Assembly (NCBI RefSeq): GCF_016862575.1
Contig: NZ_BONF01000039.1
Location: 1-64,000 of the forward strand
Origin: Catellatospora bangladeshensis
GTDB lineage: Bacteria > Actinomycetota > Actinomycetes > Mycobacteriales > Micromonosporaceae
Direction: 5' to 3'
Length of the DNA: 64,000 bases
Under the pieces are notes generated by a model, which saw nothing but the letters and a program-made list of their open reading frames with translations, did no database searches and was not told the DNA's origin. Positions 1 to 64,000 of the stretch are shown piece by piece. The translations under genes were made by a program, and so were the position numbers. Position 1 is the stretch's first letter. Each line of letters starts with the position of its first letter.

Positions 1-489
1 ACGGTGGTGGTCGAGGATTTGAACGTCGCCGGAATGCTGCGAAACCGGCGCCTGGCCCGGAAGGTCGCCGACGCCGGGTTCGGGCGGATCAGACGTCAGC
101 TCGAATACAAGGGCGAGTGGGCAGGCGGGGTCACCGTGAAGGCCGGCCGCTGGTACCCGTCGTCGAAGACCTGCTCGGAGTGCGGTGCGGTGAGAGCCAA
201 GCTGCCGCTGCACCTCCGGGTGTTCACCTGCGAACAATGCCCTTTGGTGATGGACCGTGACGCCAACGCGGCACGTAACCTCGCCGCCCTGGCGGCGGCA
301 GTCAAGACTGGTACCGGAGTGGCCGGAGACCAGGACGCGAAAGCGTCGAACCCCCGTGGAGCCGACCGTCAGACCCGCGCCACCACCCGACCGCGCAAGC
401 GGCCGGGTGGGCGGGCAGGTGGCGCAACCCCGCACCAGCGGACAGAAACGAGAGATCCTCGCCAAGCCGAAGCGGTCACGCTCCGGTGA
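1..489 (+). CDS. tnpB: TnpB-type RNA-guided nuclease, C-terminal part (gene begins before the window)
   Basis: The reading frame is open from base 1 and ends at TGA 487-489, so the N-terminus lies outside the window. The fragment carries the acidic VVEDLNVAGM segment (RuvC-II-like), a zinc ribbon (CSEC followed by CEQC about 30 residues later) and the RuvC-III signature DRDANAARN. These are family hallmarks of the IS200/IS605 and IS607 accessory protein TnpB, an omegaRNA-guided nuclease. The basic tail after RuvC-III is typical of actinobacterial copies. The codons seen are intact; whether the whole protein is active cannot be judged. No tnpA is visible. Confidence 0.88.
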   Translation, partial: TVVVEDLNVAGMLRNRRLARKVADAGFGRIRRQLEYKGEWAGGVTVKAGRWYPSSKTCSECGAVRAKLPLHLRVFTCEQCPLVMDRDANAARNLAALAAAVKTGTGVAGDQDAKASNPRGADRQTRATTRPRKRPGGRAGGATPHQRTETRDPRQAEAVTLR

Positions 490-569
490 TGGCAGGAACC
501 TTCCCGACCGAAAGGCCGGGATTGCTGACATCCGACTATGGAATCAGCAACGGTCCGGTCGCCCGGACC
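490..569 (+). ncRNA. Possible omegaRNA 3' part / right end of the TnpB element
   Basis: Three hairpins follow the tnpB stop directly: 503-520 (CCCGACC, GAAA tetraloop, GGCCGGG, one mismatch), 522-528 with 544-550 (TTGCTGA/TCAGCAA) and 552-558 with 563-569 (GGTCCGG/CCGGACC). TnpB elements encode their guide RNA across the tnpB 3' end and right end, so these may be its scaffold. The last hairpin may instead, or also, terminate the convergent gene ending at 585. Assignment is inferred from position and structure only. Confidence 0.35.
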
Positions 570-584
570 CCTGACAGGCGTCGG

Positions 585-1427
<843 letters not shown>

Positions 1428-1684
1428 GCTTTCTGCCTCCCCGTGATCAACCAAAGGCGGCGAACATAAACCATGCCGATCGCACCGTGCAACCTTCTTG
1501 CCGCCAGCGGAACTGTGCGGGAGATACACAGGACACGCGCCTGCGGCGGCAGACTGCTGACGCCATCGAGCCCGGTGGTGTCGGTCGGCGCTTCCACCCG
1601 GCACATCGCCGAGCGTGCCAGCCGTGCCACGCCGCCCGCCGACAGCCGGAGCATCCGTCGCCGTTCGGTACGGCGGCGCCAGCG

Positions 1685-2479
1685 TCACGGCCGCGGGATG
1701 CGGACGCCGGCCGCCCGTAACCTGGTCTCGACGAGCGTGGTCAGGCGAGCCGCGGCTGATCCCTGCTCCGCCCCGTGGTGGGCGATCAGCTGGTACCGCG
1801 TCGCGGCCTCGCTGCCGGCCTGCAGTCCGGTCACGGTCCGCAGCAGCACCGGATTGGCGAGGTAGCGCTCGACCATGGCGGTGGCCAGCTCGTCGATGCG
1901 CGGATCGTCTCGCGACCAGGTCGCGGCCTCGGCACCACGCTTGATCAAGGCCACGAAGTGCCGGTCCTCGACGGCCTGCTCGACACCGGCGAGGTAGTCG
2001 TCGAATCCCTCGGGCACCAGGGCCTTGGCCAGCACCCAGCCGTCGCGCAGGGCTGCCGTCTCGTCGGCGTCGAAGCCGAGGGCGGGCATCCGCTCCAGCA
2101 GCGCCGCGGCGCGATCGCCCAGCAGTGCCCGATCGCTGTCGGCCAGCCGGCGCAGCCGCTCGCGGCGGGCGGTCAGCTCCTTGATCTGCTCGGTGAGGCG
2201 CCGTTCGGCCTCGGTCAGCGCCTCGGCGAAGCGCTGCGCGCCGCCGCCGAGCATGTCGCCGATCTCGGCCAGCGGCACCCCGGCGGCGGCCAGGGTGCGG
2301 ACCTGTACCAGCCGCAGCAGGTCGGCTGAGCCGTAGCGCCGGTAGCCGGAGCCGTCCCGGCCGGGTTCGGCGACGAGGCCGAGTTTGTGGTAGTGCCGCA
2401 CCGTCTTCACCGTGACGCCGACGTACGCCGCCGCCTGCCCGATCGTCACACCGCTTCGCACCCGATCAGCCTGCCCCAT
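1685..2479 (-). CDS. MerR-family transcriptional regulator
   Basis: 264 aa. The N-terminus is a MerR winged helix-turn-helix (GVTIGQAAAYVGVTVKTVRHYHKLGL, then YRRYGSADLLRLVQV), followed by the long dimerisation helix (about residues 80-120) rich in Glu, Leu and Arg. The C-terminal 140 residues form a helical effector region with no metal-binding Cys pattern, so a small-molecule rather than metal sensor is more likely. It lies downstream of, and on the same strand as, the serine hydrolase at 2605-3741, separated by 125 bp. Target and ligand are unknown. Confidence 0.85.
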   Translation of the reverse strand: MGQADRVRSGVTIGQAAAYVGVTVKTVRHYHKLGLVAEPGRDGSGYRRYGSADLLRLVQVRTLAAAGVPLAEIGDMLGGGAQRFAEALTEAERRLTEQIKELTARRERLRRLADSDRALLGDRAAALLERMPALGFDADETAALRDGWVLAKALVPEGFDDYLAGVEQAVEDRHFVALIKRGAEAATWSRDDPRIDELATAMVERYLANPVLLRTVTGLQAGSEAATRYQLIAHHGAEQGSAAARLTTLVETRLRAAGVRIPRP

Positions 2480-2604
2480 GCCCGCGCCCGGCGATCATCG
2501 AGGTGACCGCCGGGCCGGTGGACGGGCCACGCCGCAGCTCACCGAGCTGGGCGTGGACCCGCTTCATCGGTCCCGACCGGACTGGCCGGCACGGGGCGAA
2601 CGGC

Positions 2605-3741
2605 TCAGCCGGCCGGCTGGGCCTGACCGCTGCCGAACACCAGCTCGACGAGCCGCTGCCGGGCGTCGACGAACACCGGCGCGATGGTCAGCTTCGAGTC
2701 GTCGACGCAGGTCAGCGACGCGGTCATGGTCTTGCTGCCGTCGGGTGTGCTGTACATCAGCGCCGCGTACCCGGCCAGGCCGCCGTTGTGGGTGATGACG
2801 GTGCCCCCGGAGCCGACCTTCTCCACGAACACGCCGAGCCCGTAGTCCATGCCCGGGATGCCGGTCGGGTGCGGCCGGCACATCTCCGCCAGCAGCGGGG
2901 CGGGCAGGAGTCTGCCGTCGAGCAGCGCGGAGATGAACGTGGCCAGGTCGGCGGTGGTGGAGATCATGTCACCGCCGGTGGAGACCCATGACGGGTTGTG
3001 GTGGGCGACGTCCACGACGTGCGTGCCGTCGGGGCCTTCGTGACGGTAGTAGGCGTGGGCGTGCGGTTCGGGGATCTCCGGTGAGGCCTCGGGCAGCACC
3101 GTGCCGACCAGGCCCAGCGGGCCGGTGATCAGCCGCTGCATCTCCTCGGGCAGGGTACGGCCGGTGACCTTTTCGATCACGAGCCGGGCCAGCACGTAGT
3201 TGGTGTTGGAGTAGCTCCAGCCCGTTCCGGGCTCGAACCGCACCGGTTTGGACAGCGCCAGTTCCGCCAGTTCCTGCGGCCGGTAGGTCCGGAACCGGTC
3301 GTCGACCCATGCGTCGCCGAGCGGGGTGCCGGGCGCGGCGATCCCGGGCTGATAGGTCCCGTCGGGGAAGAACTCGCCGGTGAAGTTGAAGACGCCGCTG
3401 GTGTGCTGCAGCAGCATCCGTACCGTGATCCGCTCGTCGAGCGCGTACTCGGGCAGGTAGGCGGCCACCGGCGCGTCCAGCTCGATTCGGCCCTCGGCGA
3501 CCAGCAGCAGCACCAGCGCGGCGGTGAAGGTCTTGGTGTTGCTGCCGATCCGGAAGTGGCCGTCGACGGGCGGCTCGCCGGGCTCGCCCAGCCTGCTCGA
3601 GCCCGCGCTGCCCACCCACTGCCCATGCTCGTCGCGCACCCGCAGCACCACGCCCAGGAATCCAGCGTCGACGATCTCCTCGATCGCCGTCTGCAGCTGT
3701 GCGCGGGTGACTTCGTCGTGTCCGGTGCTGGTGATGGACAT
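2605..3741 (-). CDS. Class C beta-lactamase / DD-peptidase-like serine hydrolase
   Basis: 378 aa with the three signature motifs of this fold: SNTK at residues 67-70 (nucleophilic Ser and general base Lys), YSN at 177-179, and HNGG in the C-terminal third in place of KTG. There is no signal peptide, so a cytosolic esterase or D-aminopeptidase role is as plausible as beta-lactam hydrolysis. It lies 96 bp downstream of the same-strand TetR gene at 3838-4434, so the TetR protein may control it. The start is followed by an ordinary N-terminal helix and preceded by AAGGAG. Confidence 0.85.
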   Translation of the reverse strand: MSITSTGHDEVTRAQLQTAIEEIVDAGFLGVVLRVRDEHGQWVGSAGSSRLGEPGEPPVDGHFRIGSNTKTFTAALVLLLVAEGRIELDAPVAAYLPEYALDERITVRMLLQHTSGVFNFTGEFFPDGTYQPGIAAPGTPLGDAWVDDRFRTYRPQELAELALSKPVRFEPGTGWSYSNTNYVLARLVIEKVTGRTLPEEMQRLITGPLGLVGTVLPEASPEIPEPHAHAYYRHEGPDGTHVVDVAHHNPSWVSTGGDMISTTADLATFISALLDGRLLPAPLLAEMCRPHPTGIPGMDYGLGVFVEKVGSGGTVITHNGGLAGYAALMYSTPDGSKTMTASLTCVDDSKLTIAPVFVDARQRLVELVFGSGQAQPAG

Positions 3742-3837
3742 GGTGGTGTACTCCTTCTGAGCTGATTCGTCCGGCCGGATTCATGCCGTCCGGACGAGCC
3801 TCCACCTTGACCTCGGGTCAACCTCAAGCGGGCTTTT

Positions 3838-4434
3838 CTACACCTCGACGCCGACGACATGCGCGGCGTATCCGGTCATGAGGCGTAGCGCCTCCTTCCG
3901 GTCCACCGACGTGCCGGTGATGATGTGGTACCCGTAGGCGTCCTCGAGGGCTACCAGGTTGCGGGCCGCGTCCGTCGGCGGCGTGGTGAGGCTGAAGGCC
4001 TGGCTGTCGGCGCCATCGCGCAGGATCCGCTCATAGAGATCGGCTTGGCGGTCGAACAGGCTGCGGCGCATCACCGCCTCGCCGCGGCGCATTCTGGCCT
4101 GCGGCGAGAACTCGTACAACAGGCAGCACAGCTCGTCGTCGGGGCCGGACGGCAGGCCCGAGTCGATCATCCCCGCGAGGCGTCTCGCCGGGTCCTCGTG
4201 CTGCTCGGCCGCCTGGCTGCGGCGCGCGTAGAACCGCTCGACGGCCTCGTCGTAGACGTCGGCGAACAGGTCCTGCACGTCGCGGAAGTAGTAGGTGACG
4301 GTGCCGGGGGACATGCCGGCGGCGTCGGCGATGTCGCGTACGCGCACGCCGGCCAGACCACGCGCCATGATCGCCGCCCGGGTGGCGGCCAGCAGGTAGG
4401 CGCGTCGCTCGTCCTGCCGCTTGGGTCTGGCCAT
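3838..4434 (-). CDS. TetR-family transcriptional regulator
   Basis: 198 aa from ATG 4434. The N-terminal HTH is clear (RAAIMARGLAGVRVRDIADAAG, then SPGTVTYYFRDVQDLFADVYDE), followed by an all-helical ligand domain. The longer frame to 4641 reads through the divergent peptidase gene and is not credible. The start is 80 bp from the peptidase start at 4514; the shared spacer contains ATTCTTTG at 4501-4508 facing CGAAGAAT at 4519-4526, a possible operator. Likely targets are itself, the peptidase and the serine hydrolase (inference). Confidence 0.85.
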   Translation of the reverse strand: MARPKRQDERRAYLLAATRAAIMARGLAGVRVRDIADAAGMSPGTVTYYFRDVQDLFADVYDEAVERFYARRSQAAEQHEDPARRLAGMIDSGLPSGPDDELCCLLYEFSPQARMRRGEAVMRRSLFDRQADLYERILRDGADSQAFSLTTPPTDAARNLVALEDAYGYHIITGTSVDRKEALRLMTGYAAHVVGVEV

Positions 4435-4500
4435 GCTCGCTCCTGTCGCATCCGTGCGCATCACCGTACCGCCGCCGGGCGGGTGTCCGACCGGGCACGT

Positions 4501-4526
4501 ATTCTTTGCTGTCGTGTACGAAGAAT
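4501..4526. promoter_or_regulatory. Imperfect inverted repeat between divergent tetR and peptidase genes
   Basis: ATTCTTTG (4501-4508) and CGAAGAAT (4519-4526) match at 7 of 8 positions with a 10-bp spacer. It overlaps the likely GTG start of the peptidase at 4514. Its place suggests a TetR-protein operator; the repeat is short and the role is inferred. Confidence 0.35.
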
Positions 4527-5647
4527 CGTCTGTGGCCGGCCGCCGTGTCCGGCAGGCGGGCCTGCACCTGCCCGGCGAGCCCGGGCCGCACAACGCGATC
4601 ACCGACGTGCCCGGCGTCGAGGTCGGCGCGGTGACCCTCATCGAGGGAAGCGGTCCGCTGCGGACAGGTCACGGCCCGGTGCGCACCGGCGTGACGGCTG
4701 TCCTGCCGCGCGGCCGGGCCGGGGTCGGGCACCCGTGCGCTGCCGGGATGGCGGTGCTCAACGGCAACGGCGAGATGACCGGTGCGGCATTCGTCGAGGA
4801 GGTCGGCCTGCTCGACCTGCCGATCATGCTGACCAACTCCCACGCGGTCGGCGCCTGTCACCGGGGCGTCGTCGACTGGGTGAGCGCCCACGTGCCGCAG
4901 CGGGCCCAGCGATGGATGCTGCCGGTGGTGGCCGAGACCTACGACGGCTTCCTCAACGACATCAACGGCGACCACGTCACCCCCGCCGTCGCCGCCGCCG
5001 CGATGGACGCCGCCCGCGGCGGCCCGGTCGCCGAGGGATCGGTCGGCGGCGGCACGGGCATGAACTGCTACGGCTACACGGGCGGCACCGGCACCTCCTC
5101 GCGGCAGGTGCCGTTCGGCGCAGACCGCTACACCCTCGGCGTACTGGTGCAGGCGAACTTCGGCGCGCGCCGCGAACTCGTCGTCGCCGGCCATCCGGTC
5201 GGCCGCCGGCTGACCGACGACGACCCGTTCGCCGCATCCGCGGCAGTTCAGCCAGCCGGCGCCGGCTCGGTGATCGTGGTCGTGGCCACCGACGCGCCGC
5301 TGCTGCCCGGCCAGTGCAAGGCGCTGGCCCGCCGCGTCCCGTTGGGCCTGGCCCGCACCGGCACCAGCGGCTCGCACTTCTCCGGGGACCTGTTCCTGGC
5401 CCTGTCCACCGCCGAGCAGCACGTCAGCGGCTCGCAGTATCCGCAGCCCGGCGACGAGCGGCTGGAGCAGATGTCGCTGGTGCCGTGGCGGCACCTGGAC
5501 CGCTTCTTCGAGGCGTGTGTGCAGGCGGTGGAGGAGGCCGTGCTCAACGCGCTGTTCGTCAACGCCGAGATGGTCGGCCGCGACGGCCACCGGGTGCCCG
5601 CACTGCCGGTGGGGCGGGTGCTGGAGATGGTGCGCACCGGCCGGTAG
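4514..5647 (+). CDS. P1-family (S58, DmpA-like) self-cleaving aminopeptidase
   Basis: 377 aa. Family hallmarks are visible: the early TDVPGVEVG segment, GSVGGGTGMNCYGYTGGTGTSSR, VLVQANFG, and GAGS followed by VIVVVATDAPLLP. In DmpA the chain is cut before a Ser that becomes the N-terminal nucleophile; here the matching Gly-Ser is residues 251-252. Such enzymes remove N-terminal residues or act on beta-peptides and D-amino acid amides. I chose GTG 4514 because the longer frame from 4421 overlaps the divergent tetR start. A 13-bp hairpin spans the stop codon. Confidence 0.85.
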   Translation: MYEESSVAGRRVRQAGLHLPGEPGPHNAITDVPGVEVGAVTLIEGSGPLRTGHGPVRTGVTAVLPRGRAGVGHPCAAGMAVLNGNGEMTGAAFVEEVGLLDLPIMLTNSHAVGACHRGVVDWVSAHVPQRAQRWMLPVVAETYDGFLNDINGDHVTPAVAAAAMDAARGGPVAEGSVGGGTGMNCYGYTGGTGTSSRQVPFGADRYTLGVLVQANFGARRELVVAGHPVGRRLTDDDPFAASAAVQPAGAGSVIVVVATDAPLLPGQCKALARRVPLGLARTGTSGSHFSGDLFLALSTAEQHVSGSQYPQPGDERLEQMSLVPWRHLDRFFEACVQAVEEAVLNALFVNAEMVGRDGHRVPALPVGRVLEMVRTGR

Positions 5648-5660
5648 CCGGCCGGTGCGC
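5632..5660 (+). terminator. Hairpin across the peptidase stop codon
   Basis: GCGCACCGGCCGG at 5632-5644 and its exact complement at 5648-5660 enclose the TAG stop codon as the loop. It can serve both the peptidase (+) and the convergent NlpC/P60 gene ending at 5688 (-). No U-tract follows. Confidence 0.6.
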
Positions 5661-5687
5661 CTGTCCCGGTGGGGAGGTCCGGGCGTC

Positions 5688-6209
5688 TCAGTACCCGTTG
5701 GGGGTGAGCACGTCGATGAACAGCGGGTCAGGTTCGGTGCCGCCGAGGGTGACGCTGTCGCGTTTGACGTAGCCGTAGTAGGCGTTGGCGTCGATGACCC
5801 GGTCGTTGCCGATGTAGACGCCGGTGTGGTCCAGGTCGCCGCCGTAACGGATGCCGTCGTTGGGGTCGGTGTCCCAGAACACCAGGTCACCCGGCCGCGG
5901 GGTGCTGACCCGGCGGCCCTGGTTGATCTGGCCCTGCAGCCAGTAGTTCAATTGCAGCCCGCGTCCGGTCGCGCGCTTGGTGCCGTCCCAGATCGCGTGG
6001 CGGTTCAGGCATTCGCAGTCCACCGCCTGCGTGCCGCACGTCCACCCGTACGCCAGCTTGTACGGCGTGCCCAGGTATGCCTCGGCGGCGTCGACCACGG
6101 CCGCACGCACGCCTATCGCGTGAGCCGGTGTGGGCGCCACGACCAGCGGCGTCGCGACGACAGCCAAGCCGCAGAGCAACCGCGCAAGCGCGCGTCTCCA
6201 CACTGCCAT
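5688..6209 (-). CDS. Secreted NlpC/P60-type hydrolase with altered Cys motif
   Basis: 173 aa from ATG 6209 (GGAG upstream). It has a signal peptide ending APTPAHA at about residue 31, then an NlpC/P60 core: AEAYLGTPYKLAYGW, VDCECLNR with the likely nucleophile Cys65, PGDLVFWD and DHTGVYIGN with His128. The usual DCSGLV motif is DCECL here, so the two residues after the nucleophile differ. These enzymes cut peptidoglycan stem peptides outside the cell. A long spacer (438 bp) lies upstream and may hold a structured leader. Confidence 0.8.
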   Translation of the reverse strand: MAVWRRALARLLCGLAVVATPLVVAPTPAHAIGVRAAVVDAAEAYLGTPYKLAYGWTCGTQAVDCECLNRHAIWDGTKRATGRGLQLNYWLQGQINQGRRVSTPRPGDLVFWDTDPNDGIRYGGDLDHTGVYIGNDRVIDANAYYGYVKRDSVTLGGTEPDPLFIDVLTPNGY

Positions 6210-6647
6210 GTGCTGACTCCTTCCATAGTTCTTCGTACGGAACAGTAAACAACGGCGATCGATGCATGGGAAGAGCCAGCCTCGCGGACGCTCCGACATG
6301 GGAGACGCGAGCTTGTCCGTGCGCTGTCCTGTGTCGGAGGCCAGCGGGGCGATACGGGCTCAGCCTGGTGGCCGTATCCTCGCGCCGTTCACGGCGTTGA
6401 GCCTGTCAGGGTCGTCGCCGCGAGGGGTTGCGGTGGTTCGAGCTCAGCCGATGGGACTGCCTGAGGGGTGCAGTCCCATCGGCACGTTTCACTGACATGC
6501 CGTACTTTGCGTTCCTGTAGCGTCTCTGACTTCCCGAGTTCGCCTGAGTGAGTCAGGCATTCCGGGTGGGGCGTGGCCGTGTCGTGCCGGGTCCGAAGTC
6601 TCCGGGTAGGGAGACGCACGGCAGGGGCCGCATCGCCCTCATCGCGG
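6210..6647. other. Long spacer upstream of the NlpC/P60 gene; possible structured leader
   Basis: No gene is supported here. On the minus strand the stretch from about 6460 to 6360 is rich in short complementary blocks and contains GACAGGCTCAAC, loosely like the conserved GACAGCTNACC core of ydaO-type c-di-AMP riboswitches, which often precede actinobacterial wall-hydrolase genes. The match is partial. A GTACGAAGAA block at 6229-6238 (minus strand) near the NlpC start also occurs at 4516-4525. Confidence 0.25.
6447..6483. terminator. Perfect 14-bp inverted repeat
   Basis: GCCGATGGGACTGC (6447-6460) and GCAGTCCCATCGGC (6470-6483) pair exactly with a 9-nt loop. It lies 165 bp beyond the stop of the NTF2-like gene on its strand and ahead of the NlpC gene, so it may be the terminator of the former or the 5' part of a leader for the latter. 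Confidence 0.5.
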
Positions 6648-7070
6648 TCATCCTTCGATGAACTGGTAGTCGCTGACGATGCGTCCGTCCGCACCGAGCA
6701 CGAGGATCTCCAGCCCGACACCGGCCACGTCGCCGCCGGCGCGAGGCGCCATCTCCCAGCGGAACTTGACCACGTCGTGCAGCCGGTCGACGTCGCCGCG
6801 GGAGCGGAAGACGAACGTGCCCGGGGCGACGAACTCCTCGTAGGCGCGCGTCACCCGTACCTCCAGCGCGTCATGCCCGCGCGCCTCCAGGACAAGGCGA
6901 TCGAATCCCAGCCCTTCAGCAGCCTGTCGCATTTCCTGCGGCGGCTGCAGGACATGGACCGCGTCGGCAGACCACAGCTCACGAACGGCGGCGCGGCGAC
7001 GTTCCGCGTCGGGTTCGCTCCAAACGGCGACGTAGCGGTCGGTGAAGCTTTTAAGGTCGATGTCGGCCAT
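6648..7070 (-). CDS. SnoaL/NTF2-fold protein
   Basis: 140 aa with the NTF2-like cone pattern: LKSFTDRYVAVWSEPDAERRRAAVRELW at the N-terminus, a central strand set, and a terminal hydrophobic strand GLEILVLGADGRIVSDYQFIEG. Members are often small hydrolases, isomerases or ligand binders; no catalytic set can be named here. It is divergent from the XRE-MmyB regulator at 7188 with a 117-bp spacer containing a 9-bp inverted repeat. Control by that regulator is likely from the arrangement. Confidence 0.75.
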   Translation of the reverse strand: MADIDLKSFTDRYVAVWSEPDAERRRAAVRELWSADAVHVLQPPQEMRQAAEGLGFDRLVLEARGHDALEVRVTRAYEEFVAPGTFVFRSRGDVDRLHDVVKFRWEMAPRAGGDVAGVGLEILVLGADGRIVSDYQFIEG

Positions 7071-7080
7071 GATGATCCTT

Positions 7081-7112
7081 CAGTCGTGGATGATCGTTTA
7101 CGACCACGACTG
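7081..7112. promoter_or_regulatory. Probable operator between NTF2-like gene and XRE regulator
   Basis: CAGTCGTGG (7081-7089) and CCACGACTG (7104-7112) are exact complements with a 14-bp spacer that itself contains TCGT-TT-ACGA. It lies between divergent starts (7070 and 7188) and is a natural binding site for the XRE protein encoded to the right. Confidence 0.55.
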
Positions 7113-7187
7113 TGCAGCGCCGGGCGCGCCGCGACAATTCCCCGCAGGGAATCGCCGACCAGCACTCACATCGGCTAAACAGGAGAA

Positions 7188-7991
7188 GTGATCACCGAGT
7201 CGCCCAGGGGCGGATTCGCCGACGCGCTTCGGCAATGGCGTACCCGACGACGCGTCAGCCAGCTCGAACTCGCGGTGCGCGCCGGCACCACACAACGGCA
7301 CGTCAGCTTCATCGAGAGCGGCCGGTCGACGCCCGGCCGGTCGATGATCATACGGCTGGCCGAGTCGCTGGAGGTGCCGATCCGCGAACGCAACGAACTG
7401 CTGCTCGACGCGGGTTTCGCGCCCGCATACCCCCACAGCGATCTAGACGACCCGCAGTTGGCACCTATCCGCGCCGCTCTCGACCGCATCCTGTACGGGC
7501 ACCTGCCCTACCCGGCCGTGATCGTCGACCGGTACGGCGACCTCGTCTCCGCCAATGCCGGGTTCCAAGTGATCACCCGCGGCGTGGACCCGCACCTGCT
7601 CGCCCCGCCGGTCAGCGTCCCCCGAGTCCTGCTGCATCCCCACGGCCTCGCGCCGCGCATCGTCAACCTCGACGAGTGGGCATGGCACATCATCGACCGT
7701 GTCCAAGCCGAGAGCCTGCGCAACCCGAGCGATCGGCTCCGGCTCCTCGCCGACGAACTCGTCGACCTGGCGCCGCCGCGCCCGCGGCAACTCGCGCCAC
7801 ATCATCTCGGCTTCGCGGTGCCGCTACACCTGCGCACGAGCGACCCGGACAACCGGGAACTGCGGCTCATCACTACACTCACCCACTTCGGGACCGCCAC
7901 CGACGTCACCATCGCCGAACTGCGACTGGAAGCCTTCCTGCCGGCCGACGAAACGACCAGCGCCGCACTGACCGAACTCGTCACGTGGTGA
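7188..7991 (+). CDS. XRE-family regulator with MmyB-like ligand domain
   Basis: 267 aa. Residues 10-65 form an XRE helix-turn-helix (FADALRQWRTRRRVSQLELA, then TTQRHVSFIESGRSTPGR). The rest matches the MmyB-like C-terminal domain, which in this family is a PAS-like fold that can bind fatty acids (AVIVDRYGDLVSANAGF, LHPHGLAPRIVNLDEWAWHII, LRLEAFLPADE). The GTG start at 7188 has AGGAGA 7 bp upstream. It is divergent from the NTF2-like gene, the usual arrangement in which this regulator type represses a neighbouring enzyme gene. Confidence 0.85.
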   Translation: MITESPRGGFADALRQWRTRRRVSQLELAVRAGTTQRHVSFIESGRSTPGRSMIIRLAESLEVPIRERNELLLDAGFAPAYPHSDLDDPQLAPIRAALDRILYGHLPYPAVIVDRYGDLVSANAGFQVITRGVDPHLLAPPVSVPRVLLHPHGLAPRIVNLDEWAWHIIDRVQAESLRNPSDRLRLLADELVDLAPPRPRQLAPHHLGFAVPLHLRTSDPDNRELRLITTLTHFGTATDVTIAELRLEAFLPADETTSAALTELVTW

Positions 7992-8064
7992 ACACCATTC
8001 GCTCACGCCGCCGGTAATGGCGCCGGATATGTGTGAACCTGTACCCGCCGACGGTTGGCTCTAC

Positions 8065-8146
8065 GGGTTAGTTCTGGCCCCGGCGATGGGTGAATATCGG
8101 CCCCATCACCTTGATCGCCGAATCGGTGTGGGCGAAATTCGGCCCC
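8065..8146 (+). repeat. Left-end direct repeats of the IS21-like element
   Basis: Copies: GGGTTAGTTCTGGCCCC (8065), GGGTGAATATCGGCCCC (8088), GGGCGAAATTCGGCCCC (8130). Spacing is 23 and 42 bp, the latter about two periods. Confidence 0.8.
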
Positions 8147-8278
8147 ACCTTGCGGGTGTGAGTCACCAGCAAGGTGAACAGGTCATACCGGTTCTGGCGC
8201 GGCGCTCGTCGGATGCCTGCAGCGCTGAGGCGTTGCCCGCCTGCTGTCAGTAATTACGGATCGGCGCCAGGGCGTTGG

Positions 8279-8863
8279 CTAATCGGTCGTGGCTGGGATG
8301 AGCAGCCACCGGGCAAAGCAGCCGCCCTCGTCGAGTTCGGTGTACGAGCGGGAGCGCACCCGGTAGAGAGGGCTGGATGCTGGCAGAAGGAGGCCTGTGG
8401 CCAGTTCCCGGGGCGCCCAGCCATGCTCGGTCGGTACTTGACCCGGCCGGGGGCCGTACAGCTCCATCGAGCCCTCGCCCACACCGTCGCAGGCAGAACT
8501 GAACAGCGCGATGTGGCCGCTGGGGACTTCAATATCGGCAGCGAGATCGTCGGCGCCGAGCGGGTAGGACAGGGCAGCCGCGACGGAAGTGCGGTAGTCC
8601 GGGCCGCCGGCCTGGATGATCGCAATATGGCCGTTGGCTGCGGTGAAGACTTCCATCCAGCTGTCGTCGCGAACCACTCCGTCACCCAGGAGTGCCGCCG
8701 TGGCAGAGCCGACCGGGATGCTGACTGGCTCCGCCGCTAACGTAGTGACCAGCTGTTCGTAGGTTTCGTCGTCGGCGCCATGCCAATGTTGGCGAAGATC
8801 GCCGTCGATGGCCAGGTAGGGTTCGCCATTGGTCCAGAGCCGGCCGACATGCGTCCACGACAT
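8279..8863 (-). CDS. Hypothetical protein, possibly Imm21-like immunity protein
   Basis: 194 aa from ATG 8863 (MSWTHVGRLW). The order of features, an N-terminal W/G segment with GEPYLAIDGDLRQHWHGADDETYEQL, then VSIPVGSATAALLGD and a Trp-containing C-terminus, resembles the Imm21 immunity family of polymorphic toxin systems, but the match is by pattern only. It has no signal peptide or membrane segment. It is the only gene between the two sets of IS21-like end repeats, so it may be cargo. No cognate toxin is nearby. Alternative: an uncharacterised actinobacterial protein unrelated to immunity. Confidence 0.45.
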   Translation of the reverse strand: MSWTHVGRLWTNGEPYLAIDGDLRQHWHGADDETYEQLVTTLAAEPVSIPVGSATAALLGDGVVRDDSWMEVFTAANGHIAIIQAGGPDYRTSVAAALSYPLGADDLAADIEVPSGHIALFSSACDGVGEGSMELYGPRPGQVPTEHGWAPRELATGLLLPASSPLYRVRSRSYTELDEGGCFARWLLIPATTD

Positions 8864-8951
8864 AGGCACATCAAAGCAGGCCACGACTCGGTCCGCGCAA
8901 CCCCCGCTCCCGGATCCGAGGCTGGCTGGAACCAGTTGGCCCAACTCGCCT

Positions 8952-9036
8952 GGGGCCAAAACTCACCCATGGCGAAAGGACCGAAGATCGCCAAATGGAG
9001 CCACAAATCCCCCGCAAGTGGGGCCAACACTCACCC
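8952..9036 (-). repeat. Right-end repeats of the IS21-like element (inverted)
   Basis: Read on the minus strand the copies are GGGTGAGTGTTGGCCCC (9036-9020), GGGGGATTTGTGGCTCC (9013-8997), TGGCGATCTTCGGTCCT (8993-8977) and GGGTGAGTTTTGGCCCC (8968-8952). Outer and inner copies are best preserved. Confidence 0.8.
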
Positions 9037-9054
9037 GCGTAGCCAGACGGTTAC

Positions 9055-9174
9055 CTACAAGGTGGTCTCCCGTACCAGGAAGGCGCAGGCGATCTCGGGC
9101 ACGGTCAGGGCGGCGACCACCCGCGCCCACTCCTCGTGGTGGGCCTGGGCGATCGCCTCCTCGACGTCGCTCAC
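9055..9174 (-). pseudogene. Remnant of an ECF sigma factor gene (internal deletion)
   Basis: The 39-codon frame from GTG 9174 begins VSDVEEAIAQAHHEEWARVVAAL, the N-terminus of an ECF sigma factor of the ECF42 type, then jumps straight to VPEIACAFLVRETT, which belongs to region 4 in such proteins. It ends at TAG inside the IS21-like right end. About 150 codons of the middle and all of the C-terminus are missing. GTGA overlap with the YCII-like remnant preserves the usual YCII-sigma gene order. Confidence 0.7.
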
Positions 9175-9331
9175 TGGTATGGCCACACCCCGATCTTCCG
9201 ATCGCAGACCGGCGACTGCTCGGCGGCGAGTTTGAGCGCCACATCGAGATCGGGGGCCTCCCGCACCCAGACGCCGGCGAGGTACTCCTTCGACTCCACG
9301 AACGGCCCGTCGCTGAACACCGCCTGCTCGC
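9171..9331 (-). pseudogene. Remnant of a YCII/DGPF-domain protein gene
   Basis: The frame ending at 9171 reads AVFSDGPFVESKEYLAGVWVREAPDLDVALKLAAEQ, the C-terminal half of a YCII-related (DGPF) protein. The N-terminal half is gone; a good SD plus ATG at 9343 is in another frame. Such proteins are normally co-transcribed with the ECF42-type sigma gene, which is also broken here. Confidence 0.7.
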
Positions 9332-9385
9332 CCCGGTTGTCATCTCCTGTGGTGTCAGAACACCGTGGTACCCCGGTCAGGGACT

Positions 9386-9994
9386 TCAAGCCGTCGCATA
9401 CTGCGGGCGCCCGGCCGGCCGGAAGACCTGGGTCGTCACGCCCTTCGAGTCGACCCGCGACTCGACCAGATCGAGCGCAAGGTCCGGACCGGTCTCCGGG
9501 AACAGTCTCGCGCCCAGGCCAACGATCACCGGGATCACGATCAGAGTCATCTCGTCGACCAGATCGTTGGCCAGCAGCCACCGGACCAGGGCGCCACTGC
9601 CGTGCACCTGAAGCTCGCCCCCGGGCTTGGCCTTCAGCTCGCTGACGGCCGCCGCGAGGTCACCGCGGAGAACGGTCGTGTCCTCCCAGCGCGGCGCGGT
9701 GAGCAGGGTCGAGGCAACGTACTTGGGGGCCTCGTTCGAAGCCACGCCGATGGGATGTGCGCGCATCTGGTCGATAGATCCCCACGAGCCGGCGAACAAC
9801 TCGTAGGTGCGTCGGCCGAACAGGAACGCCTCGGCTCGCTGGTAGGTCTGTGTGATGAACGTCCTGGTCCCGTCGTCGCCCTTCCCCAAGGCCCATCCGC
9901 CACGCTCGAACCCGTTCGGGTGGTCGTCCGTCGGGGCGCCGTTGTTCTGCATTACTCCATCAATGGAGATTTGGGGCATGGTCGTCAGCTTCAT
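9386..9994 (-). CDS. RibD C-terminal / dihydrofolate reductase-like protein
   Basis: 202 aa from ATG 9994 (an ATG six bases earlier is also possible). It begins MKLTTMPQISIDGVMQ, then has LFGRRTYELFAGSW, KYVASTLL and ELQVHGSGALVRWLLANDLVDEMTLIVIPVIVGLGARLF, the full set of conserved blocks of the RibD_C reductase family, which bind NADPH. Many actinobacterial paralogues have unknown substrates. It lies upstream of the YCII and sigma remnants on the same strand, a common trio in actinomycetes. Confidence 0.85.
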   Translation of the reverse strand: MKLTTMPQISIDGVMQNNGAPTDDHPNGFERGGWALGKGDDGTRTFITQTYQRAEAFLFGRRTYELFAGSWGSIDQMRAHPIGVASNEAPKYVASTLLTAPRWEDTTVLRGDLAAAVSELKAKPGGELQVHGSGALVRWLLANDLVDEMTLIVIPVIVGLGARLFPETGPDLALDLVESRVDSKGVTTQVFRPAGRPQYATA

Positions 9995-10000
9995 GATCAT

Positions 10001-10563
10001 GTTTCCTTGTCTGGGCGTCGCCCCTTGTGGGCGGCCTCACCCCTGCTACGTACGCCACCGCCCCGATCCGACACCCCCTCCCAGACTTCTTTGAAGAATT
10101 CCGGTAGGCCGGTCGTCATCGCTCCGACCCCACGGCAGTTTCGTAGCGACTGCGCTTTGCCTTCCCAAGCACGCCCAGCACGAACAAGCTGACCGCAGGC
10201 CTGCCCTCGAACGAGCCGGCTCGGTGCTCCGCCGGGAGGCAGATCTGCGTGAAGCGGTTCTTGGTTCACCGGGTTCAGCCCTGATGCCATGCGACCTCAG
10301 GCGCGGAGCGCGGGCCTACACCATCTGGAGATAAGGTTTGCCGACCTTTAGCAGGGCATGTCCCGCCGCATCGGCAGCGGTCAGCGGTGTCGACGACGAT
10401 CGCTTGCAAGTCGCCTCGATCCCATGTTGCCGTCCCCGTCCCGACCCCGTAACTCAGGCTCCTAGGACGATGGAGGCGACGTGAGTCAGCCCGCTGCTCG
10501 TTCCACGGCCGCGGACGCCTGCCGACAACGGACGAGGCCGTCATCGGCTGGCGCAGGACTGCC
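10001..10563. other. Gene-poor spacer
   Basis: No open frame here shows domain motifs or a convincing start. A 97-codon minus frame (9997-10290) and pieces of other frames have random-looking composition. It separates the reductase gene from the end of the large membrane-anchored protein gene. Confidence 0.6.
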
Positions 10564-12699
10564 TCAGCTCGCCACGTAGCCTTTACCGGTCCAGCGGTAG
10601 ATGGTGTGGTGGCTGGTGCCGCCGGCACAGTCGGGGTCGCAGTCGTTGAGCGCCGAGTCGACCTCGTAACGCCCGTCGCCGTCGGTGTCGACCAGCGAGG
10701 CGCTGTAGAACCGCTGGGCGTACTCCCCAGGCGGGGGCAGCGTGTCGAAGGTGTCGAAGCCCTGGGCGCTGGGACCAAGAATGATCACGCCGTTGTAGCG
10801 TCCCGGGTCGTAGTTGATGAACAGATGCCCGGTGCCATCGATGGCAGGGGCCGCAGGTGCGAGCCGGTACCAGGCGCCGGCCCGGTGCCGCCAGCGCACG
10901 TTCCCGTTGGCGCCGATGACGGCGATGAACGCTTCCGAAGCGCCCACCTCGGTCGGCATCGTGGTGATCAGGACGCTGTGGCCGTAGGACGGATGCTCGA
11001 AGTACACGCTGCCCGTGACCGTGCACGCAGCCTCGCACAGTTGCAGCTGGCGCAGCCGGCTGATGACCGGCACGGCCGGATACCCCGACAGCGACCAGAC
11101 CTCGTCGGCCACGACCCCGGCCGCTTTCGGGTCGCCCCAGTCGCCGGGCAGGAAGCCGGCGAGTTCGGCCAGGTAGTCGTCTGGGCAGGCGTCCAGCGGC
11201 TTGACTGCCGTGCGGGCGGCTGGTCGCCACTGGTCGAACTGCCACAGCTCCCGGTTCTCGTCGGCGAACGTGTCCTGCAGTGCGAGGTTGCGGTAGAGGC
11301 GGCCGCTGTCGGCGTTGACATCGCGGCAGGAGGGTGTCCACACGCCGAGCTGCTGCGGTCGTCCGTCGCCGCGCACGCTGAAGGCCAGCGGCCCGACGAG
11401 GGTGTCGGCGAGCTGGTCGGACAGGTAGAAAAGCAGGTCGGCGTACTTGAGGACGGCGTATGCCTGGGCGAGCTGGTGGACCAGGCGGTCGCCGCGCGCG
11501 ACGAGCTGTGCGGTGGTGCCGGGGTGGGCGCGGATCGCCTGCTGTTCGAGGGCTTCGAAGCGGGCGCCGAACTCGCTGCCTGGGTCGACGATGTCGGTGG
11601 CGCACGAGCCGACGGCGTCGACGACGGCACGCACGATCGTCTCCGGGTCGGCCTTCGGCCGGTTGAGCAGCTCCTTGCCCCCGCACTCGTACAACGCCTG
11701 CAGCATGGCGTTGATCAGAGGGTTGTCGCTGCCACCGACCGGGAGCTGGTCGAAGATGTAGGTGGTGACGTCGACCAGGACGGTGACGGCGTCGACGCTT
11801 CCGGTACCGGTCTGCATCACCGATCCGGGGGAGTCCGGGCGGCCGATCCCGACTGCGACCTCGGCCAGCGGTGGCAGCAGGAACGACTTGTCGGAGTCGA
11901 AAACGTCGTGGGCGGTGCGGTAGATGACTGCCTTCGGGCCGAACTCCTCCCGCCCTGCCCACGTCCACGCCCATGCGGCGTGGTCGGGCTTGAGCTGCAG
12001 GCGCTGGGTGAAGGTGCGGTTGTTGGCCACCCGGGCGGTGACGATCTCATCGCGGTCGGGTTCGAAGCAGACCCGCAGCGCGGCCGCTGACAGGTCCTCG
12101 TCCGGGTCGACGACACCGCGTACCCACGACGGCAGCGGCTTGCCGCTGCATGCGGGGGCGTCGACGCGTTTTCCGAGCAGCTCGCCGGTCCACTGGCTGG
12201 CCGATGCCGCCCAGTCCCAGAACGAGAAGTCCCGCAGCGAAGCCACCAGCGTGTCCCCGTCGACGCTCAGGCGCACGTCGGACACTCTCCACATTCGCAG
12301 ATCCGGGTCCCAGCGGGTCAGTACGGCTGCGGCGCGCTGCCGCGGGGACAGCTGCGGCACCTTCCACCGCACGGTGACCGGCTCGCGCAGCGGCTGGTCG
12401 TGTTCGACGCCGACCGGCTGACCGAACAACTCGCCGTCGTGCTCGCCGATGGCCGCGACCGGCAGGACGGTGATGAGGCTGCCGTAGGCCACCGCACCGG
12501 GCGGGATCTGCATCTCGACGTCGCCGACCTGGACGGTGCCGCCGTCGGGACCGACTTGGGTGCCGTCGCCGGTGACCTGCGGGGCAGGGTCGCGGGTCGC
12601 TGTGGTCGTGTCGCGTCGGGTCAACCACCAGGCGCCTGCTGCGCCGCCGACCAGGATCACGACTGCCGTGACCGCTGCCAGCAGCCGTCTTCTGCCCAT
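10564..12699 (-). CDS. Large membrane-anchored extracellular protein, unknown function
   Basis: 711 aa from ATG 12699 with AAGGAGA 8 bp upstream. It begins MGRRRLLAAV followed by a 17-residue hydrophobic anchor and WWLTRR, so the bulk is outside. Residues about 40-85 (DGGTVQVGDVEMQIPPGAVAYG) look like a ZU5-type beta domain. The middle has paired Cys in a secreted-protein pattern, and the end has VDTDGDGRYEVDSALNDCDPDC, an EF/dockerin-like Asp-rich loop that may bind calcium. Catalytic residues are not recognisable. The frame extends to 13389 but runs antisense through otsA there. Confidence 0.7.
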   Translation of the reverse strand: MGRRRLLAAVTAVVILVGGAAGAWWLTRRDTTTATRDPAPQVTGDGTQVGPDGGTVQVGDVEMQIPPGAVAYGSLITVLPVAAIGEHDGELFGQPVGVEHDQPLREPVTVRWKVPQLSPRQRAAAVLTRWDPDLRMWRVSDVRLSVDGDTLVASLRDFSFWDWAASASQWTGELLGKRVDAPACSGKPLPSWVRGVVDPDEDLSAAALRVCFEPDRDEIVTARVANNRTFTQRLQLKPDHAAWAWTWAGREEFGPKAVIYRTAHDVFDSDKSFLLPPLAEVAVGIGRPDSPGSVMQTGTGSVDAVTVLVDVTTYIFDQLPVGGSDNPLINAMLQALYECGGKELLNRPKADPETIVRAVVDAVGSCATDIVDPGSEFGARFEALEQQAIRAHPGTTAQLVARGDRLVHQLAQAYAVLKYADLLFYLSDQLADTLVGPLAFSVRGDGRPQQLGVWTPSCRDVNADSGRLYRNLALQDTFADENRELWQFDQWRPAARTAVKPLDACPDDYLAELAGFLPGDWGDPKAAGVVADEVWSLSGYPAVPVISRLRQLQLCEAACTVTGSVYFEHPSYGHSVLITTMPTEVGASEAFIAVIGANGNVRWRHRAGAWYRLAPAAPAIDGTGHLFINYDPGRYNGVIILGPSAQGFDTFDTLPPPGEYAQRFYSASLVDTDGDGRYEVDSALNDCDPDCAGGTSHHTIYRWTGKGYVAS

Positions 12700-12992
12700 G
12701 CCGCGTCTCCTTGCCCGGGTGTGGCCGGCAGCGGTGTGGGCTGCCGCATCGACGCTACGAGATGCGGCCGCGTGGGCACTTCGGTCGAGCAACCCGGACC
12801 TGGTGACCGAAAGGCGAGATCGATTCCACACGAGAGATGATTCCAGTGCGCGGCATTCGTGGCAGTACATCGGCTTCGGCCAGAGGCCGCCGTCAGGCCT
12901 GCAGGTGTTTCGGGATGCCAGATCGAGGCCGGCGAACGGTTCGGTGAGTACCCGGTTCGGCCCGAATCCGGTCTCGCCGTGCCTGATCCTCT
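12700..12992. other. Spacer between otsA end and the large membrane protein start
   Basis: Contains the promoter side of the gene starting at 12699. A minus frame encodes MYCHECRALESS with a CxxC pair near 12860, but no start or homology supports it. No clear terminator for otsA was found. Confidence 0.5.
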
Positions 12993-14438
12993 TCAGGCTG
13001 CGGCGGCACAGGTCCAGCCCGCGGGCTGTTCGAGTCTGCTGAGAAAGTCGGCTGCCCACCGGTTGACGTCGTGGCGGCGCAGGTGAGCCCGCATCGGCAG
13101 CATACGGCCGGCCTGCTCGTCGCGGTCGGCGTAGGCGGCCGCCACGATCGCGTTCTTGAGCCCGTCGAGGTCGTGGGGGTTGACCGTCCAGGCCTGGCGC
13201 AGCTCGGCGGCGGCGCCGGCGAATTCGCTGAGCACCAGCGCGCCGGTGCCGTCGGTGCGTGCGGCGACGTATTCCTTGGCGACCAGGTTCATGCCGTCGC
13301 GCAGCGGTGTCACCGCCATCACGTCGGCTGCCGCATACAGCGCAGCCAGCTCCGCGCGGTCGTAAGACTGGTGTAGATAGTGCACGCACAGCCGCCCGAT
13401 GCCGGCGTGCACGCCGTTGATGCGGCTGACCATACGCTCGACCCGCTCCCGTAGCGCCTGGTAGTGGTCGATGCGCTGGCGGCTGGGCACGGCGACCTGC
13501 ACCATCACGGTATTGGCGGGTTCCAGGCGGCCCTCGGTCAGCAGCTCCCCGAACGCGGTCAACCTGTGCTCGATGCCTTTGGTGTAGTCGAGCCGGTCCA
13601 CGCCCAGGATCAACGTCGAGGGGTCGCCCAGCTCGCGGCGTATCTCAACGGCCCGGGCCTGCACTTGAGGGTCGTCGGCCAGCCGCTGCTGCGTGGCGAC
13701 GTCGATGGAGATCGGGAACGTCGCCGCGGTGGTGATCCCCGCGCCGTGCTCGATCTCATCGCCGGTGAGCTTCGCGCCCACCAGCTCCCTTGCCAGACGC
13801 TGGAAGTTGCGGGTCCCATGAGGGTGCTGGAAGCCGACGAGATCGGCGCCGAGCAGCCCACGTATGATCTCGTCGCGCAGCGGCAGCTGGCAGAACAGCT
13901 CGGCCGGCGGGAACGGGATGTGCAGGAAGAAGCCGATCCGCAGGTCCGGGCGCAGTCCGCGAAGCATGCCGGGGACCAGCTGCAGGTGGTAGTCGTGTAC
14001 CCAGACCAGGGCGCCCGGCGCGGCCAGGCGCGCCGCGGCGACGGCGAAGCGTTCGTTGACGGCGCGGTAGCTGTGTCGCCAGTCGCGGTCGAATACCGGC
14101 TGCTCGACGGCGTCGTGATAGAGCGGCCAGATGGTGGCGTTGGACTGGCCCTCGTAGTAGCGGTCGACATCCTGTTCGGAGAGCCCGACGGGGTGCAGGT
14201 GGATGCCGTCGTGGGTGAACGGGTCCGGGGCTGGGCCGGGCTGCCCGTGCCAGCCGATCCAAGCCCCGGCGTGCTGCTGCATGATCGGGTGCAGGGCGGT
14301 GACCAAGCCGCCGGGGCTGCGCTGCCATCGGCTGTCGCCGGTGGAGCTGGTGATGCGGTCAACCGGCAGGCGGTTGGCCAGTACGAGCAGGTCGTAGCCG
14401 GCGCGGCCGGCGGTCGGCGTGCTGGGTTCGGGTGCCAT
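12993..14438 (-). CDS. otsA: Trehalose-6-phosphate synthase (GT20)
   Basis: 481 aa from ATG 14438 (GGAGG 14 bp upstream). It transfers glucose from UDP- or ADP-glucose to glucose 6-phosphate in the cytosol. All GT20 signatures are intact: LANRLPV and GGLVTAL (donor loop), [48 protein letters not shown] (phosphate-binding Arg and Lys) and [14 protein letters not shown]. It follows the STAS gene at 14470 by 31 bp and is the last gene of the STAS/pseudoenzyme operon. A partner phosphatase is not adjacent; a GH65/HAD fusion lies at 46525. Confidence 0.93.
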
Positions 14439-14469
14439 CGCGTGGGCTGCCTCCAGACGGGGTCGCGGA

Positions 14470-14886
14470 TTACCGCATCGGATCGAGATGGCGGTGTCGC
14501 AGGCAGGGCAGGCGCAGACGTGCACGCGACCGGAGCCGCGCTGTCGGCGCCCCGCTGGCGCCACGTGGGCCTGCGGTGGCATGGGTGGTTCGCGCATGTG
14601 CCCGCATCGCGTTGAGGAGACCGGGGGACGGGTCGGCGATCGTCAGCGTGACGGCGCAGCGGTCGGCTTCGACCCTGCCGCGGATCAGCGCCGCGACGCC
14701 TGCGGCGTCGATGATGTCGACGGCGGTCAGGTCCAGGCTCAACCGCCGGGCGCGCAGCCGGTGCAGCGCGAGGCTGATGGCCTGGCCGAGCTGCCGGGCG
14801 GTGGCGGCGTTCAGCCGGCCGTGCGCGACCAGCTGCAGGCCGGATGACGTCGCTTGCAGCCGCAGGTGCAGACGAGAACTGTTCAC
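14470..14886 (-). CDS. STAS-domain protein (anti-sigma antagonist-like), no phosphoacceptor
   Basis: 138 aa from GTG 14886, which overlaps the previous stop as GTGA. The STAS fold is clear: LHLRLQATSSGLQLVAHGRLNAATARQL, then LSLDLTAVDIIDAAGVAALI. In SpoIIAA-type proteins the motif is D-S-S-G with the second Ser phosphorylated; here it is D-A-A-G (Ala62), so kinase control is unlikely. The C-terminal 25 residues are Arg-rich with CLRH. It is fifth in the operon, just before otsA. Confidence 0.82.
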   Translation of the reverse strand: MNSSRLHLRLQATSSGLQLVAHGRLNAATARQLGQAISLALHRLRARRLSLDLTAVDIIDAAGVAALIRGRVEADRCAVTLTIADPSPGLLNAMRAHARTTHATAGPRGASGAPTARLRSRARLRLPCLRHRHLDPMR

Positions 14887-15305
14887 CGGCGGCCGTCCAT
14901 TTCCTGGCCGCCGGAGCGGCGCGGGCGGGACCGCCCTGCGCACCTGGTGCCGGTGCGGTGGCGCCGCAGCGGCATCGCGTGACGGCGGGGCGGCCCGGGC
15001 AGCAGGTAGCCGACGTGATGGGCGTGCAGGGCCGACTGCACGCACGTGGAGCAGGCGTCCACCATGAAGGTGACGCCGTGGCGGGCTGCGGTCTGCTGGC
15101 ACAGCACGACCGCGGCGACACCGACGGCGTCGATGCGGGTGACAGCCGCCAGGTCCAGCAGCACCGCAGCAGGCGCGTACCGGCGAAGCAGTCCGAGCAC
15201 GACTTTCGGTAGTCGGTGGGCGTTGTCGGCACGCAGCGCGCCAACGGCGGTGACGCGCAGCTGCCGCTGCCGGCCGGACATGCGTAGCGCGAGGTCGTCG
15301 CTCAT
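14883..15305 (-). CDS. STAS-domain protein, no phosphoacceptor
   Basis: 140 aa from ATG 15305, coupled to the upstream pseudo-glycohydrolase by an ATGA overlap and to the next STAS gene by GTGA. Core: LRVTAVGALRADNAHRLPKVV, then AVLLDLAAVTRIDAVGVAAVVL. The phosphoacceptor position (second residue after Asp in D-S-S-G) is Val61. The region after residue 80 has FMVDACSTCVQSALHAHHVGYLL with a CxxC, then a basic tail. Partner proteins are not known; no anti-sigma kinase lies in the window. Confidence 0.8.
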   Translation of the reverse strand: MSDDLALRMSGRQRQLRVTAVGALRADNAHRLPKVVLGLLRRYAPAAVLLDLAAVTRIDAVGVAAVVLCQQTAARHGVTFMVDACSTCVQSALHAHHVGYLLPGPPRRHAMPLRRHRTGTRCAGRSRPRRSGGQEMDGRR

Positions 15306-16297
15306 GACCCCTCGCCGGTATGGTCTCCGGCGCTGCGCCGGCTGCCGCGTGCGGTTGTCGATGAAAGCCCTGCCGCCGCCGCGCGCAGGCGCAGCAGCCG
15401 CACGACGTCAGGCCGCCACGGCATGGCGACCGTGTGCTCGGGGTGGCGCGCACCGATGATCGCACCGACGATGGCGGCGACGGTCTGGGTCTGACCGCCC
15501 ATCATCAGCGCATAGCGGATCGCGGCGGTGGGCTCGTCGGGATGACGCAGAAACGCCGTCAGCGCTGCGGGCACACTGCGCAGGGCAGTGCGGTCGGCTC
15601 CGAGCGTCGCGGCGGTCTCCGCCGGCGCACTGCGGTGGCGCACCAGAGTCTGGACCGTGCGCAGCGCCGAGCGGAACTCGGCCGTGCGCATCTGGGCCGC
15701 CACCGCCGACAGGAACCGGTACTTGTCGGCAGGCGCGCCGGGCTGGCTGCGCACGGCCAGCGCCACCGCGGCCGCGGCCGCGGCGGCACCGTCCCGGGCG
15801 AGCAGATGGGTGTGCGTGATCCCCGCCGACCGGCGGCCCAGTGCTGCGGCTGCGGCCGCGCCGACGCCGGGCACCAGGCCCGCGGCGCAGGCGCGCACCG
15901 CGGCGACGCTGCCGAAGCTGCCATCGCCGTGGTGGACCTTAGGAGCGGCCTGCCACCAGCGGGCACCTGAAGCGACCGCGACCAGCACCCGGGCAGTGCC
16001 CGAACCCGCCAGATCCGGCCGGTCGGACGGCCACTCCTTCGCCAGCTCCGAGGCCAGGCCGTCGTCGCTGATCCGGCCGCCGTGGGCGGCCAGATGCTCG
16101 GCGAGCACGGTCATCTGCAGCGCGGCCGGGCTCGGTCGCTGCGGGCGCGGTGAAGTGCGCAGGATGACCTCCACCTGCGCCGGGTCGGGCACGATACGGC
16201 CGTTGAACGGGGCGGCGATCAGATCGGCGCACGCGGCCACCAGCAGGCAGCCGTGTGCGCGTCGCAGCTGCTGCTGCTGGTCGAGCGGGTATGTCAC
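15302..16297 (-). CDS. ADP-ribosylglycohydrolase-fold pseudoenzyme
   Basis: 331 aa from GTG 16297, coupled by GTGA to the gene before. The fold follows the ADP-ribosylglycohydrolase pattern: an N-terminal RRAHGCLLVAACADLIAAPFNG helix, QMTVLAEHL, HHGDGSFGSVAAVRACAAGLVPG and GGQTQTVAAIVGAIIGA. The catalytic Asp residues that hold two Mg ions in active members are gone: TDDT is SPAA (residues 56-59), and GGDTDT is GGQTQT (about 267-272). So it should not hydrolyse ADP-ribose but might still bind it (inference). It is third in a six-gene operon. Confidence 0.75.
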   Translation of the reverse strand: MTYPLDQQQQLRRAHGCLLVAACADLIAAPFNGRIVPDPAQVEVILRTSPRPQRPSPAALQMTVLAEHLAAHGGRISDDGLASELAKEWPSDRPDLAGSGTARVLVAVASGARWWQAAPKVHHGDGSFGSVAAVRACAAGLVPGVGAAAAAALGRRSAGITHTHLLARDGAAAAAAAVALAVRSQPGAPADKYRFLSAVAAQMRTAEFRSALRTVQTLVRHRSAPAETAATLGADRTALRSVPAALTAFLRHPDEPTAAIRYALMMGGQTQTVAAIVGAIIGARHPEHTVAMPWRPDVVRLLRLRAAAAGLSSTTARGSRRSAGDHTGEGS

Positions 16298-17685
16298 CTT
16301 GCGTCGATCTTCCTCGGATTGTCGTGCGGAGCCGGATGCCCGGCTGGACGCGTGCTGCCTGCGGTCGCGGGCTGGCGTCGGCGGTTGGCCTGGGCCGGGG
16401 CGGCAGCGCGAGCGCGTACGACGGCCATCAGCCGCCGGGCCCACGCCTCAGGGGCGGGTGCCGTCCCAGCCGAGCCAGCCAGGGGCACCGATGCGCTGAC
16501 ACCGGCCACCCGCGCGATGGCAGCGGAGAATGCCGCGGTGTCGTGCGGGTTGACCACCACCGCACCGGGCAGGTCCGCCCCGTCGCAGGTGAGCTCGCTG
16601 ACCACGACCGGGGCGCTGCCGTGCGCGGCGACGAACTCGTGCGCCTGCGCCGCCGTGCCGTGATGGTCGGGGGTGGCCAGGAGCGCGTCGCAGGCCAGGT
16701 ACAGCGACGTAAGCTCCCGCCGGTCCGGGGCTGCCCGCAGGTAGTGCACGACGGGCTGGCCGACCTCGGCGTATGTTCCGTTGACCTTCGCGATGAGGCG
16801 GTCGACGCGTTCGCGGTGGTCGTGCTCTGCCGGGGTCCGCGGCTCGCCGTATCCGACGTGCAGCAGCGCGATGGTGGCAGGGGCGGGGCGGTGCTCGGCA
16901 AGGAACCGGTCGAAGGCGACCAGCCGCTGCTCGACGGCCTCGGCGGGGTCCCAGCCGGCCACCGACAGCAGCACCGGCCCGGCCACCCGCAGCGCGGCGC
17001 GGATCTGCTGGGCGCGGGCACGCACCGGCCCAGACCGGGCCAGCCTTCGGATCCCCGCCGCGTCGGCGGGCATCGGGTAGGCCAGCACCCGCACCCGCCG
17101 GTTGCCGACGGCGATCTGCCCGTCACGCACCGGCAGCCCGTGCACCCGCCCGGCGAGGTCGAGCAGATTGGCCGCCGCACGCCGGTACGGCAGGACGACG
17201 ACATCGGCTCCCAGCAGCCCCGACAGCAGCTCCCGGTGCTCGGGCAGCCGCACGAACAGCTCGGCCGGAGGGAACGCGCTGTGCAGCTGCATCACGATGC
17301 CCAGGTCGGGCCGCAGCCGCCGCATCACGCCTGGCAGCAGCTGCAGCCGGTGCCCGTGGACCCAGATGACCGCCTGCTCGGCGGCAAGGCACGTGGCTGT
17401 GGCCGCCAGCCGACGGTTGACGGCCAGGTAGTCGTCGAACCAGCCCTCGGGAAACGCGGCCGGCTGATGGTGGCACAGGGAACGCAGCAGTGCCGCCGCG
17501 TGCGCCGCGTCAGCGCTGTCGGCCGTCTTGCCTGTGTCGGCGGCCAGCCAGGTGCCGGCCTGCAGGTCGGTATAGGCACGCAGGGCGGACAGTCCGGCAT
17601 CGACATGGTCGATGCAGTCGTCCGAGTCGGCTGGCGGAACCCGATCGGCAGCCATGATCAGCTGGTATCTGCCGGTGGTGTTCAT
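16294..17685 (-). CDS. GT20 (OtsA-like) pseudoenzyme
   Basis: 463 aa, colinear with the nearby OtsA, but its active site is erased. [12 protein letters not shown] is WVHGHRLQLLPG (residues 109-119), HIPFPP is [17 protein letters not shown] is SVAGWDPAEAV (241-251, losing the phosphate-binding Arg and Lys), and [14 protein letters not shown] is TPDHHGTAAQAHEF. Scaffold helices such as MRRLRPDLGI, PPAELF, RLPEHRELLSGLLGADVV and LTSLYLACDALLATP remain. A regulatory or scaffold role, perhaps by dimerising with OtsA, is inference. ATGA and GTGA overlaps couple it to both neighbours. Confidence 0.8.
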   Translation of the reverse strand: MNTTGRYQLIMAADRVPPADSDDCIDHVDAGLSALRAYTDLQAGTWLAADTGKTADSADAAHAAALLRSLCHHQPAAFPEGWFDDYLAVNRRLAATATCLAAEQAVIWVHGHRLQLLPGVMRRLRPDLGIVMQLHSAFPPAELFVRLPEHRELLSGLLGADVVVLPYRRAAANLLDLAGRVHGLPVRDGQIAVGNRRVRVLAYPMPADAAGIRRLARSGPVRARAQQIRAALRVAGPVLLSVAGWDPAEAVEQRLVAFDRFLAEHRPAPATIALLHVGYGEPRTPAEHDHRERVDRLIAKVNGTYAEVGQPVVHYLRAAPDRRELTSLYLACDALLATPDHHGTAAQAHEFVAAHGSAPVVVSELTCDGADLPGAVVVNPHDTAAFSAAIARVAGVSASVPLAGSAGTAPAPEAWARRLMAVVRARAAAPAQANRRRQPATAGSTRPAGHPAPHDNPRKIDAR

Positions 17686-18095
17686 CGCGTCACCCCGCCG
17701 AAGCCGGCCTCGCTGTCGTGGGAGATGCCCAGGGACAGGTCGCCGTCGGGGGTGATGACCTGCAGCACCCGGTCGACCTTCGCCAGCTTCAGGTTTCGGC
17801 GGGCCCTGGCCGACGGGGAGCGCAGTGCGACCATGCCGCCCTCGCGAATGGCGCGGCGGTGCGCGTCCAGCAGAAGCAGGATCCCGGCGGCGTCGATGAC
17901 GTCACACCCGGCCAGGTCGATCACCAGCTGCCGCGGGTGCAGGGCGAGCGCCTCGGAGAGCACCTCATTGACTCCAGGTGCTGAGCTGGCGTCGAGGTCG
18001 CCGCAAACCTGCACTTCGACCACCGGCACCGTCTGTGTCGTCTGCGCTGCGCGGCTGAATTCGTCCACCTTTACCTCCCTGCTGGCGGATTTCAC
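17682..18095 (-). CDS. STAS-domain protein, first gene of the operon
   Basis: 137 aa. The STAS core reads VPVVEVQVCGDLDASSAPGVNEVL, then LVIDLAGCDVIDAAGILLLLDAHRRA. The D-S-S-G phosphoacceptor motif is D-A-A-G (Ala70). Its stop overlaps the start of the GT20-like gene as ATGA. The start has GGAGGTAAA upstream. The promoter region, divergent from the STAS gene at 18342, carries TTGTCACACAACTGTCA (minus strand, 18149-18133), nearly identical to a copy before the divergent gene. Confidence 0.83.
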   Translation of the reverse strand: MKSASREVKVDEFSRAAQTTQTVPVVEVQVCGDLDASSAPGVNEVLSEALALHPRQLVIDLAGCDVIDAAGILLLLDAHRRAIREGGMVALRSPSARARRNLKLAKVDRVLQVITPDGDLSLGISHDSEAGFGGVTR

Positions 18096-18132
18096 CCTTC
18101 CCAGGTGGTACGGCGATCACCACGCAAACCCG

Positions 18133-18149
18133 TGACAGTTGTGTGACAA
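18133..18149 (-). promoter_or_regulatory. TGTCA-N6-TGTCA element before the STAS operon
   Basis: On the minus strand TTGTCACACAACTGTCA, two TGTCA half-sites one helical turn (11 bp) apart, 38 bp upstream of the ATG at 18095. Direct repeats with 11-bp period are typical of OmpR-type response-regulator sites. It matches the element at 18261-18277 at 16 of 17 positions. Confidence 0.6.
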
Positions 18150-18260
18150 GGCACCGCGCGTCACCACATCGCCGCAGGTGGCGGGCATCCAGTGACGTGG
18201 GCACAAGTGTCCGGTGGATGCTCGGCGGCTGGGTGCTGACACGCTGCGGCCGTCGCGGTG

Positions 18261-18277
18261 TTGTCACACGACTGTCA
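18261..18277 (+). promoter_or_regulatory. TGTCA-N6-TGTCA element before the divergent STAS gene
   Basis: TTGTCACACGACTGTCA, 64 bp upstream of the GTG at 18342 and in the same orientation to its gene as the copy at 18133-18149. The shared element implies co-regulation of both STAS transcription units. Confidence 0.6.
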
Positions 18278-18341
18278 TGTGATCGCACGGATGCCGCCAT
18301 GAACGGTTCCGATGCTCGGCCGGGTGAGGAAGGAGGGCAAG

Positions 18342-18704
18342 GTGATCGACGGCCACAGCCATGGCCTGGTAGCCGCCTGGCGCATTCCGGAGGTCGAGGT
18401 TTCCATCGTCGGCGACCTGGACGCCTGGTCGGCGGGCCACGCCAGCCAGGTGCTGGACGAGGCGATGCGGTTTCGGCCGGAAGTGCTGGTCCTCGATATG
18501 GCCAGGTGCCGTTCCCTGGACACCGCGGGAGCGTTGCTGATCGTGCAGACGCATCAGCGGATGCGCTATTCCGGTGGGTCGCTCAGCGTCCGATCCGCGT
18601 TGCCGCAGGTCGTGATGACCTTGCGGGCAGCCGACGAATACGGGGCATTGCATGTGGTGGGGGCCGGACAGCGGCTGCCCAGACACGCCGCCGACGGTCG
18701 CTGA
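18342..18704 (+). CDS. STAS-domain protein, divergent from the operon
   Basis: 120 aa from GTG 18342, with AGGAGGG 5 bp upstream; the ATG at 18312 has no such site. Core: PEVEVSIVGDLDAWSAGHASQVL, then LVLDMARCRSLDTAGALLIVQTH. The phosphoacceptor motif is D-T-A-G, so the second Ser is Ala62; Thr61 could in principle be modified. It shares its promoter element with the divergent operon and is closest in sequence to the STAS protein at 17682. Confidence 0.82.
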   Translation: MIDGHSHGLVAAWRIPEVEVSIVGDLDAWSAGHASQVLDEAMRFRPEVLVLDMARCRSLDTAGALLIVQTHQRMRYSGGSLSVRSALPQVVMTLRAADEYGALHVVGAGQRLPRHAADGR

Positions 18705-19030
18705 GTCCTGCTGCCACACGGCACGAGTCAACGTTCAGCAGTGATCAAGGTTGGGTGGGTTCGTTTCGCGGGATGCGGCGAGCCCGGCCACGCGGACGCG
18801 GGCTGTGCAGGCTCGGGCGGCGGCAGCGGCGCCACGTGCCGGCCGCCGGCGGCAGGGCGGTGGCGCCGCCTGCTTGCAGCGGGTCGCCCGCGCCGCAGGC
18901 CAGAATCGTGTTGAGTGCCTGGCGGCCCGGGTGAGCCGCAGTCAGCTGTGCGCCTCTGGCGCGGGCGTCACGCCGACAAGCGATGAGTGTCGCGACACCG
19001 GCACGACCAGAGCCCTGACCGCGACCCTGC
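18705..19030. other. Spacer without a supported gene
   Basis: A 154-codon plus frame from 18751 crosses this stretch but has no SD, is rich in Ala and Arg as random high-GC frames are, and runs antisense into the nitroreductase gene. No terminator or regulatory element stands out. Confidence 0.5.
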
Positions 19031-20002
19031 CTATCGCATGTCGACGACCCGGGAGACGCCTCGGCGCGGGGTGGGGCGTCCCGGTCGGGCCTGCCCGACC
19101 CGCAGCACCATCTGCGGTACGCCGTCGCGGCCGAACGCGTCGGCCAGCCGCTGCCGTTCGGCGTCGACCTCGATGGGCTGGGACAGCATCGAGGCGGCCA
19201 GGCCCGCGTCGGTGATCGTCAGCAGTACGTGCTGCAGCGCCAGGCCGGCCTGGATCTGCTCGGCGGCGGTGTCACCGGCGGTGCCAAGCACGACGACGAA
19301 CGGGTCGGGATCGAAGTCCATACCGGGCACCGGCGGCCGGTCACCGAAGGCGCGTCGGGGCAGCAGGTCGCCGGGTTGCGGGCTCGGACCACCTGCCGCG
19401 GCGGGCACACCGTCGTCGGACCGGTCGTCGGGCCGGGTCCAGGCGCGCAGCTCCGCCCGGTAGTCCTCATCGGCGGTGAGGGCATCGTGGGCCGCCCGCA
19501 CGATCTCGGAGATCACCTCGATGGATGCCGGTCCGGTGACGAGCTCCACCCACGCACCTTCAGTCTGGGCGGCGTGGACGATCTGCACCCGGGCTTGGAC
19601 CGGTACGGGAGCGGGTCCGAACGGTTCCCGCACGCTGTGGCGCTCGGCGATGGCGGCGTACAGGGCCGTCTCGGTGTCAGTCGCCGGACGGGCGGCGTGC
19701 GGGCTGAGCCGTGCCATCAGCTCGGGGTCGGCGGGGTCGGGCAGCAGGTGGGTGTTGGCGGCCAGGCCGTTGACGGCCAGCGCCAGGCGGGCGTTGAACG
19801 CGGCGGCACCGCAGGCGATCCGCACGGCCCGGCCCGTCGGATCGGCCACCGGCAGCCGGCGGGCCGGATCGGCGCACACGTCGACCGATCCGCCGTGGAT
19901 GCGAAAGCGCCACGGTTGGCTGTTGTGCAGCGACGGGGCGCGTACCGCTGCCGTCACGACCTGCTGAAAGGTGGTAGGGGTCAGCGTCACGGCAGCGGTC
20001 AT
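19031..20002 (-). CDS. Acg-family nitroreductase-like flavoprotein (paralogue 1)
   Basis: 323 aa with the two-lobe pattern of the mycobacterial Acg (Rv2032) family: AAVRAPSLHNSQPWRF near the N-terminus (FMN site), ACGAAAFNARLAL, ERHSVREPF, and a second half with VVLGTAGDTAAEQIQAGLALQHVLLTITDAGLAASMLSQPIEV. Acg proteins are DosR-regulated in mycobacteria; they bind FMN, and a role as a flavin store has been proposed. It is upstream of and on the same strand as nothing close; the adjacent alcohol dehydrogenase gene is also minus-strand, 170 bp away. No DosR-like box was found within 150 bp of its start. Confidence 0.88.
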   Translation of the reverse strand: MTAAVTLTPTTFQQVVTAAVRAPSLHNSQPWRFRIHGGSVDVCADPARRLPVADPTGRAVRIACGAAAFNARLALAVNGLAANTHLLPDPADPELMARLSPHAARPATDTETALYAAIAERHSVREPFGPAPVPVQARVQIVHAAQTEGAWVELVTGPASIEVISEIVRAAHDALTADEDYRAELRAWTRPDDRSDDGVPAAAGGPSPQPGDLLPRRAFGDRPPVPGMDFDPDPFVVVLGTAGDTAAEQIQAGLALQHVLLTITDAGLAASMLSQPIEVDAERQRLADAFGRDGVPQMVLRVGQARPGRPTPRRGVSRVVDMR

Positions 20003-20126
20003 CGTGCTCTCCTGCGGCAGGCCGGGTGTCTGTCCCGATCATCCCCGCTAGCGGTATGAAACACGCCGATTACGGGGTTACTGGGCATTTCGGGGCTGTC
20101 GCGGTGGTGCTGCAGCCCGGATACGG

Positions 20127-20166
20127 CACCGTGGGTGGGCCGCACAGCTGCGGCCCGCCCACGGTG
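20127..20166 (-). terminator. Strong hairpin after the alcohol dehydrogenase gene
   Basis: An 18-bp stem (CACCGTGGGTGGGCCGCA with TGCGGCCCGCCCACGGTG, one G-T pair) and a CAGC loop, 6 bp beyond the stop at 20173. It isolates the nitroreductase gene from read-through. Confidence 0.8.
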
Positions 20167-20172
20167 CGCGAT

Positions 20173-21183
20173 TCAGACCTGGAACACGATGCGGGCGGTG
20201 ACCCGCCCGGCCAGGACGTCGTCGACGGCGTCGTTGATCTCGTCGAGGTCGCGGATCTCGTACTGCACGGTCGTACGTCCGGCGGCGTGCAGGGCGAACA
20301 CCTCGGCAAGGTCGGCGCGGGTGCCGACGATCGACCCGATGACGGTCAGCCCGCCGAGCACCGTCTCGAACACGGGCAGGCGCATGGTGTTGTCCTTGGG
20401 CAGCGACACCAGGACCAGCTGTCCGCCGCGGCGCAGGCTGGCGTGCGCCTGCTCGAGCACTTTCGGGTCGGCGGCCAGCACGACGGCGACGTCGGCGCCG
20501 CCGAGGTCCTGGATCGCGGCGACGGGGTCGGTGCGGGCGGCGTTGACGGTGTGCGCAGCGCCGAGCTTGAGCGCCAGCGCGAGCTTGTCCTCCGTGACGT
20601 CGACGGCGATGGTGTCGCCGCCGAAGATCTGCGCGTACTGCAGGGCCAGGTGGCCGAGCCCACCGATGCCGAAGACGGCCACCCGTTGGGTCGGCCGCAC
20701 CTGTGCCACCTTGATCGCCTTGTAGGTGGTGACTCCGGCGCAGGTCAGCGGAGCGGCGTCGAACGGGCTGACGCCGTCGGGGACTTTCACGACATGGCTG
20801 GCGTATGCGACGGCGTACTCGGCGTGGCCGCCGTCGATCGAGTAGCCGGTGTTGCGCTGCGACAGGCACAGCGTTTCCCGGCCGCTGACGCAGTACTCGC
20901 AGGTGCCGCAGGTGTAACCGAGCCACGGCATGGCCACCCGGTCACCTACCACGACGTCGGTGACGCCGCGGCCGAGGCGCTCGACGATGCCGACGCCCTC
21001 GTGGCCGGGGATGAACGGCAGCGCGGGTTTGACCGGCCAGTCGCCGCGGGCGGCGTGGATGTCGGTGTGGCACAGCCCGCTGGCCTCGACCCGGACCAGG
21101 ATCTGGCCATCGGCCGGCCGCGGGATCGGCACGTCGCCGACGGACAGCGGGGCGTCGAAGCCGGTCACCACGCAGGCGCGCAT
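20173..21183 (-). CDS. Zinc-dependent alcohol dehydrogenase (AdhP-like)
   Basis: 336 aa from ATG 21183 (AAGGAGAG upstream). Catalytic zinc ligands appear in GLCHTD and GHEGVG, the structural zinc set in CGTCEYCVSGRETLC, and the NAD-binding loop in VFGIGGLGHLALQYAQ. It oxidises primary alcohols or reduces aldehydes with NAD(H), a common fermentative sink under low oxygen. A near-perfect DosR-like box lies 91-104 bp upstream of its start. Length is normal for the AdhP group. Confidence 0.92.
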   Translation of the reverse strand: MRACVVTGFDAPLSVGDVPIPRPADGQILVRVEASGLCHTDIHAARGDWPVKPALPFIPGHEGVGIVERLGRGVTDVVVGDRVAMPWLGYTCGTCEYCVSGRETLCLSQRNTGYSIDGGHAEYAVAYASHVVKVPDGVSPFDAAPLTCAGVTTYKAIKVAQVRPTQRVAVFGIGGLGHLALQYAQIFGGDTIAVDVTEDKLALALKLGAAHTVNAARTDPVAAIQDLGGADVAVVLAADPKVLEQAHASLRRGGQLVLVSLPKDNTMRLPVFETVLGGLTVIGSIVGTRADLAEVFALHAAGRTTVQYEIRDLDEINDAVDDVLAGRVTARIVFQV

Positions 21184-21273
21184 GACGGCTCTCCTTTCCT
21201 TCGTGGTGTTGCCTTCACCTTCGAGCCTTCTCCGCACGGCCGTTGCCGTCATGAGGCCGACGTCCCCGCCGGC

Positions 21274-21287
21274 GGGACGTTGGTCCC
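21274..21287 (-). promoter_or_regulatory. DosR-like box upstream of alcohol dehydrogenase
   Basis: GGGAC-GTTG-GTCCC, a perfect palindrome in both arms and extended by C/G to 16 bp. The mycobacterial DosR consensus core is GGGAC-TWWA-GTCCC. It is the best match in the window. Confidence 0.7.
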
Positions 21288-21305
21288 GTCTCGCTTCGAT
21301 GAGGC

Positions 21306-21338
21306 GGTGCCGGCCGCCGGGTTAGGGCGGCCGGCACC
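21306..21338 (-). terminator. Hairpin after the ABC ATPase gene
   Basis: GGTGCCGGCCGCC (21306-21318) and its exact complement (21326-21338) with a 7-nt loop, 12 bp beyond the stop at 21350. Confidence 0.8.
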
Positions 21339-21349
21339 AGGCCGGGTGT

Positions 21350-22534
<1,185 letters not shown>

Positions 22535-22697
22535 GGTCGTCACCTCCGGGGGATGGGGTGGGGTGTATTGCCTGCCCGAGCACGCCTGCGGCGTAGACGG
22601 CCGCTGTGCCCGTGGTGGTGTCGGTTGCAGCGCGGTGCTGCGTCACCGGGTGCGGCCGCCGCGAGGGTCGGCGGCCGCACCCGGGCGGCGGCGGATG

Positions 22698-23267
22698 TCA
22701 GCGCAGGAAGGGCATCCGCCGCACGATCGCGGTCCGGGCCCAGGCCTTGCCGAACCCGAAGGTGTCGCCGGCGTCGGTCAGCGCGAGGACGGCGAGCAGT
22801 CCGGCGTAGATGAGGTGGTCGTCGATGATGGGGTTGTTGGCCGGGGGCAGCACGGCGGTCCACATCAGCACGAGCAGCAGGCCTCCGGCGGTGGCGGCGG
22901 CGCGTAGGCCGATGCCGGCGACCAGCGCGACGCCGACGCCGGCAAGCCCGGTCATGAACAGCCAGTCCGCCCAGGTGGCACCGGCGATCGCCTGGTAGAG
23001 GCCGGCGAACGGGCCTTCGGTGCCGAACTTCAGGAAGCCCAGGGTCGGCCGGCCGCCGTTGATCCAGGCGGCTTCGGCCTTGGTCTCGTGGCCCAGGCCG
23101 AACAGCTTGTCCAGGAACGCCCACAGGAAGACCCAGCCCAGCGCGATGCGCAGGCCGGCCAGGACGAACCGGGTGGCGCGGGCGCGGGCGGTCTGCGGCG
23201 GCGGGGCCGGCCGCGCGAAGGGCTGGTGGCCGTTGGGGGTCGTGCGGGGGGTGAGCAGGGCGGTCAT
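22698..23267 (-). CDS. DoxX-family membrane protein
   Basis: 189 aa from ATG 23267. After a 35-residue cytoplasmic tail there are four membrane segments: LRIALGWVFLWAFLDKLFG, ADWLFMTGLAGVGVALVAG, AATAGGLLLVLMWTAVL and LIYAGLLAVLALTDAG, with the family's short polar loops. DoxX proteins are linked to quinone or thiol redox at the membrane. The same family is seen with sulfur oxidation and in mycobacterial oxidative stress complexes. A weak DosR-like box lies 88 bp upstream. Confidence 0.82.
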   Translation of the reverse strand: MTALLTPRTTPNGHQPFARPAPPPQTARARATRFVLAGLRIALGWVFLWAFLDKLFGLGHETKAEAAWINGGRPTLGFLKFGTEGPFAGLYQAIAGATWADWLFMTGLAGVGVALVAGIGLRAAATAGGLLLVLMWTAVLPPANNPIIDDHLIYAGLLAVLALTDAGDTFGFGKAWARTAIVRRMPFLR

Positions 23268-23354
23268 CGCCGGGTTCCTTCCTCTTCGGGGGTGGCGCCT
23301 TGAGCATCCCGCCGCCGGCCGTGGCGGCGGCAGTGCCGCCGGTCCCGTCCGCAG

Positions 23355-23368
23355 AGGACTAAAGGCTC
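23355..23368 (-). promoter_or_regulatory. Degenerate DosR-like box upstream of doxX
   Basis: AGGAC-TAAA-GGCTC followed by CT; left arm one mismatch, right arm shifted. Position (88 bp upstream of the start) agrees with the better boxes. Confidence 0.35.
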
Positions 23369-23573
23369 CTGCCGTCGGGGCGCGTCGCGGCGGGCAGCTG
23401 GGCAACGGTCAGCAGGTCGCCTGACCCGGTGACATGCGGACGACCGTCCACCCGAAACGAGCCGGGGAGCCGCACGCGCCTGGCAGGTCAGCGAGCCTGG
23501 AGGTGGGCAGCCGCCGGCAGCCGCGAACTGCGAAACATCCTCCGAGGCGGCCCGAGCTACGAATACTGTACGG

Positions 23574-24248
23574 GTGGACAGCATGTCGGCGTTCCCTCGC
23601 AGGGAACTGGTCCTGGCGCTGATCATGGCGTTGGCGGCGGTGGGCACCGCCTGGGCCGGATTCCAGAGCGCGAAGTGGGGCGGGGTGCAGGCCAACGCCT
23701 ACGCCGCGGCGGGGGCGGTGCGCTCCGACGCGGGCCGTGCCTCCACTCTGGCCGCCGAGCAGCGCACGATCGACGTTGTGTCATTCACGACCTGGCTCAA
23801 CGCGCTCAACAACGAGATCATCAACCGGGTCGTGCCTCGCCCGGCGGGAGACTATCGGCCGGACCCCGACACCGCGTCCGGGTTCCTGTTCCAGCGGATG
23901 CGTCCGGAGTTCCGCCCCGCCGTCGACGCGTGGCTGGCCACCCGGCCGCTGGTGAACGCGGCCGCGCCGGCGACGCCGTTCGACATGCCGCAGTACCGGC
24001 TGGCCGCCGACGCCGACGCGCAGCGACTGCTGGACCGAGCCGACGAGCTGTCGGCCACGGCTCGCGCCGCCAACCAGCGCTCCGACAACTACGTGCTGAT
24101 CGCGGTCGTGCTCGCGCTGGTGCTGCTGTTCGCCGGCCTCGCCGGGAAGACCGCCGGCCGTCTCACGCAGACGGCACTGGCGACCCTGGCCGGGATCGCG
24201 CTGCTCGGCGCGGTGACCGCGCTGCTGCTGTCTCCCGTCGAGCTGTGA
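23574..24248 (+). CDS. Membrane protein with N- and C-terminal helices, unknown family
   Basis: 224 aa from GTG 23574, or 221 aa from ATG 23583. One helix near residues 12-30 (ELVLALIMALAAVGTAWAGFQSAKWGG), a roughly 130-residue soluble domain, then two helices (VLIAVVLALVLLFAGLAG and ALATLAGIALLGAVTALLL). The start of the soluble part, AWAGFQSAKWGGVQA, matches a conserved pattern of DUF4337-like proteins but I cannot name a function. TACGAATACT just upstream of the GTG could be a -10 box of a leaderless transcript. Confidence 0.7.
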   Translation: MDSMSAFPRRELVLALIMALAAVGTAWAGFQSAKWGGVQANAYAAAGAVRSDAGRASTLAAEQRTIDVVSFTTWLNALNNEIINRVVPRPAGDYRPDPDTASGFLFQRMRPEFRPAVDAWLATRPLVNAAAPATPFDMPQYRLAADADAQRLLDRADELSATARAANQRSDNYVLIAVVLALVLLFAGLAGKTAGRLTQTALATLAGIALLGAVTALLLSPVEL

Positions 24249-24538
24249 AAGCCGGCCTCGCCCGGTTGACCCGCTGGCAGGCGCGCGCTTCGCCCGCGAG
24301 GTGATGGGTGAGCGGGACGGGCAGGACGCCGACCGGTTCCTGTTCCCCAGCCCGGTGCCGACACTGCTCCTGGCCGACGCCACCGCCGGTGTGCAGCTGC
24401 CGGGGAGCTCGGCGACGCCGTCCCCGGGGCTGGCCGGCGTCGCCAAGGCGGACGCGTGCACGTTCGTCCAGCGCTCGATCGCCGCCGGGTGTCGCAGGTG
24501 CGGACATGGCCTGGCCGCGACGGCAGCCTCGGGTCGGG

Positions 24539-25342
24539 TCAGGATAGGTCGTAGCCGGTCCGCATGCCGTCGAGGGCCGCCGGGCAGGGGCAGTTGCGGT
24601 CGGCGGGCAGGTCGGCGATGGCGGCGAGCAGCAGCGCACGCATGCGTTCGGTGTTGTCCTTGAAGACGCGGAAGACCTCGTCCTGGGTGACGCCGTGGTC
24701 GCCGTCTACGCCGGCGTCGTGGTCGGTGACCAGCGCGATCGAGGTGTAGCAGAGGGCCAGCTCGCGAGCGAGGGCGGCTTCGGGCGCGCCGGTCATGTTG
24801 ATGACGGTGCCGCCGCAGGCCGCGTACCAGCGGGACTCGGCGCGGGTGGAGAAGCGGGGGCCGTCGATGACGACCATGGTGCCGCCCGGTTCGACCGCGA
24901 CGCCGGTCTGCTGCGCGGTCGCCTGGACGGTGGCGCGCCCAGCGGGGCAGTAGGGGTCGGCGAAGGTGACGTGCACGGCGCCGGACTCGACGAAGGTGCG
25001 CTCGCGTCCGCTGGTGCGGTCGATGAGCTGGTCGGGCAGCACGAACGTGCCGGGTCCGAGGTCTGGGCGCAGGCCGCCGACGGCGCAGGGCGCGAGGATC
25101 TGCCGTACGCCCAGCGAGCGCAGCGCCCACAGGTTGGCCCGGTAGGGGATGAGGTGGGGCGGGTGGCGGTGGTCGCGGCCGTGGCGGGGCAGGAACGCCA
25201 CCTGCCGTCCGGCGACCTCGCCGATGGTGATCGCGTCCGACGGCGGGCCGTACGGCGTCTGGACGTCGGTTTCCCGGGCGCCGTCGAGCAGGCTGTAAAG
25301 GCCGGAGCCGCCGATCACGGCGACGGTGGGATTCGCGTTCAC
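24539..25342 (-). CDS. mtnP: S-methyl-5'-thioadenosine phosphorylase (MTAP/PNP family 2)
   Basis: 267 aa from GTG 25342, overlapping the upstream gene as GTGA. It splits methylthioadenosine with phosphate into adenine and methylthioribose 1-phosphate. Visible motifs: VIGGSGLYSL (phosphate loop), FLPRHGRDH, PHLIPYRANLWALRSLG, GPRFSTRAESRWYA and GTVINMTGAPEAALARE, with VTDHDAG. It ends a tightly coupled operon with a methyltransferase, which suggests it clears or supplies a nucleoside by-product there (inference). An inosine-specific relative is possible. Confidence 0.9.
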   Translation of the reverse strand: MNANPTVAVIGGSGLYSLLDGARETDVQTPYGPPSDAITIGEVAGRQVAFLPRHGRDHRHPPHLIPYRANLWALRSLGVRQILAPCAVGGLRPDLGPGTFVLPDQLIDRTSGRERTFVESGAVHVTFADPYCPAGRATVQATAQQTGVAVEPGGTMVVIDGPRFSTRAESRWYAACGGTVINMTGAPEAALARELALCYTSIALVTDHDAGVDGDHGVTQDEVFRVFKDNTERMRALLLAAIADLPADRNCPCPAALDGMRTGYDLS

Positions 25343-25800
25343 TGATTCTCCTCAGGGTCGGAAGCGGTGCGGCGCCGCGCCCGCACGGCGAGCACCGCGG
25401 CGGTGACGAGCCAGACGGCGGCCAGGCAGACGAGGTAGCCGCGGTGGTAGTCGCGGGGCAGGGCGGACGGGTCGTCGGGACGCCGGCCGTAGCCGAGCAG
25501 CAGCGGCAGCGCGACCACGGTCAGCGTCGCGGTGACCAGCAGCGCCCCCTGGACGGGGGGCTTGGCCCAGCCGGGCAGCCGCCGGGTCAGCACCGCCCCG
25601 GCGGCGATCGCCGCGGGCAGCACGATCAGGTCGTGCCCGAGCAGCACGGCCGCGGTGTAGCGAAAGTAGTGCGGCAGGGACACGCTGGTATCGGTCAGCA
25701 GCCCGGCGGCGCCGTATCCGGCGCCGGTCACACCGGCGGCGATCAGCAGACGCCGGCTCCACACGATCGAGGCCGGCAGGGCGGTCGGCGTCCGGGTCAC
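25339..25800 (-). CDS. Four-helix membrane protein in the Mo-oxidoreductase operon
   Basis: 153 aa from GTG 25800, overlapping the oxidoreductase stop as GTGA. Four hydrophobic segments are clear (RLLIAAGVTGAGYGAAGLL, LLGHDLIVLPAAIAAGAVL, VQGALLVTATLTVVALPLLLGYG, LVCLAAVWLVTAAVLAV) with a His between the first two (SLPHYFRY, GHD). It belongs to an actinobacterial group always found next to this oxidoreductase type. It could be a partner subunit. No known family is recognised. Confidence 0.75.
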   Translation of the reverse strand: MTRTPTALPASIVWSRRLLIAAGVTGAGYGAAGLLTDTSVSLPHYFRYTAAVLLGHDLIVLPAAIAAGAVLTRRLPGWAKPPVQGALLVTATLTVVALPLLLGYGRRPDDPSALPRDYHRGYLVCLAAVWLVTAAVLAVRARRRTASDPEENQ

Positions 25801-26954
25801 GGCAGCACCTCGATCCGGGCGACCCACTTGGTCTGCAGCACGCCGGGCCGGTTGGGGGCGATGATCCGGCACGGGTAGCCGTGGTCCGGGTGCAGTTGCT
25901 GCCCGTTGACCCGGAGCGCGAGCAGGGTCAGCGGGTCGGCGGCGTGCGGCGGGGGCAGGGTGGAGATGCGGTAGGGGCTGTCCTGTTCCAGCGAGGTGAC
26001 GCGCACGCTGGCGCCGGGGGCGGCGCCGACCGCGGCGGCCAGCTCCCGGATGGGCACGCCGGTCCAGGTGGCGGTGGCGCTCCAGCCTTCGACGCAGGCG
26101 ATCGGCAGCACGGCGGTGTGCTGCGGCATGGCGGCGAGGTCGGCGAGGCTGAGCCGTAGTGTGCCGGCCGGCCCGGTGACCTCCAGGCGGTAGCCGGGAT
26201 CGGCGGCGGCGGCCGTGACGCCGGCTGCGGCTGCGGACTTGTTGACGGGCAGGCCCTGGGGTCCGATCTGCGGGTCGCGGGGGCCGAGGACGGACAGCCC
26301 GGCCAGCGGCCGCAGCGTCTGCCCGACCGTGGCGGCGGTGATCGCCGCGGCGGCCGCGCCGACCGCCGTCAGCAGGCCGCGCCGGCTCATGCCCGCGGTC
26401 GCCGCCGGCCGCTGCGGGGCGGACAGCGCCCGCCGGACCACCGGCAGCTTGACTCCGAGATGGATCAGCAGTGATCCGGCCAGGATCCACGCGGTCCAGT
26501 AGTGGGCGGTGGTGAAGAAGAAGCTCATCGGCGAGTACCACAGCGCGATGTTGAGCAGGCCGGTGGTGATCTGGAACAGGGCGGAGGCGACGAGCAGGAA
26601 CAGGCTGAGCCGCTCGACCGCGTGCGCGGCGTCGCGGAACGGCGGCCAGCGGAACAGTTTCGGATAGACCGACCACAGCTTGGCCGCCAGCAGCGGCACC
26701 GCCGCCAGGCCGGTCGCCACGTGCAGCCCCTGGGTGACGCGGTACAGGCCGACCGGGCGCGACGGCCAGTAGAACCAGGCGGGCGGGTGCTGGATGGCGT
26801 GGCTGAGGTATCCGGTCAGGAAGCACACCGCGACGGCCGCGCCGAGCAGCACCCCGAGGCGGCTGGTCAGCTGCGGGGAGCGCAACCGGGAGGTGAACAG
26901 CCGGGCGGCTCGCGCCGGGTGGATGCGGTTCAGCGGGCCAGGCAGGCGAACCAT
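25797..26954 (-). CDS. Membrane-bound molybdopterin oxidoreductase (sulfite oxidase-like) with cytochrome b-like N-terminus
   Basis: 385 aa. The first 170 residues contain four membrane helices with His in SHAIQHPPAW, GLHVATG and SLLIHLG, suited to haem binding as in cytochrome b561. Then comes a twin-Arg-less linker (MSRRGLLTAVGAAAAAI), and a C-terminal sulfite-oxidase-fold domain with the Mo-ligand Cys in IACVEGWSATATWTGVPI and HGYPCRIIAPNRPG. It should transfer electrons at the membrane; the substrate is unknown. It overlaps the methyltransferase gene end by 25 bp. Confidence 0.85.
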   Translation of the reverse strand: MVRLPGPLNRIHPARAARLFTSRLRSPQLTSRLGVLLGAAVAVCFLTGYLSHAIQHPPAWFYWPSRPVGLYRVTQGLHVATGLAAVPLLAAKLWSVYPKLFRWPPFRDAAHAVERLSLFLLVASALFQITTGLLNIALWYSPMSFFFTTAHYWTAWILAGSLLIHLGVKLPVVRRALSAPQRPAATAGMSRRGLLTAVGAAAAAITAATVGQTLRPLAGLSVLGPRDPQIGPQGLPVNKSAAAAGVTAAAADPGYRLEVTGPAGTLRLSLADLAAMPQHTAVLPIACVEGWSATATWTGVPIRELAAAVGAAPGASVRVTSLEQDSPYRISTLPPPHAADPLTLLALRVNGQQLHPDHGYPCRIIAPNRPGVLQTKWVARIEVLP

Positions 26955-27574
26955 CGTCCCTCCCCGGTCCAGGTGTCGGTGTGGCGCAGCCCGGCGCGGG
27001 CGGCCAGCGGGGCGACCTCGCCGGCGCTGACGGCGGCCCAGGCGAACGGGTCGCTGGTGCGCCTGGTGTCGGTGAGCGCGACCGTCGCCCGCCAGCCGCG
27101 GGTGCCGGGCGGGTCGACCTCGGCCAGGACGGTCCCGCCGGGGGTGAGCAGGTCGCGGCAGCGGGCCAGCAGCCGCGCAGGGTCGCCGCCGATGCCGATG
27201 TTGCCGTCGGCCAGCAGCACGTGCGCGAACGGCACCCGGCCGGGCAGGGGAGCGAAGACGTCGTGCAGCAGCACGTTCGCGCCGCGGCTGCGGGCGAGCC
27301 GGACCGCGGCCGGGCTGAGGTCGATGCCCAGGGCGGGCACACCGCGGCGGCCCAGCTCAGCCGTCAGCCGGCCGGGGCCGCAGCCGATGTCGAGGGTCGG
27401 CCCGGTGCACCGGGCGAGCAGGGAGTCGTCCGCGCTGGTCGGGGCGGCGTGCCAGGCGGCGACGTCCATGCGGCGCAGCAGCCGCCCGTCCGGGCCGGTC
27501 AGGTGCAGTGCGCCGTCGGCGGTTCGCGCCGCCCGGCGCAGCGCTCCGGCGTAGAGCACCAGCGGGCTGGTCAT
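26930..27574 (-). CDS. Class I SAM-dependent methyltransferase
   Basis: 214 aa from ATG 27574, overlapping the upstream stop as ATGA. The SAM site is TLDIGCGPGRLTAELGRRGVPALGIDLSPAAVRLA, followed by LLHDVFAPLP and a VLLADGNIGIGGDP motif in place of the usual D-PP-Y. The C-terminus EGRWFACLAR closes the sheet. It sits between DUF2064 and Mo-oxidoreductase genes, an arrangement repeated in actinobacteria. Substrate is unknown. Confidence 0.85.
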   Translation of the reverse strand: MTSPLVLYAGALRRAARTADGALHLTGPDGRLLRRMDVAAWHAAPTSADDSLLARCTGPTLDIGCGPGRLTAELGRRGVPALGIDLSPAAVRLARSRGANVLLHDVFAPLPGRVPFAHVLLADGNIGIGGDPARLLARCRDLLTPGGTVLAEVDPPGTRGWRATVALTDTRRTSDPFAWAAVSAGEVAPLAARAGLRHTDTWTGEGRWFACLAR

Positions 27575-28218
27575 CGCCGTGCTCCGTCCGGGTGGGGCAG
27601 TTCGGCGGCGACGGCCGCGGCGAACCGGCCGTGGGGCTGTTGCGCGGCGACGGCCAGGGCGTCGGCGGCGGTGTCGACGTCGCGCAGGGTGTCGAGCAGC
27701 GCCACCGTCAGGCCGAGCCGGTGCAGCGCGGCAAGGGTGTGCGCGGCGGTCTCGGGCGTGGACATCGGCACCTCGGCCAGGACCGCGGCGTGTGCGGGCT
27801 CGCGCAGGCCGAGCAGCCACCAGCCGCCGTCGGGCGCCGGGCCAAGCGCGGCGTCGGCCTCGCCCAGCGCCTCGGCGGCCGCGGCCAGGTGCTGCGAGGT
27901 CAGCTGTGGGGTGTCCATGCCGACCAGGATCGACGGCGCGGCGGGCAGGGCGGTGTCGGCGTACGCGTTGGCCAGGCGTTCACCCAGACCGTCGCCGCGC
28001 TGGGGCACCGTGGACCAGCCGGGCGGGATCGGGTGCGGGCCGTCGAGGACCAGGACCCGACGCCGGGCACGGCTGCCGGTCAGGGCGTCGACGGTGTCGG
28101 CCAGCGCCGCCGCGGCGATGGCCGCCGCCTGCCGCGGGGTGCACGGCGGGCACAGGCGGGTCTTGACCCGGCCGGGCACCGGAGCCTTGGCGATCAGCAG
28201 CAGCTGCGGGGCGGTCAC
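27571..28218 (-). CDS. DUF2064 / TIGR04282-type nucleotidyl- or glycosyltransferase
   Basis: 215 aa. Motifs: LLLIAKAPVPGRVKTRL at the N-terminus (signature of the family), LVLDGPHPIPPGW, QRGDGLGERLANAYAD, LVGMDTPQLTSQHL (Asp-x-Pro) and GPAPDGGWWLLGLREP. The fold is a GT-A/cofactor guanylyltransferase type. Family members occur with radical-SAM and GT2 genes in glycan or natural-product loci. It is coupled on both sides (ATGA and GTGA overlaps), so its product should act with the GT2 and methyltransferase. Confidence 0.82.
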   Translation of the reverse strand: MTAPQLLLIAKAPVPGRVKTRLCPPCTPRQAAAIAAAALADTVDALTGSRARRRVLVLDGPHPIPPGWSTVPQRGDGLGERLANAYADTALPAAPSILVGMDTPQLTSQHLAAAAEALGEADAALGPAPDGGWWLLGLREPAHAAVLAEVPMSTPETAAHTLAALHRLGLTVALLDTLRDVDTAADALAVAAQQPHGRFAAAVAAELPHPDGARR

Positions 28219-28868
28219 CGGGCGAGCACCTTGGACATGTCGCGCACGGCGCGGGCCGTGCCGCGCAGGGTGCCGGTGACCTTCGACCGGGTGCCCTCGG
28301 CGCGAGGCGCGTAGCGCACGTCGACCTCGGACACGGTCCAGCCGGCGCGGGCCGCGGCGACGATCATCTCCAGCGGGTATCCGAAACGGCGGTCCTGCAG
28401 ATCGAGCGCGAGCAGCGCCTGACGGCGGGCCGCACGCATCGGGCCCAGGTCATGGATGGGCAGGCCGAGGCTGGTCCTCAGCCGCCAGGCCAGCAGCGCG
28501 TTGGCGAGCCGGGCGTGTGCCGGCCACGCTCCCGCCCGGCTGGGCCGCCGCCGCCCCAGTGCCAGGTCGGCGGCTCCCGCGGCGACCGGATCGGCGACCA
28601 GCGGCAGATGCCTGAGGTCGAACGAGCCGTCCGCGTCGGCGAAGCACACCACATCGGAGGTCGCCGCCAGCAGGCCCGCGTGCGCGGCCGCGCCGAAGCC
28701 CCGCTGCGGCACCGCCACGACATGCGCCCCGAACGTGCGGGCCACCTCCGCCGAGCCGTCGGTCGAGCCGTTGTCGGCGACGATCGCGCGATATCCTGCG
28801 GGCAGCCCCGACAGCACCCCGGGCAGCGCGGCGGCCTCGTTCAGGCACGGCAGCACGACATCAATCAT
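28215..28868 (-). CDS. Family 2 glycosyltransferase
   Basis: 217 aa from ATG 28868, the first gene of the minus operon. It starts MIDVVLPCLNEAAALPGVL, with the GT-A donor site VADNGSTDGSAEVA, the DxD-like CFADADGSFDLRHLP, and an acceptor region DRRFGYPLEMIVAAARAGWTVSEVDVRYAPRA. It resembles polyprenyl-phosphate sugar transferases but has no C-terminal membrane helices. The donor is not identifiable. It is divergent from the epimerase gene at 28983, whose product may supply a sugar nucleotide. Confidence 0.88.
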   Translation of the reverse strand: MIDVVLPCLNEAAALPGVLSGLPAGYRAIVADNGSTDGSAEVARTFGAHVVAVPQRGFGAAAHAGLLAATSDVVCFADADGSFDLRHLPLVADPVAAGAADLALGRRRPSRAGAWPAHARLANALLAWRLRTSLGLPIHDLGPMRAARRQALLALDLQDRRFGYPLEMIVAAARAGWTVSEVDVRYAPRAEGTRSKVTGTLRGTARAVRDMSKVLAR

Positions 28869-28899
28869 GATCTCGAACCTAAGGCCCGACGCCGCCACA

Positions 28900-28930
28900 A
28901 GTTCTTAACAAACGCTGACAAGTCCTTACG
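28900..28930. promoter_or_regulatory. Direct repeats in the divergent GT2/epimerase promoter
   Basis: AGTTCTTAAC at 28900-28909 and AGTCCTTACG at 28921-28930, 21 bp apart (two helical turns), in an AT-richer spot of an otherwise GC-rich spacer. The position between divergent starts suggests a shared control site; the regulator is unknown. Confidence 0.35.
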
Positions 28931-28982
28931 AAATAGGAACGTCGCACCGTGACGGCCCGGCGGACGCCTACGTTGGTGGGTC

Positions 28983-30038
28983 ATGCGAGTACTCGTCACC
29001 GGCGGCGCGGGCTTCATCGGCACCCATGTCACCCGCGCCCTGACCGCGGCCGGACACGACGTGTCCGTGCTGGACAGCCTCCACCCGGCCGCCCACCGGC
29101 CCGGGGCCGAGCCGGGCGACGTCGGCGGGATCACCGTGCACCGCGCCGACGTCCGCGACCCCGACGCCGTCGACAAGGCGCTGACCGCAGCGGACGCCGT
29201 CGTGCACCAGGCCGCCATGGTCGGCATGGGCGTCGACCTCGCCGACCTGCCCGACTATGTCGGCTGCAACGACCTCGGCACCGCCGTGCTGCTGGCCGCC
29301 ATGGCCCGCCACCGGGTGCGGCGGCTCGTGCTGGCCAGCTCCATGGTCGTGTACGGCGAGGGCCGATACGAATGCGCGCAGCACGGCCAGACCCGCCCCG
29401 ACCCACGCCACACCGACGACCTGGCCGCCGGGCTGTTCGAACCGCGCTGCCCCCGCTGCGGCCACCCCCTGCAACCAGGCACCGTCGACGAGGACGACCG
29501 CCTCGAACCACGCAGCGTCTACGCCGCGACCAAACTCGCCCAGGAACACCTGGCCGGCGCCTGGGCCCGCGAATCCGGCGCACACGCCATCGCCCTGCGC
29601 TACCACAACGTCTACGGCCCTGGCATGCCGCGCGACACGCCCTACTCCGGCGTCGCGGCGATCTTCCGATCCGCCCTGGAGCAGGGACGAGCGCCGCAGG
29701 TCTTCGAGGACGGCGCCCAGCGCCGCGACTTCGTCCACGTCACCGACGTCGCCGCCGCCAACCTCGCCGCCCTGGCCGCCCTCGACGACCAGCCCCGGCC
29801 CGGCCTGCGCGCATACAACATCGCGTCCGGCCAGCCCCGCACCGTCGCGGACATGGCCGCCACCCTCGCCGACGCCATGCACGGCCCCGCACCACAGGTC
29901 ACCGGAGCCTTCCGGGCCGGCGACGTGCGGCACATCGTCGCCTCACCACGCCGCGCCCGCCAGGAGATCGGCTTCACCGCCACCGTGCCGTTCGCCGCCG
30001 GCCTGGCCGAGTTCGCCCACGCGCCGCTACGGGCCTGA
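28983..30038 (+). CDS. NAD-dependent epimerase/dehydratase with zinc-ribbon-like insert
   Basis: 351 aa, extended SDR. Nucleotide site VLVTGGAGFIGTHV, catalytic Tyr-x3-Lys in SVYAATKLAQEHL, and ALRYHNVYGPGMPRDTPYSGVAAIF are classical for UDP-sugar epimerases. Between residues about 125 and 165 is an extra segment with Cys-x2-His (ECAQHG) and Cys-x2-Cys (RCPRCG), a likely zinc site not present in GalE. The gene is divergent from the GT2 operon and followed 2 bp later by a polytopic membrane protein. Confidence 0.88.
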   Translation: MRVLVTGGAGFIGTHVTRALTAAGHDVSVLDSLHPAAHRPGAEPGDVGGITVHRADVRDPDAVDKALTAADAVVHQAAMVGMGVDLADLPDYVGCNDLGTAVLLAAMARHRVRRLVLASSMVVYGEGRYECAQHGQTRPDPRHTDDLAAGLFEPRCPRCGHPLQPGTVDEDDRLEPRSVYAATKLAQEHLAGAWARESGAHAIALRYHNVYGPGMPRDTPYSGVAAIFRSALEQGRAPQVFEDGAQRRDFVHVTDVAAANLAALAALDDQPRPGLRAYNIASGQPRTVADMAATLADAMHGPAPQVTGAFRAGDVRHIVASPRRARQEIGFTATVPFAAGLAEFAHAPLRA

Positions 30039-30039
30039 C

Positions 30040-31410
30040 ATGCTCGACACCGACAACCCGGCGGCCCCCGCCGGCGCCGCGTTCCCGCCCGCCGACCGCA
30101 TCGCCACCGCCCTGGCCGCGGCACTCGTCGCCGCCTCCATCACCGCAGGCGCCGCACTGAACCTGCTCGGCACCCCCGTGCAGGCGCAGGCCGCGCCCCT
30201 GTACGCGCTATGGCGGCCGCACCTGGGTCCCGGCACACCCGCCGCGCTGGCCGTCGCCGCCGCCGTGATCCTGCACGGGCCGCGCCTGGCCGCAACCCTG
30301 CCCTGGCGGCGGCTGATGGCCGCCGGCTACACCGCCGCGGCCGCCTGGACCATGAGCCTCGCCATGATCGACGGCTGGCGGGTCGGGCTCGCCGGCCGCC
30401 TGACCGCCCAGGCCGAATACCTCACCGAGGTGCCGGGCGTCACCGACATTCCCGCCATGCTCGCCGGGTTCACCGGACGCATCCTCGACTTCCAGCCCGA
30501 CTCGTGGACCACCCACGTCTCCGGGCACCCGCCCGGAGCGCTGCTGATCTTCGTCTGGCTCGACCGCATCGGCCTCGGCGGTGGCGGCCCAGCCGCGCTC
30601 ACCTGCGTCGCGACCGGTGCCCTGGCCAGTGTCGCGGTGCCGGTGACCCTGCGCGCCCTGGGCAGCGAAACCGCGGCCCGCGCCGCGGTGCCGTACCTGG
30701 TGCTGCTGCCCGGCGCCGTCTGGATCGGCGCCTCCGCCGACGGCATGTTCGCCGGCCTGACCAGCACCTCGCTGGCGCTGCTGGCAGTGGCCCTGACCAG
30801 CGGACGGCGCGCCCTGGCCGCCTGCACGGCCCTGGCCGCCGGTGCGCTGCTCGCCTTCGCCTGCCACCTGTCCTACGGGCTGGTCCTGCTCGCGCCGCTG
30901 GCCGCGGTCGTCGTGCTGGCAGCGGTCAGCCGCGGCCACCGGCACGCGGCCGGACCGGTGCTGGCGATGGCCGCCACGGCCGCCGGGGCCGTCGTCGTGG
31001 CCTTCAGCGCCGCCGGGTTCTGGTGGCTCGACGGCTACCACCTCGTCGTCCAGCGCTACTACCAGGGAATCGCCGCCGAACGCGCCTACGGCTACTGGGC
31101 CTGGGCCAACCTGGCCGCGTTCCTGCTGTCGGCCGGGCCGGCCGCCGCCGTCATCGCCCGCCGCGCCACGGCCGCCGTACGCCACGACCGGGCAGCACAC
31201 GTGCTGCTGCCGCTGGCCGCGCTGCTGGCGGTCGCCGCCGCGGACCTGTCCGGGCTCAGCAAGGCCGAGGTCGAACGCATCTGGCTGCCCTTCGCCGTAT
31301 GGCTGCCGGCCGGCGCCGCACTGCTGCCGGCGAGCAGCCGCCGCGGCTGGCTGCTGGCCGGCGCGACGATCGCCCTTGCGGTGAACCACCTGCTGCTGAC
31401 GATCTGGTAA
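30040..31410 (+). CDS. Polytopic membrane protein, glycosyltransferase-like
   Basis: 456 aa with about ten membrane helices. After the first two helices an extracytoplasmic loop holds DFQPDSWTTHVSGHPPGALLIFVWLDRIG, in which the D-x-W-x-x-H-x-x-GHPPG pattern resembles the acceptor/donor loop of GT-C mannosyl- or arabinofuranosyltransferases, though no Asp-Asp motif is plain. A cluster with epimerase and GT2 supports export or attachment of a sugar. The ATG is 2 bp after the epimerase stop. Confidence 0.72.
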   Translation: MLDTDNPAAPAGAAFPPADRIATALAAALVAASITAGAALNLLGTPVQAQAAPLYALWRPHLGPGTPAALAVAAAVILHGPRLAATLPWRRLMAAGYTAAAAWTMSLAMIDGWRVGLAGRLTAQAEYLTEVPGVTDIPAMLAGFTGRILDFQPDSWTTHVSGHPPGALLIFVWLDRIGLGGGGPAALTCVATGALASVAVPVTLRALGSETAARAAVPYLVLLPGAVWIGASADGMFAGLTSTSLALLAVALTSGRRALAACTALAAGALLAFACHLSYGLVLLAPLAAVVVLAAVSRGHRHAAGPVLAMAATAAGAVVVAFSAAGFWWLDGYHLVVQRYYQGIAAERAYGYWAWANLAAFLLSAGPAAAVIARRATAAVRHDRAAHVLLPLAALLAVAAADLSGLSKAEVERIWLPFAVWLPAGAALLPASSRRGWLLAGATIALAVNHLLLTIW

Positions 31411-31616
31411 CCGCCCTTCCCGCCCTCGCCCACCTGCACGTCCCCCTCCTGAAGCGCAGCTTCAACCGAAGTGGTTCTGTGCCGTCGCTGCCCCGTCCAT
31501 CCGCGCGCACCCCGAGGCAACCACGGGGCCTGCCGAAGGTCGCCCCCCGCGCCCCGGCGTTACCGCTGCAGGGTGCGGCGGTTTCGGGCCGCAAACCATG
31601 GGGTACCGGAATAATC

Positions 31617-32561
31617 ATGAAAATCGGATTCTTCCTCTCCTGCGAGGAGTACTCCCCGCAGGAGTTGCTGGAGCAGGCGCAGCGGGCGGAGGACGCCGGC
31701 TTCCACGCGCTGTGGATCTCTGACCACTTCCATCCGTGGGTCGACGCGCAGGGACACAGTCCGTTCGTGTGGTCCATGATCGGCGCGTTGAGCCGGGTGA
31801 CGAATCTGCCGATCACCACAGCGGTTACCTGCCCGACCGTTCGCACCCACCCGGCGGTCATCGCGCAGGCCGCCGCGACCAGCGCGGTGCTCACCGAGGG
31901 CCGGTTCACCCTGGGTGTCGGCTCCGGGGAGGCGCTGAACGAGCACATCACCGGCGAGCACTGGCCGCCGGCGAAGGTTCGCCTGGACATGCTGGAAGAG
32001 GCCGTCGAGGTGATCCGGAGGCTGTGGACGGGCGAGGATGTCGAGCACTACGGCGACCATTACACCGTGGAGAACGCCCGCGTCTACACGCTGCCGGACA
32101 CACCGCCGGACATCTACGTATCGGGGCTGGCGCCGAATTCGACGAAGCTCGCCGGGCGCATCGGCGACGGTTACATCAGCACGCAGCCCGACGCCGACCT
32201 GCTGAACCTGTTCCGTGAGAGCGGAGGAGCAGGCAAGCCCACCGCGGCCGGTGCCAAGTCGTGCTTCGCGCCCGACCGGGCGGAGGCGGTGCGGCTGGCG
32301 CACCGGCTGTGGCCGACCGCTGGTGTCAGCGGGGAACTGTCGCAGATGCTGCCCACACCGGCACATTTCGAGCAGGCCGCCGAGCCGGTGACCCCGGACA
32401 TGGTCGCGGAGAAGATCCCGTGCGGCCCCGATCCCCAGGTGCACCGGGACATGGTCGCCAAATATGCACAGGCCGGATTCGATACTTTGTATGTCGCCCC
32501 GATCGGCCCCTACTACACCGACATGATCGAAACCTACGCCAAGGAGATCATTTCCAGGTGA
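31617..32561 (+). CDS. F420-dependent oxidoreductase (LLM family)
   Basis: 314 aa from ATG 31617. It begins MKIGFFLSCEEYSPQELLEQAQRAEDAGF, has ALWISDHFHPWVDAQGHSPFVW and TTAVTCPTVRTHPAVIAQAAAT, then GRFTLGVGSGEALNEH, the luciferase-like monooxygenase fold with F420 rather than FMN contacts, as in F420-dependent glucose-6-phosphate dehydrogenase. Substrate in this subfamily (TIGR03557-like) is not settled. A bidirectional terminator separates it from the convergent hydrolase. Confidence 0.88.
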   Translation: MKIGFFLSCEEYSPQELLEQAQRAEDAGFHALWISDHFHPWVDAQGHSPFVWSMIGALSRVTNLPITTAVTCPTVRTHPAVIAQAAATSAVLTEGRFTLGVGSGEALNEHITGEHWPPAKVRLDMLEEAVEVIRRLWTGEDVEHYGDHYTVENARVYTLPDTPPDIYVSGLAPNSTKLAGRIGDGYISTQPDADLLNLFRESGGAGKPTAAGAKSCFAPDRAEAVRLAHRLWPTAGVSGELSQMLPTPAHFEQAAEPVTPDMVAEKIPCGPDPQVHRDMVAKYAQAGFDTLYVAPIGPYYTDMIETYAKEIISR

Positions 32562-32669
32562 CGGCTGGCGGGTCGGCCCGCCGCCGCCCTCAGGACGGTG
32601 AGGCGCCCGACCCCGGCCGCGGCACCGTGCCGCCGCGCCCCACCATCGCGCCGCACTCGGCAGGTGGAC

Positions 32670-32715
32670 GCTCCGCGAGGGCCCCGCGGCCGCGGCTGCG
32701 GGGCCCTCGCGGAGC
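32670..32715. terminator. Bidirectional terminator
   Basis: GCTCCGCGAGGGCCCCGC (32670-32687) and its exact 18-nt complement (32698-32715) with a 10-nt loop, between convergent genes ending at 32561 and 32721. It is the longest perfect stem in the window. Confidence 0.85.
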
Positions 32716-32720
32716 GGGGG

Positions 32721-34175
32721 TCAGCAGGCCACGTCGTCGGCCGGCAGCTGCCCGGTGACGAGGTAGTCGACGACGGCGGCGTTGAGGCAGGCGTTGCCGA
32801 AGTGGGGGAACGGCGCGTGGGTCTGCGCGTCGATCGTGATCAGCCGGGACCCGTGGATCGCCGCGGCAACGGCGCGTGAGTTGGCGATGGGCACGGACAC
32901 GTCTCGCAGCGCGGCCGTGACCAGCACGCCTGGTGCGCGGTTGCCGGCCAGCGGCACCCGGTTGTCTGCGGCGGAGGGCCAGAACGCGCAAGCGTTGATG
33001 TTCGCGTTGGCCGGGCCGAAGGCCGGGTACTGTGCCGCATACCGGTACACGTCGACCAGGTAGGTGTGCGTGCTGCGTGGCCAGGCGTTGTCGCCGCAGC
33101 GGTAGGCGGTGTTCACCGCGGTGTGGTTGTCGGCCGGCACGCCCGGTACGCCCGGCCGGGCGGACGGGTAGAGCGGCATCGGCACCGGTGGTGGTGAGCC
33201 GTCCCGGACCGCCGCGAGATCGGCGGCGACGTACGGGAAGTACTGCTCGAAGAAGATGCCGACGATGACGAGGCTGCCCAGCTCGCCCGCCGTCCATGCG
33301 TGACCGCCGGCCTCGATCGGCGCGGCGGCTGCCAGGTCCAGCAGCGCCTCGATGTTCGCCGCGACCTCGGTCGCGTTGTTGCCGAAACCGTACCCGCCGT
33401 TGTCGGCGATCCACGCCGCGAACGCGGCGAGCCCTGTCTCGAAGGCGGGTGTGCGGGACAGTTCGAACTGCCGCCAGGCGGCGTCGCCGTTGACCGGGCT
33501 GTCGAGCACGAACCGGTCCACGCGGTCGGGAAACAGTGTCGAGTATGTCGCACCGAGCATGCCCGCGTAGGAGCCGCCGAGATATGAGATCTTCGCTTCG
33601 CCGAGCGCCTTGCGGATCTCGTCCATGTCGCGGGCCGCGTTCGCCGTGGTGGCGTGCGGCAGCGCCCAACCGCTGGCTGCGGCGCACGCCTGCGCGTACC
33701 GCCGGGCCTCCGACACCTGCGCGATGAAGCTGCGCAGGCCGGCGGGGTCGCGCACCCAGAACCCGCCCGGCTCCTCGCCCGGCTGGCCGCAGCTGATCGG
33801 AGTGCTCTGCTCGGCGAAGCGGATGTCGAACCCGATCAGGTCGTATCGGGCGCGGACCTGCGGTGGCAGCACAGCCGCCAGTTCCTCGGGCAGTTGCACG
33901 CCGGGGCCGCCCGGACCGCCGCCGGTGGTCAGCAGGACGCCGCGGCGCTGCGCGGGATCGGTGGCGGGCAGGCGGGACACGGCGATGTCGATGCTGCGGC
34001 CGCCCGGCTGGTGGTAGTCGAGCGGGACCTTCACGGTCGTGCATTGCAGTCCGGGATCGGCCGCACCGGGACATGCCGCCCACCGCAGCCCAGGCCGTGC
34101 CGCCGAGGCGGGCGCGCCGGCGCCGACGGCGACCGCCACGACAGCCGCGAGCACGACATATGTCAATCGCTTCAT
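32721..34175 (-). CDS. Secreted alpha/beta hydrolase, tripeptidyl aminopeptidase type
   Basis: 484 aa with a signal peptide (MKRLTYVVLAAVVAVAVGAG, cleavage near PASA). The alpha/beta hydrolase core has the oxyanion stretch LLTTGGGPGGPG, the nucleophile elbow YLGGSYAGMLG and DSPVNGD. The C-terminal TAP-like domain contains CAFWPSAADNRVPL, LVTAALRDVSVP (Asp) and DAQTHAPFPHFGNACLN (His). It resembles SlpD/SlpE and Tap of Streptomyces, which release tripeptides or act on esters outside the cell. Confidence 0.88.
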   Translation of the reverse strand: MKRLTYVVLAAVVAVAVGAGAPASAARPGLRWAACPGAADPGLQCTTVKVPLDYHQPGGRSIDIAVSRLPATDPAQRRGVLLTTGGGPGGPGVQLPEELAAVLPPQVRARYDLIGFDIRFAEQSTPISCGQPGEEPGGFWVRDPAGLRSFIAQVSEARRYAQACAAASGWALPHATTANAARDMDEIRKALGEAKISYLGGSYAGMLGATYSTLFPDRVDRFVLDSPVNGDAAWRQFELSRTPAFETGLAAFAAWIADNGGYGFGNNATEVAANIEALLDLAAAAPIEAGGHAWTAGELGSLVIVGIFFEQYFPYVAADLAAVRDGSPPPVPMPLYPSARPGVPGVPADNHTAVNTAYRCGDNAWPRSTHTYLVDVYRYAAQYPAFGPANANINACAFWPSAADNRVPLAGNRAPGVLVTAALRDVSVPIANSRAVAAAIHGSRLITIDAQTHAPFPHFGNACLNAAVVDYLVTGQLPADDVAC

Positions 34176-34577
34176 GTAGCGACACTAGCGGGGGTCGGCG
34201 GCACCGGACCCTTGTGGGACGCCGGCCGCCTGGGCGGGGCCCGCTGGAATCAGAGGGCGGCCTTTTCTCCAGGCAGTCAGCCCTATCGAGGTAGGTCACA
34301 GCGAACGGGCAGGTGAAGGCTTAATGTTGCCGATCGTCGACCAGGCGGCCATATCAAAGGCTGTATCAGGCATCCGTCGGGTGCGTACCTGGTGCTTGCC
34401 GGATCGCAGCCGCGAGGCAGGCCGAACTCGTACCGCAGCCGTCCTTTGCCGACGGCAGTGGCGCGGGAAGGGCAGCAGCTCGAGTGTCTTGGCGCCTGGT
34501 TCATCGACGGACCCGCTATAGATGTCCGGCGCTTCGCGCCCACGTGGAGTGTCGGCGCGCTCCGATAGCATCGGATC
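34176..34577. other. Spacer with no recognised gene
   Basis: Short frames on both strands (for example 34324-34521 plus, 34296-34780 minus) lack motifs. The stretch borders gene fragments to the right and is probably decayed sequence. Confidence 0.45.
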
Positions 34578-34780
34578 GTGATCACCCGTGACGAGGTCCT
34601 CTCCCGTTCCGCCGCAGGCGGTGACCGCTACCCGCTGCTGACGCTCGACGAGTTCTTCTCGGGGAACACCGTCGAAGGATCGATCGCCCCGAACCAGGAG
34701 GGCTTCGGCCGCCCCGACCTCGCCGAGATCGCTGCGCGCCTGCGGACTCTCGAGTCCGACAGCGCCGTTTCCTGGGTACG
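34578..34780 (+). pseudogene. N-terminal fragment of an unrecognised protein gene
   Basis: From ATG 34578 the frame reads like real protein for about 65 residues (YPLLTLDEFFSGNT, SIAPNQEGFGRPDLAEIAARL), then changes to a low-complexity reading where the sequence becomes an antisense gene fragment. I do not know the family. The abrupt change marks a recombination junction near 34780. Confidence 0.45.
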
Positions 34781-34904
34781 CGTGCAGCGAGGCCAGGGCG
34801 CGAGCGGTCACCGGGTCGTGCAGGCCGCGCAGCCACGAGACACCGACAGCGTCCCAGCCGGTGTCGAGCCACGCCCGGATGACGTGGATCAACAGCAGGT
34901 GCAT
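34780..34904 (-). pseudogene. Fragment of an AraC-type regulator (cupin_6 part)
   Basis: The minus frame from ATG 34904 reads LLLIHVIRAWLDTGWDAVGVSWLRGLHDPVTARALASLHAYP, which fits the linker between the cupin_6 sensor and the HTH of AraC regulators (usual pattern WL-LRDPRIGRALALLHADP). The HTH that should follow is absent. It meets the fragment on the other strand at about 34780. Confidence 0.45.
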
Positions 34905-34931
34905 ACGACATCGTGCCGGTCCCAGGGCGGC

Positions 34932-35831
34932 TCATTTGCCGGATTGCTGGGACTGTCCCCGTGCCCTGAACGCCTCACGGGCACGCACGACCGCCTCCGC
35001 CACCGCGAAGGCTTGCCGCCAGCTCCGCTCGTCGAGTTCGTCCTGGCTGGGAAAATAGGCCAGGAACCAGCCGTCGACCACCTCTGCGCTCATCGGCCGG
35101 TTCCGATCGTCCAGCAGTGCCACCAGCTCGTCGGTCATGAAGGCACGGGCTGCCGCGTGCTCGCGGGTGCGCGCGAACAGCGCGAACTTCTCATTCTCGA
35201 AGACGTCCGTGCCGAGGATGGGGGCGGGCCGCACCGCACCCGGTCCGCTGGGATTGAAGGCGAGCCGGGGAGGAGCCACGTCCAGGTGGACCGCGAGGCA
35301 GCGCACCAGCCGTGTCCCCTGGCCAGACCCTTGCCGGGTGTGCGTGGCCACCTCGAAGGACAGGCCGTCGGCCGTCCACCGCACCTGGTGCATCGTGCGG
35401 GCGTGGGGATTGGGCACGAAGACCGAACCGGGCAGTTGCCGTGCCGGTGCCTCCGGTTCGATCGGCAGGCCGTTGGCGTGGGCGAACGCGACCAAGCGCA
35501 CCAGCCGCCCAGCGCTGCGGCGCTCGCCCAGGTCGCCGAGCAACTTGACTGCGACCCCGAGGAGCACGGCCCCGGCCAGGAAGAGCCCGCCCACGAGCAG
35601 CCCTTCGGAGTCGCCTTGCGCCAGCATTCCGATGAGGGCGACGAGCATGATGGCGGCCAGGAAGCCGCCCACGAGGCAGCCGACCCCTGTGCTGCGCGCT
35701 CCGGCTCCGGTGATCTGCCGGGCGGTCTCCTCGCCGAAGTCGCCGCGCCGTGCGGCCTCCAGCACCGTAGCTGTATGAGCGGGGGAGGGTGCCGCGTGCA
35801 GGGGAGCATAGTTGATCATGTCGGGGCTCAT
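34932..35831 (-). CDS. Hypothetical membrane protein
   Basis: 299 aa from ATG 35831 (ATG 35819 is also possible). Two adjacent hydrophobic segments (GVGCLVGGFLAAIMLVALIGML and EGLLVGGLFLAGAVLLGVAVKLL, residues about 45-100) are followed by a soluble domain with no known signature (SVFVPNPHARTMHQVRWTADGLSFEVAT, VVDGWFLAYFPSQDELDERSWRQAFAVAEAVVRARE). I do not recognise the family. Confidence 0.65.
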   Translation of the reverse strand: MSPDMINYAPLHAAPSPAHTATVLEAARRGDFGEETARQITGAGARSTGVGCLVGGFLAAIMLVALIGMLAQGDSEGLLVGGLFLAGAVLLGVAVKLLGDLGERRSAGRLVRLVAFAHANGLPIEPEAPARQLPGSVFVPNPHARTMHQVRWTADGLSFEVATHTRQGSGQGTRLVRCLAVHLDVAPPRLAFNPSGPGAVRPAPILGTDVFENEKFALFARTREHAAARAFMTDELVALLDDRNRPMSAEVVDGWFLAYFPSQDELDERSWRQAFAVAEAVVRAREAFRARGQSQQSGK

Positions 35832-36249
35832 CCGTGACAGAGTACCTACCTGATGCGCCACCGGAACGGGGCGCCGGGACGCCGAGCCGTCTAAGGCGAT
35901 CTTCGACGTGAGCCCTCGCCTCGGTAAACCGCCGTCCTCGACGCCCCGAGCTGGCCGCGCGGTCCCCGCGTCGTTCCAGACCGGTTGCGGGTGCCGCCCC
36001 GACCCATACGTTGATCACAAGTTCATCCGCTTCGCCGTCAGAGCGCCGAATCCGGCTGGCGCCACGGCCGCGAGCTTCATCGGATCAGCACTGCCGAAGA
36101 TGCCGTTGTTGGTACCGTGATCCTTTGAATTTGGTAAGGCGCATCGTTTTCAACTGCTGCCGACGTCGCGATCCTGCATCCTGAGGCTATTGCCGCCACT
36201 GGATTCGGCGGCCAGAGGCGCGTCGGTTTACTGCTGAAGGGAGGCGGCC
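35832..36249. other. Spacer upstream of the cupin gene
   Basis: Nothing coding is supported. The stretch near 36095-36165 is slightly AT-richer (TTTGAATTTGG) and may hold the cupin promoter. No DosR-like box was found. Confidence 0.45.
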
Positions 36250-36582
36250 ATGGAGAAGACGTCGTTAACGGCATTGGCGGTGCGGTTGATGGACGCCGCG
36301 CGAGATTCATCGAGCGGCCGGAGCGCCCAAACCGTGTATGGAGGACGTACTCGCATGCTGCGCCAGACCGTCCTGGCTTTGCGTGCCGGTGAGTCCCTGG
36401 CAGAGCACGAGAATCCAGGCGAAGCCACCCTGCATGTGCTGCAAGGACGGGTGCTTCTGACGACGCAGGACACCTCATGCGAAGGCGCTGGCGGGGACCT
36501 GCTGGTCGTGCCGGACAGCCGCCATGCCCTGACCGCGACCGAGGACGCCGTCGTGCTTCTCACCGTTGCGGGTCAGACATAG
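36250..36582 (+). CDS. Small cupin-domain protein
   Basis: 110 aa; AAGGGAGG 8 bp upstream of the ATG. A single cupin barrel: VLALRAGESLAEHENPGEATLHVLQGRVLLTT, then GDLLVVPDSRHALTATEDAVVLLTV. The metal-ligand pattern is partial (H in EHENPGEATLHV, then H in DSRHAL), so a metal site with three or four ligands is possible. Such short cupins occur in stress regulons. No neighbour is close. Confidence 0.78.
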   Translation: MEKTSLTALAVRLMDAARDSSSGRSAQTVYGGRTRMLRQTVLALRAGESLAEHENPGEATLHVLQGRVLLTTQDTSCEGAGGDLLVVPDSRHALTATEDAVVLLTVAGQT

Positions 36583-36657
36583 GCGAGCTGGTCGTCACAC
36601 GGAATGAGGAGCAGCCCCAGCGCAACCCAAAAGCTGCTTGACTCCGTCGGCGCCGGC

Positions 36658-37293
36658 TCAGCGGGTGGGGCTGGGCGACGGGTTCAGCATCTGGCGCATC
36701 TGCTCGATTTGAGCACTCTGGTCGGCCTGGATCTTCTCGGCCAGTTGCTTGACGGCCGGATTCGCGCCACCGGCGATCTCGGCCTTCGCCATCGTCACCG
36801 CGCCCTCGTGGTGGGCGATCATCATCTGCAGGAACATCTGGTCGAATCCTTGGCCGGTCATGTTCTGCAGGCGTCCCATGTCGGGCATAGGGCGCATCGA
36901 CGGCATCATGCCGGGGCCCATCGGCGGCGACATCGACGGCAGTGCCATGCCTGGGCCCATCGACGGCACGGGCTTGCCCCACTGTTGCAGCCAGGCGCTC
37001 ATCTGCTCGATCTCGGGCGCCTGCTCCTGTGTGATCTGAGCGGCGAGCTGCTTGACATCCGCGTCGGCGGCTTTGGCTGCGGCCATCCGGGCCATCATCA
37101 GTGCCTGCTGGTGGTGAACGATCATCTGCTGGAGGAACTGCACGTCGGTGTCGTTGAACTGCTGCGTGGGGCTCGGCTGCACTGCCGCCGGAATCGGCGG
37201 GCTCTGGGTGCTCTGGACGCCCGCGCAGCCGGATAACGCGGTCGCGGCGATGAACGCCGCAGCGATGGCTGCGCTTCGTACGGCTTGACTCAT
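36658..37293 (-). CDS. DUF305 lipoprotein
   Basis: 211 aa from ATG 37293. A lipoprotein signal (ATALSGC, Cys near residue 29) anchors it outside. Two DUF305 halves follow, each with paired His: QFLQQMIVHHQQALMMARM and MFLQMMIAHHEGAVTMAKA, the ferritin-like helices of this family, which in some members bind copper or other metals. The Met/Pro-rich linker (PSMGPGMALPSMSPPMGPGMMP) could add copper-binding Met. Metal binding is inferred. Confidence 0.85.
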   Translation of the reverse strand: MSQAVRSAAIAAAFIAATALSGCAGVQSTQSPPIPAAVQPSPTQQFNDTDVQFLQQMIVHHQQALMMARMAAAKAADADVKQLAAQITQEQAPEIEQMSAWLQQWGKPVPSMGPGMALPSMSPPMGPGMMPSMRPMPDMGRLQNMTGQGFDQMFLQMMIAHHEGAVTMAKAEIAGGANPAVKQLAEKIQADQSAQIEQMRQMLNPSPSPTR

Positions 37294-37399
37294 GTCGGCC
37301 TCCCTGAACACCTCACCGCGACAACCTTAAGGCGGAAACGAACACCTATGCGGCGCTTTGCGTAATGCAGTGCCGTCCGCTTGAACGGTGTCTTGAGGT

Positions 37400-37640
37400 C
37401 CGGTGCCGCGGTGGTCGCAGGATTGGCGGACGGTGAGGTTGCCGACGACCGCGACTGCGGTCACGGCGGCGGTGAGGCGCCAGTCGATTGTGATGCTGTG
37501 CAGGTATCCAGCCAGGCCGGCCGTCGATTTTCATGGCGATGACCAGCCGTGACGTGCCGACGGCGGTGGGCATGGCAAGCCCGGCGAGCAGCGCGAGGGC
37601 GAGGAATCCACCTTCGTCGCCACCAGGCCGGTGGCCATCC
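37400..37640 (-). pseudogene. Remnant of a TauE/SafE (TSUP) membrane exporter
   Basis: One minus frame reads EGGFLALALLAGLAMPTAVGTSRLVIAMK, the signature of TauE/SafE exporters; a second frame continues AGLAGYLHSITIDWRLTAAVTAVAVVGNLT, the next conserved block. The two are in different frames, so a frameshift plus loss of both ends has inactivated the gene. Confidence 0.65.
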
Positions 37641-37818
37641 AGATCAAGCTCGGCCACGGCGGCAGCGCCCGCCAGGCCGACCGACGCATCCAAGCGAAAC
37701 CGGTCGGTCACCGGTGGGCGGTGAGGACGTGCCGTTGCGGCTTGCCTGACGGGGCCGCGTGGCACGGCCATACTGGTGGAAGAACCGTGTCGTGACGACC
37801 GCAGGACGGAGCGAGATC

Positions 37819-38820
37819 ATGATCAGTGATCAGCTGCCTCCCGGCGACCACGCTGTCGCCGACCAACTGGGCGCAGCCGCAGCAGTCGCGGCACGAGCGC
37901 CATCGATCCACAACACTCAACCATGGCGATGGCGCATCCATGCCAGCACCGCCGACCTGTACCTCGACGCTAGCCGTCAACTGCACGTCACGGACCCCGA
38001 CTGCCGCTTGGCTACGGTCAGCTGCGGTGCCGCCCTGCACCACGCCCAGGTCGCCCTTGCCGCTGCCGGGAGCGCAACCGAAGTGCGGCTGCTGCCCCAA
38101 CCGGATAATCCGCTCCACCTGGCGACGATCACTGCCATCGCTCGCGCACGACCGGTGCCCGACGCTCAGCGCCTACGCCAGGCGATCGAGGTGCGGCACA
38201 CCGATAGGCGCCCGCCCAAGCAGCAGCCGATACCCACCGACGTCATGCCGCTGCTGCAGGCAACCGCCGCGACCCATCTGAGCGGTCTGCAGCCACTCGA
38301 CCGGGACAAGGTCCTCGAGCTGGCCGCAGCGATCACCCAAGCTCAAGCCGACGAAACCGCAGACCCGGCAACCCGCCGCGAACTTGACACATGGACCGGC
38401 ACCGACCGGCACAGCGGCGCAGGGATACCCGACGCGAACATTCTCACCGGGCCGACCTCGACAACAGTGCCGAACCGCGACTTCGGCCACATCGGCACAC
38501 TGCCCGTCAACGATCAACACGACGACGCCGCCACCTACGCCATCCTCTACGGGTACGCCGACGACCCTCGCGCGTGGTTGCGCGCCGGGCAAGCGCTGTC
38601 CGACATCTGGCTCGCCACCACGGCCATGAACATCGCACTCCTGCCGTTCTCGGCCGCCGTCGAGCCACCCCGCACCCGAGAACTGGTCAACCGCCTGCTC
38701 ATCGGTATCGGGTACGCCCAGCTCGCCATACGGCTCGCCATACCCGACCCCACACAGGGCGATGCGCCACGCACACCCCGATTGCCTACCACGGAAACCA
38801 TCGAACGCGTTCAACCCTGA
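37819..38820 (+). CDS. Acg-family nitroreductase-like flavoprotein (paralogue 2)
   Basis: 333 aa from ATG 37819. N-lobe: ARAPSIHNTQPWRWRIHASTADLYLD, SCGAALHHAQVALAAAG, VRHTDRRPPKQQPIP. C-lobe: LYGYADDPRAWLRAGQALSDIWLATTAMNIALLPFSAAVE. Both flavin-binding lobes are full length. It stands alone, after the TSUP remnant; no DosR-like box was found upstream. The His-Asn-x-Gln-Pro-Trp motif is intact. Confidence 0.88.
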   Translation: MISDQLPPGDHAVADQLGAAAAVAARAPSIHNTQPWRWRIHASTADLYLDASRQLHVTDPDCRLATVSCGAALHHAQVALAAAGSATEVRLLPQPDNPLHLATITAIARARPVPDAQRLRQAIEVRHTDRRPPKQQPIPTDVMPLLQATAATHLSGLQPLDRDKVLELAAAITQAQADETADPATRRELDTWTGTDRHSGAGIPDANILTGPTSTTVPNRDFGHIGTLPVNDQHDDAATYAILYGYADDPRAWLRAGQALSDIWLATTAMNIALLPFSAAVEPPRTRELVNRLLIGIGYAQLAIRLAIPDPTQGDAPRTPRLPTTETIERVQP

Positions 38821-39122
38821 AGGACCGATCGTCACAACCAGAAGCGAGGTACCGCGAAGATCTTTCCGGCAATGCGGCCGGCAGTTGATGCCCGTCAGCC
38901 GTCAATCTCTCGCAGGGTCACCACCTCTGTATACGCCGGCGAGCACGCCAGCCGCCTGCGAAAGCTCTTCTCCGCAGCGGCCCAGCTAACGGCTGCTTCC
39001 CGCCCGCGCGCACCCGCCGCCCGCCGACCGGCTCACGGCCGATCCTCCTCCGGCGAACCACCGGACACCGACGGCCGCGTTCCCTACCGTGAACAGTGGA
39101 CCGACATCCAGAGGTGATGGCG
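38821..39122. other. Spacer upstream of the arylsulfatase gene
   Basis: No gene or hairpin is supported. AGAGG at 39110-39114 is the ribosome site of the sulfatase. Confidence 0.5.
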
Positions 39123-41489
39123 ATGGCAGAGCCGAGAAGCCGAAACGTGCTGCCGATCCCACATGTCGAGCAGCCGGCGTCCGCGACATACGACGCCAAG
39201 GACCCCGACACCTCGTACCCGCCCATCGAACCGCTGCTGCCGCCTCCGTCTGCGCCCAACGTACTGGTGATACTCATCGACGACTGCGGGTTCGGGGCAT
39301 CCAGCGCCTTCGGCGGTCCGATCGCCACCCCGACGTTCGATCGCCTGGCAGCCGGCGGACTGCGCTACTCCCGGTTTCACACCACCGCTCTGTGCTCGCC
39401 AACCCGGGCGGCGTTGCTCAGCGGCCGAAACCACCACTCGGTCGGAATGGGCGGGGTCACCGAGATGGCCACCTCCGCGCCCGGGTACAGCTCTGTACGG
39501 CCAAACACGAAGGCGCCGCTGCCGGAGATCTTGAAGCTGAACGGGTATTCCACGGCGCAGTTCGGCAAGTGCCACGAGGTGCCCGTCTGGCAGACCGGTC
39601 CCCTCGGGCCGTTCGACGCCTGGCCCAGCGCCGGTGGCGGGTTCGAGTACTTCTACGGGTTCATCGGCGGTGAGGCGAACCAGTACGCACCGTCGATCTA
39701 CCGGAACACAGTGCCCGTGGAGCCGCCGCGGACTCCGGAACAGGGCTACCACTTCACCGAAGACATGACCGACCAGGCCATCGCGTGGATACGCCAGCAG
39801 CGGGCACTGATGGGTGCCAAGCCGTTCTTCGTCTACTGGGCGCCCGGTGCCACGCATGCGCCGCACCACGTGCCGGTGCAGTGGCCGGACAGGTACCGCG
39901 GCCGGTTCGACGACGGCTGGGACAGGCTGCGCGAACGGACCTTCGCCAGGCAGCAGGAGATCGGTGTGGTCCCGCCCGACGCGCAGCTGACCGCGCGGCC
40001 CGCCGAGATCCCGGCCTGGGACGACATGCCCGAAGACCTCAAGCCCGTGCTGGCGCGGCAGATGGAGGTCTACGCCGGGTTCCTGGAGCACACCGACCAC
40101 CACGCCGGGCGGCTCATCGAGGCGCTGGCCGACCTCGAGGTCCTCGACGACACTCTCATCTACTGCATCATCGGCGACAACGGGGCCTCGGCCGAAGGCA
40201 CCGTGAACGGCACCTTCAACGAGCACATCATCCTCAACGGCATCGAGGGCCTGGAGACCCCCGAGTTCATGGCCTCCCGCATCGGCGACTTCGGCACGCC
40301 CAGGGCGTACAACCACTACGCGGTGGGCTGGGCGCATGCGATGGACACCCCGTACCAGTGGACCAAGCAGGTCGCCTCCCACTGGGGCGGCACCCGCAAC
40401 GGCACGATCGTGCACTGGCCGGCTGGGATCACGGCCCGCGGCGAGCTGCGCCACCAGTTCCATCACGTGATCGACGTGGCGCCGACGGTGCTGGAGGCGG
40501 CGGGGCTGCCGCAGCCGGATTTCGTACACGGCGTGCAGCAGGCCGCGCTGGAAGGGGTGTCCATGGTGTACACCTTCGACGATCCGAATGCAGCGGAGCG
40601 GCATGATACGCAGTACTTCGAGATGTTCGTCAACCGCGGCATCTACCACAAGGGATGGACAGCGGTCACCAGACATTCGGTGCCGTGGTCGTTCACGCAG
40701 GCGCTGTTGCCTGGCTACGACGACGACGTGTGGGAGCTGTACGGCCCCGACGACTGGACCCAGGCCCGTGACCTGTCCGCCCAGCAGCCGGACAAGCTCC
40801 GGCAACTGCAGCGGCTGTTCCTGACCGAGGCCGCCCGGTTCAACGTGCTGCCGCTGGACGACCGTCGGCCCGAGCGCTTCAACGCTGACCTGGCCGGCCG
40901 GCCGACCCTGATCCGCGGCGACAGGCAGCTGCTCTACGGCGGCATGGGCCGACTGAGCGAGAACTCGGTGGTCATCGTCAAGAACAAGTCACACGCGGTC
41001 ACGGCACAGGTCACGGTCCCACCGAACGGTGCCCAAGGGGCCATCATCGCGCAGGGCGGCGCGTTCGGCGGCTGGTCGCTGTACGTCAAGGACGGCAAGC
41101 CGGCGTACTGCTATAACCTCTTCGGCCTCAAGACCTTCACCGTTGTGGGGACCCAGTCCATTCTGCCGGGCGACCACCAGGTGCGGATGGAATTCGCTTA
41201 CGACGGTGGCGGCCTCGGTAAGGGCGGCACCGTGACCCTGTACCTTGACGGCACCAATGTCGGCGAAGGCCGCGTCGACGCGACAGTGCCGATGGTCTTC
41301 TCCGCCGACGAAACCACCGATGTTGGTAACGACACTGCCACCACGGTCAGCCCGGACTACAGCCTGCACGAGGCCGCGTTCACCGGCCAGGTGCACTGGG
41401 TCGAGATCACCCTCGGACCAGACGCCCACCACAGCGACGACCTGATCAGCGCCGACGACCGATACAAGATCGCTATGACGCGGCAGTAG
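39123..41489 (+). CDS. Arylsulfatase-family hydrolase
   Basis: 788 aa from ATG 39123 (AGAGG at 8 bp; the ATG two codons earlier is too close). The sulfatase signature CSPTRAALLSGR has Cys91, to be oxidised to formylglycine. Metal and substrate residues appear in VILIDDCGFG, GKCHEV, THAPHH and DNGASAEG. Beyond residue 560 a beta-rich domain (GWSLYVKDGKPAYCYN, VTLYLDGTNVGEGRV) is typical of the long AslA-type group. No signal peptide is seen, so it is probably cytosolic. A formylglycine-generating enzyme gene is not in the window. Confidence 0.9.
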   Translation: MAEPRSRNVLPIPHVEQPASATYDAKDPDTSYPPIEPLLPPPSAPNVLVILIDDCGFGASSAFGGPIATPTFDRLAAGGLRYSRFHTTALCSPTRAALLSGRNHHSVGMGGVTEMATSAPGYSSVRPNTKAPLPEILKLNGYSTAQFGKCHEVPVWQTGPLGPFDAWPSAGGGFEYFYGFIGGEANQYAPSIYRNTVPVEPPRTPEQGYHFTEDMTDQAIAWIRQQRALMGAKPFFVYWAPGATHAPHHVPVQWPDRYRGRFDDGWDRLRERTFARQQEIGVVPPDAQLTARPAEIPAWDDMPEDLKPVLARQMEVYAGFLEHTDHHAGRLIEALADLEVLDDTLIYCIIGDNGASAEGTVNGTFNEHIILNGIEGLETPEFMASRIGDFGTPRAYNHYAVGWAHAMDTPYQWTKQVASHWGGTRNGTIVHWPAGITARGELRHQFHHVIDVAPTVLEAAGLPQPDFVHGVQQAALEGVSMVYTFDDPNAAERHDTQYFEMFVNRGIYHKGWTAVTRHSVPWSFTQALLPGYDDDVWELYGPDDWTQARDLSAQQPDKLRQLQRLFLTEAARFNVLPLDDRRPERFNADLAGRPTLIRGDRQLLYGGMGRLSENSVVIVKNKSHAVTAQVTVPPNGAQGAIIAQGGAFGGWSLYVKDGKPAYCYNLFGLKTFTVVGTQSILPGDHQVRMEFAYDGGGLGKGGTVTLYLDGTNVGEGRVDATVPMVFSADETTDVGNDTATTVSPDYSLHEAAFTGQVHWVEITLGPDAHHSDDLISADDRYKIAMTRQ

Positions 41490-41559
41490 CTCGCTCGGCG
41501 CCGAGGCTCTGTGCCACCCGCGCTCCTGCACGCGCGTCACACGGCGGCACGGCCTGCAG

Positions 41560-42570
41560 TCATCGACCCTGCGGCGGTTCCTGCATGGGCAGCAACGCCC
41601 GCAGCGATCGGTACGCCTGCATCTGCGCAGCGATTCCCGACGCCTCGATGGCCTCAGTGAGCCGCCTTCGCAGCTCACGCTGCACGTCCCACTGCTGGTC
41701 GGTAGAGGTCTTGCAAACCGTGCGGATCATCACACCATCCATGCTGACACTCTCCACGCCCAGCACCTGCGGCGATTCGAGCAGGTAGCCGGAGTATTGC
41801 GGGTCATGGGCGAACCCTTCCACGGCCCGCCGCAGCACGGCCGTGGCCTTGTCAACTCCGACGAACCCGATGGGTATGTCGACCACGATGGTGGCCCAGC
41901 CCTGGCTTTTGTTGCCGACCCGGATGATCGCTCCGTTGCGGACGTGCCACAGCACGCCGTGGATGTCGCGGACGCTGACGATGCGCAGTCCGACCGACTC
42001 CACCACGCCGAGCGCCTCACCGGTGTCGATGACGTCGCCGACGCCGTACTGATCCTCAATGAGCATGAACATTCCGGCGATGAGGTCCTTGACCAGCGAC
42101 TGGGCGCCGAAGCCCAAAGCCACGCCAGCGACGCCCAGACTCGCGAGCAGGGGACCGACATTGATTTCGAACTCGCTGAGGACGATCAGGAACGCGATGG
42201 AGAACACAGTCGCGGTGACCACGCTCTTGAGCACCGATCCCAGCGCCTCTGCCCGCTGAACGCGGCGGTCGGCGAAGACCGTGGTGGCTGCGGCGACGGA
42301 GGAGGGGACCTTCTCTCGGATGGGCCGCAGGATGGTCCTGCCCTTCACCGTGCGGGTGACAAACTTGTCGATGCCGTGGTTCAGCACCGCACGGATGATC
42401 ATCGCGCCGAGGACGATCAGGAGGATACGGACCGGCTTTACCAGCAGGTAGTAGCCGCCCTCGGAGAGCCATCTGGATCCGGTGAGGTCGTATAGGAACT
42501 TGCATGTCCGGTCGGCCAGGCAGTCGGCATTCGGAAGGGGCTCAGGTGCCGGCTGTGCGGGCAGAGACAT
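41560..42570 (-). CDS. MscS-type mechanosensitive channel
   Basis: 336 aa from ATG 42570 (ATG 42588 also possible). Helices: VKPVRILLIVLGAMIIRAVL, SVVTATVFSIAFLIVL, and the pore helix VGPLLASLGVAGVALGFGAQSLVKDLIAGMFMLIEDQYGVGDVI with the Gly/Ala packing of MscS TM3. The beta domain LRIVSVRDIHGVLWHVRNGAIIRVGN follows. It releases solutes on hypo-osmotic shock. A striking CAGGTA-TCG-TACCTG palindrome lies 117 bp upstream. Confidence 0.9.
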   Translation of the reverse strand: MSLPAQPAPEPLPNADCLADRTCKFLYDLTGSRWLSEGGYYLLVKPVRILLIVLGAMIIRAVLNHGIDKFVTRTVKGRTILRPIREKVPSSVAAATTVFADRRVQRAEALGSVLKSVVTATVFSIAFLIVLSEFEINVGPLLASLGVAGVALGFGAQSLVKDLIAGMFMLIEDQYGVGDVIDTGEALGVVESVGLRIVSVRDIHGVLWHVRNGAIIRVGNKSQGWATIVVDIPIGFVGVDKATAVLRRAVEGFAHDPQYSGYLLESPQVLGVESVSMDGVMIRTVCKTSTDQQWDVQRELRRRLTEAIEASGIAAQMQAYRSLRALLPMQEPPQGR

Positions 42571-42686
42571 GGCGAGTTTGTCCCTCATCGGTCGGCGGAA
42601 CGCCCGCGGTCATGGGCCCACCCGGCAACTGCCGCTTTGTCGGCAAGGCGCGGCTGGGAATTCGTTAGCCGCCTCACATCTTAAGT

Positions 42687-42701
42687 CAGGTATCGTACCT
42701 G
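42687..42701. promoter_or_regulatory. Palindrome upstream of the MscS gene
   Basis: CAGGTA-TCG-TACCTG, exact 6-bp arms, in an AT-richer patch. It is 117 bp from the channel start and 139 bp from the convergent CBS gene end, so it most likely controls the channel. Confidence 0.45.
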
Positions 42702-42839
42702 TCAGGGCTTATGTGGATTGTTCACGATGTGTGACGGCCGCTGGTTGCCCCAGTTGTCCGTTTGATCCGCGTCTTCGATCGTGCATTTGCATACGCCCAA
42801 GCCGGCACCGCCGCCTGTTGACGACCCGTACCGCGGCCC

Positions 42840-43274
42840 TCAGGATGCGATGAGCTTGATCAGATCGCTGCTGGTGAGCATCCCAACCGGGCACCCGGTG
42901 TCGTCGACCAGAGCAACGGCGTCGACCGCCGCCGACCTCATCAACCGTGCGGCGTCGACGACCACAGCCCGCGAATCCAGCACCGCGGCCTCGTGGTCGA
43001 GAACCTCTGCGGCGGTGAGTTCACCCAGAACATGTCGCCCCGCTGACGCAGCCGCGATGGCGCGGGCCGCCAATACTCCGATACAGCGTCCCTGCTCATC
43101 GACAATCGCCAGGTGCCGGAAGCCGCCGACGAGCATCTGCTGCAGTGCGTGATCAAGGGGCACCGATGAAGGCGCGGCCAGCGCCGGGCTGCTCATCACC
43201 TCGGCTACCGGGCGGCGGGTCCAGGAGCAACGCCGGGCGCCTACCAGGACCGGGGTAGCGTAGATAGCCTTCAT
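42840..43274 (-). CDS. CBS-pair protein (paralogue 1)
   Basis: 144 aa from ATG 43274 (GGAGG 6 bp upstream). After a basic N-terminus come two CBS motifs: VAEVMSSPALAAPSSVPLDHALQQMLVGGFRHLAIVDEQGRCIGVLAARAI and LTAAEVLDHEAAVLDSRAVVVDAARLMRSAAVDAVALVDDTGCPVGMLTSSDLI. CBS pairs bind adenylates such as AMP or ATP and sense energy state. Its mycobacterial analogue is the DosR-regulated CBS protein Rv2626c. Divergent from an Acg gene with a DosR-like box between them. Confidence 0.88.
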   Translation of the reverse strand: MKAIYATPVLVGARRCSWTRRPVAEVMSSPALAAPSSVPLDHALQQMLVGGFRHLAIVDEQGRCIGVLAARAIAAASAGRHVLGELTAAEVLDHEAAVLDSRAVVVDAARLMRSAAVDAVALVDDTGCPVGMLTSSDLIKLIAS

Positions 43275-43357
43275 CTCAACCTCCGCTGTTAGTTCCTCCA
43301 GCCTCCAAAATGCGCGCGGGCGGGCCGAGCGGGAAGGGCATGTCGACCCGACCACCC

Positions 43358-43371
43358 GGGACCACAGGCCC
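43358..43371. promoter_or_regulatory. DosR-like box between CBS and Acg genes
   Basis: GGGAC-CACA-GGCCC, 84 bp from the CBS start and 75 bp from the Acg start. One mismatch in the right arm. Confidence 0.55.
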
Positions 43372-43445
43372 TCTTCGGGCAAAAGCGCACTTCGGAAGCC
43401 CTCGCTGCGGTATCACTGGTTGATGGCGCAAGCTGCGAGGCATCG

Positions 43446-44453
43446 ATGACAGACCGGCAGCCGTCGCAGAGCGACGAATTGCTCACGGCGTACCAGCGGG
43501 CCGCCGAGATCGGCGGCCGTGCCCCGTCGGTGCACAACACTCAGCCGTGGCGGTGGCTCGCCACCCGCACAGGCCTACAGCTTCGCGCAGACCGCAGCCG
43601 GCAGCTGCGCGCAGCCGACTCGGAGGGACGACTGCTGACGATCAGCTGCGGCGCTGCACTGCATCACGCCCGGCTCGCATTGCACGCGGGTGGCTGGGTG
43701 CCGCAGGTGAAGCGGATGCCTGACGTCCGCTCGGCCGACGCCCTGGCCGAGATCACGGTGAGCGGGCATGGAACGGCAACCGCGCAGCAGCGGCGGCTGT
43801 TCGACGAGATAGACGTCCGGCACACCGACCGCCGCCCGACCGTCGAGCGGAAAGTGCCCCACGACGCCTTGGAGCTCATCCGGCAGGCCGCGGCCGACGA
43901 AGGCGCCAGCCTGCACTGGCTCGCAGAACCGGATCTCGACGACCTGGCGGTAGCCGCCGCCCGCGCCAACGAGATCGGCCTGGCCGATGCCGAACAGCGG
44001 GCGGAAATGGACTACTGGATCGGCGGCACCCGCCCGGCCCGCACCGGCGTGCCCTCAGACGCCGTCCCGCAGACGGCTCCGCAGACCGATGTGCCGGGCC
44101 GTGACTTCGGCCGGCCCGGCACCCTCGACACGGGGCACGGCCACGCCCGATCGGCCGTCTACGGACTGCTGTTCACCTCCGGAGATCAGCCCGGTGACTG
44201 GCTGCGAGCGGGGGAGGCGCTGTCGGCTTGCTGGCTGAAGGCCACCGACCTGGGTGTGGCAGTGCTGCCGCTGAGTTCCGTGGTCGAGGTGCCCGCGACG
44301 CGGGAGATCCTGCGCCGGATGCTGGCCGGTGCCGGGTATCCAATGCTGGTGCTTCGGTTCGGACTGGCCGACCCCGACCAGGCGCCGGTACCTGGCACAC
44401 CGCGGCTGCCAGCCGAGCGCACCACCTGGCCCGGCCAGATCCCGCAGCCCTAG
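43446..44453 (+). CDS. Acg-family nitroreductase-like flavoprotein (paralogue 3)
   Basis: 335 aa. FMN motif GRAPSVHNTQPWRWLATRTGLQL, then SCGAALHHARLALHAGG, VRHTDRRPTVERKVP; C-lobe VYGLLFTSGDQPGDWLRAGEALSACWLKATDLGVAVLPLSSVVEVP. It is closest to paralogue 2. It is transcribed away from the CBS gene at 42840-43274 and shares the DosR-like box at 43358 with it. Confidence 0.9.
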   Translation: MTDRQPSQSDELLTAYQRAAEIGGRAPSVHNTQPWRWLATRTGLQLRADRSRQLRAADSEGRLLTISCGAALHHARLALHAGGWVPQVKRMPDVRSADALAEITVSGHGTATAQQRRLFDEIDVRHTDRRPTVERKVPHDALELIRQAAADEGASLHWLAEPDLDDLAVAAARANEIGLADAEQRAEMDYWIGGTRPARTGVPSDAVPQTAPQTDVPGRDFGRPGTLDTGHGHARSAVYGLLFTSGDQPGDWLRAGEALSACWLKATDLGVAVLPLSSVVEVPATREILRRMLAGAGYPMLVLRFGLADPDQAPVPGTPRLPAERTTWPGQIPQP

Positions 44454-44524
44454 CCAGGCCCAGCATCCCCATCGGCTATCCCGCTCCGGCGACCAGCCTG
44501 GTGCGACCGCGGCATCGGCGAGCC

Positions 44525-44941
44525 TCACTTGGCGAGCAGGGCCACGAGGTCGGCGCCAGTGACGATCCCGACTGCCACGCCACGCCGGTCGACGACGGCC
44601 ACCGCGTCGACTCCCGCAGCACCCATCAGCCTGGCGGCGTCCATGACGGTCGCATCGGGGCCGACAATCGCCGGCTGCCGGTCGATGACCGACCCGATGG
44701 TGCGCGCGGTCAGCGACATCGGGTCGGCCGCCCACGCCGCCGCGATGACCCGGTCGGAGATCACACCCGCGCAACGCCCGCCGTCGTCGACGGCAACCAG
44801 ATGCCGCAGCCGCTCACGCCCCATCTCGGCCAGCGCCTCAGCCAGCGCACTCGACGTGCGCGCGCAGCATGGCGGCTTGCTCATGATCTCTCGTACGGGC
44901 AGCTTCGCCGCCCGGACGGCCACCTTCGTCACGACCATCAT
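44525..44941 (-). CDS. CBS-pair protein (paralogue 2)
   Basis: 138 aa. CBS1: VREIMSKPPCCARTSSALAEALAEMGRERLRHLVAVDDGGRCAGVISDRVI; CBS2: TIGSVIDRQPAIVGPDATVMDAARLMGAAGVDAVAVVDRRGVAVGIVTGADLV. It ends convergent to the Acg gene at 43446 and follows hsp20 on the same strand by 77 bp, so hsp20 and this gene may be one transcript under the box at 45494. The last strand is nearly identical to that of paralogue 1. Confidence 0.88.
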   Translation of the reverse strand: MMVVTKVAVRAAKLPVREIMSKPPCCARTSSALAEALAEMGRERLRHLVAVDDGGRCAGVISDRVIAAAWAADPMSLTARTIGSVIDRQPAIVGPDATVMDAARLMGAAGVDAVAVVDRRGVAVGIVTGADLVALLAK

Positions 44942-45018
44942 TGTCCGCTGTCCTGCGGTCGGACGTGACGGTAACGCCGGTGGAGGCCGTCTCGCCCCAC
45001 CGGCGTCACCGCTGCCGG

Positions 45019-45411
45019 CTACTTGGCCTTGACGGGGATCTGCTTGGCCGCAGCCTCGGAGGCCTTCAGCGGAACGGTCACCTCAAGAACGCCTTTGTCG
45101 TAGTCGGCATGGATGGCCGAGACGTCGGCGTTGCCGGGCAGGCGCACAGCGCGGGTGAACATGCCGTAACGGAACTCCGACCGGCTGCGACCCTTCTCCT
45201 GCTCGCGCCGTTCGGCGTGGATGCTCAGGACGCCGTTGTCAATGCTGACCTGAATGTCCTTTTCTGGGTCGAGGCCGGGCAGTTCCGCGCGGATCTGGTA
45301 CTGCTCGTCGGTGAGCAAATCCTCGATGCGGATGGCGTGGCCGGCGAACATCGGCCGGTCGTCGAACAGGTCGGACAGGTCCCCGAACAACCGGGGAACG
45401 AGCGCGGTCAT
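45019..45411 (-). CDS. Hsp20 small heat-shock protein
   Basis: 130 aa from ATG 45411 (AAGGAG 6 bp upstream). The alpha-crystallin domain runs from about residue 28 to 115: IRIEDLLTDEQYQIRAELPGLDPEKDIQVSIDNGVLSIHAERREQEK and FTRAVRLPGNADVSAIHADYDKGVLEVTVPLKA, with the C-terminal I-P-V anchor in KQIPVKAK. It holds unfolding proteins under stress. Mycobacterial HspX (Acr) is the classical DosR target; a DosR-like box lies 83 bp upstream here. Confidence 0.92.
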   Translation of the reverse strand: MTALVPRLFGDLSDLFDDRPMFAGHAIRIEDLLTDEQYQIRAELPGLDPEKDIQVSIDNGVLSIHAERREQEKGRSRSEFRYGMFTRAVRLPGNADVSAIHADYDKGVLEVTVPLKASEAAAKQIPVKAK

Positions 45412-45493
45412 GATCTTCTCCTTCCGTGGTGTCTCACCTCCATCTGAAGCTCGCCCGGTACGCCGCTGACAGGGCCGGTCGGCCGCGCATGCC

Positions 45494-45507
45494 GGGACTT
45501 CGGCCCT
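45494..45507. promoter_or_regulatory. DosR-like box between hsp20 and Acg genes
   Basis: GGGAC-TTCG-GCCCT, 83 bp from the hsp20 start and 53 bp from the divergent Acg start. It matches the mycobacterial pattern best after the alcohol dehydrogenase box. Confidence 0.65.
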
Positions 45508-45559
45508 GACCTGCGCAGACTGCCCATGAACAAGGCTGCGGGCGGCATACCGTGAAACC

Positions 45560-46528
45560 ATGAACGTCACGCGGCTGGGCCTGCACGGCGCCCTGCTCGA
45601 GGCGGCGCGGGACGCGCTGGCCGCGCCGTCGGTATTCAACAGCCAGCCGTGGATCTGGCGGACTGGCAACGACAGCCTGCAACTGTTCGCCGACCAGCAC
45701 CGCCGGCTCGCCACCGACCCCGACAGCCGGCAGCTGCTGATCAGCTGCGGCTGCGCGCTGCACCACGCCTGTGTGGCGCTGTCGGCCAACGGCCTGAACC
45801 CCGAGATACGCCGTCACCGTGTCCAGACACCGGGCACCCCGTTGGCGGTCATCACGATCCGCGACGCCGCCGCCCACGACACGATGGTCAACCTCTATCG
45901 GGCGATGGCCCGCCGACACACCGACCGGCGGGCGTTCACCGCCGAACCGGTCAGCAGCGCGTCCATCAGCACCCTGGTCGCGGCCGCCGAGCAGCAAGGC
46001 GTACACCTGCAGCCGCTGACGGACGACCAGATGATCGTCCTGCGGGAGGCGGCCACTGAAGCAGCCTCCCGGCAGGCCACCGATCCGATCTACCAGGAGG
46101 AACTGCTGCGCTGGACGAACAGGCCGGCTGACGCGGGCGACGGCATACCCGCCGTCACCGCAGTGAACGCATCCGAGCGCCGGGTGCCCGTACGCGACTT
46201 CACCTACTTCAGCTCGGGCTTCTCCGCAGGCCCGGAACATGACGTCGGCGCAACGTACGCTCTGCTGTTCGCCGACGCCGACACCGGCACCGACCGTCTG
46301 CGAGCCGGCGAGGCGCTGTCGGCGGTGCTGCTGACCGCAACCGCCGCCGGGCTGGGGTCGGCGCCGATCAGCGACGTGATCGAGTTTCCTGATCTGCGGG
46401 CGCGGATCTCACGCCTGATCTACGGACCGGGACACCCGCAGATCCTGGTCCGGGTCGGCCATCCACCGCCCGGAAAGCCCGCCCACAGCCCGCGGCGCCC
46501 TGCCGCACAGATGCTCGATCCGCCGTGA
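45560..46528 (+). CDS. Acg-family nitroreductase-like flavoprotein (paralogue 4), altered motif
   Basis: 322 aa. The FMN motif is AAPSVFNSQPWIWRTGNDSL, with Phe where the others have His. SCGCALHHACVAL, RRHTDRRAFTAEPV and the C-lobe LLFADADTGTDRLRAGEALSAVLLTATAAGLGSAPISDVIEFP are kept. Its stop overlaps the GTG of the GH65 fusion gene as GTGA, so the two are translationally coupled. The DosR-like box at 45494 lies 53 bp upstream. Confidence 0.9.
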   Translation: MNVTRLGLHGALLEAARDALAAPSVFNSQPWIWRTGNDSLQLFADQHRRLATDPDSRQLLISCGCALHHACVALSANGLNPEIRRHRVQTPGTPLAVITIRDAAAHDTMVNLYRAMARRHTDRRAFTAEPVSSASISTLVAAAEQQGVHLQPLTDDQMIVLREAATEAASRQATDPIYQEELLRWTNRPADAGDGIPAVTAVNASERRVPVRDFTYFSSGFSAGPEHDVGATYALLFADADTGTDRLRAGEALSAVLLTATAAGLGSAPISDVIEFPDLRARISRLIYGPGHPQILVRVGHPPPGKPAHSPRRPAAQMLDPP

Positions 46529-49500
46529 CCAGCCCCGCCCGTCAGCCGGAACCGGGCAGCACGGCGACGCTGCGCGCTGACCGGCTCGACGCCGTCGTGT
46601 TCGATCTTGACGGGGTGATCACCGACACCGCGACGTTGCATGCCGCGGCCTGGAAACAGGCCTTCGACGCCGCACTGAAGGCGCACGCCGGTGCTGCGGC
46701 CGCGGCGTTTGACATCGAAGCCGACTACAGCGCCTACGTCGACGGCCGGCCCCGGTTGGACGGCGCACGCGGCTTTCTGCAGTCACGCAACCTGCACCTG
46801 CCCGAAGGAACGCCCGCCGACCCGCCCGGCGAGCAGACTGTGTGGGCGGTGGCCAACCGCAAGAACGAACTGTTCGGCCAGCTGCTGGACCAGCAAGGTG
46901 TTCACGTGTTCCACACGTCGGTCGACCTGGTGCGGCGGCTCAGAGAGGCGGGGATAGCCACCGCTGTGGTCACCGCCAGCCGTAACGCCGCCCGCGTGCT
47001 GGCCGACACCGGCCTGGGCGACCTGTTCGACACCCGGGTCGACGGCGAGGACGCTGCCGCACTGCGACTGCCCGGCAAGCCCGAACCCGCGACATACCTG
47101 GAGGCCGTACGCAGGCTCAGCGTGTCACCAGACCGGGCCGTGATAATCGAGGACGCACTCGCCGGCGTCGAAGCAGGCCGCCGCGGCGGGTTCGGGCTCG
47201 TCGTCGGCGTCGACCGCCGCGGCAGACCGCAGCTGCTGGGCAACGCCGGAGCCGACCTGGTCGTGGCCGACCTGGCCGAACTCGGCCTGGACACCCGGCC
47301 GCGACCGGTGCCGGGCATGGCCGACGTCAGTGACTTCTACGCCGGCGGACAGGCACACAGCGACTGGGTCCTGCGATACAACGGCTACGACCCGGTACGA
47401 GAAGGCCTACGCGAAGTACTGTGCGCCACCGGCAACGGCTATCTCGGCACGCGGGCAGCGGCCCCGGAATGCCCCGCCGACACCGTCCACTACCCCGGCA
47501 GCTACATCGCCGGTGTCTACAACCGTCTGCAGACCCCCGTCGCCGGCCGGATCGTGGAGCACGAGCACCTGGTCAACGTCCCTAACTGGCTGCCGCTGCG
47601 CTGGCGTACCACCGGCGGCGACTGGTTCGGCCCCGACAGCGCCGACCTGACCGGCTACCGCACGGAACTCGACCTGCGCGCCGGGGTGCTCACCCGCACC
47701 CTCGGTTTCCGCGACGCCGCAGGCCGGCACACCACCGTCGTGCAGCGGCGCCTGGTGCACATGGGGACGGCGCACCTGGCCGCGCTCGACACGACGTTCA
47801 CCGCCGACGGCTGGGCCGGCACCATCGAGGTCTGCTCCGGCATCGACGGCCACGTCAGCAACGCCAACCTGCCCGAGGACGCACCCCTGGTCAAACAGCA
47901 CCTCAGGGTCGAATCGGTCACCGCCGACGGCGACCTCTGCACGCTCACCGCAGTCACGGTCCAGTCCATGATCCGGATCGCGATGGCCGCCCGGACCGTC
48001 GTGCGCGACACCCACGGCAAACCGCTGGCAGTGCCACGCAGACCGTGGCTGCAAGACGGACTCGCCGGCCAGACCCTGCGCCTGGACCTAGCCGAAGGCC
48101 ACCCCGTCACGGTCGAGAAGATCGTCGCAACCGCCACTTCGCGCGACCCGGCCGTCAGCGAGCCCGCCCTGGCCGCACGGCAGGGCGCCACCGCGGCCGG
48201 GACCTTCACCGAGCTGCTGGCCGACCACGAACGTGCGTGGGACACGCTGTGGGAACGGTTCGACCTGGCCGTCGATGCCGACGACGAGGTCGTGCTCGCG
48301 CTGCGGCTGCAGACCTTCCACCTGCTGCAGGCCCTGTCACCGCACACCGCGCAGCTGGACGCCGGGGTCCCGGCCCGAGGGCTGCACGGCGAGGGCTACC
48401 ACGGGCACGTGTTCTGGGACGAGATGTTCGTGTTCCCGGTCCTGAACCTGCGCCTGCCCGCACTGTCGCGGGCGCTGCTGTTGTACCGATGGCGGCGCCT
48501 GGACGCCGCCCGCGCAGCGGCCCGCGCCGCCGGGCGCACCGGGGCGATGTTTCCCTGGCAGAGCGGCAGCGACGGCCGCGAGGAGACCCCCACGGAGTTG
48601 TACGACACCAACCTCGGCCGGTGGATCCCGGACTACTCCCACCTGCAGCGCCACGTCGGCATCGCGATCGTCTACGACACCTGGCAGTACTACCAGGTCA
48701 CCGGCGACGTCGAATTCCTCGCCGACCACGGTGCCGAGATGATCGTCGAGATCGCCCGTTACCTGGCCGGGCTGGTCGACTACGACCCCGGCGACGACCG
48801 CTACGGCATCAGCGGCGTCGTCGGCCCCGACGAGTACCACGACGCCTACCCCGGCTCGGCGGAGCCCGGACTGCGCGACAACGCCTACACCAACGTGATG
48901 ACCGCATGGGCCCTGGCCCGCGCCCTCGACGTGATCGACCTGCTCGCTGGGCACCACTGCGGCACCCTGTGGACGCGGCTGGGCGTCGACGAGACCGAGA
49001 CGCGCTGGTGGGAGCGGATCAGCCGCCGGATGCGGGTGCCGTTCCACAACGGCGTGATCAGCCAATTCGCGGGGTATGGCGACCTGGCCGAGTTCGACTG
49101 GGCGACCTACCGGACCCGGTACGGCGACCTGGTGGGCATCGACGCGGTTCTGCGCGCCGAGGGCGACACCCCCAACCGCTACCAGCTCTCCAAGCAGGCC
49201 GACGTGCTCATGCTGCTGTACCTGCTGTCCCCAGCCGAGCTGCAGGCGCTGTTCGAACGACTCGGCTACCGGCTGGACCGGGCGACGATCGACCGCACCG
49301 TCGACTACTACCTGGCACGGGTCGCGCACGGGTCGAGCCTCAGCCGGATCGCGCACAGCTGGGTGCAGGCCCGCGCCGACCGCGAGCAGTCCTGGGCGCT
49401 TTTCACGCAGGCGCTGGGCGCCGATCTGGCCGACACCCGCGGCGGCAGCACCCGCGGCGGTGTCCACCTGGGCTCCATGGCCGGCACCGTCGACCTGGCC

Positions 49501-49815
49501 ATGCGCTGCTACACCGGCCTGGAGACCCGCGACGACGTGCTGTACCTGCACCCGCGCCTGCCCAGGGAACTGCGGGCGCTGCACGTCGAGGTTCTCTACC
49601 GCGGCCACTGGGTCGTCATCGACGTCGATCACCGGCGGCTGCGCGTCGGGCTGCGCCCATGCCAGGCACCACCGATCCGCCTGGGCGTCGACGGAGCCGT
49701 CCACTCGCTGGCGGCAGGCCGCCACCGGGAGTTCCCGATGGCGCCCACGGCCGAGAGTCCCGACGGGCAGGCCAGTGATGCGCCTGACAGCCCCCCGGCC
49801 GACGGCGCACAGTGA
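46525..49815 (+). CDS. Beta-phosphoglucomutase-like HAD fused to GH65 phosphorylase
   Basis: 1096 aa. Residues about 20-255 are a HAD hydrolase fold: VVFDLDGVITDTATLHAAAWKQAF (Asp27 nucleophile, Asp29 acid/base), with TAVVTASRNA, GKPEPATYLEAV and VIIEDALAGVEAGRRGG. The DGVITDT-x5-H-x2-AW pattern is that of beta-phosphoglucomutase. From about residue 275 on is a full GH65 enzyme: EGYHGHVFWDEMFVFPVLN and the catalytic Glu770 in VVGPDEYHDAYPG. Together they would turn an alpha-glucose disaccharide plus phosphate into beta-glucose 1-phosphate and then glucose 6-phosphate. The mycobacterial homologue is labelled OtsB1. Confidence 0.9.
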   Translation: MTSPARQPEPGSTATLRADRLDAVVFDLDGVITDTATLHAAAWKQAFDAALKAHAGAAAAAFDIEADYSAYVDGRPRLDGARGFLQSRNLHLPEGTPADPPGEQTVWAVANRKNELFGQLLDQQGVHVFHTSVDLVRRLREAGIATAVVTASRNAARVLADTGLGDLFDTRVDGEDAAALRLPGKPEPATYLEAVRRLSVSPDRAVIIEDALAGVEAGRRGGFGLVVGVDRRGRPQLLGNAGADLVVADLAELGLDTRPRPVPGMADVSDFYAGGQAHSDWVLRYNGYDPVREGLREVLCATGNGYLGTRAAAPECPADTVHYPGSYIAGVYNRLQTPVAGRIVEHEHLVNVPNWLPLRWRTTGGDWFGPDSADLTGYRTELDLRAGVLTRTLGFRDAAGRHTTVVQRRLVHMGTAHLAALDTTFTADGWAGTIEVCSGIDGHVSNANLPEDAPLVKQHLRVESVTADGDLCTLTAVTVQSMIRIAMAARTVVRDTHGKPLAVPRRPWLQDGLAGQTLRLDLAEGHPVTVEKIVATATSRDPAVSEPALAARQGATAAGTFTELLADHERAWDTLWERFDLAVDADDEVVLALRLQTFHLLQALSPHTAQLDAGVPARGLHGEGYHGHVFWDEMFVFPVLNLRLPALSRALLLYRWRRLDAARAAARAAGRTGAMFPWQSGSDGREETPTELYDTNLGRWIPDYSHLQRHVGIAIVYDTWQYYQVTGDVEFLADHGAEMIVEIARYLAGLVDYDPGDDRYGISGVVGPDEYHDAYPGSAEPGLRDNAYTNVMTAWALARALDVIDLLAGHHCGTLWTRLGVDETETRWWERISRRMRVPFHNGVISQFAGYGDLAEFDWATYRTRYGDLVGIDAVLRAEGDTPNRYQLSKQADVLMLLYLLSPAELQALFERLGYRLDRATIDRTVDYYLARVAHGSSLSRIAHSWVQARADREQSWALFTQALGADLADTRGGSTRGGVHLGSMAGTVDLAMRCYTGLETRDDVLYLHPRLPRELRALHVEVLYRGHWVVIDVDHRRLRVGLRPCQAPPIRLGVDGAVHSLAAGRHREFPMAPTAESPDGQASDAPDSPPADGAQ

Positions 49816-49819
49816 AGGT

Positions 49820-50026
49820 ATGAAGGCACACGTCGGAGACCGCCTGGTGCTCGAAGCCATCCACGTCGGCGAACCACGCCGGATCGGTGTCATCACGGAG
49901 CTGCGCCACGCCGACGGCACACCGCCGTACACGGTACGTTGGCTGGACACCGGCCGCGAGAGCATGGTGTTCCCGGGCTCGGAGGCCCACGTCGAGGCGC
50001 CTCACGCGCCCCACCGGCCGCACTGA
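49820..50026 (+). CDS. DUF1918 small protein
   Basis: 68 aa; ATG 4 bp after the GH65 fusion stop, with GAAGG upstream. The whole length is the DUF1918 pattern: MKAHVGDRLVLEAIHVGEPRRIG, then GVITELRHADGTPPYTVRW and GRESMVFPGSEAHVE, an SH3-like small barrel. Such proteins recur next to nitroreductase and stress genes in actinobacteria; function is unknown. Likely co-transcribed with the fusion gene. Confidence 0.85.
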   Translation: MKAHVGDRLVLEAIHVGEPRRIGVITELRHADGTPPYTVRWLDTGRESMVFPGSEAHVEAPHAPHRPH

Positions 50027-50052
50027 CCTCCACTGCACCCGGCGGCAAGTCG

Positions 50053-52707
50053 TCAACAGGGTCGCAGGCACACCGCGGTGATCTTGTACTCCGGACATGA
50101 GGTCGCCTCGTCCACCGCGGCGGAGGTGAGCACGTTGGTGGCCACCTCGGGGAAATGGAACGCCAGAAAGACCTGCCCCACACTGACGTCCGTGGTCAGG
50201 CGGGCCGTCGCGGTCAGGGCGCCACGGCGGCTGCGCACCTCGACGCGGTCACCCTCCCCGAACCCGAGCGTTCGCGCGTCGGCGGGGTGGACATCGAGGG
50301 TCTCATGCGGCGACAGCAGCAGGTTCGGCGTGCGGCGGGTCATCGTGCCCGCGTTGTAGTGCGCCAGCCGCCGACCCGTGATCAGCACGAACGGATACCG
50401 GCTGTCAGGCAGCTCGCCCGGTGGCAGCCACGGCCGGGCCGCCAGCTGCGCCCGGCCGTCCGGCGTGGCGAACGAGTCCAGGTGCAACCGCGCCTGACCA
50501 GGGTCGTCAGGCGACCGGCAGGGCCAGTGCAGCGGCCCGTCACGGTCCAGCCGTGAGTGGCTGATCCCGGCGAACAGCGGCGCGACCCGCCCGCACTCGT
50601 CGAGAGCGTCGGCAGGAGTCGGGCAGCCCAGGTCGGCACCGAGCGCGAGGGCGACCGAGGCGATGATGTGGAAGTCGGTGCGGGCCAAGCCCGGCGGCGC
50701 CAGGGCGGAGCGAACCCGCTGGAAGCGGCGGTCGAAGTTGACGAACGTGCCGTCCTTCTCCAGGAACGACGCTCCCGGCAGCACCACGTCGGCGGCAAGG
50801 GCGGTGTCGGTCAGGAAGATCTCCTGGCAGACCACGAACTCGCAGGCGTCCAGCGCCGCCCGCACATGGCTGCTGTCGGGGTCGGTCTGGGCGATGTTCT
50901 CCCCGAACACCCACAGCGCCCGCAACCGACCATCCAGCGCCGCATCGAACATGTCGGGGATGCGCAGACCCGGCCGCGCCGGCAGGCCGCAGCCCCACAC
51001 CTGCTCGCACCGGGCCTGCGCCCTCGGGTCAGCGACAGGCTGGTAGCCGGGCAGCTGATCGGGCAGTGCGCCCATGTCGGAGGCGCCTTGGACGTTGTTC
51101 TGGCCGCGCAGCGGGTTGACGCCACCGCCGCGGCCGGTGCCCACAGCCCCGCGCAGGATCGCCAGATTAGCCAGCGTCCGTACGCCGTCGGTGCCGTGCG
51201 TGTGCTCGGTGACACCCAGCCCGTAGATGATCGACGGGAACATCGCCGTGGCATACAGCCGCGCTGCGGCCAGCAGCGCATCCGGGGCGACGCCGCTGAC
51301 GTCGGCCACCCGCTGTGGGGTGAACCAGGCCAGCTGTTCGCGCAGCGCGTCCAGCCCGGCGGCGCGCCGGGCGAGGAAGTCCGCGTCGACCCAGCCGTGC
51401 TCGAGCATGACCCGGGCCAGGCCGTTGAAGATCGCGACGTTGCTGCCCGGCGCGCCGGCCAGGTGCACATTGGCGATCTTGGCCAGGGTGGTGCGGCGGG
51501 GGTCGATCACGATCAGCCCGGCGCCGGACAGTGCCTGCTGCAGGATCCGGGCGCCGATGACGGGGTGTGCCTCGGTGGGATTGGCGCCGGCGACCAGGAT
51601 GCAGTCGGCGCGTTCGATGTCCTCGGCCGGATTCGTGCCACCGGCGAGCCCGAACGCGGCGGTCAGCCCGGCGGCCGATGGGGCGTGGCAGATGCGGGAG
51701 CAGTTGTCGACGTTGTTGGTGCCGATCACCGCCCGCATCAGTTTCTGCATGAGGTAGTTCTCCTCGTTGGTGGCCCGCGCCGAGCAGATCGCGGCCACCG
51801 CGTCGGGGCCGTGGCGGTCGACGACGCCCTTCAGCCGTTCGGCGACCAGACGCAGCGCTTCGTCCCAGCCGACCGGCTCCAGACGTTCGCCGCGCCGGAT
51901 CAGGGGCGTGGTGAGCCTGTCGCCGGACGTGGCGAACGCGTACGCGAAGCGGCCTTTGACGCAGGCGTGGCCGCGGTTGACCGGCCCGGCGCGGTCCGGC
52001 GTGATCTGGTCGATGCAACCGCTGCTGGTGTGGACGATCAGCGCGCAGCCGACCCCGCAGTACCCGCAGGTCGTCCCGACCTGCGACGCGGCCGGTGCGG
52101 GTGGGTGGCCGGCCCGGGTGATGGCACCGGTGGGGCAGGTGTCGACGCAGCCGCCGCAGGACACGCATGCCGACTGCGCCCAGCTGCCGCCGCCGGGTGT
52201 GACGACGGTGCCCGCGCCGCGTCCGGCCAGTGTCAGAGCGAAAGCGCCCTGCACGTCGTCGCACATGCGCACACACCGCCCGCAGGCGATGCACAGATCG
52301 GCGTCCAGATGGACGTAGGGGTGGGTGCTGTCGACGCCCAGTCCGCGGCCGACGGCCGCGAACCGGTCGGCGCCGACGCCCAGTTCGGCGCAACGCGCGG
52401 CCAGCTCCGTGGGCAGCGACAGCGCCGAGGCGGGCAGCCGCTCGACGGTCAGCTCCAGCGCCAGGCGTGCCATCGCGGTGACGTCCGGGTCGTCGGTGCG
52501 CAGGTCCTGGCCGTCGGCGGCGGCGGTCACGCAGGCCGGCGCGATCCGCCCGCTGACGCGGACCAGGCACAGCCTGCACAGTCCGGCCGGGGCGAGCCGG
52601 TCGTCGTCGCACAGGGTCGGCAGGTCTCGTCCCGCCGCCCGCACCGCGTCCAGTACGGTGGCGCCAGCGGGGACGTCGACCTCGTTGCCGTCAACGGTGA
52701 CTCTCAC
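50053..52707 (-). CDS. NAD-linked formate dehydrogenase, catalytic (alpha) subunit
   Basis: 884 aa from GTG 52707, overlapping the upstream stop as GTGA. Domains: a plant-type [2Fe-2S] region (CDDDRLAPAGLCRLCLV), two [4Fe-4S] clusters (CIACGRCVRMCDD, then CVSCGGCVDTCPTG), the Mo-bis-MGD fold with CGYCGVGC, and the C-terminal cap. The Mo ligand is Cys340 in NCSRICHAPS; the following His is the one conserved in formate dehydrogenases. So this is a non-selenium enzyme. It oxidises formate to CO2 and passes electrons to the diaphorase subunit. Strand convergent with DUF1918. Confidence 0.9.
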   Translation of the reverse strand: MRVTVDGNEVDVPAGATVLDAVRAAGRDLPTLCDDDRLAPAGLCRLCLVRVSGRIAPACVTAAADGQDLRTDDPDVTAMARLALELTVERLPASALSLPTELAARCAELGVGADRFAAVGRGLGVDSTHPYVHLDADLCIACGRCVRMCDDVQGAFALTLAGRGAGTVVTPGGGSWAQSACVSCGGCVDTCPTGAITRAGHPPAPAASQVGTTCGYCGVGCALIVHTSSGCIDQITPDRAGPVNRGHACVKGRFAYAFATSGDRLTTPLIRRGERLEPVGWDEALRLVAERLKGVVDRHGPDAVAAICSARATNEENYLMQKLMRAVIGTNNVDNCSRICHAPSAAGLTAAFGLAGGTNPAEDIERADCILVAGANPTEAHPVIGARILQQALSGAGLIVIDPRRTTLAKIANVHLAGAPGSNVAIFNGLARVMLEHGWVDADFLARRAAGLDALREQLAWFTPQRVADVSGVAPDALLAAARLYATAMFPSIIYGLGVTEHTHGTDGVRTLANLAILRGAVGTGRGGGVNPLRGQNNVQGASDMGALPDQLPGYQPVADPRAQARCEQVWGCGLPARPGLRIPDMFDAALDGRLRALWVFGENIAQTDPDSSHVRAALDACEFVVCQEIFLTDTALAADVVLPGASFLEKDGTFVNFDRRFQRVRSALAPPGLARTDFHIIASVALALGADLGCPTPADALDECGRVAPLFAGISHSRLDRDGPLHWPCRSPDDPGQARLHLDSFATPDGRAQLAARPWLPPGELPDSRYPFVLITGRRLAHYNAGTMTRRTPNLLLSPHETLDVHPADARTLGFGEGDRVEVRSRRGALTATARLTTDVSVGQVFLAFHFPEVATNVLTSAAVDEATSCPEYKITAVCLRPC

Positions 52708-54326
52708 GGGGGGTCCTCGGCCAGAGCGCATACCAGGCTGCGCACCGCGCGGGGGATCGAGCGCCCGAACGGGCAGAGGCTGGCCGTGGCCATCAGCGTT
52801 AGCAGGCCCCCGTCGGCGGAGGCGGTCTGCGGGTCGGTGGCGCCGCGGCGCGTGCCTTCCCTGCAGGGAGTGCACGCCCCGCAGCTTTCGGCGGCGTAGA
52901 ACCGCCACAACTGCGCCAGCAGCGCATCGGCGGGCACGGTGTCGTCCACGGCGATGATGCCGCCGTGGCCCAGCGCCACCCCGGCGCTGTCCAGGGCTGA
53001 GGCCAGCAGCGGCAGGTCGAGCCTTCCCGGCGGCAGGAACCCGCCCAGCGGCCCTCCGACCTGAACCGCCCGTAGCGTGCGGCCGGGTGGCAGGCCGCCG
53101 CCGAGCCCGTACACGATCTCCGACAGCGGCGTGCCCAGTTCCACCTCGTATGCGCCGGGGCGCACGAACCGTTCGTTGAGGCATACCAGCAGCGTCCCGG
53201 CCTCCGGGGCACGGCCCAGGCGCGCATAGGCGTCCCCGCCGCGGTCGAGGATGGCGGGCACCGCCGACAGCGTCTCGACGTTGTTGACCGCCGTCGGGCG
53301 GCCGAACAGCCCGGACTGCACCGGATACGGCGGGCGCAGCCGGACTGTGCCGCGCAGCCCGGCTAGCGAGCGCAGCAGCGAGGTCTCCTCACCGGCGACG
53401 TAGGACCCGGCGCCTTGGGCCACTTCGACGTCGAAGTCGACGTCGCTGCCGTGCACGCCCCGGCCCAGGTGGCCATCAGCGCGTGCTCGGGCGACGGCCT
53501 CACGCATGCTGGCCAGAGCCTGCGGGTATTCCGAGCGGACGTAGACGACCCCGGCGGTTGCGCTGCACGCCAGCCCGGCCAGAGCCAGGCCTTCCAAAAC
53601 CCGGTCGGGGTAGGTTTCCATGAGCAGCCGGTCGGCGTAGGAGCCGGGGTCGCCCTCGTCGCCGTTGGCGACCACATACCGCGGGCCAGGCTCGGCGGCC
53701 ACGGCCTGCCACTTGCGGGCCGCCGGGAACCCCGCGCCGCCGCGGCCACGCAGGCCGGACCGGGCGACCTGGTCCCGGATCAGGTCCGGGGCGTCGGCAC
53801 GGGCGACCAGCTGCGGCCACAGCCGCCAGCCTGCCTGGCGATCCAGCAGCACGGGGCCCGCCACAGCCGTGGCCGGGATCGGTGGAGCACGCCGCGGTGC
53901 ACGCCCGCAAAGCTGCGCCGCCAGATCGGCACCGGCGCAGGGAGTGTCGCCGTCCAAGGCGGCCGGGCCGCCGTAGCAGAACCCGAGGCAGTGCACCGCC
54001 TGCAGCGACACCGACCCGTCGGCGGCACGTTCACCGGCCCGCACGCCGAGCGCCTGCTCAACCTGGCCGAGATGCGCTCCGCCGCCAGCCAGGAAACACG
54101 CTGTGCCGGCACAGACCCGAACGTGACGGGCAGCCTGAGGTGCGTGCAGGTCCGCGAAGTACGTCCGCGTCCCATAGGTGGCAGCCGCAGGCAGGTCCGC
54201 GCCTGCGGCTTCGCCGCATCCTGCGGAAGCGTGCAAGCGTCCCAGTGCCCCGACGTCAACGCGGCGGGCTGTCAACTCCTCCAGCGCGCTACGACCGGGC
54301 CGCCTGAATCCGGCCACGAATCTCAC
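52704..54326 (-). CDS. Formate dehydrogenase diaphorase subunit (NuoE-NuoF fusion)
   Basis: 540 aa from GTG 54326. The N-terminal 150 residues are a NuoE-like thioredoxin fold with the [2Fe-2S] ligands in CAGTACFLAGG and HCLGFCYGGP. Then NuoF: GRGGAGFPAARKWQAV (FMN/NAD), NGDEGDPGSYADRLLME, GSYVAGEETSLLRSLAG and the [4Fe-4S] set ESCGACTPCREGTRRG. It reduces NAD with electrons from the alpha subunit. The start is uncertain: GTG 54326 has no good SD, while ATG 54396 has GGAGGA but is out of frame. Confidence 0.88.
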   Translation of the reverse strand: MRFVAGFRRPGRSALEELTARRVDVGALGRLHASAGCGEAAGADLPAAATYGTRTYFADLHAPQAARHVRVCAGTACFLAGGGAHLGQVEQALGVRAGERAADGSVSLQAVHCLGFCYGGPAALDGDTPCAGADLAAQLCGRAPRRAPPIPATAVAGPVLLDRQAGWRLWPQLVARADAPDLIRDQVARSGLRGRGGAGFPAARKWQAVAAEPGPRYVVANGDEGDPGSYADRLLMETYPDRVLEGLALAGLACSATAGVVYVRSEYPQALASMREAVARARADGHLGRGVHGSDVDFDVEVAQGAGSYVAGEETSLLRSLAGLRGTVRLRPPYPVQSGLFGRPTAVNNVETLSAVPAILDRGGDAYARLGRAPEAGTLLVCLNERFVRPGAYEVELGTPLSEIVYGLGGGLPPGRTLRAVQVGGPLGGFLPPGRLDLPLLASALDSAGVALGHGGIIAVDDTVPADALLAQLWRFYAAESCGACTPCREGTRRGATDPQTASADGGLLTLMATASLCPFGRSIPRAVRSLVCALAEDPP

Positions 54327-54530
54327 CCACCCGGGCTGCAGCGGCCCGTCGCGGCGGCAGCCGGACGCCGACCACGATCGTCGCCGAACCCGTCATCGCT
54401 CCTCCGTACCGTCCGGTTTCATTATCGGCCGCCTGCGGACAGTTGACCTGCAGTAACCGCTATGACATCGATTCCAGGGGCGCTGGCGGTTCGCGTCATC
54501 TGCCGGTGATGGGCGGGAGACGATGTCGAG

Positions 54531-57275
54531 GTGGTGGAGCAGCCCGACGACGCGGCAGGCACCGGTGGGCCACCGGCGGCCGAGGCCGATCCGCGGGAGC
54601 CGGTGGCGCGGCTGCTGCGTGACCTGCGGTCGCGGCCCGAGGGTCTGACGGGCAGGGAGGCCTCCCGGCGGTTGGAGGCGTTCGGGCCGAACCTGCTGGT
54701 GCGGCGCACGCGTAGCACCTGGTGGCGGGACCTGGTGGTGCAGCTGACCCATCCGCTGGCGCTGCTGCTGTGGGTGGCCGCCGTGCTGGCGGCGGTCGCC
54801 GGCCTCCCGCCGCTGTCAGCCGCGATCGTCGTGGTGATCCTGCTCAACGCCGGTCTGGCGTTCGTGCAGGAGCAGCAGGCCGAGCGGGCCGTGGAGGCGC
54901 TGGCGGCGTACCTGCCCGCCACGGCGAAGGTCCGCCGCGACGGCACCGTCCAGGTGCTGCCCGCCGAGCAGTTGGTGCCCGGTGACGTACTGGTCGTCGA
55001 GGAGGGCGACCGCGTCTGCGCCGATGCCAGGCTCCTGTCGGGCACGGTGGAGGTCGACCTGTCGACGCTGACCGGAGAGTCGGTGCCCGCGGGCCGGTCG
55101 GCGGAGTTCACCGACACCGCCGGACCACTGCTCTCGGCCCGGGACCTGCTGTTCAGCGGCACCGTCTGCACCGCGGGTGAGGCCTCGGCGCTGGTGTTCG
55201 CCACTGGCATGCACACCGAACTGGGCCGGATCGCCGCGCTGTCGCAGCGTGTCGGCCGTGCGCCCAGCCCGCTGGAACAGCAGGTCAAACGGGTCGCGTG
55301 GCTGATCGCAGCGGTCTCGGTCGGGTTCGCGGCGGCGTTCCTGCCGCTCGCTACGTCGCTGGCCGGGCTGCCGCTGCCGGACGCGTTCATCTTCGCGATC
55401 GGCCTGCTGGTCGCGAACGTCCCCGAAGGGCTGCTGCCCACGATCACCCTCGCGCTGGCGGTCGGGGTCCGGGCGCTCGCACGTCGTGGCGCGGTCGTCA
55501 AACGGCTGTCGGCGGTGGAGACCCTCGGCTCTACCGACGTCATCTGCACCGACAAGACTGGCACGCTGACCATGAACCGGATGCACGTAACCGATGCCCG
55601 CACACCCCTGGCGGAGCACCGCTTCCCCGACCAGGTCGGTTCCGGCGACACGGTGCTGCGCCGGGCGGCCTCGGTGATCACCGCCTGCAACAACGCCCAC
55701 CGTGATCCGCCGTCGGCGCCGGGCGGCGATCCGACCGAGGTGGCGCTGCTGGACGCCGCCGCAGCCCTCGGTGTCGACACCGGCACCGACGCACGCGCGG
55801 CCCGGCGCGTGCGGCTGTTCCATTTCGACTCGGCGTTGCGGCTGATGTCGACCGTCGACCGCGACGCCGCCAGCCTGTGGATCAACGTCAAAGGCGCCCC
55901 AGAGGCGGTGCTGGCCCGCTCGACCCGCGTTGCCACACCGAACGGCGACCGCGAACTCACCGCCTCCGACCGAGCGGACATCAGCGCCGCGTGCGCCGAC
56001 TACGCCCGCCGTGGTCTGCGACTGCTCGGCGTGGCCACCCGCCGCGCCGACGAGCAACGGCCACCGGACCGGCGTGAGGACGCCGAACAGGACCTCACCT
56101 GGCTCGCGGTGGTGGCGATGGCCGACCCGCCGCGCCCGGAGGTCGCCGACGCCGTCGCCCGCTGCCACACCGCCGGCATACGCCTGATCATCGTCACCGG
56201 CGACTACGGGCCCACCGCCGCCGAGATCGCGCGCCAGATCGGCATCAACGCCGACCCCGACAGCGGCGTCATCGACGGCGACACCCTCGACCGGATGAGC
56301 GAAGCCACCCTCGACGGCCGGCTGCGCACCCACCGCGAACTGATCTTCGCGCGCAGCTCGCCGGAGGCGAAACTGCGCATCGCCGACGCGCTGCGCGCCG
56401 AAGGCCACGTCGTGGCGATGACCGGCGACGGCGTCAACGACGCCCCGGCGCTGCGCCGCGCCGACATCGGCGTGGCGATGGGCCGCTCCGGCACCGACGT
56501 CGCCCGCGAAGCCGCCACCATGGTCCTGACCGACGACAACTTCGCCACCATCGTCACCGCGGTCGCCGAAGGCCGCCGCGTCTACGACAACGTACGCAAG
56601 TTCATCGTCTACATCTTCGCCCACGCCACCCCCGAGGTCGTCCCGTTCCTGGTGTTCGCCCTGTCCGGCGGCGCGGTCCCCCTGCCGCTGACCGTCCTGC
56701 AGATCCTGGCCATCGACCTGGGCACCGAGACCCTGCCCGCGCTCGCGCTCGGCCGCGAGCCCGCCGAACCCGGGGTGATGAACCGCCCGCCCCGGCGGCG
56801 AGGCCAGAACGTCATCGACGCCGGGATGCTGGTGCGGGCGTGGGTGCTGCTGGGCGGGGTGTCGGCGATCCTGGTCCTCACCGGGTTCTTCGTCACCCTC
56901 ACCGCCGGTGGCTGGCACCCAGGAGCGCCGGTGGAGCCGGGCACCGCCCTGCATCCGGTGTGGCAGCAGGCCACCACCATGACGTTCCTGGGCATCGTCG
57001 CCTGCCAGATCGGCACCGCGATGGCCTCCAGGACCCAGACCGCGTCACTGCGCTCGGTCGGGGTGCTGTCCAACCGGCTGCTGCTGTGGGGCATCGCGTT
57101 CGAGATCGCCTTCGCCGCCGCGGTGGTGACCGTGCCGGTGCTGCAGCACGTGTTCGGCACCCGCCCGCCACAGGCCTGGCAGTTGGCCATGCTAGCTCCG
57201 TTTCCCGCGATCGTCTGGGGCGTCGATGAGCTGTGGCGCTGGTGCCGCCGCCGTAAGACATCGCCGACCGGTTGA
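54531..57275 (+). CDS. P2-type cation-transporting ATPase (CtpF-like)
   Basis: 914 aa. Phosphorylation site [10 protein letters not shown] with Asp341, phosphatase loop [10 protein letters not shown], nucleotide site [11 protein letters not shown] and VKGAPEAVL, hinge [22 protein letters not shown]. The M4 motif [17 protein letters not shown] is that of P2 (calcium, Na/K) pumps. It starts with a cytosolic cation_ATPase_N domain. Mycobacterial CtpF (Rv1997) is a DosR target and pumps calcium. No box was found before this copy. It is divergent from the formate dehydrogenase genes. Confidence 0.92.
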
Positions 57276-57405
57276 TCTGCCGGCCATCCACCGCAACGTT
57301 CAGAACGCCGCCGGTGACGGCGGGCCGAGAGACCCGACGGGTCAGGCCCATGTGCTCTGCCCGCGTCGAGGCGGTGGTGGCAGCCTCGAAGGCGAGGTGG
57401 ATGCC

Positions 57406-57804
57406 ATGATTCTGACCTGGCGTGACGCAGTATCGACCGCGCTGGTGGGGGCGGCAGCAGCGACCTACGCCGAGATAGGCCCCAGCGTCCTGCCCGTCAG
57501 ATCCGTGGCCATCGCGGTTCTTGTCCTCGGCGCGGTCACCTCCGCCGTCGAGCACAGCAGGCTTCGCCTGGAACGGCCGACCAAACGCACTCTGGTGGTG
57601 GCATTCGTCCTCGCCGCGAATGGCCTCGTCGCCGGGGCGGCAGCAACCGCCACCGGCGAAGGCACGGCATTGGCGCTGGCAGCGCTGTGTGTCGTCGGCC
57701 TGTGGCTACTGGCGCTGACCCGGCACCTGCTCGCCGGACGGGTCAGCGACCGCGAATTGCGGCAGCTACTCGGCCCGCAACGAACCGGCGACCGCCCCGC
57801 CTGA
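57406..57804 (+). CDS. Small membrane protein
   Basis: 132 aa from ATG 57406 (AGGCGAGG upstream). Three or four membrane segments: VSTALVGAAAATYAEIG, SVAIAVLVLGAVTSAVEH, TLVVAFVLAANGLVAGAAATATG and LALAALCVVGLWLLALTRHLLAG, then a polar tail ending GDRPA. No known family; similar small proteins accompany stress ATPases in actinomycetes. The longer frame to 57226 runs inside the ATPase gene and is not used. Confidence 0.7.
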   Translation: MILTWRDAVSTALVGAAAATYAEIGPSVLPVRSVAIAVLVLGAVTSAVEHSRLRLERPTKRTLVVAFVLAANGLVAGAAATATGEGTALALAALCVVGLWLLALTRHLLAGRVSDRELRQLLGPQRTGDRPA

Positions 57805-57957
57805 ATGCGGGGCTCGGCATCGATCGCGGCGCAACTGCCGAGCAACGCCCTGCGGGCATATTCGCCAAGCCGCTGCCAGGCGCCGCCGCCGTGGCGCAGG
57901 ATTTGACCGTATGGTGACGCTGGAGTTCCTCGGCGCGGCCGATCTGACCTGCGAAAA

Positions 57958-57971
57958 GGGACTTTGGTCTG
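57958..57971 (+). promoter_or_regulatory. DosR-like box upstream of the membrane protein at 58036
   Basis: GGGAC-TTTG-GTCTG, preceded by AAAA, 65 bp from the ATG. Left arm perfect, right arm two mismatches. Confidence 0.5.
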
Positions 57972-58035
57972 TTGCCGTCGTCATGCCGACCGCGCGATCG
58001 TGGACTTGTCGACGTCCTCGCAGGAGGTGTTCTCG

Positions 58036-58719
58036 ATGAGTCATGAGATGCGCTGGGGCGGAATCGCCGGTATTGCCGCGGTCGCCCTGGCGGTATTGGG
58101 CCGGCTGCTGCTCGGGTCCGCACCGCCGCTGGGCAGCAGCGGCCCTGTGATCGCCGAGTACCTGTCCGGGCACCGCACCGCGATCGTCACCGCGATGCTG
58201 CTGTATGCCGCAGCGGTGGTGGCCGCCGTCTGGTTCGGGATCACGCTCGCGGCACTGCTGCGCCGTGCGGGAGAGTCCGGCGTCGTGCCGATGCTCGTCG
58301 CCGGCGGATTCATCCTCGCCGGCGCCGTCGGACTGTTCATCGTCGTGGTGTTCGCCGGGATGACGTACGCGATGGCCACCCACCCACCACTGCTCGCGCT
58401 GGCCGCCGGGCCCTACACGGCGCTGACCGTCGCCGGGCTGCTGGCCGGGGTCGCCTCCGCGCTGCCGCTGGGCGCGGCCGCGATCGGCATCGCCCGCACC
58501 CATGCGCTGCCGATATGGCTCGCGTGGCTGGCCGGTGTACTCGCCGCGGTCCGGGTGCTGGCGGCGCTGGGCGTGGCCACCGGGGTCGTGGCGCCGTCAC
58601 TGGTCGCGGTGCAGGCCGTGATCGGGATCCTCGCCGCGGCGTGGCTGCTGGCCACGAGCTGGCTGCTGGTCCGTGAACACCTACCGACCACCTCGGCAGT
58701 GCACACCCGGCACGCGTGA
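58036..58719 (+). CDS. Seven-helix membrane protein, DUF4386-like
   Basis: 227 aa from ATG 58036, with AGGAGG 8 bp upstream. About seven membrane segments, beginning GGIAGIAAVALAVLGRLLL, with a conserved loop SSGPVIAEYLSGHRTAIVTAMLLYAAAVVAAVWFG. This looks like DUF4386-type proteins of actinomycetes. No catalytic residues. A DosR-like box precedes it and FtsH follows 84 bp later on the same strand. Confidence 0.72.
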   Translation: MSHEMRWGGIAGIAAVALAVLGRLLLGSAPPLGSSGPVIAEYLSGHRTAIVTAMLLYAAAVVAAVWFGITLAALLRRAGESGVVPMLVAGGFILAGAVGLFIVVVFAGMTYAMATHPPLLALAAGPYTALTVAGLLAGVASALPLGAAAIGIARTHALPIWLAWLAGVLAAVRVLAALGVATGVVAPSLVAVQAVIGILAAAWLLATSWLLVREHLPTTSAVHTRHA

Positions 58720-58803
58720 ACCGGCACGGTGGGCGCGGGACAGGAACGGCCGCGGATCTGGGCCCACCGAGCAGTCGCAGGCAGCGGGGGACAGGAGTTT
58801 GAT

Positions 58804-60750
58804 GTGGCGTTCAGCAGGCCGAAGTTCTCGGGCCGGCACACGTCCGCGCCGGTGAAGTCGGGGCCGCCGCGGGAACCGCCACGCCCAGCCCCCGCCCCGG
58901 CTCCACGCTGGCGCAGATGGCTGCTGCCCATCGGCATCCTCGTCACCGCCGTCCTGCTGCTGGTGCCGCTGATGAGCGGCTCCTCGCCGCAGCACCTGAC
59001 GTACAGCCAGTTCCTCACCAAGCTCGACTCAGGCGCCGTCGCGGCAGTCACCGTCGCCCAAGACGGCGCCGTACACGGCACACTGTCCGACGGCACCGCG
59101 TTCACCAGCCAGATCCCCACGGCCCTGGACCCCGCGCCGCTGACCGCAGAGCTGCGCGCCAAGAACGTCGAGGTGACCGCCACCCGCGACAGCGGCTCCG
59201 GCTGGGCGCTGGCGCTCAGCTTCCTGCCACTACTGCTGCTGCTCGGGTTCTTCTACTGGACCGGCCGCCGCGCCCAGGGCACTCTCGCCGAAGGCATAGG
59301 CGGGTTCGGCCGCTCCCGAGCGAAGATCATCGAGGCGCAGCGGCCCACCACCCGGTTCGCCGACGTCGCCGGCTACGAGGGAGTCAAGCAGGAGATCGGC
59401 GAGGTCGTCGATTTCCTGCGTGACCCGCAGCGCTATGCCGTCGCCGGAGCCAAAGGCCCCCGCGGAGTGATCATGGTGGGGCCTCCGGGCACCGGTAAGA
59501 CCCTGCTCGGCCGGGCGGTGGCCGGTGAGGCCCAGGTGCCGTTCCTGTCGGTGACCGGGTCGGCGTTCGTGGAGATGTTCGTCGGCGTCGGCGCCTCACG
59601 GGTACGGGACCTGTTCGAAGAGGCCCGCCGCCGCGCGCCTTCGATCATCTTCATCGACGAGATAGACGCCATCGGCGGCCGCCGCGCCGGCACGGGCCGG
59701 GTCGGCGACGACGAACGCGAGCAGACCCTCAACCAGCTCTTGGCCGAGATGGACGGGGTTGACCAGCGCTCCGGCATCGTCGTGCTGGCCGCCACGAACC
59801 GGCCCGAAACCCTCGACCCGGCGCTGCTGCGCCCCGGGCGCTTCGACCGGCAGGTCCTGATCCCGCTGCCCACCCAGCACGAACGCGCCGCGATCCTGGC
59901 GGTGCACGTACGAGGCAAGCACCTGGCGCCTGACGTCGACCTGCGGCTGATCGCCCGGGCCACCCCGGGCTTCTCCGGCGCCGACCTGGAGAACCTGGTC
60001 AACGAAGCAGCGATCCGGGCCGTGCGCGCCGCACGCACCGTCATCACCGCCGCCGACATCGACGCCGCCCGCGACCGGCTGCTGCTCGGCCGCCGCGAAA
60101 CCTCCAACGCGCTGCTGCCCGAGGAACGCCACGCCGTCGCCGTCCACGAAGCCGGGCACGCGCTGCTGGCCGCGCTGTGCCCGCACGCCGACCCCATCGC
60201 GAAAGTCACCATCCTGCCCGCCGGAATGGCGCTGGGCGCCACCGAACAGCTGCCTGAAGCCGAACGGCACCTCTACCACGAGAACTACCTGACCGACCTG
60301 CTCACCGTGAAACTCGGCGGCCGGGCCGCCGAACTGCTGATCCTCGGGCAGGCATCGACGGGTGCCGCCAACGACCTGGCCGCCGCCACCCAGATCGCCA
60401 CCCGGATGGTCCGCGAGTTCGGCCTGTCCCCAGCGCTAGGGCCCGTCGGCTACGGCACCGGCCTGTCGCACTTCCTCGGCGACGACCCCGCCGACCAGCC
60501 CCACCGGCCTTACTCCGAACAGACACAGCAGCTCATCGACCGAGAAGTCGCCCGGCTGCTGCGCGAGGCACAGGACCGCGCGACCGCCGTCCTCGCCGAA
60601 CACCAGCAGCCTCTGCTACGGCTCGCCGACCTGCTGGAACAGCAGGAAACCGTCGACGGAGCAGCAGTGCAGACAGTGCTGGACCACGACCTGCCGGATC
60701 CTGAAAGCGACGTCGACGAGAAGTCCATGAGCGGCGCCAGAACCGGGTAA
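58804..60750 (+). CDS. ftsH: ATP-dependent zinc metalloprotease FtsH
   Basis: 648 aa from GTG 58804 (AGGAG 6 bp upstream; the frame's earlier GTG has none). Two membrane helices ([19 protein letters not shown] and [18 protein letters not shown]) flank a short outer domain. AAA module: Walker A GPPGTGKT (226-233), Walker [12 protein letters not shown], the second region of homology [20 protein letters not shown]. Protease site HEAGH (His448) is intact. It degrades misfolded and membrane proteins. Likely a stress-dedicated second copy, as house-keeping ftsH is usually near folE/tilS (none here). Confidence 0.93.
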
Positions 60751-60850
60751 GCCGACACTCACGGCGCGCAGGGTCAGCGGCAGCCCGGACACCGCAGCCG
60801 GATCTTCGATTCGGGCACCTGACGCACCGACCGGGCGGCATCGTGGACAC

Positions 60851-61789
60851 ATGGACCCTGACACCGCCCAACCACGCGCCGCTGGCCGCGACCATCCGGT
60901 GATCGCCGGGGTGGACGGCTCCGAATGCAGCATGCTCGCCGCCCACTACGCCGCCCGGCTTGCCCGCGAGCGCAACGCGCCACTGGAACTGGTCTGCGGT
61001 TACCAGAGCGCGCTGTATGGGTTCAGCCCACCCTGGTTGGGCGGGGAGTACCTGGCAGCCGACCAGGGCGCCGCTCGTCAGGCCGCCGAAGAGGCCCTTG
61101 CCGGTGTCACCTCACAGGTCCGTGAGCAGTTTCCCGACCTGGAAGTGCGTTCTCATCTGAAGGCCGGCGCCGGCGCGCCCGTCCTGATCGAGGAGTCGCG
61201 CCGGGCGGCGCTGCTCGTCGTCGGCAGCCGCGGCGCCGGAGGCTTCACCGGCCTGCTGCTCGGCTCGGTGTCATCCCAGGTCGCCGCCCACGCCCACACC
61301 ACGGTCGTCGTCTTCCGGCCCACCGGCGCCGACGCCGACAGCAGCGGATCCGCCGCGACGCTTAGCGGGCCTGTCATGGTCGGCTACGACGGATCTCCGA
61401 CGGCACAAGCGGCGCTGACGTTCGCCGCGCGCGAGGCGCTATTGCGTCACACCACCCTGATCCTCGTCAACATCCACTGGCAGGCCCCCTGGTACCGCGG
61501 CGACAAACCTGCCATCGACCCAGTCGAAGCCGCTCGCGCAGAGGCCGAGCAGCTGCTGGCCGACGCGATCGCGCCGTGGCGCGCCGAGCACGCGGAACTG
61601 GCAGTCGAACTACGGCCCGTGCACAGCCTCAACGCCGAACATGCCCTCATCGACGCCAGCAAAGACGCCGCGTTGACGGTCGTCGGGTCGCGTGGCCGCG
61701 GCGGCTTCACCGGCATGCTGCTGGGCTCGGTCAGCCATGCCCTCGTCGAGCACGCCCACAGCCCCGTCGCGGTAGTCCACACCACCTGA
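60851..61789 (+). CDS. Tandem universal stress protein
   Basis: 312 aa with two UspA domains, residues about 15-150 and 165-310. Each ends in the ATP-binding loop G-x2-G-x9-G: VVGSRGAGGFTGLLLGSVSSQVAAHAHTTVVVF and VVGSRGRGGFTGMLLGSVSHALVEHAHSPVAVVH. Both are intact, so both should bind ATP. Two-domain Usps such as Rv2623 belong to the mycobacterial DosR regulon and slow growth. No box was found here. A terminator follows directly. Confidence 0.92.
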   Translation: MDPDTAQPRAAGRDHPVIAGVDGSECSMLAAHYAARLARERNAPLELVCGYQSALYGFSPPWLGGEYLAADQGAARQAAEEALAGVTSQVREQFPDLEVRSHLKAGAGAPVLIEESRRAALLVVGSRGAGGFTGLLLGSVSSQVAAHAHTTVVVFRPTGADADSSGSAATLSGPVMVGYDGSPTAQAALTFAAREALLRHTTLILVNIHWQAPWYRGDKPAIDPVEAARAEAEQLLADAIAPWRAEHAELAVELRPVHSLNAEHALIDASKDAALTVVGSRGRGGFTGMLLGSVSHALVEHAHSPVAVVHTT

Positions 61790-61817
61790 GCCACGCCCGC
61801 GCTCGGGCGGGCGTGGC
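61790..61817. terminator. Bidirectional hairpin after the universal stress gene
   Basis: GCCACGCCCGC (61790-61800) and GCGGGCGTGGC (61807-61817), 6-nt loop, between convergent genes ending at 61789 and 61831. Confidence 0.75.
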
Positions 61818-61830
61818 CGACGACCTGGCG

Positions 61831-62454
61831 TCACACGGCGGCCGCAGCGGCGAGTTCCTGCCACATCGGGCACGAGCCGGCCTCGGATGCGGCGACCGGT
61901 GTGCGCAGCGGGCGCACGAACACCACCAGCTGAGGAAATCCCGATGTGCCCAGCATCAGGCGTAGATGGTCCCGCGCCAGCGGAACGACGGCCGGCTGGG
62001 CGTGTATCGACGCGATCAACCCCGCCCTGGCCGAATCGGCAAGCAACTCACGCGCGACCTGCCCTGCCCGGGCCCGGTCGTCGGGCAGATCGCCATCGGT
62101 GCCGAGCACGACGGCCCAGCCCCGGTCCGGCCCGCACGGCCCTGCCCGGCAGGTGCCGGCCTCGCCCTCCCACGGATGAGCCCGCGGGCAGGCGCCGCCG
62201 CCGTCGGCCAGCCGCAGGTCGTAAGAACTTGCGTTACGCAGCGCCGTGCCGGCAGCCTCGACGATCCGTGACAGCAGCTGCAACGACGGCCCGCCGGTGA
62301 TCACCTTGGCCCAAACGCCCTGCTCGTCTGCCTTGACCAGGCGCTGTTGCGTGTCCATGCCCTGACCGTGCGCCTGTTCGCGTACGACGCGGCAGGGCCG
62401 ACCAGACCCGTTCCATAGGACCTTGGTCACAGGCTGGCCAGCCGTGACGAACAC
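61831..62454 (-). pseudogene. Truncated Acg-family gene (C-terminal two-thirds only)
   Basis: 207 codons from the frame start. The part from VVREQAHGQGMDTQQRLVKADEQGVWAKVITGGPSLQLLSRIVEAA on lines up with the middle of the Acg protein at 19031, and WAVVLGTDGDLPDDRARAGQVARELLADSARAGLIASIHAQP with its C-lobe. The first 125 residues, with the FMN motif and the ligand lobe, are missing and not present in other frames upstream. It could still start at ATG 62358 and be expressed as a half protein. Confidence 0.72.
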
Positions 62455-62564
62455 CGGGCGTGACAGGCCGCAGCGCGAGACGATGCTAGCGGAGCCTCAC
62501 GTCGGCGGCAAGACCGTCGTGCACCACCGGCAAACTGGTCCTCGAACAGCCCAAGGTGGCGGTC

Positions 62565-62918
62565 ATGAATAGCGGCACGCCTTCGGTACGCGACGTGATG
62601 AGCCGCGACGTCGTCAGCGGCGCGTTGGACACCCCGTACGCCGACATCGCCGACCTGCAGACCCGACACCGTCTGAACGCCGTACCCGTACTGGACGACC
62701 TGCACTGGCTCGCCGGGGTGGTCTCCGAAGGCGACCTGCTGCGCCGGGTGCGGTCAACCTCGCCATCTGGGCCGAGCAGCACCACGCCCAGGTCCGGGAC
62801 CTCCACGCGGGGGGCCCTGTCACCAACGCCCGCCGAGGGAAAGGCTCTGGCCCGCGCACCTGCGCAGGCGAAACCGGTCCCGACGACGCGGGAACCGCAC
62901 CCACCCCAGCCGGAGTGA
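62565..62918 (+). CDS. Single-CBS protein (truncated CBS-pair)
   Basis: 117 aa from ATG 62565 (AAGG at 8 bp; GTG 62556 also possible). VRDVMSRDVVSGALDTPYADIADLQTRHRLNAVPVLDDLHWLAGVVSEGDLLRRV is a complete CBS motif of the BON-CBS type. After residue 68 the sequence turns into a Ser/Pro/Ala-rich tail with no second CBS, so the protein cannot form the usual intramolecular pair. Probably a decayed CBS gene; dimerisation of two single CBS units is possible. Confidence 0.6.
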   Translation: MNSGTPSVRDVMSRDVVSGALDTPYADIADLQTRHRLNAVPVLDDLHWLAGVVSEGDLLRRVRSTSPSGPSSTTPRSGTSTRGALSPTPAEGKALARAPAQAKPVPTTREPHPPQPE

Positions 62919-63045
62919 GGCGCGGACGCCCGAGAAGGGCGCTGGCTCATGACTCCGACGAGTTATGAAACGGGCCGTAGATGCCCTCGTCGTCTGGGGC
63001 AGTCGACTTGGGGCGTGACGAGCCGGCGCGGCGGCGACGTAACGG

Positions 63046-64000
63046 TCAGCGGGGGTGGACGGTGGCCAGCTCGGGGAAGGCGAGGGAGCTGGGGCCGGCC
63101 GTCGGATCCGCGCGGACGCTGCTGATGTGGTGGGCGCAGAGTTCGTCGGAGTGGAACGAGAACATGTGAGACTGGAACGCGAACGAGGTGAACAGGCTGA
63201 AGTATTCGATCACGCTCGAGCCGTCCGCTTCGAATCTCAGGTCCGCGTCGACCTTCCCGTTGAAGACCTCCTTCTTGGTCCAGCCTAGAGGCAGCGTCGG
63301 GACCCTGGGGACGAACGCGTTCGGATGCGCGGCGGTGACCGCGGCGCGCTTTGCCGGACGGACGGCAAACAGCAGGTGACCGATCCGCCGCGCGATGTTT
63401 CGCCGCTGCGGTGAGTCTCCCGGCGGGAGCGCTTCGTAGTCGGCGACGAGGAGGTCGATGCGGGTCTCGCTGAAGGTGGCGAGGTCGGGCAGGCCGAACT
63501 CCAGGCGCTCGGCGGTCGCGTCCTCGAGGCCCGTGGCGATCGGCCGCGAGTCGGGCGTGCGGGTGTGCTCGTTGGCGAAGCTCGCCTTATGGGTGAACGG
63601 CCCGATCTTCGATGCGCCTGAGAACCGGTCGCCGATGTGGAGTTCGAATAGGCCCATCGGCTCGTTCGCATCGTCGTAGAAGTCCTCCGGCGTCGGATCA
63701 GCAGGGTCGATCTCCCGGTTGCCCGCGAAGTAGGTGTTCGGCCCGAGGTTGGCTCGTTCCCCGATCACCGGGTCGCCACTGGTGAAGACCTGGATTCCCG
63801 TCTTGGTCTCGCCGCTGATCTTGTCGACGGTCGTCACCACCGGTGCCGCGTGCGTACGCAGTGCGACCGGGTCGTTGAAGCGGATGACCCGACCCACCGG
63901 CAGATCGATCCGCTCCGGGACGTTTCCCGTCGGTGGGACGAAGCCGGGCTCGCCTTCCAGCGCCCAGGTCCAGCCGGGACCGATGTCCTCCGAGTCGGCT
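63046..64000 (-). CDS. Unknown protein, N-terminus beyond the window
   Basis: The frame is open to the right edge (at least 318 codons; it runs unbroken past the GTG at 63897, reading GPGWTWALEGEPGFVPP upstream). The sequence is soluble, rich in Asp/Pro turns, with LGPNTYFAGNREIDP, FTHKASFANEHTRTPDS, RRNIARRIGHLLFAVRP and FQSHMFSFHSDELCAHHISSV near the end. I do not recognise the family. No neighbour on its strand is close. Confidence 0.65.
   Translation of the reverse strand, partial: ADSEDIGPGWTWALEGEPGFVPPTGNVPERIDLPVGRVIRFNDPVALRTHAAPVVTTVDKISGETKTGIQVFTSGDPVIGERANLGPNTYFAGNREIDPADPTPEDFYDDANEPMGLFELHIGDRFSGASKIGPFTHKASFANEHTRTPDSRPIATGLEDATAERLEFGLPDLATFSETRIDLLVADYEALPPGDSPQRRNIARRIGHLLFAVRPAKRAAVTAAHPNAFVPRVPTLPLGWTKKEVFNGKVDADLRFEADGSSVIEYFSLFTSFAFQSHMFSFHSDELCAHHISSVRADPTAGPSSLAFPELATVHPR

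What the first reader, a model, noticed from the sequence alone, without database searches (positions are those of the whole stretch)
12993..18704. Six-gene coupled operon of STAS proteins and two dead enzymes ending in OtsA
Going down the minus strand: STAS, GT20 pseudoenzyme, ADP-ribosylglycohydrolase pseudoenzyme, STAS, STAS, OtsA. The first five are joined by 4-bp overlaps and OtsA follows by 31 bp; a fourth STAS gene is divergent. STAS domains act in partner switching; pairing them with catalytically dead sugar-phosphate and ADP-ribose folds and a live trehalose-6-phosphate synthase suggests a sensor/regulator complex (stressosome-like) rather than a pathway. I know of no described system with this composition. 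The regulatory role is inference.
Basis: partly seen in the sequence, partly recalled or inferred. Interest (0 to 1): 0.88.

Follow-up and report, generated by a model that had tools for sequence, protein, structure and literature searches.

The report
Retired enzymes in a stress regulon
In soil actinobacteria related to Catellatospora, a conserved operon pairs small switch-type proteins with two enzymes that have lost their active sites, apparently as part of a sensor-controlled stress regulon, which suggests that retired metabolic enzymes have been turned into signalling parts.

Summary
Confirmed: six coupled genes (STAS, dead GT20, dead ADP-ribosylglycohydrolase, STAS, STAS, intact OtsA) plus a divergent STAS. 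It is not a one-off. The dead GT20 occurs in 8 of 11 Catellatospora genomes (21 full copies) and in six further Micromonosporaceae genera, three of which keep STAS–dead GT20–dead ARH–STAS. The 20 dead copies in the tree form one clade; omega (0.17-0.24) is no higher than for OtsA (0.21-0.25). The full six-gene form is in 4 of 11 genomes. Its near form occurs 7 times in the genome, 6 at STAS/pseudo-GT20 loci, two in this window. STAS1-3 lack the phospho-serine, so classical partner switching is unlikely. Best reading: a stress regulon, probably envelope or osmotic, whose output is a non-catalytic STAS–pseudoenzyme complex tuning OtsA or the sensor. Complex formation, signal and regulator binding are inferred.

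The parts
17682..18068 (-). STAS1, single STAS domain, 128 aa from GTG 18068 (ORF open to 18095); DAAG in place of the phospho-Ser motif
   Evidence: PF01740 50 bits; start chosen from ribosome-binding site and orthologues; alignment A3
16294..17685 (-). pseudo-GT20 (dead trehalose-6-phosphate synthase fold), 463 aa
   Evidence: PF00982 191 bits; keeps 3 of 11 key residues; model matches OtsA structures, best 5k44 Foldseek E 3.2e-25, TM 0.63, mean pLDDT 67.6; omega 0.17-0.24
15302..16297 (-). pseudo-ADP-ribosylglycohydrolase, 331 aa, both metal motifs lost
   Evidence: PF03747 116 bits; SPAA/GGQTQT for TDDT/GGDTDT; poor model (pLDDT 50) still matches ARH3 first; omega 0.13-0.19
14883..15305 (-). 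STAS2, 140 aa, DAVG motif
   Evidence: PF13466 33 bits; omega 0.33-0.39
14470..14886 (-). STAS3, 138 aa, DAAG motif
   Evidence: PF13466 30 bits; omega 0.40-0.45
12993..14438 (-). OtsA, trehalose-6-phosphate synthase, intact by residue check
   Evidence: PF00982 436 bits; TIGR02400 512 bits, below its 565-bit cut-off; 11 of 11 key residues
18312..18704 (+). STAS0, divergent STAS gene (likely GTG start at 18342 from orthologues, my reading); DTAG motif
   Evidence: PF01740 33 bits
18133..18148 (-). cis box TGTCACACAACTGTCA, upstream of STAS1
18262..18277 (+). cis box TGTCACACGACTGTCA, upstream of STAS0

Best explanation
The operon belongs to a stress regulon run by an OmpR-family two-component system with a Germane-domain lipoprotein (related to MtrA/MtrB/LpqB and CseB). 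The kinase senses an envelope or osmotic signal; the response regulator binds TGTCA-n6-TGTCA boxes and switches on its own locus and the STAS/pseudoenzyme operons. The products act without catalysis: STAS1, which cannot be phosphorylated at the usual site, pairs with the pseudo-GT20, joined in some loci by the pseudo-ARH and further STAS proteins. In this window the complex would bind and tune the co-expressed OtsA and so trehalose-6-phosphate supply, much as inactive Tps3/Tsl1 subunits do in yeast; in loci without OtsA it would act back on the sensor system. Shown: gene order, loss of active-site residues, one clade in the tree made, purifying selection, cis box, linkage to the two-component system. 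Inferred: which regulator binds the box, the signal, complex formation, and the effect on OtsA.
For: STAS1 directly precedes the dead GT20 in 19 of 21 full Catellatospora loci, window included, and STAS-linked dead GT20s occur in six more genera. All 20 dead GT20s in the tree fall in one clade, 100/99 support, within an OtsA subclade. omega of the dead genes is at or below that of OtsA in each of three comparisons. Box: GTCA-n7-GTCA in 31 of 35 intergenic regions against 0.2 in shuffles; TGTCANNNNACTGTCA 7 times in the window's genome, 6 at STAS/pseudo-GT20 loci, reversed control 0; upstream of 19 of 20 other Catellatospora pseudo-GT20 loci. Response regulator divergent from a STAS gene within 600 bp in 27 of 37 non-Catellatospora loci sampled, and 7 bp 3' of the pseudo-GT20 in 8 of 21 Catellatospora loci. 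Box and STAS1 presence associate over 354 genomes: 144 of 168 against 66 of 186. MtrAB senses osmotic stress, activates ectoine synthesis and binds GTnAc-type direct repeats (passages of PMC13189361). Inactive GT20 regulators of trehalose synthase in yeast: passages of PMC1769515.
Against: No binding, expression or interaction data. OtsA ends only 4 of 21 loci in the genus and was not seen at the dead-GT20 loci fetched from other genera, so it cannot be the general target. Two loci (L038, L039) have the dead GT20 without STAS1. No two-component genes lie in this 64-kb window; the link rests on the box. The regulators tested (L023, L030) score below the curated MtrA, MtrB and CseB cut-offs, so the signal may differ. 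Another OmpR-family regulator, the housekeeping MtrA included, could bind the box; its second half (GTCAt) departs from the published repeat. In the 11 genomes of the genus the pattern has 45 matches but the reversed control 12, and in G001, G003, G004 and G010 hits hardly exceed controls or do not (2 against 3, 2 against 1, 2 against 2, 2 against 2). Box is missing at L034. 66 of 186 genomes without a STAS1 match hold the pattern; relatedness is not corrected for.
Confidence: 0.45

Rival explanations
1. A partner-switching or stressosome-like module: the STAS proteins bind an anti-sigma kinase encoded elsewhere and release a SigB-type sigma factor; the dead enzymes are sensor parts that control this.
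For: Most PDB sequence hits of STAS1 are anti-sigma factor antagonists; TIGR00377 (anti-sigma factor antagonist) is the top NCBIfam hit of all four STAS proteins, each below its cut-off; sigma/STAS systems exist in the family (Actinoplanes SipA/SsdA, passages of PMC10733313); an unphosphorylatable STAS could act as a permanent antagonist.
Against: Phospho-acceptor position is not Ser/Thr in 13 of 13 STAS1 and 84 of 86 close stretches; no kinase, phosphatase or sigma factor among the seven proteins. Partners elsewhere in the genome were not searched.
Confidence: 0.2
2. The pseudo-GT20 is a self-assembling structural scaffold for growth or spore morphogenesis, recruited by STAS proteins.
For: Arthrobacter OtsA self-assembles into networks and controls morphology under osmotic stress (abstract and passages of PMC5685639); in G026 one box lies before a YceG-family gene, a cell-wall enzyme family by recall.
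Against: That OtsA is an active enzyme and its assembly is promoted by trehalose-6-phosphate, several of whose binding residues are lost here; the YceG link was seen in one genome only.
Confidence: 0.12
3. The GT20-like protein is a pseudo-glycosyltransferase with a new reaction, as VldE/ValL in validamycin synthesis.
For: VldE structures are among its PDB sequence hits; R9, H154 and E369 are kept.
Against: Donor-side G22, D130, R262, K267 and D361 and acceptor-side Y76, W85 and R300 are all changed; it scores 193 bits against a mycobacterial OtsA and 24 or less against VldE-type chains.
Confidence: 0.07
4. The dead genes are decaying passengers kept by linkage to OtsA and STAS genes.
For: One truncated copy exists (G005:C36, about 150-170 aa).
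Against: omega 0.17-0.24 and 0.13-0.19, no higher than OtsA; no stop inside any of the 21 full copies; most copies have no OtsA beside them.
Confidence: 0.02

Closest known systems
MtrAB-LpqB two-component system of actinobacteria
   Same: OmpR-type regulator, HAMP/HisKA kinase and Germane-domain lipoprotein-like protein in one operon; GTnAc-type direct-repeat box; published osmotic role of MtrAB (passages of PMC13189361)
   Different: Best scores 215 of 300 bits (MtrA) and 218 of 450 (MtrB) in the two loci tested; lipoprotein about 190 aa; linked to STAS and pseudoenzyme genes
Yeast Tps3/Tsl1 GT20-fold subunits without activity (plant class II TPS by recall)
   Same: GT20 fold without catalytic residues, described as regulatory subunits of trehalose synthase (passages of PMC1769515)
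   Different: No phosphatase-like domain found, bacterial, tied to STAS proteins and a two-component system; branches inside the actinobacterial OtsAs sampled
RsbR/RsbS/RsbT stressosome and SpoIIAA/RsbV partner switching
   Same: STAS domains; a stress setting is likely
   Different: No phospho-Ser/Thr in STAS1-3; no kinase, phosphatase or RsbR sensor among the seven proteins
MlaB-MlaF
   Same: A STAS protein that holds a non-sigma partner and is needed for its stability (passages of PMC7367683)
   Different: Partner is an ABC ATPase; MlaB keeps Thr52
Streptomyces OsaAB/OsaC
   Same: Osmotic two-component system with a divergently encoded regulator thought to act on sigma B (one passage of PMC13189361)
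   Different: Composition differs (recalled); OsaC was not compared here

Membership tests
Stressosome / STAS partner switching | Phosphorylatable Ser/Thr after the conserved Asp of STAS | tested here: not met
   Ala/Gly in 13 of 13 STAS1, aligned to the Ser of TM1442 and RsbV; window STAS2 and STAS3 have Ala; window STAS0 has Thr, its two orthologues Val
Stressosome / STAS partner switching | Cognate kinase (RsbW/RsbT) and phosphatase encoded with it | tested here: not met
   None of the seven proteins matches one; partners elsewhere in the genome not searched
Active OtsA (GT20), operon-end copy | Conserved substrate and catalytic residues | tested here: met
   11 of 11; but TIGR02400 512 bits is below the 565 cut-off
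Active GT20, upstream copy | Conserved substrate and catalytic residues | tested here: not met
   3 of 11
Active ADP-ribosylglycohydrolase | TDDT and GGDTDT metal motifs | tested here: not met
   Both lost in every ARH seen in the STAS loci; kept in 7 other ARHs of the family (L136, L138-L143) and in the two pieces of an eighth (L145); against a strict link, one ARH without the motifs (L137, G124) has no STAS gene near
MtrAB-LpqB | Curated model cut-offs for MtrA and MtrB | tested here: not met
   Best scores 215 and 218 bits against 300 and 450, loci L030 and L023
MtrAB-LpqB | Germane-domain lipoprotein in the operon | tested here: met
   PF10646 42 and 52 bits; lipid anchor not tested
Tps3/Tsl1-like regulatory subunit | Binds and regulates an active trehalose-6-phosphate synthase | not testable with these tools
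   Needs protein work

The most novel reading that the evidence does not exclude
In at least seven genera of one bacterial family, a signalling complex made of retired metabolic enzymes (pseudo-OtsA, and in some loci pseudo-ARH) held by unswitchable STAS proteins is produced on demand by a dedicated MtrAB-like two-component system through its own DNA box, and can set trehalose-6-phosphate synthesis: to my knowledge the first pseudo-OtsA regulator in bacteria.
Probability: 0.35. Interest if true: 0.9.

Novelty: categorically new. Interest (0 to 1): 0.8.

Why it matters
It would show enzymes of stress metabolism being retired and reused as regulatory parts under one sensor. It gives a compact, testable regulon (7 box sites in one genome) that may link envelope or osmotic sensing to trehalose synthesis, and a possible role for STAS proteins that lack the phospho-serine. 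The controlling two-component system alone would be a variant of a known kind; for the STAS–pseudoenzyme composition I found no described counterpart: no held paper has two of the three key terms, and in looser searches I saw only listings, the top 15 of 27, 10 of 4,013 and 8 of 67 papers, none of which describes it by title or abstract start. The library is open access only.

Tried and rejected
Rejected: decay (selection test); artefact of one genome; classical partner switching. Score alone did not separate left-out divergent pseudo-GT20s well from OtsA, so STAS1 was used as the probe. AlphaFold of the pseudo-ARH was poor (pLDDT 50) and of the pseudo-GT20 moderate (67.6), so nothing rests on pocket shape. 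The tree may suffer long-branch attraction (warning). With one dead group kept at a time, four of five groups joined the Catellatospora OtsA/G080_C2 rows (support 67 to 100) and the Catellatospora pseudo group joined two other OtsAs (100, next branch 43), so the exact sister and strict single origin are unsure. W40 was dropped because the E. coli row does not read Trp there under the numbering used. In one search the numbering was off by one; one search replaces it. The script labels all 18 Catellatospora pseudo rows STAS-linked, though two (L038, L039) lack STAS1. GT20 rows came from STAS1 hits, 13 handles and the genus, not at random; ten of 59 rows were left out of the tree. GT20 pieces of G065 and G100 not in the table were checked later: the key residues they cover are intact but for one G22 change. 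Among 33 pattern hits in 30 loci of genus g29 only 12 lay near STAS or regulator genes, so outside Catellatospora the pattern is less specific or the regulon wider.
Full report
Observation. The first five overlap by 4 bp at each of four junctions and OtsA starts 31 bp after STAS3. Pfam confirms four STAS proteins, two GT20 proteins and one ADP-ribosylglycohydrolase (ARH) fold. From orthologues and a ribosome-binding site I place the STAS1 start at 18068.

Dead enzymes. Residues were read from an alignment with E. coli OtsA, using the substrate-binding list in PMC1769515 (passages) plus K267, which I equate by position with a donor-contacting lysine named for the mycobacterial enzyme in PMC6879718 (passages). 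The operon OtsA keeps 11 of 11; the upstream GT20 keeps R9, H154 and E369 only. W40 was left out as unreliable. The ARH protein has lost both metal motifs, TDDT and GGDTDT, in the window and in every ARH seen in related STAS loci, while 7 other ARHs of the family keep both. One ARH without the motifs (L137, G124) has no STAS gene near it, so loss is not confined to STAS loci. Structure models, moderate for GT20 and poor for ARH, still find OtsA and ARH3 as nearest folds.

Conservation. A protein search of 11 genomes of the genus found pseudo-GT20 relatives (58-100% identical) in 8; G007, G008 and G009 have ordinary OtsAs only. Named contigs show that the genus is Catellatospora. Twenty other full copies and the window give 21 loci in three settings: five with STAS1–pseudo-GT20–pseudo-ARH–STAS2 (four of them the whole six-gene operon ending in OtsA); eight beside a cluster that I read as ebo-like from its sequences (not searched), six of these with pseudo-ARH; and eight where pseudo-GT20 is followed after 7 bp by a response regulator, kinase and Germane lipoprotein. 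STAS1 precedes pseudo-GT20 in 19 of 21, by a 4-bp overlap in 17; in the other two my gene caller chose a later start. The order STAS1–pseudo-GT20–pseudo-ARH–STAS2 is also found in G026, G051 and G028, three other genera (the G028 ARH lies in two frames), and STAS followed by a degenerate GT20 in G108, in three genomes of genus g39 and in G088. G080 has a STAS-linked GT20 that is intact and lies beside the same two-component system, possibly an ancestral-like state.

One clade, under selection. In the 49-row tree all 20 dead GT20s form one clade (100/99), within an OtsA subclade that also holds the window OtsA. Every dead row has a STAS neighbour except L038, and L039 in the residue table, which are followed by the two-component genes instead. 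All 26 GT20s without a STAS neighbour in the table are intact, as are three further loci checked later in the residues they cover, but for one G22 change. STAS-linked but intact are G080 and the four operon-end OtsAs. Long branches make the exact sister uncertain. Pairwise omega for pseudo-GT20 (0.17-0.24) and pseudo-ARH (0.13-0.19) is no higher than for OtsA (0.21-0.25); STAS2 and STAS3 evolve faster (0.33-0.45) (three pairs each).

STAS proteins. The residue after the conserved Asp, which aligns with the Ser of TM1442 and RsbV and is the structurally equivalent phospho-site in SpoIIAA, RsbR and RsbS (passages of PMC7367683), is Ala or Gly in 13 of 13 STAS1 proteins. Among STAS stretches scoring 70 bits or more with my profile 84 of 86 lack Ser/Thr there; among weaker ones 36 of 57 (the profile was built from these loci, which favours this outcome). 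The divergent window STAS0 has Thr; its two orthologues have Val.

Two-component system and box. Probing all 354 held genomes of the family with STAS1 gave 168 with a match at E 1e-16 or better; of 394 genomes sampled from the class 2 matched at the stricter 1e-24, the window's own and one other of the same family. I fetched 37 loci outside Catellatospora that hold such hits, picked by hand over genera, some from one genome; in 27 a response regulator is divergent from a STAS gene within 600 bp, in 5 more the two-component genes lie elsewhere in the stretch, and in 5 they are absent or cut by the end of the stretch. Proteins are OmpR-type regulator, HAMP/HisKA kinase and Germane protein, nearest to CseB/MtrA and MtrB but below the curated cut-offs. 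Intergenic regions share a direct repeat with 11-bp period, GTCA-n7-GTCA, in 31 of 35 (34 such regions and the window's) against 0.2 in shuffles. TGTCANNNNACTGTCA occurs 7 times in the window's genome: two in this window, two at a STAS/two-component locus on C10, one each at the pseudo-GT20 loci on C19 and C47, and one elsewhere (C26); the reversed control gives none. It lies upstream of 19 of 20 other Catellatospora pseudo-GT20 loci, the exception being L034. Over the 11 genomes of the genus it has 45 matches against 12 for the reversed control, so single hits are not proof. Forty-four box sites aligned without gaps share further columns downstream, as a promoter would. Over the family the pattern is present in 144 of 168 genomes with a STAS1 match and 66 of 186 without; relatedness is not corrected for. 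In 30 loci of genus g29, 12 of 33 sites lay near STAS or regulator genes; several others preceded genes for small membrane-like proteins.

Mechanism. Shown: co-location, loss of catalytic residues, selection, box and two-component linkage. Inferred: the dedicated regulator binds the box; the signal is envelope or osmotic stress, by analogy with MtrAB (passages of PMC13189361); STAS1 and pseudo-GT20 form a pair; the complex acts on OtsA in this operon, by analogy with yeast Tps3/Tsl1, or on the sensor where OtsA is absent. The pseudo-GT20 directly before the two-component genes in eight Catellatospora loci favours feedback on the sensor; OtsA at the operon end in four favours trehalose control. 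I cannot decide between them.

Novelty. No paper in the held library had two of 'STAS domain', 'trehalose-6-phosphate synthase' and 'ADP-ribosylglycohydrolase'. Looser searches gave 27, 4,013 and 67 papers, of which I saw the top 15, 10 and 8 as listings; none describes such a system by title or abstract start. The library is open access only, so a description elsewhere is possible.

Noticed in passing
L193-L200, L203, L206-L212 (other Micromonosporaceae): A two-component system (regulator, kinase, usually Germane protein) divergent from a STAS gene, mostly without GT20 or ARH, may be the older core of this regulon; in L193 an 89-aa membrane-like protein without Pfam match lies between two STAS genes.
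   Followed up: partly
L023:3078-4037, L024:12497-13459, L147:6007 onward: A second, more diverged ARH-like gene without the metal motifs near six-gene operons, with its own box in L023 and L024.
   Followed up: partly
L134:2311-2326 and L192:9256-9271: Boxes before a YceG-family gene (G026) and a protein kinase gene (G088).
   Followed up: partly
L131 (G005:C36): A truncated pseudo-GT20 (about 150-170 aa) beside a full-length pseudo-ARH: one decaying copy.
   Followed up: no
L180 (G008:C8): A genome without pseudo-GT20 keeps the two-component system, three STAS genes and a box.
   Followed up: partly
L259, L262, L266, L269, L272, L274, L281, L284-L286: In genus g29 the box often lies near the start of genes for small (86-100 aa) membrane-like proteins of similar sequence.
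   Followed up: no
L137:7666 onward (G124): An ARH-like gene without the metal motifs and without a STAS gene near it.
   Followed up: no
window 4-489 +: ORF with a zinc-ribbon end typical of IS transposase OrfB (my reading, not searched).
   Followed up: no
window 10564-12699 -: Large unidentified ORF just downstream of the operon, with a membrane-like segment; no relative among the genes called in L023-L042.
   Followed up: no
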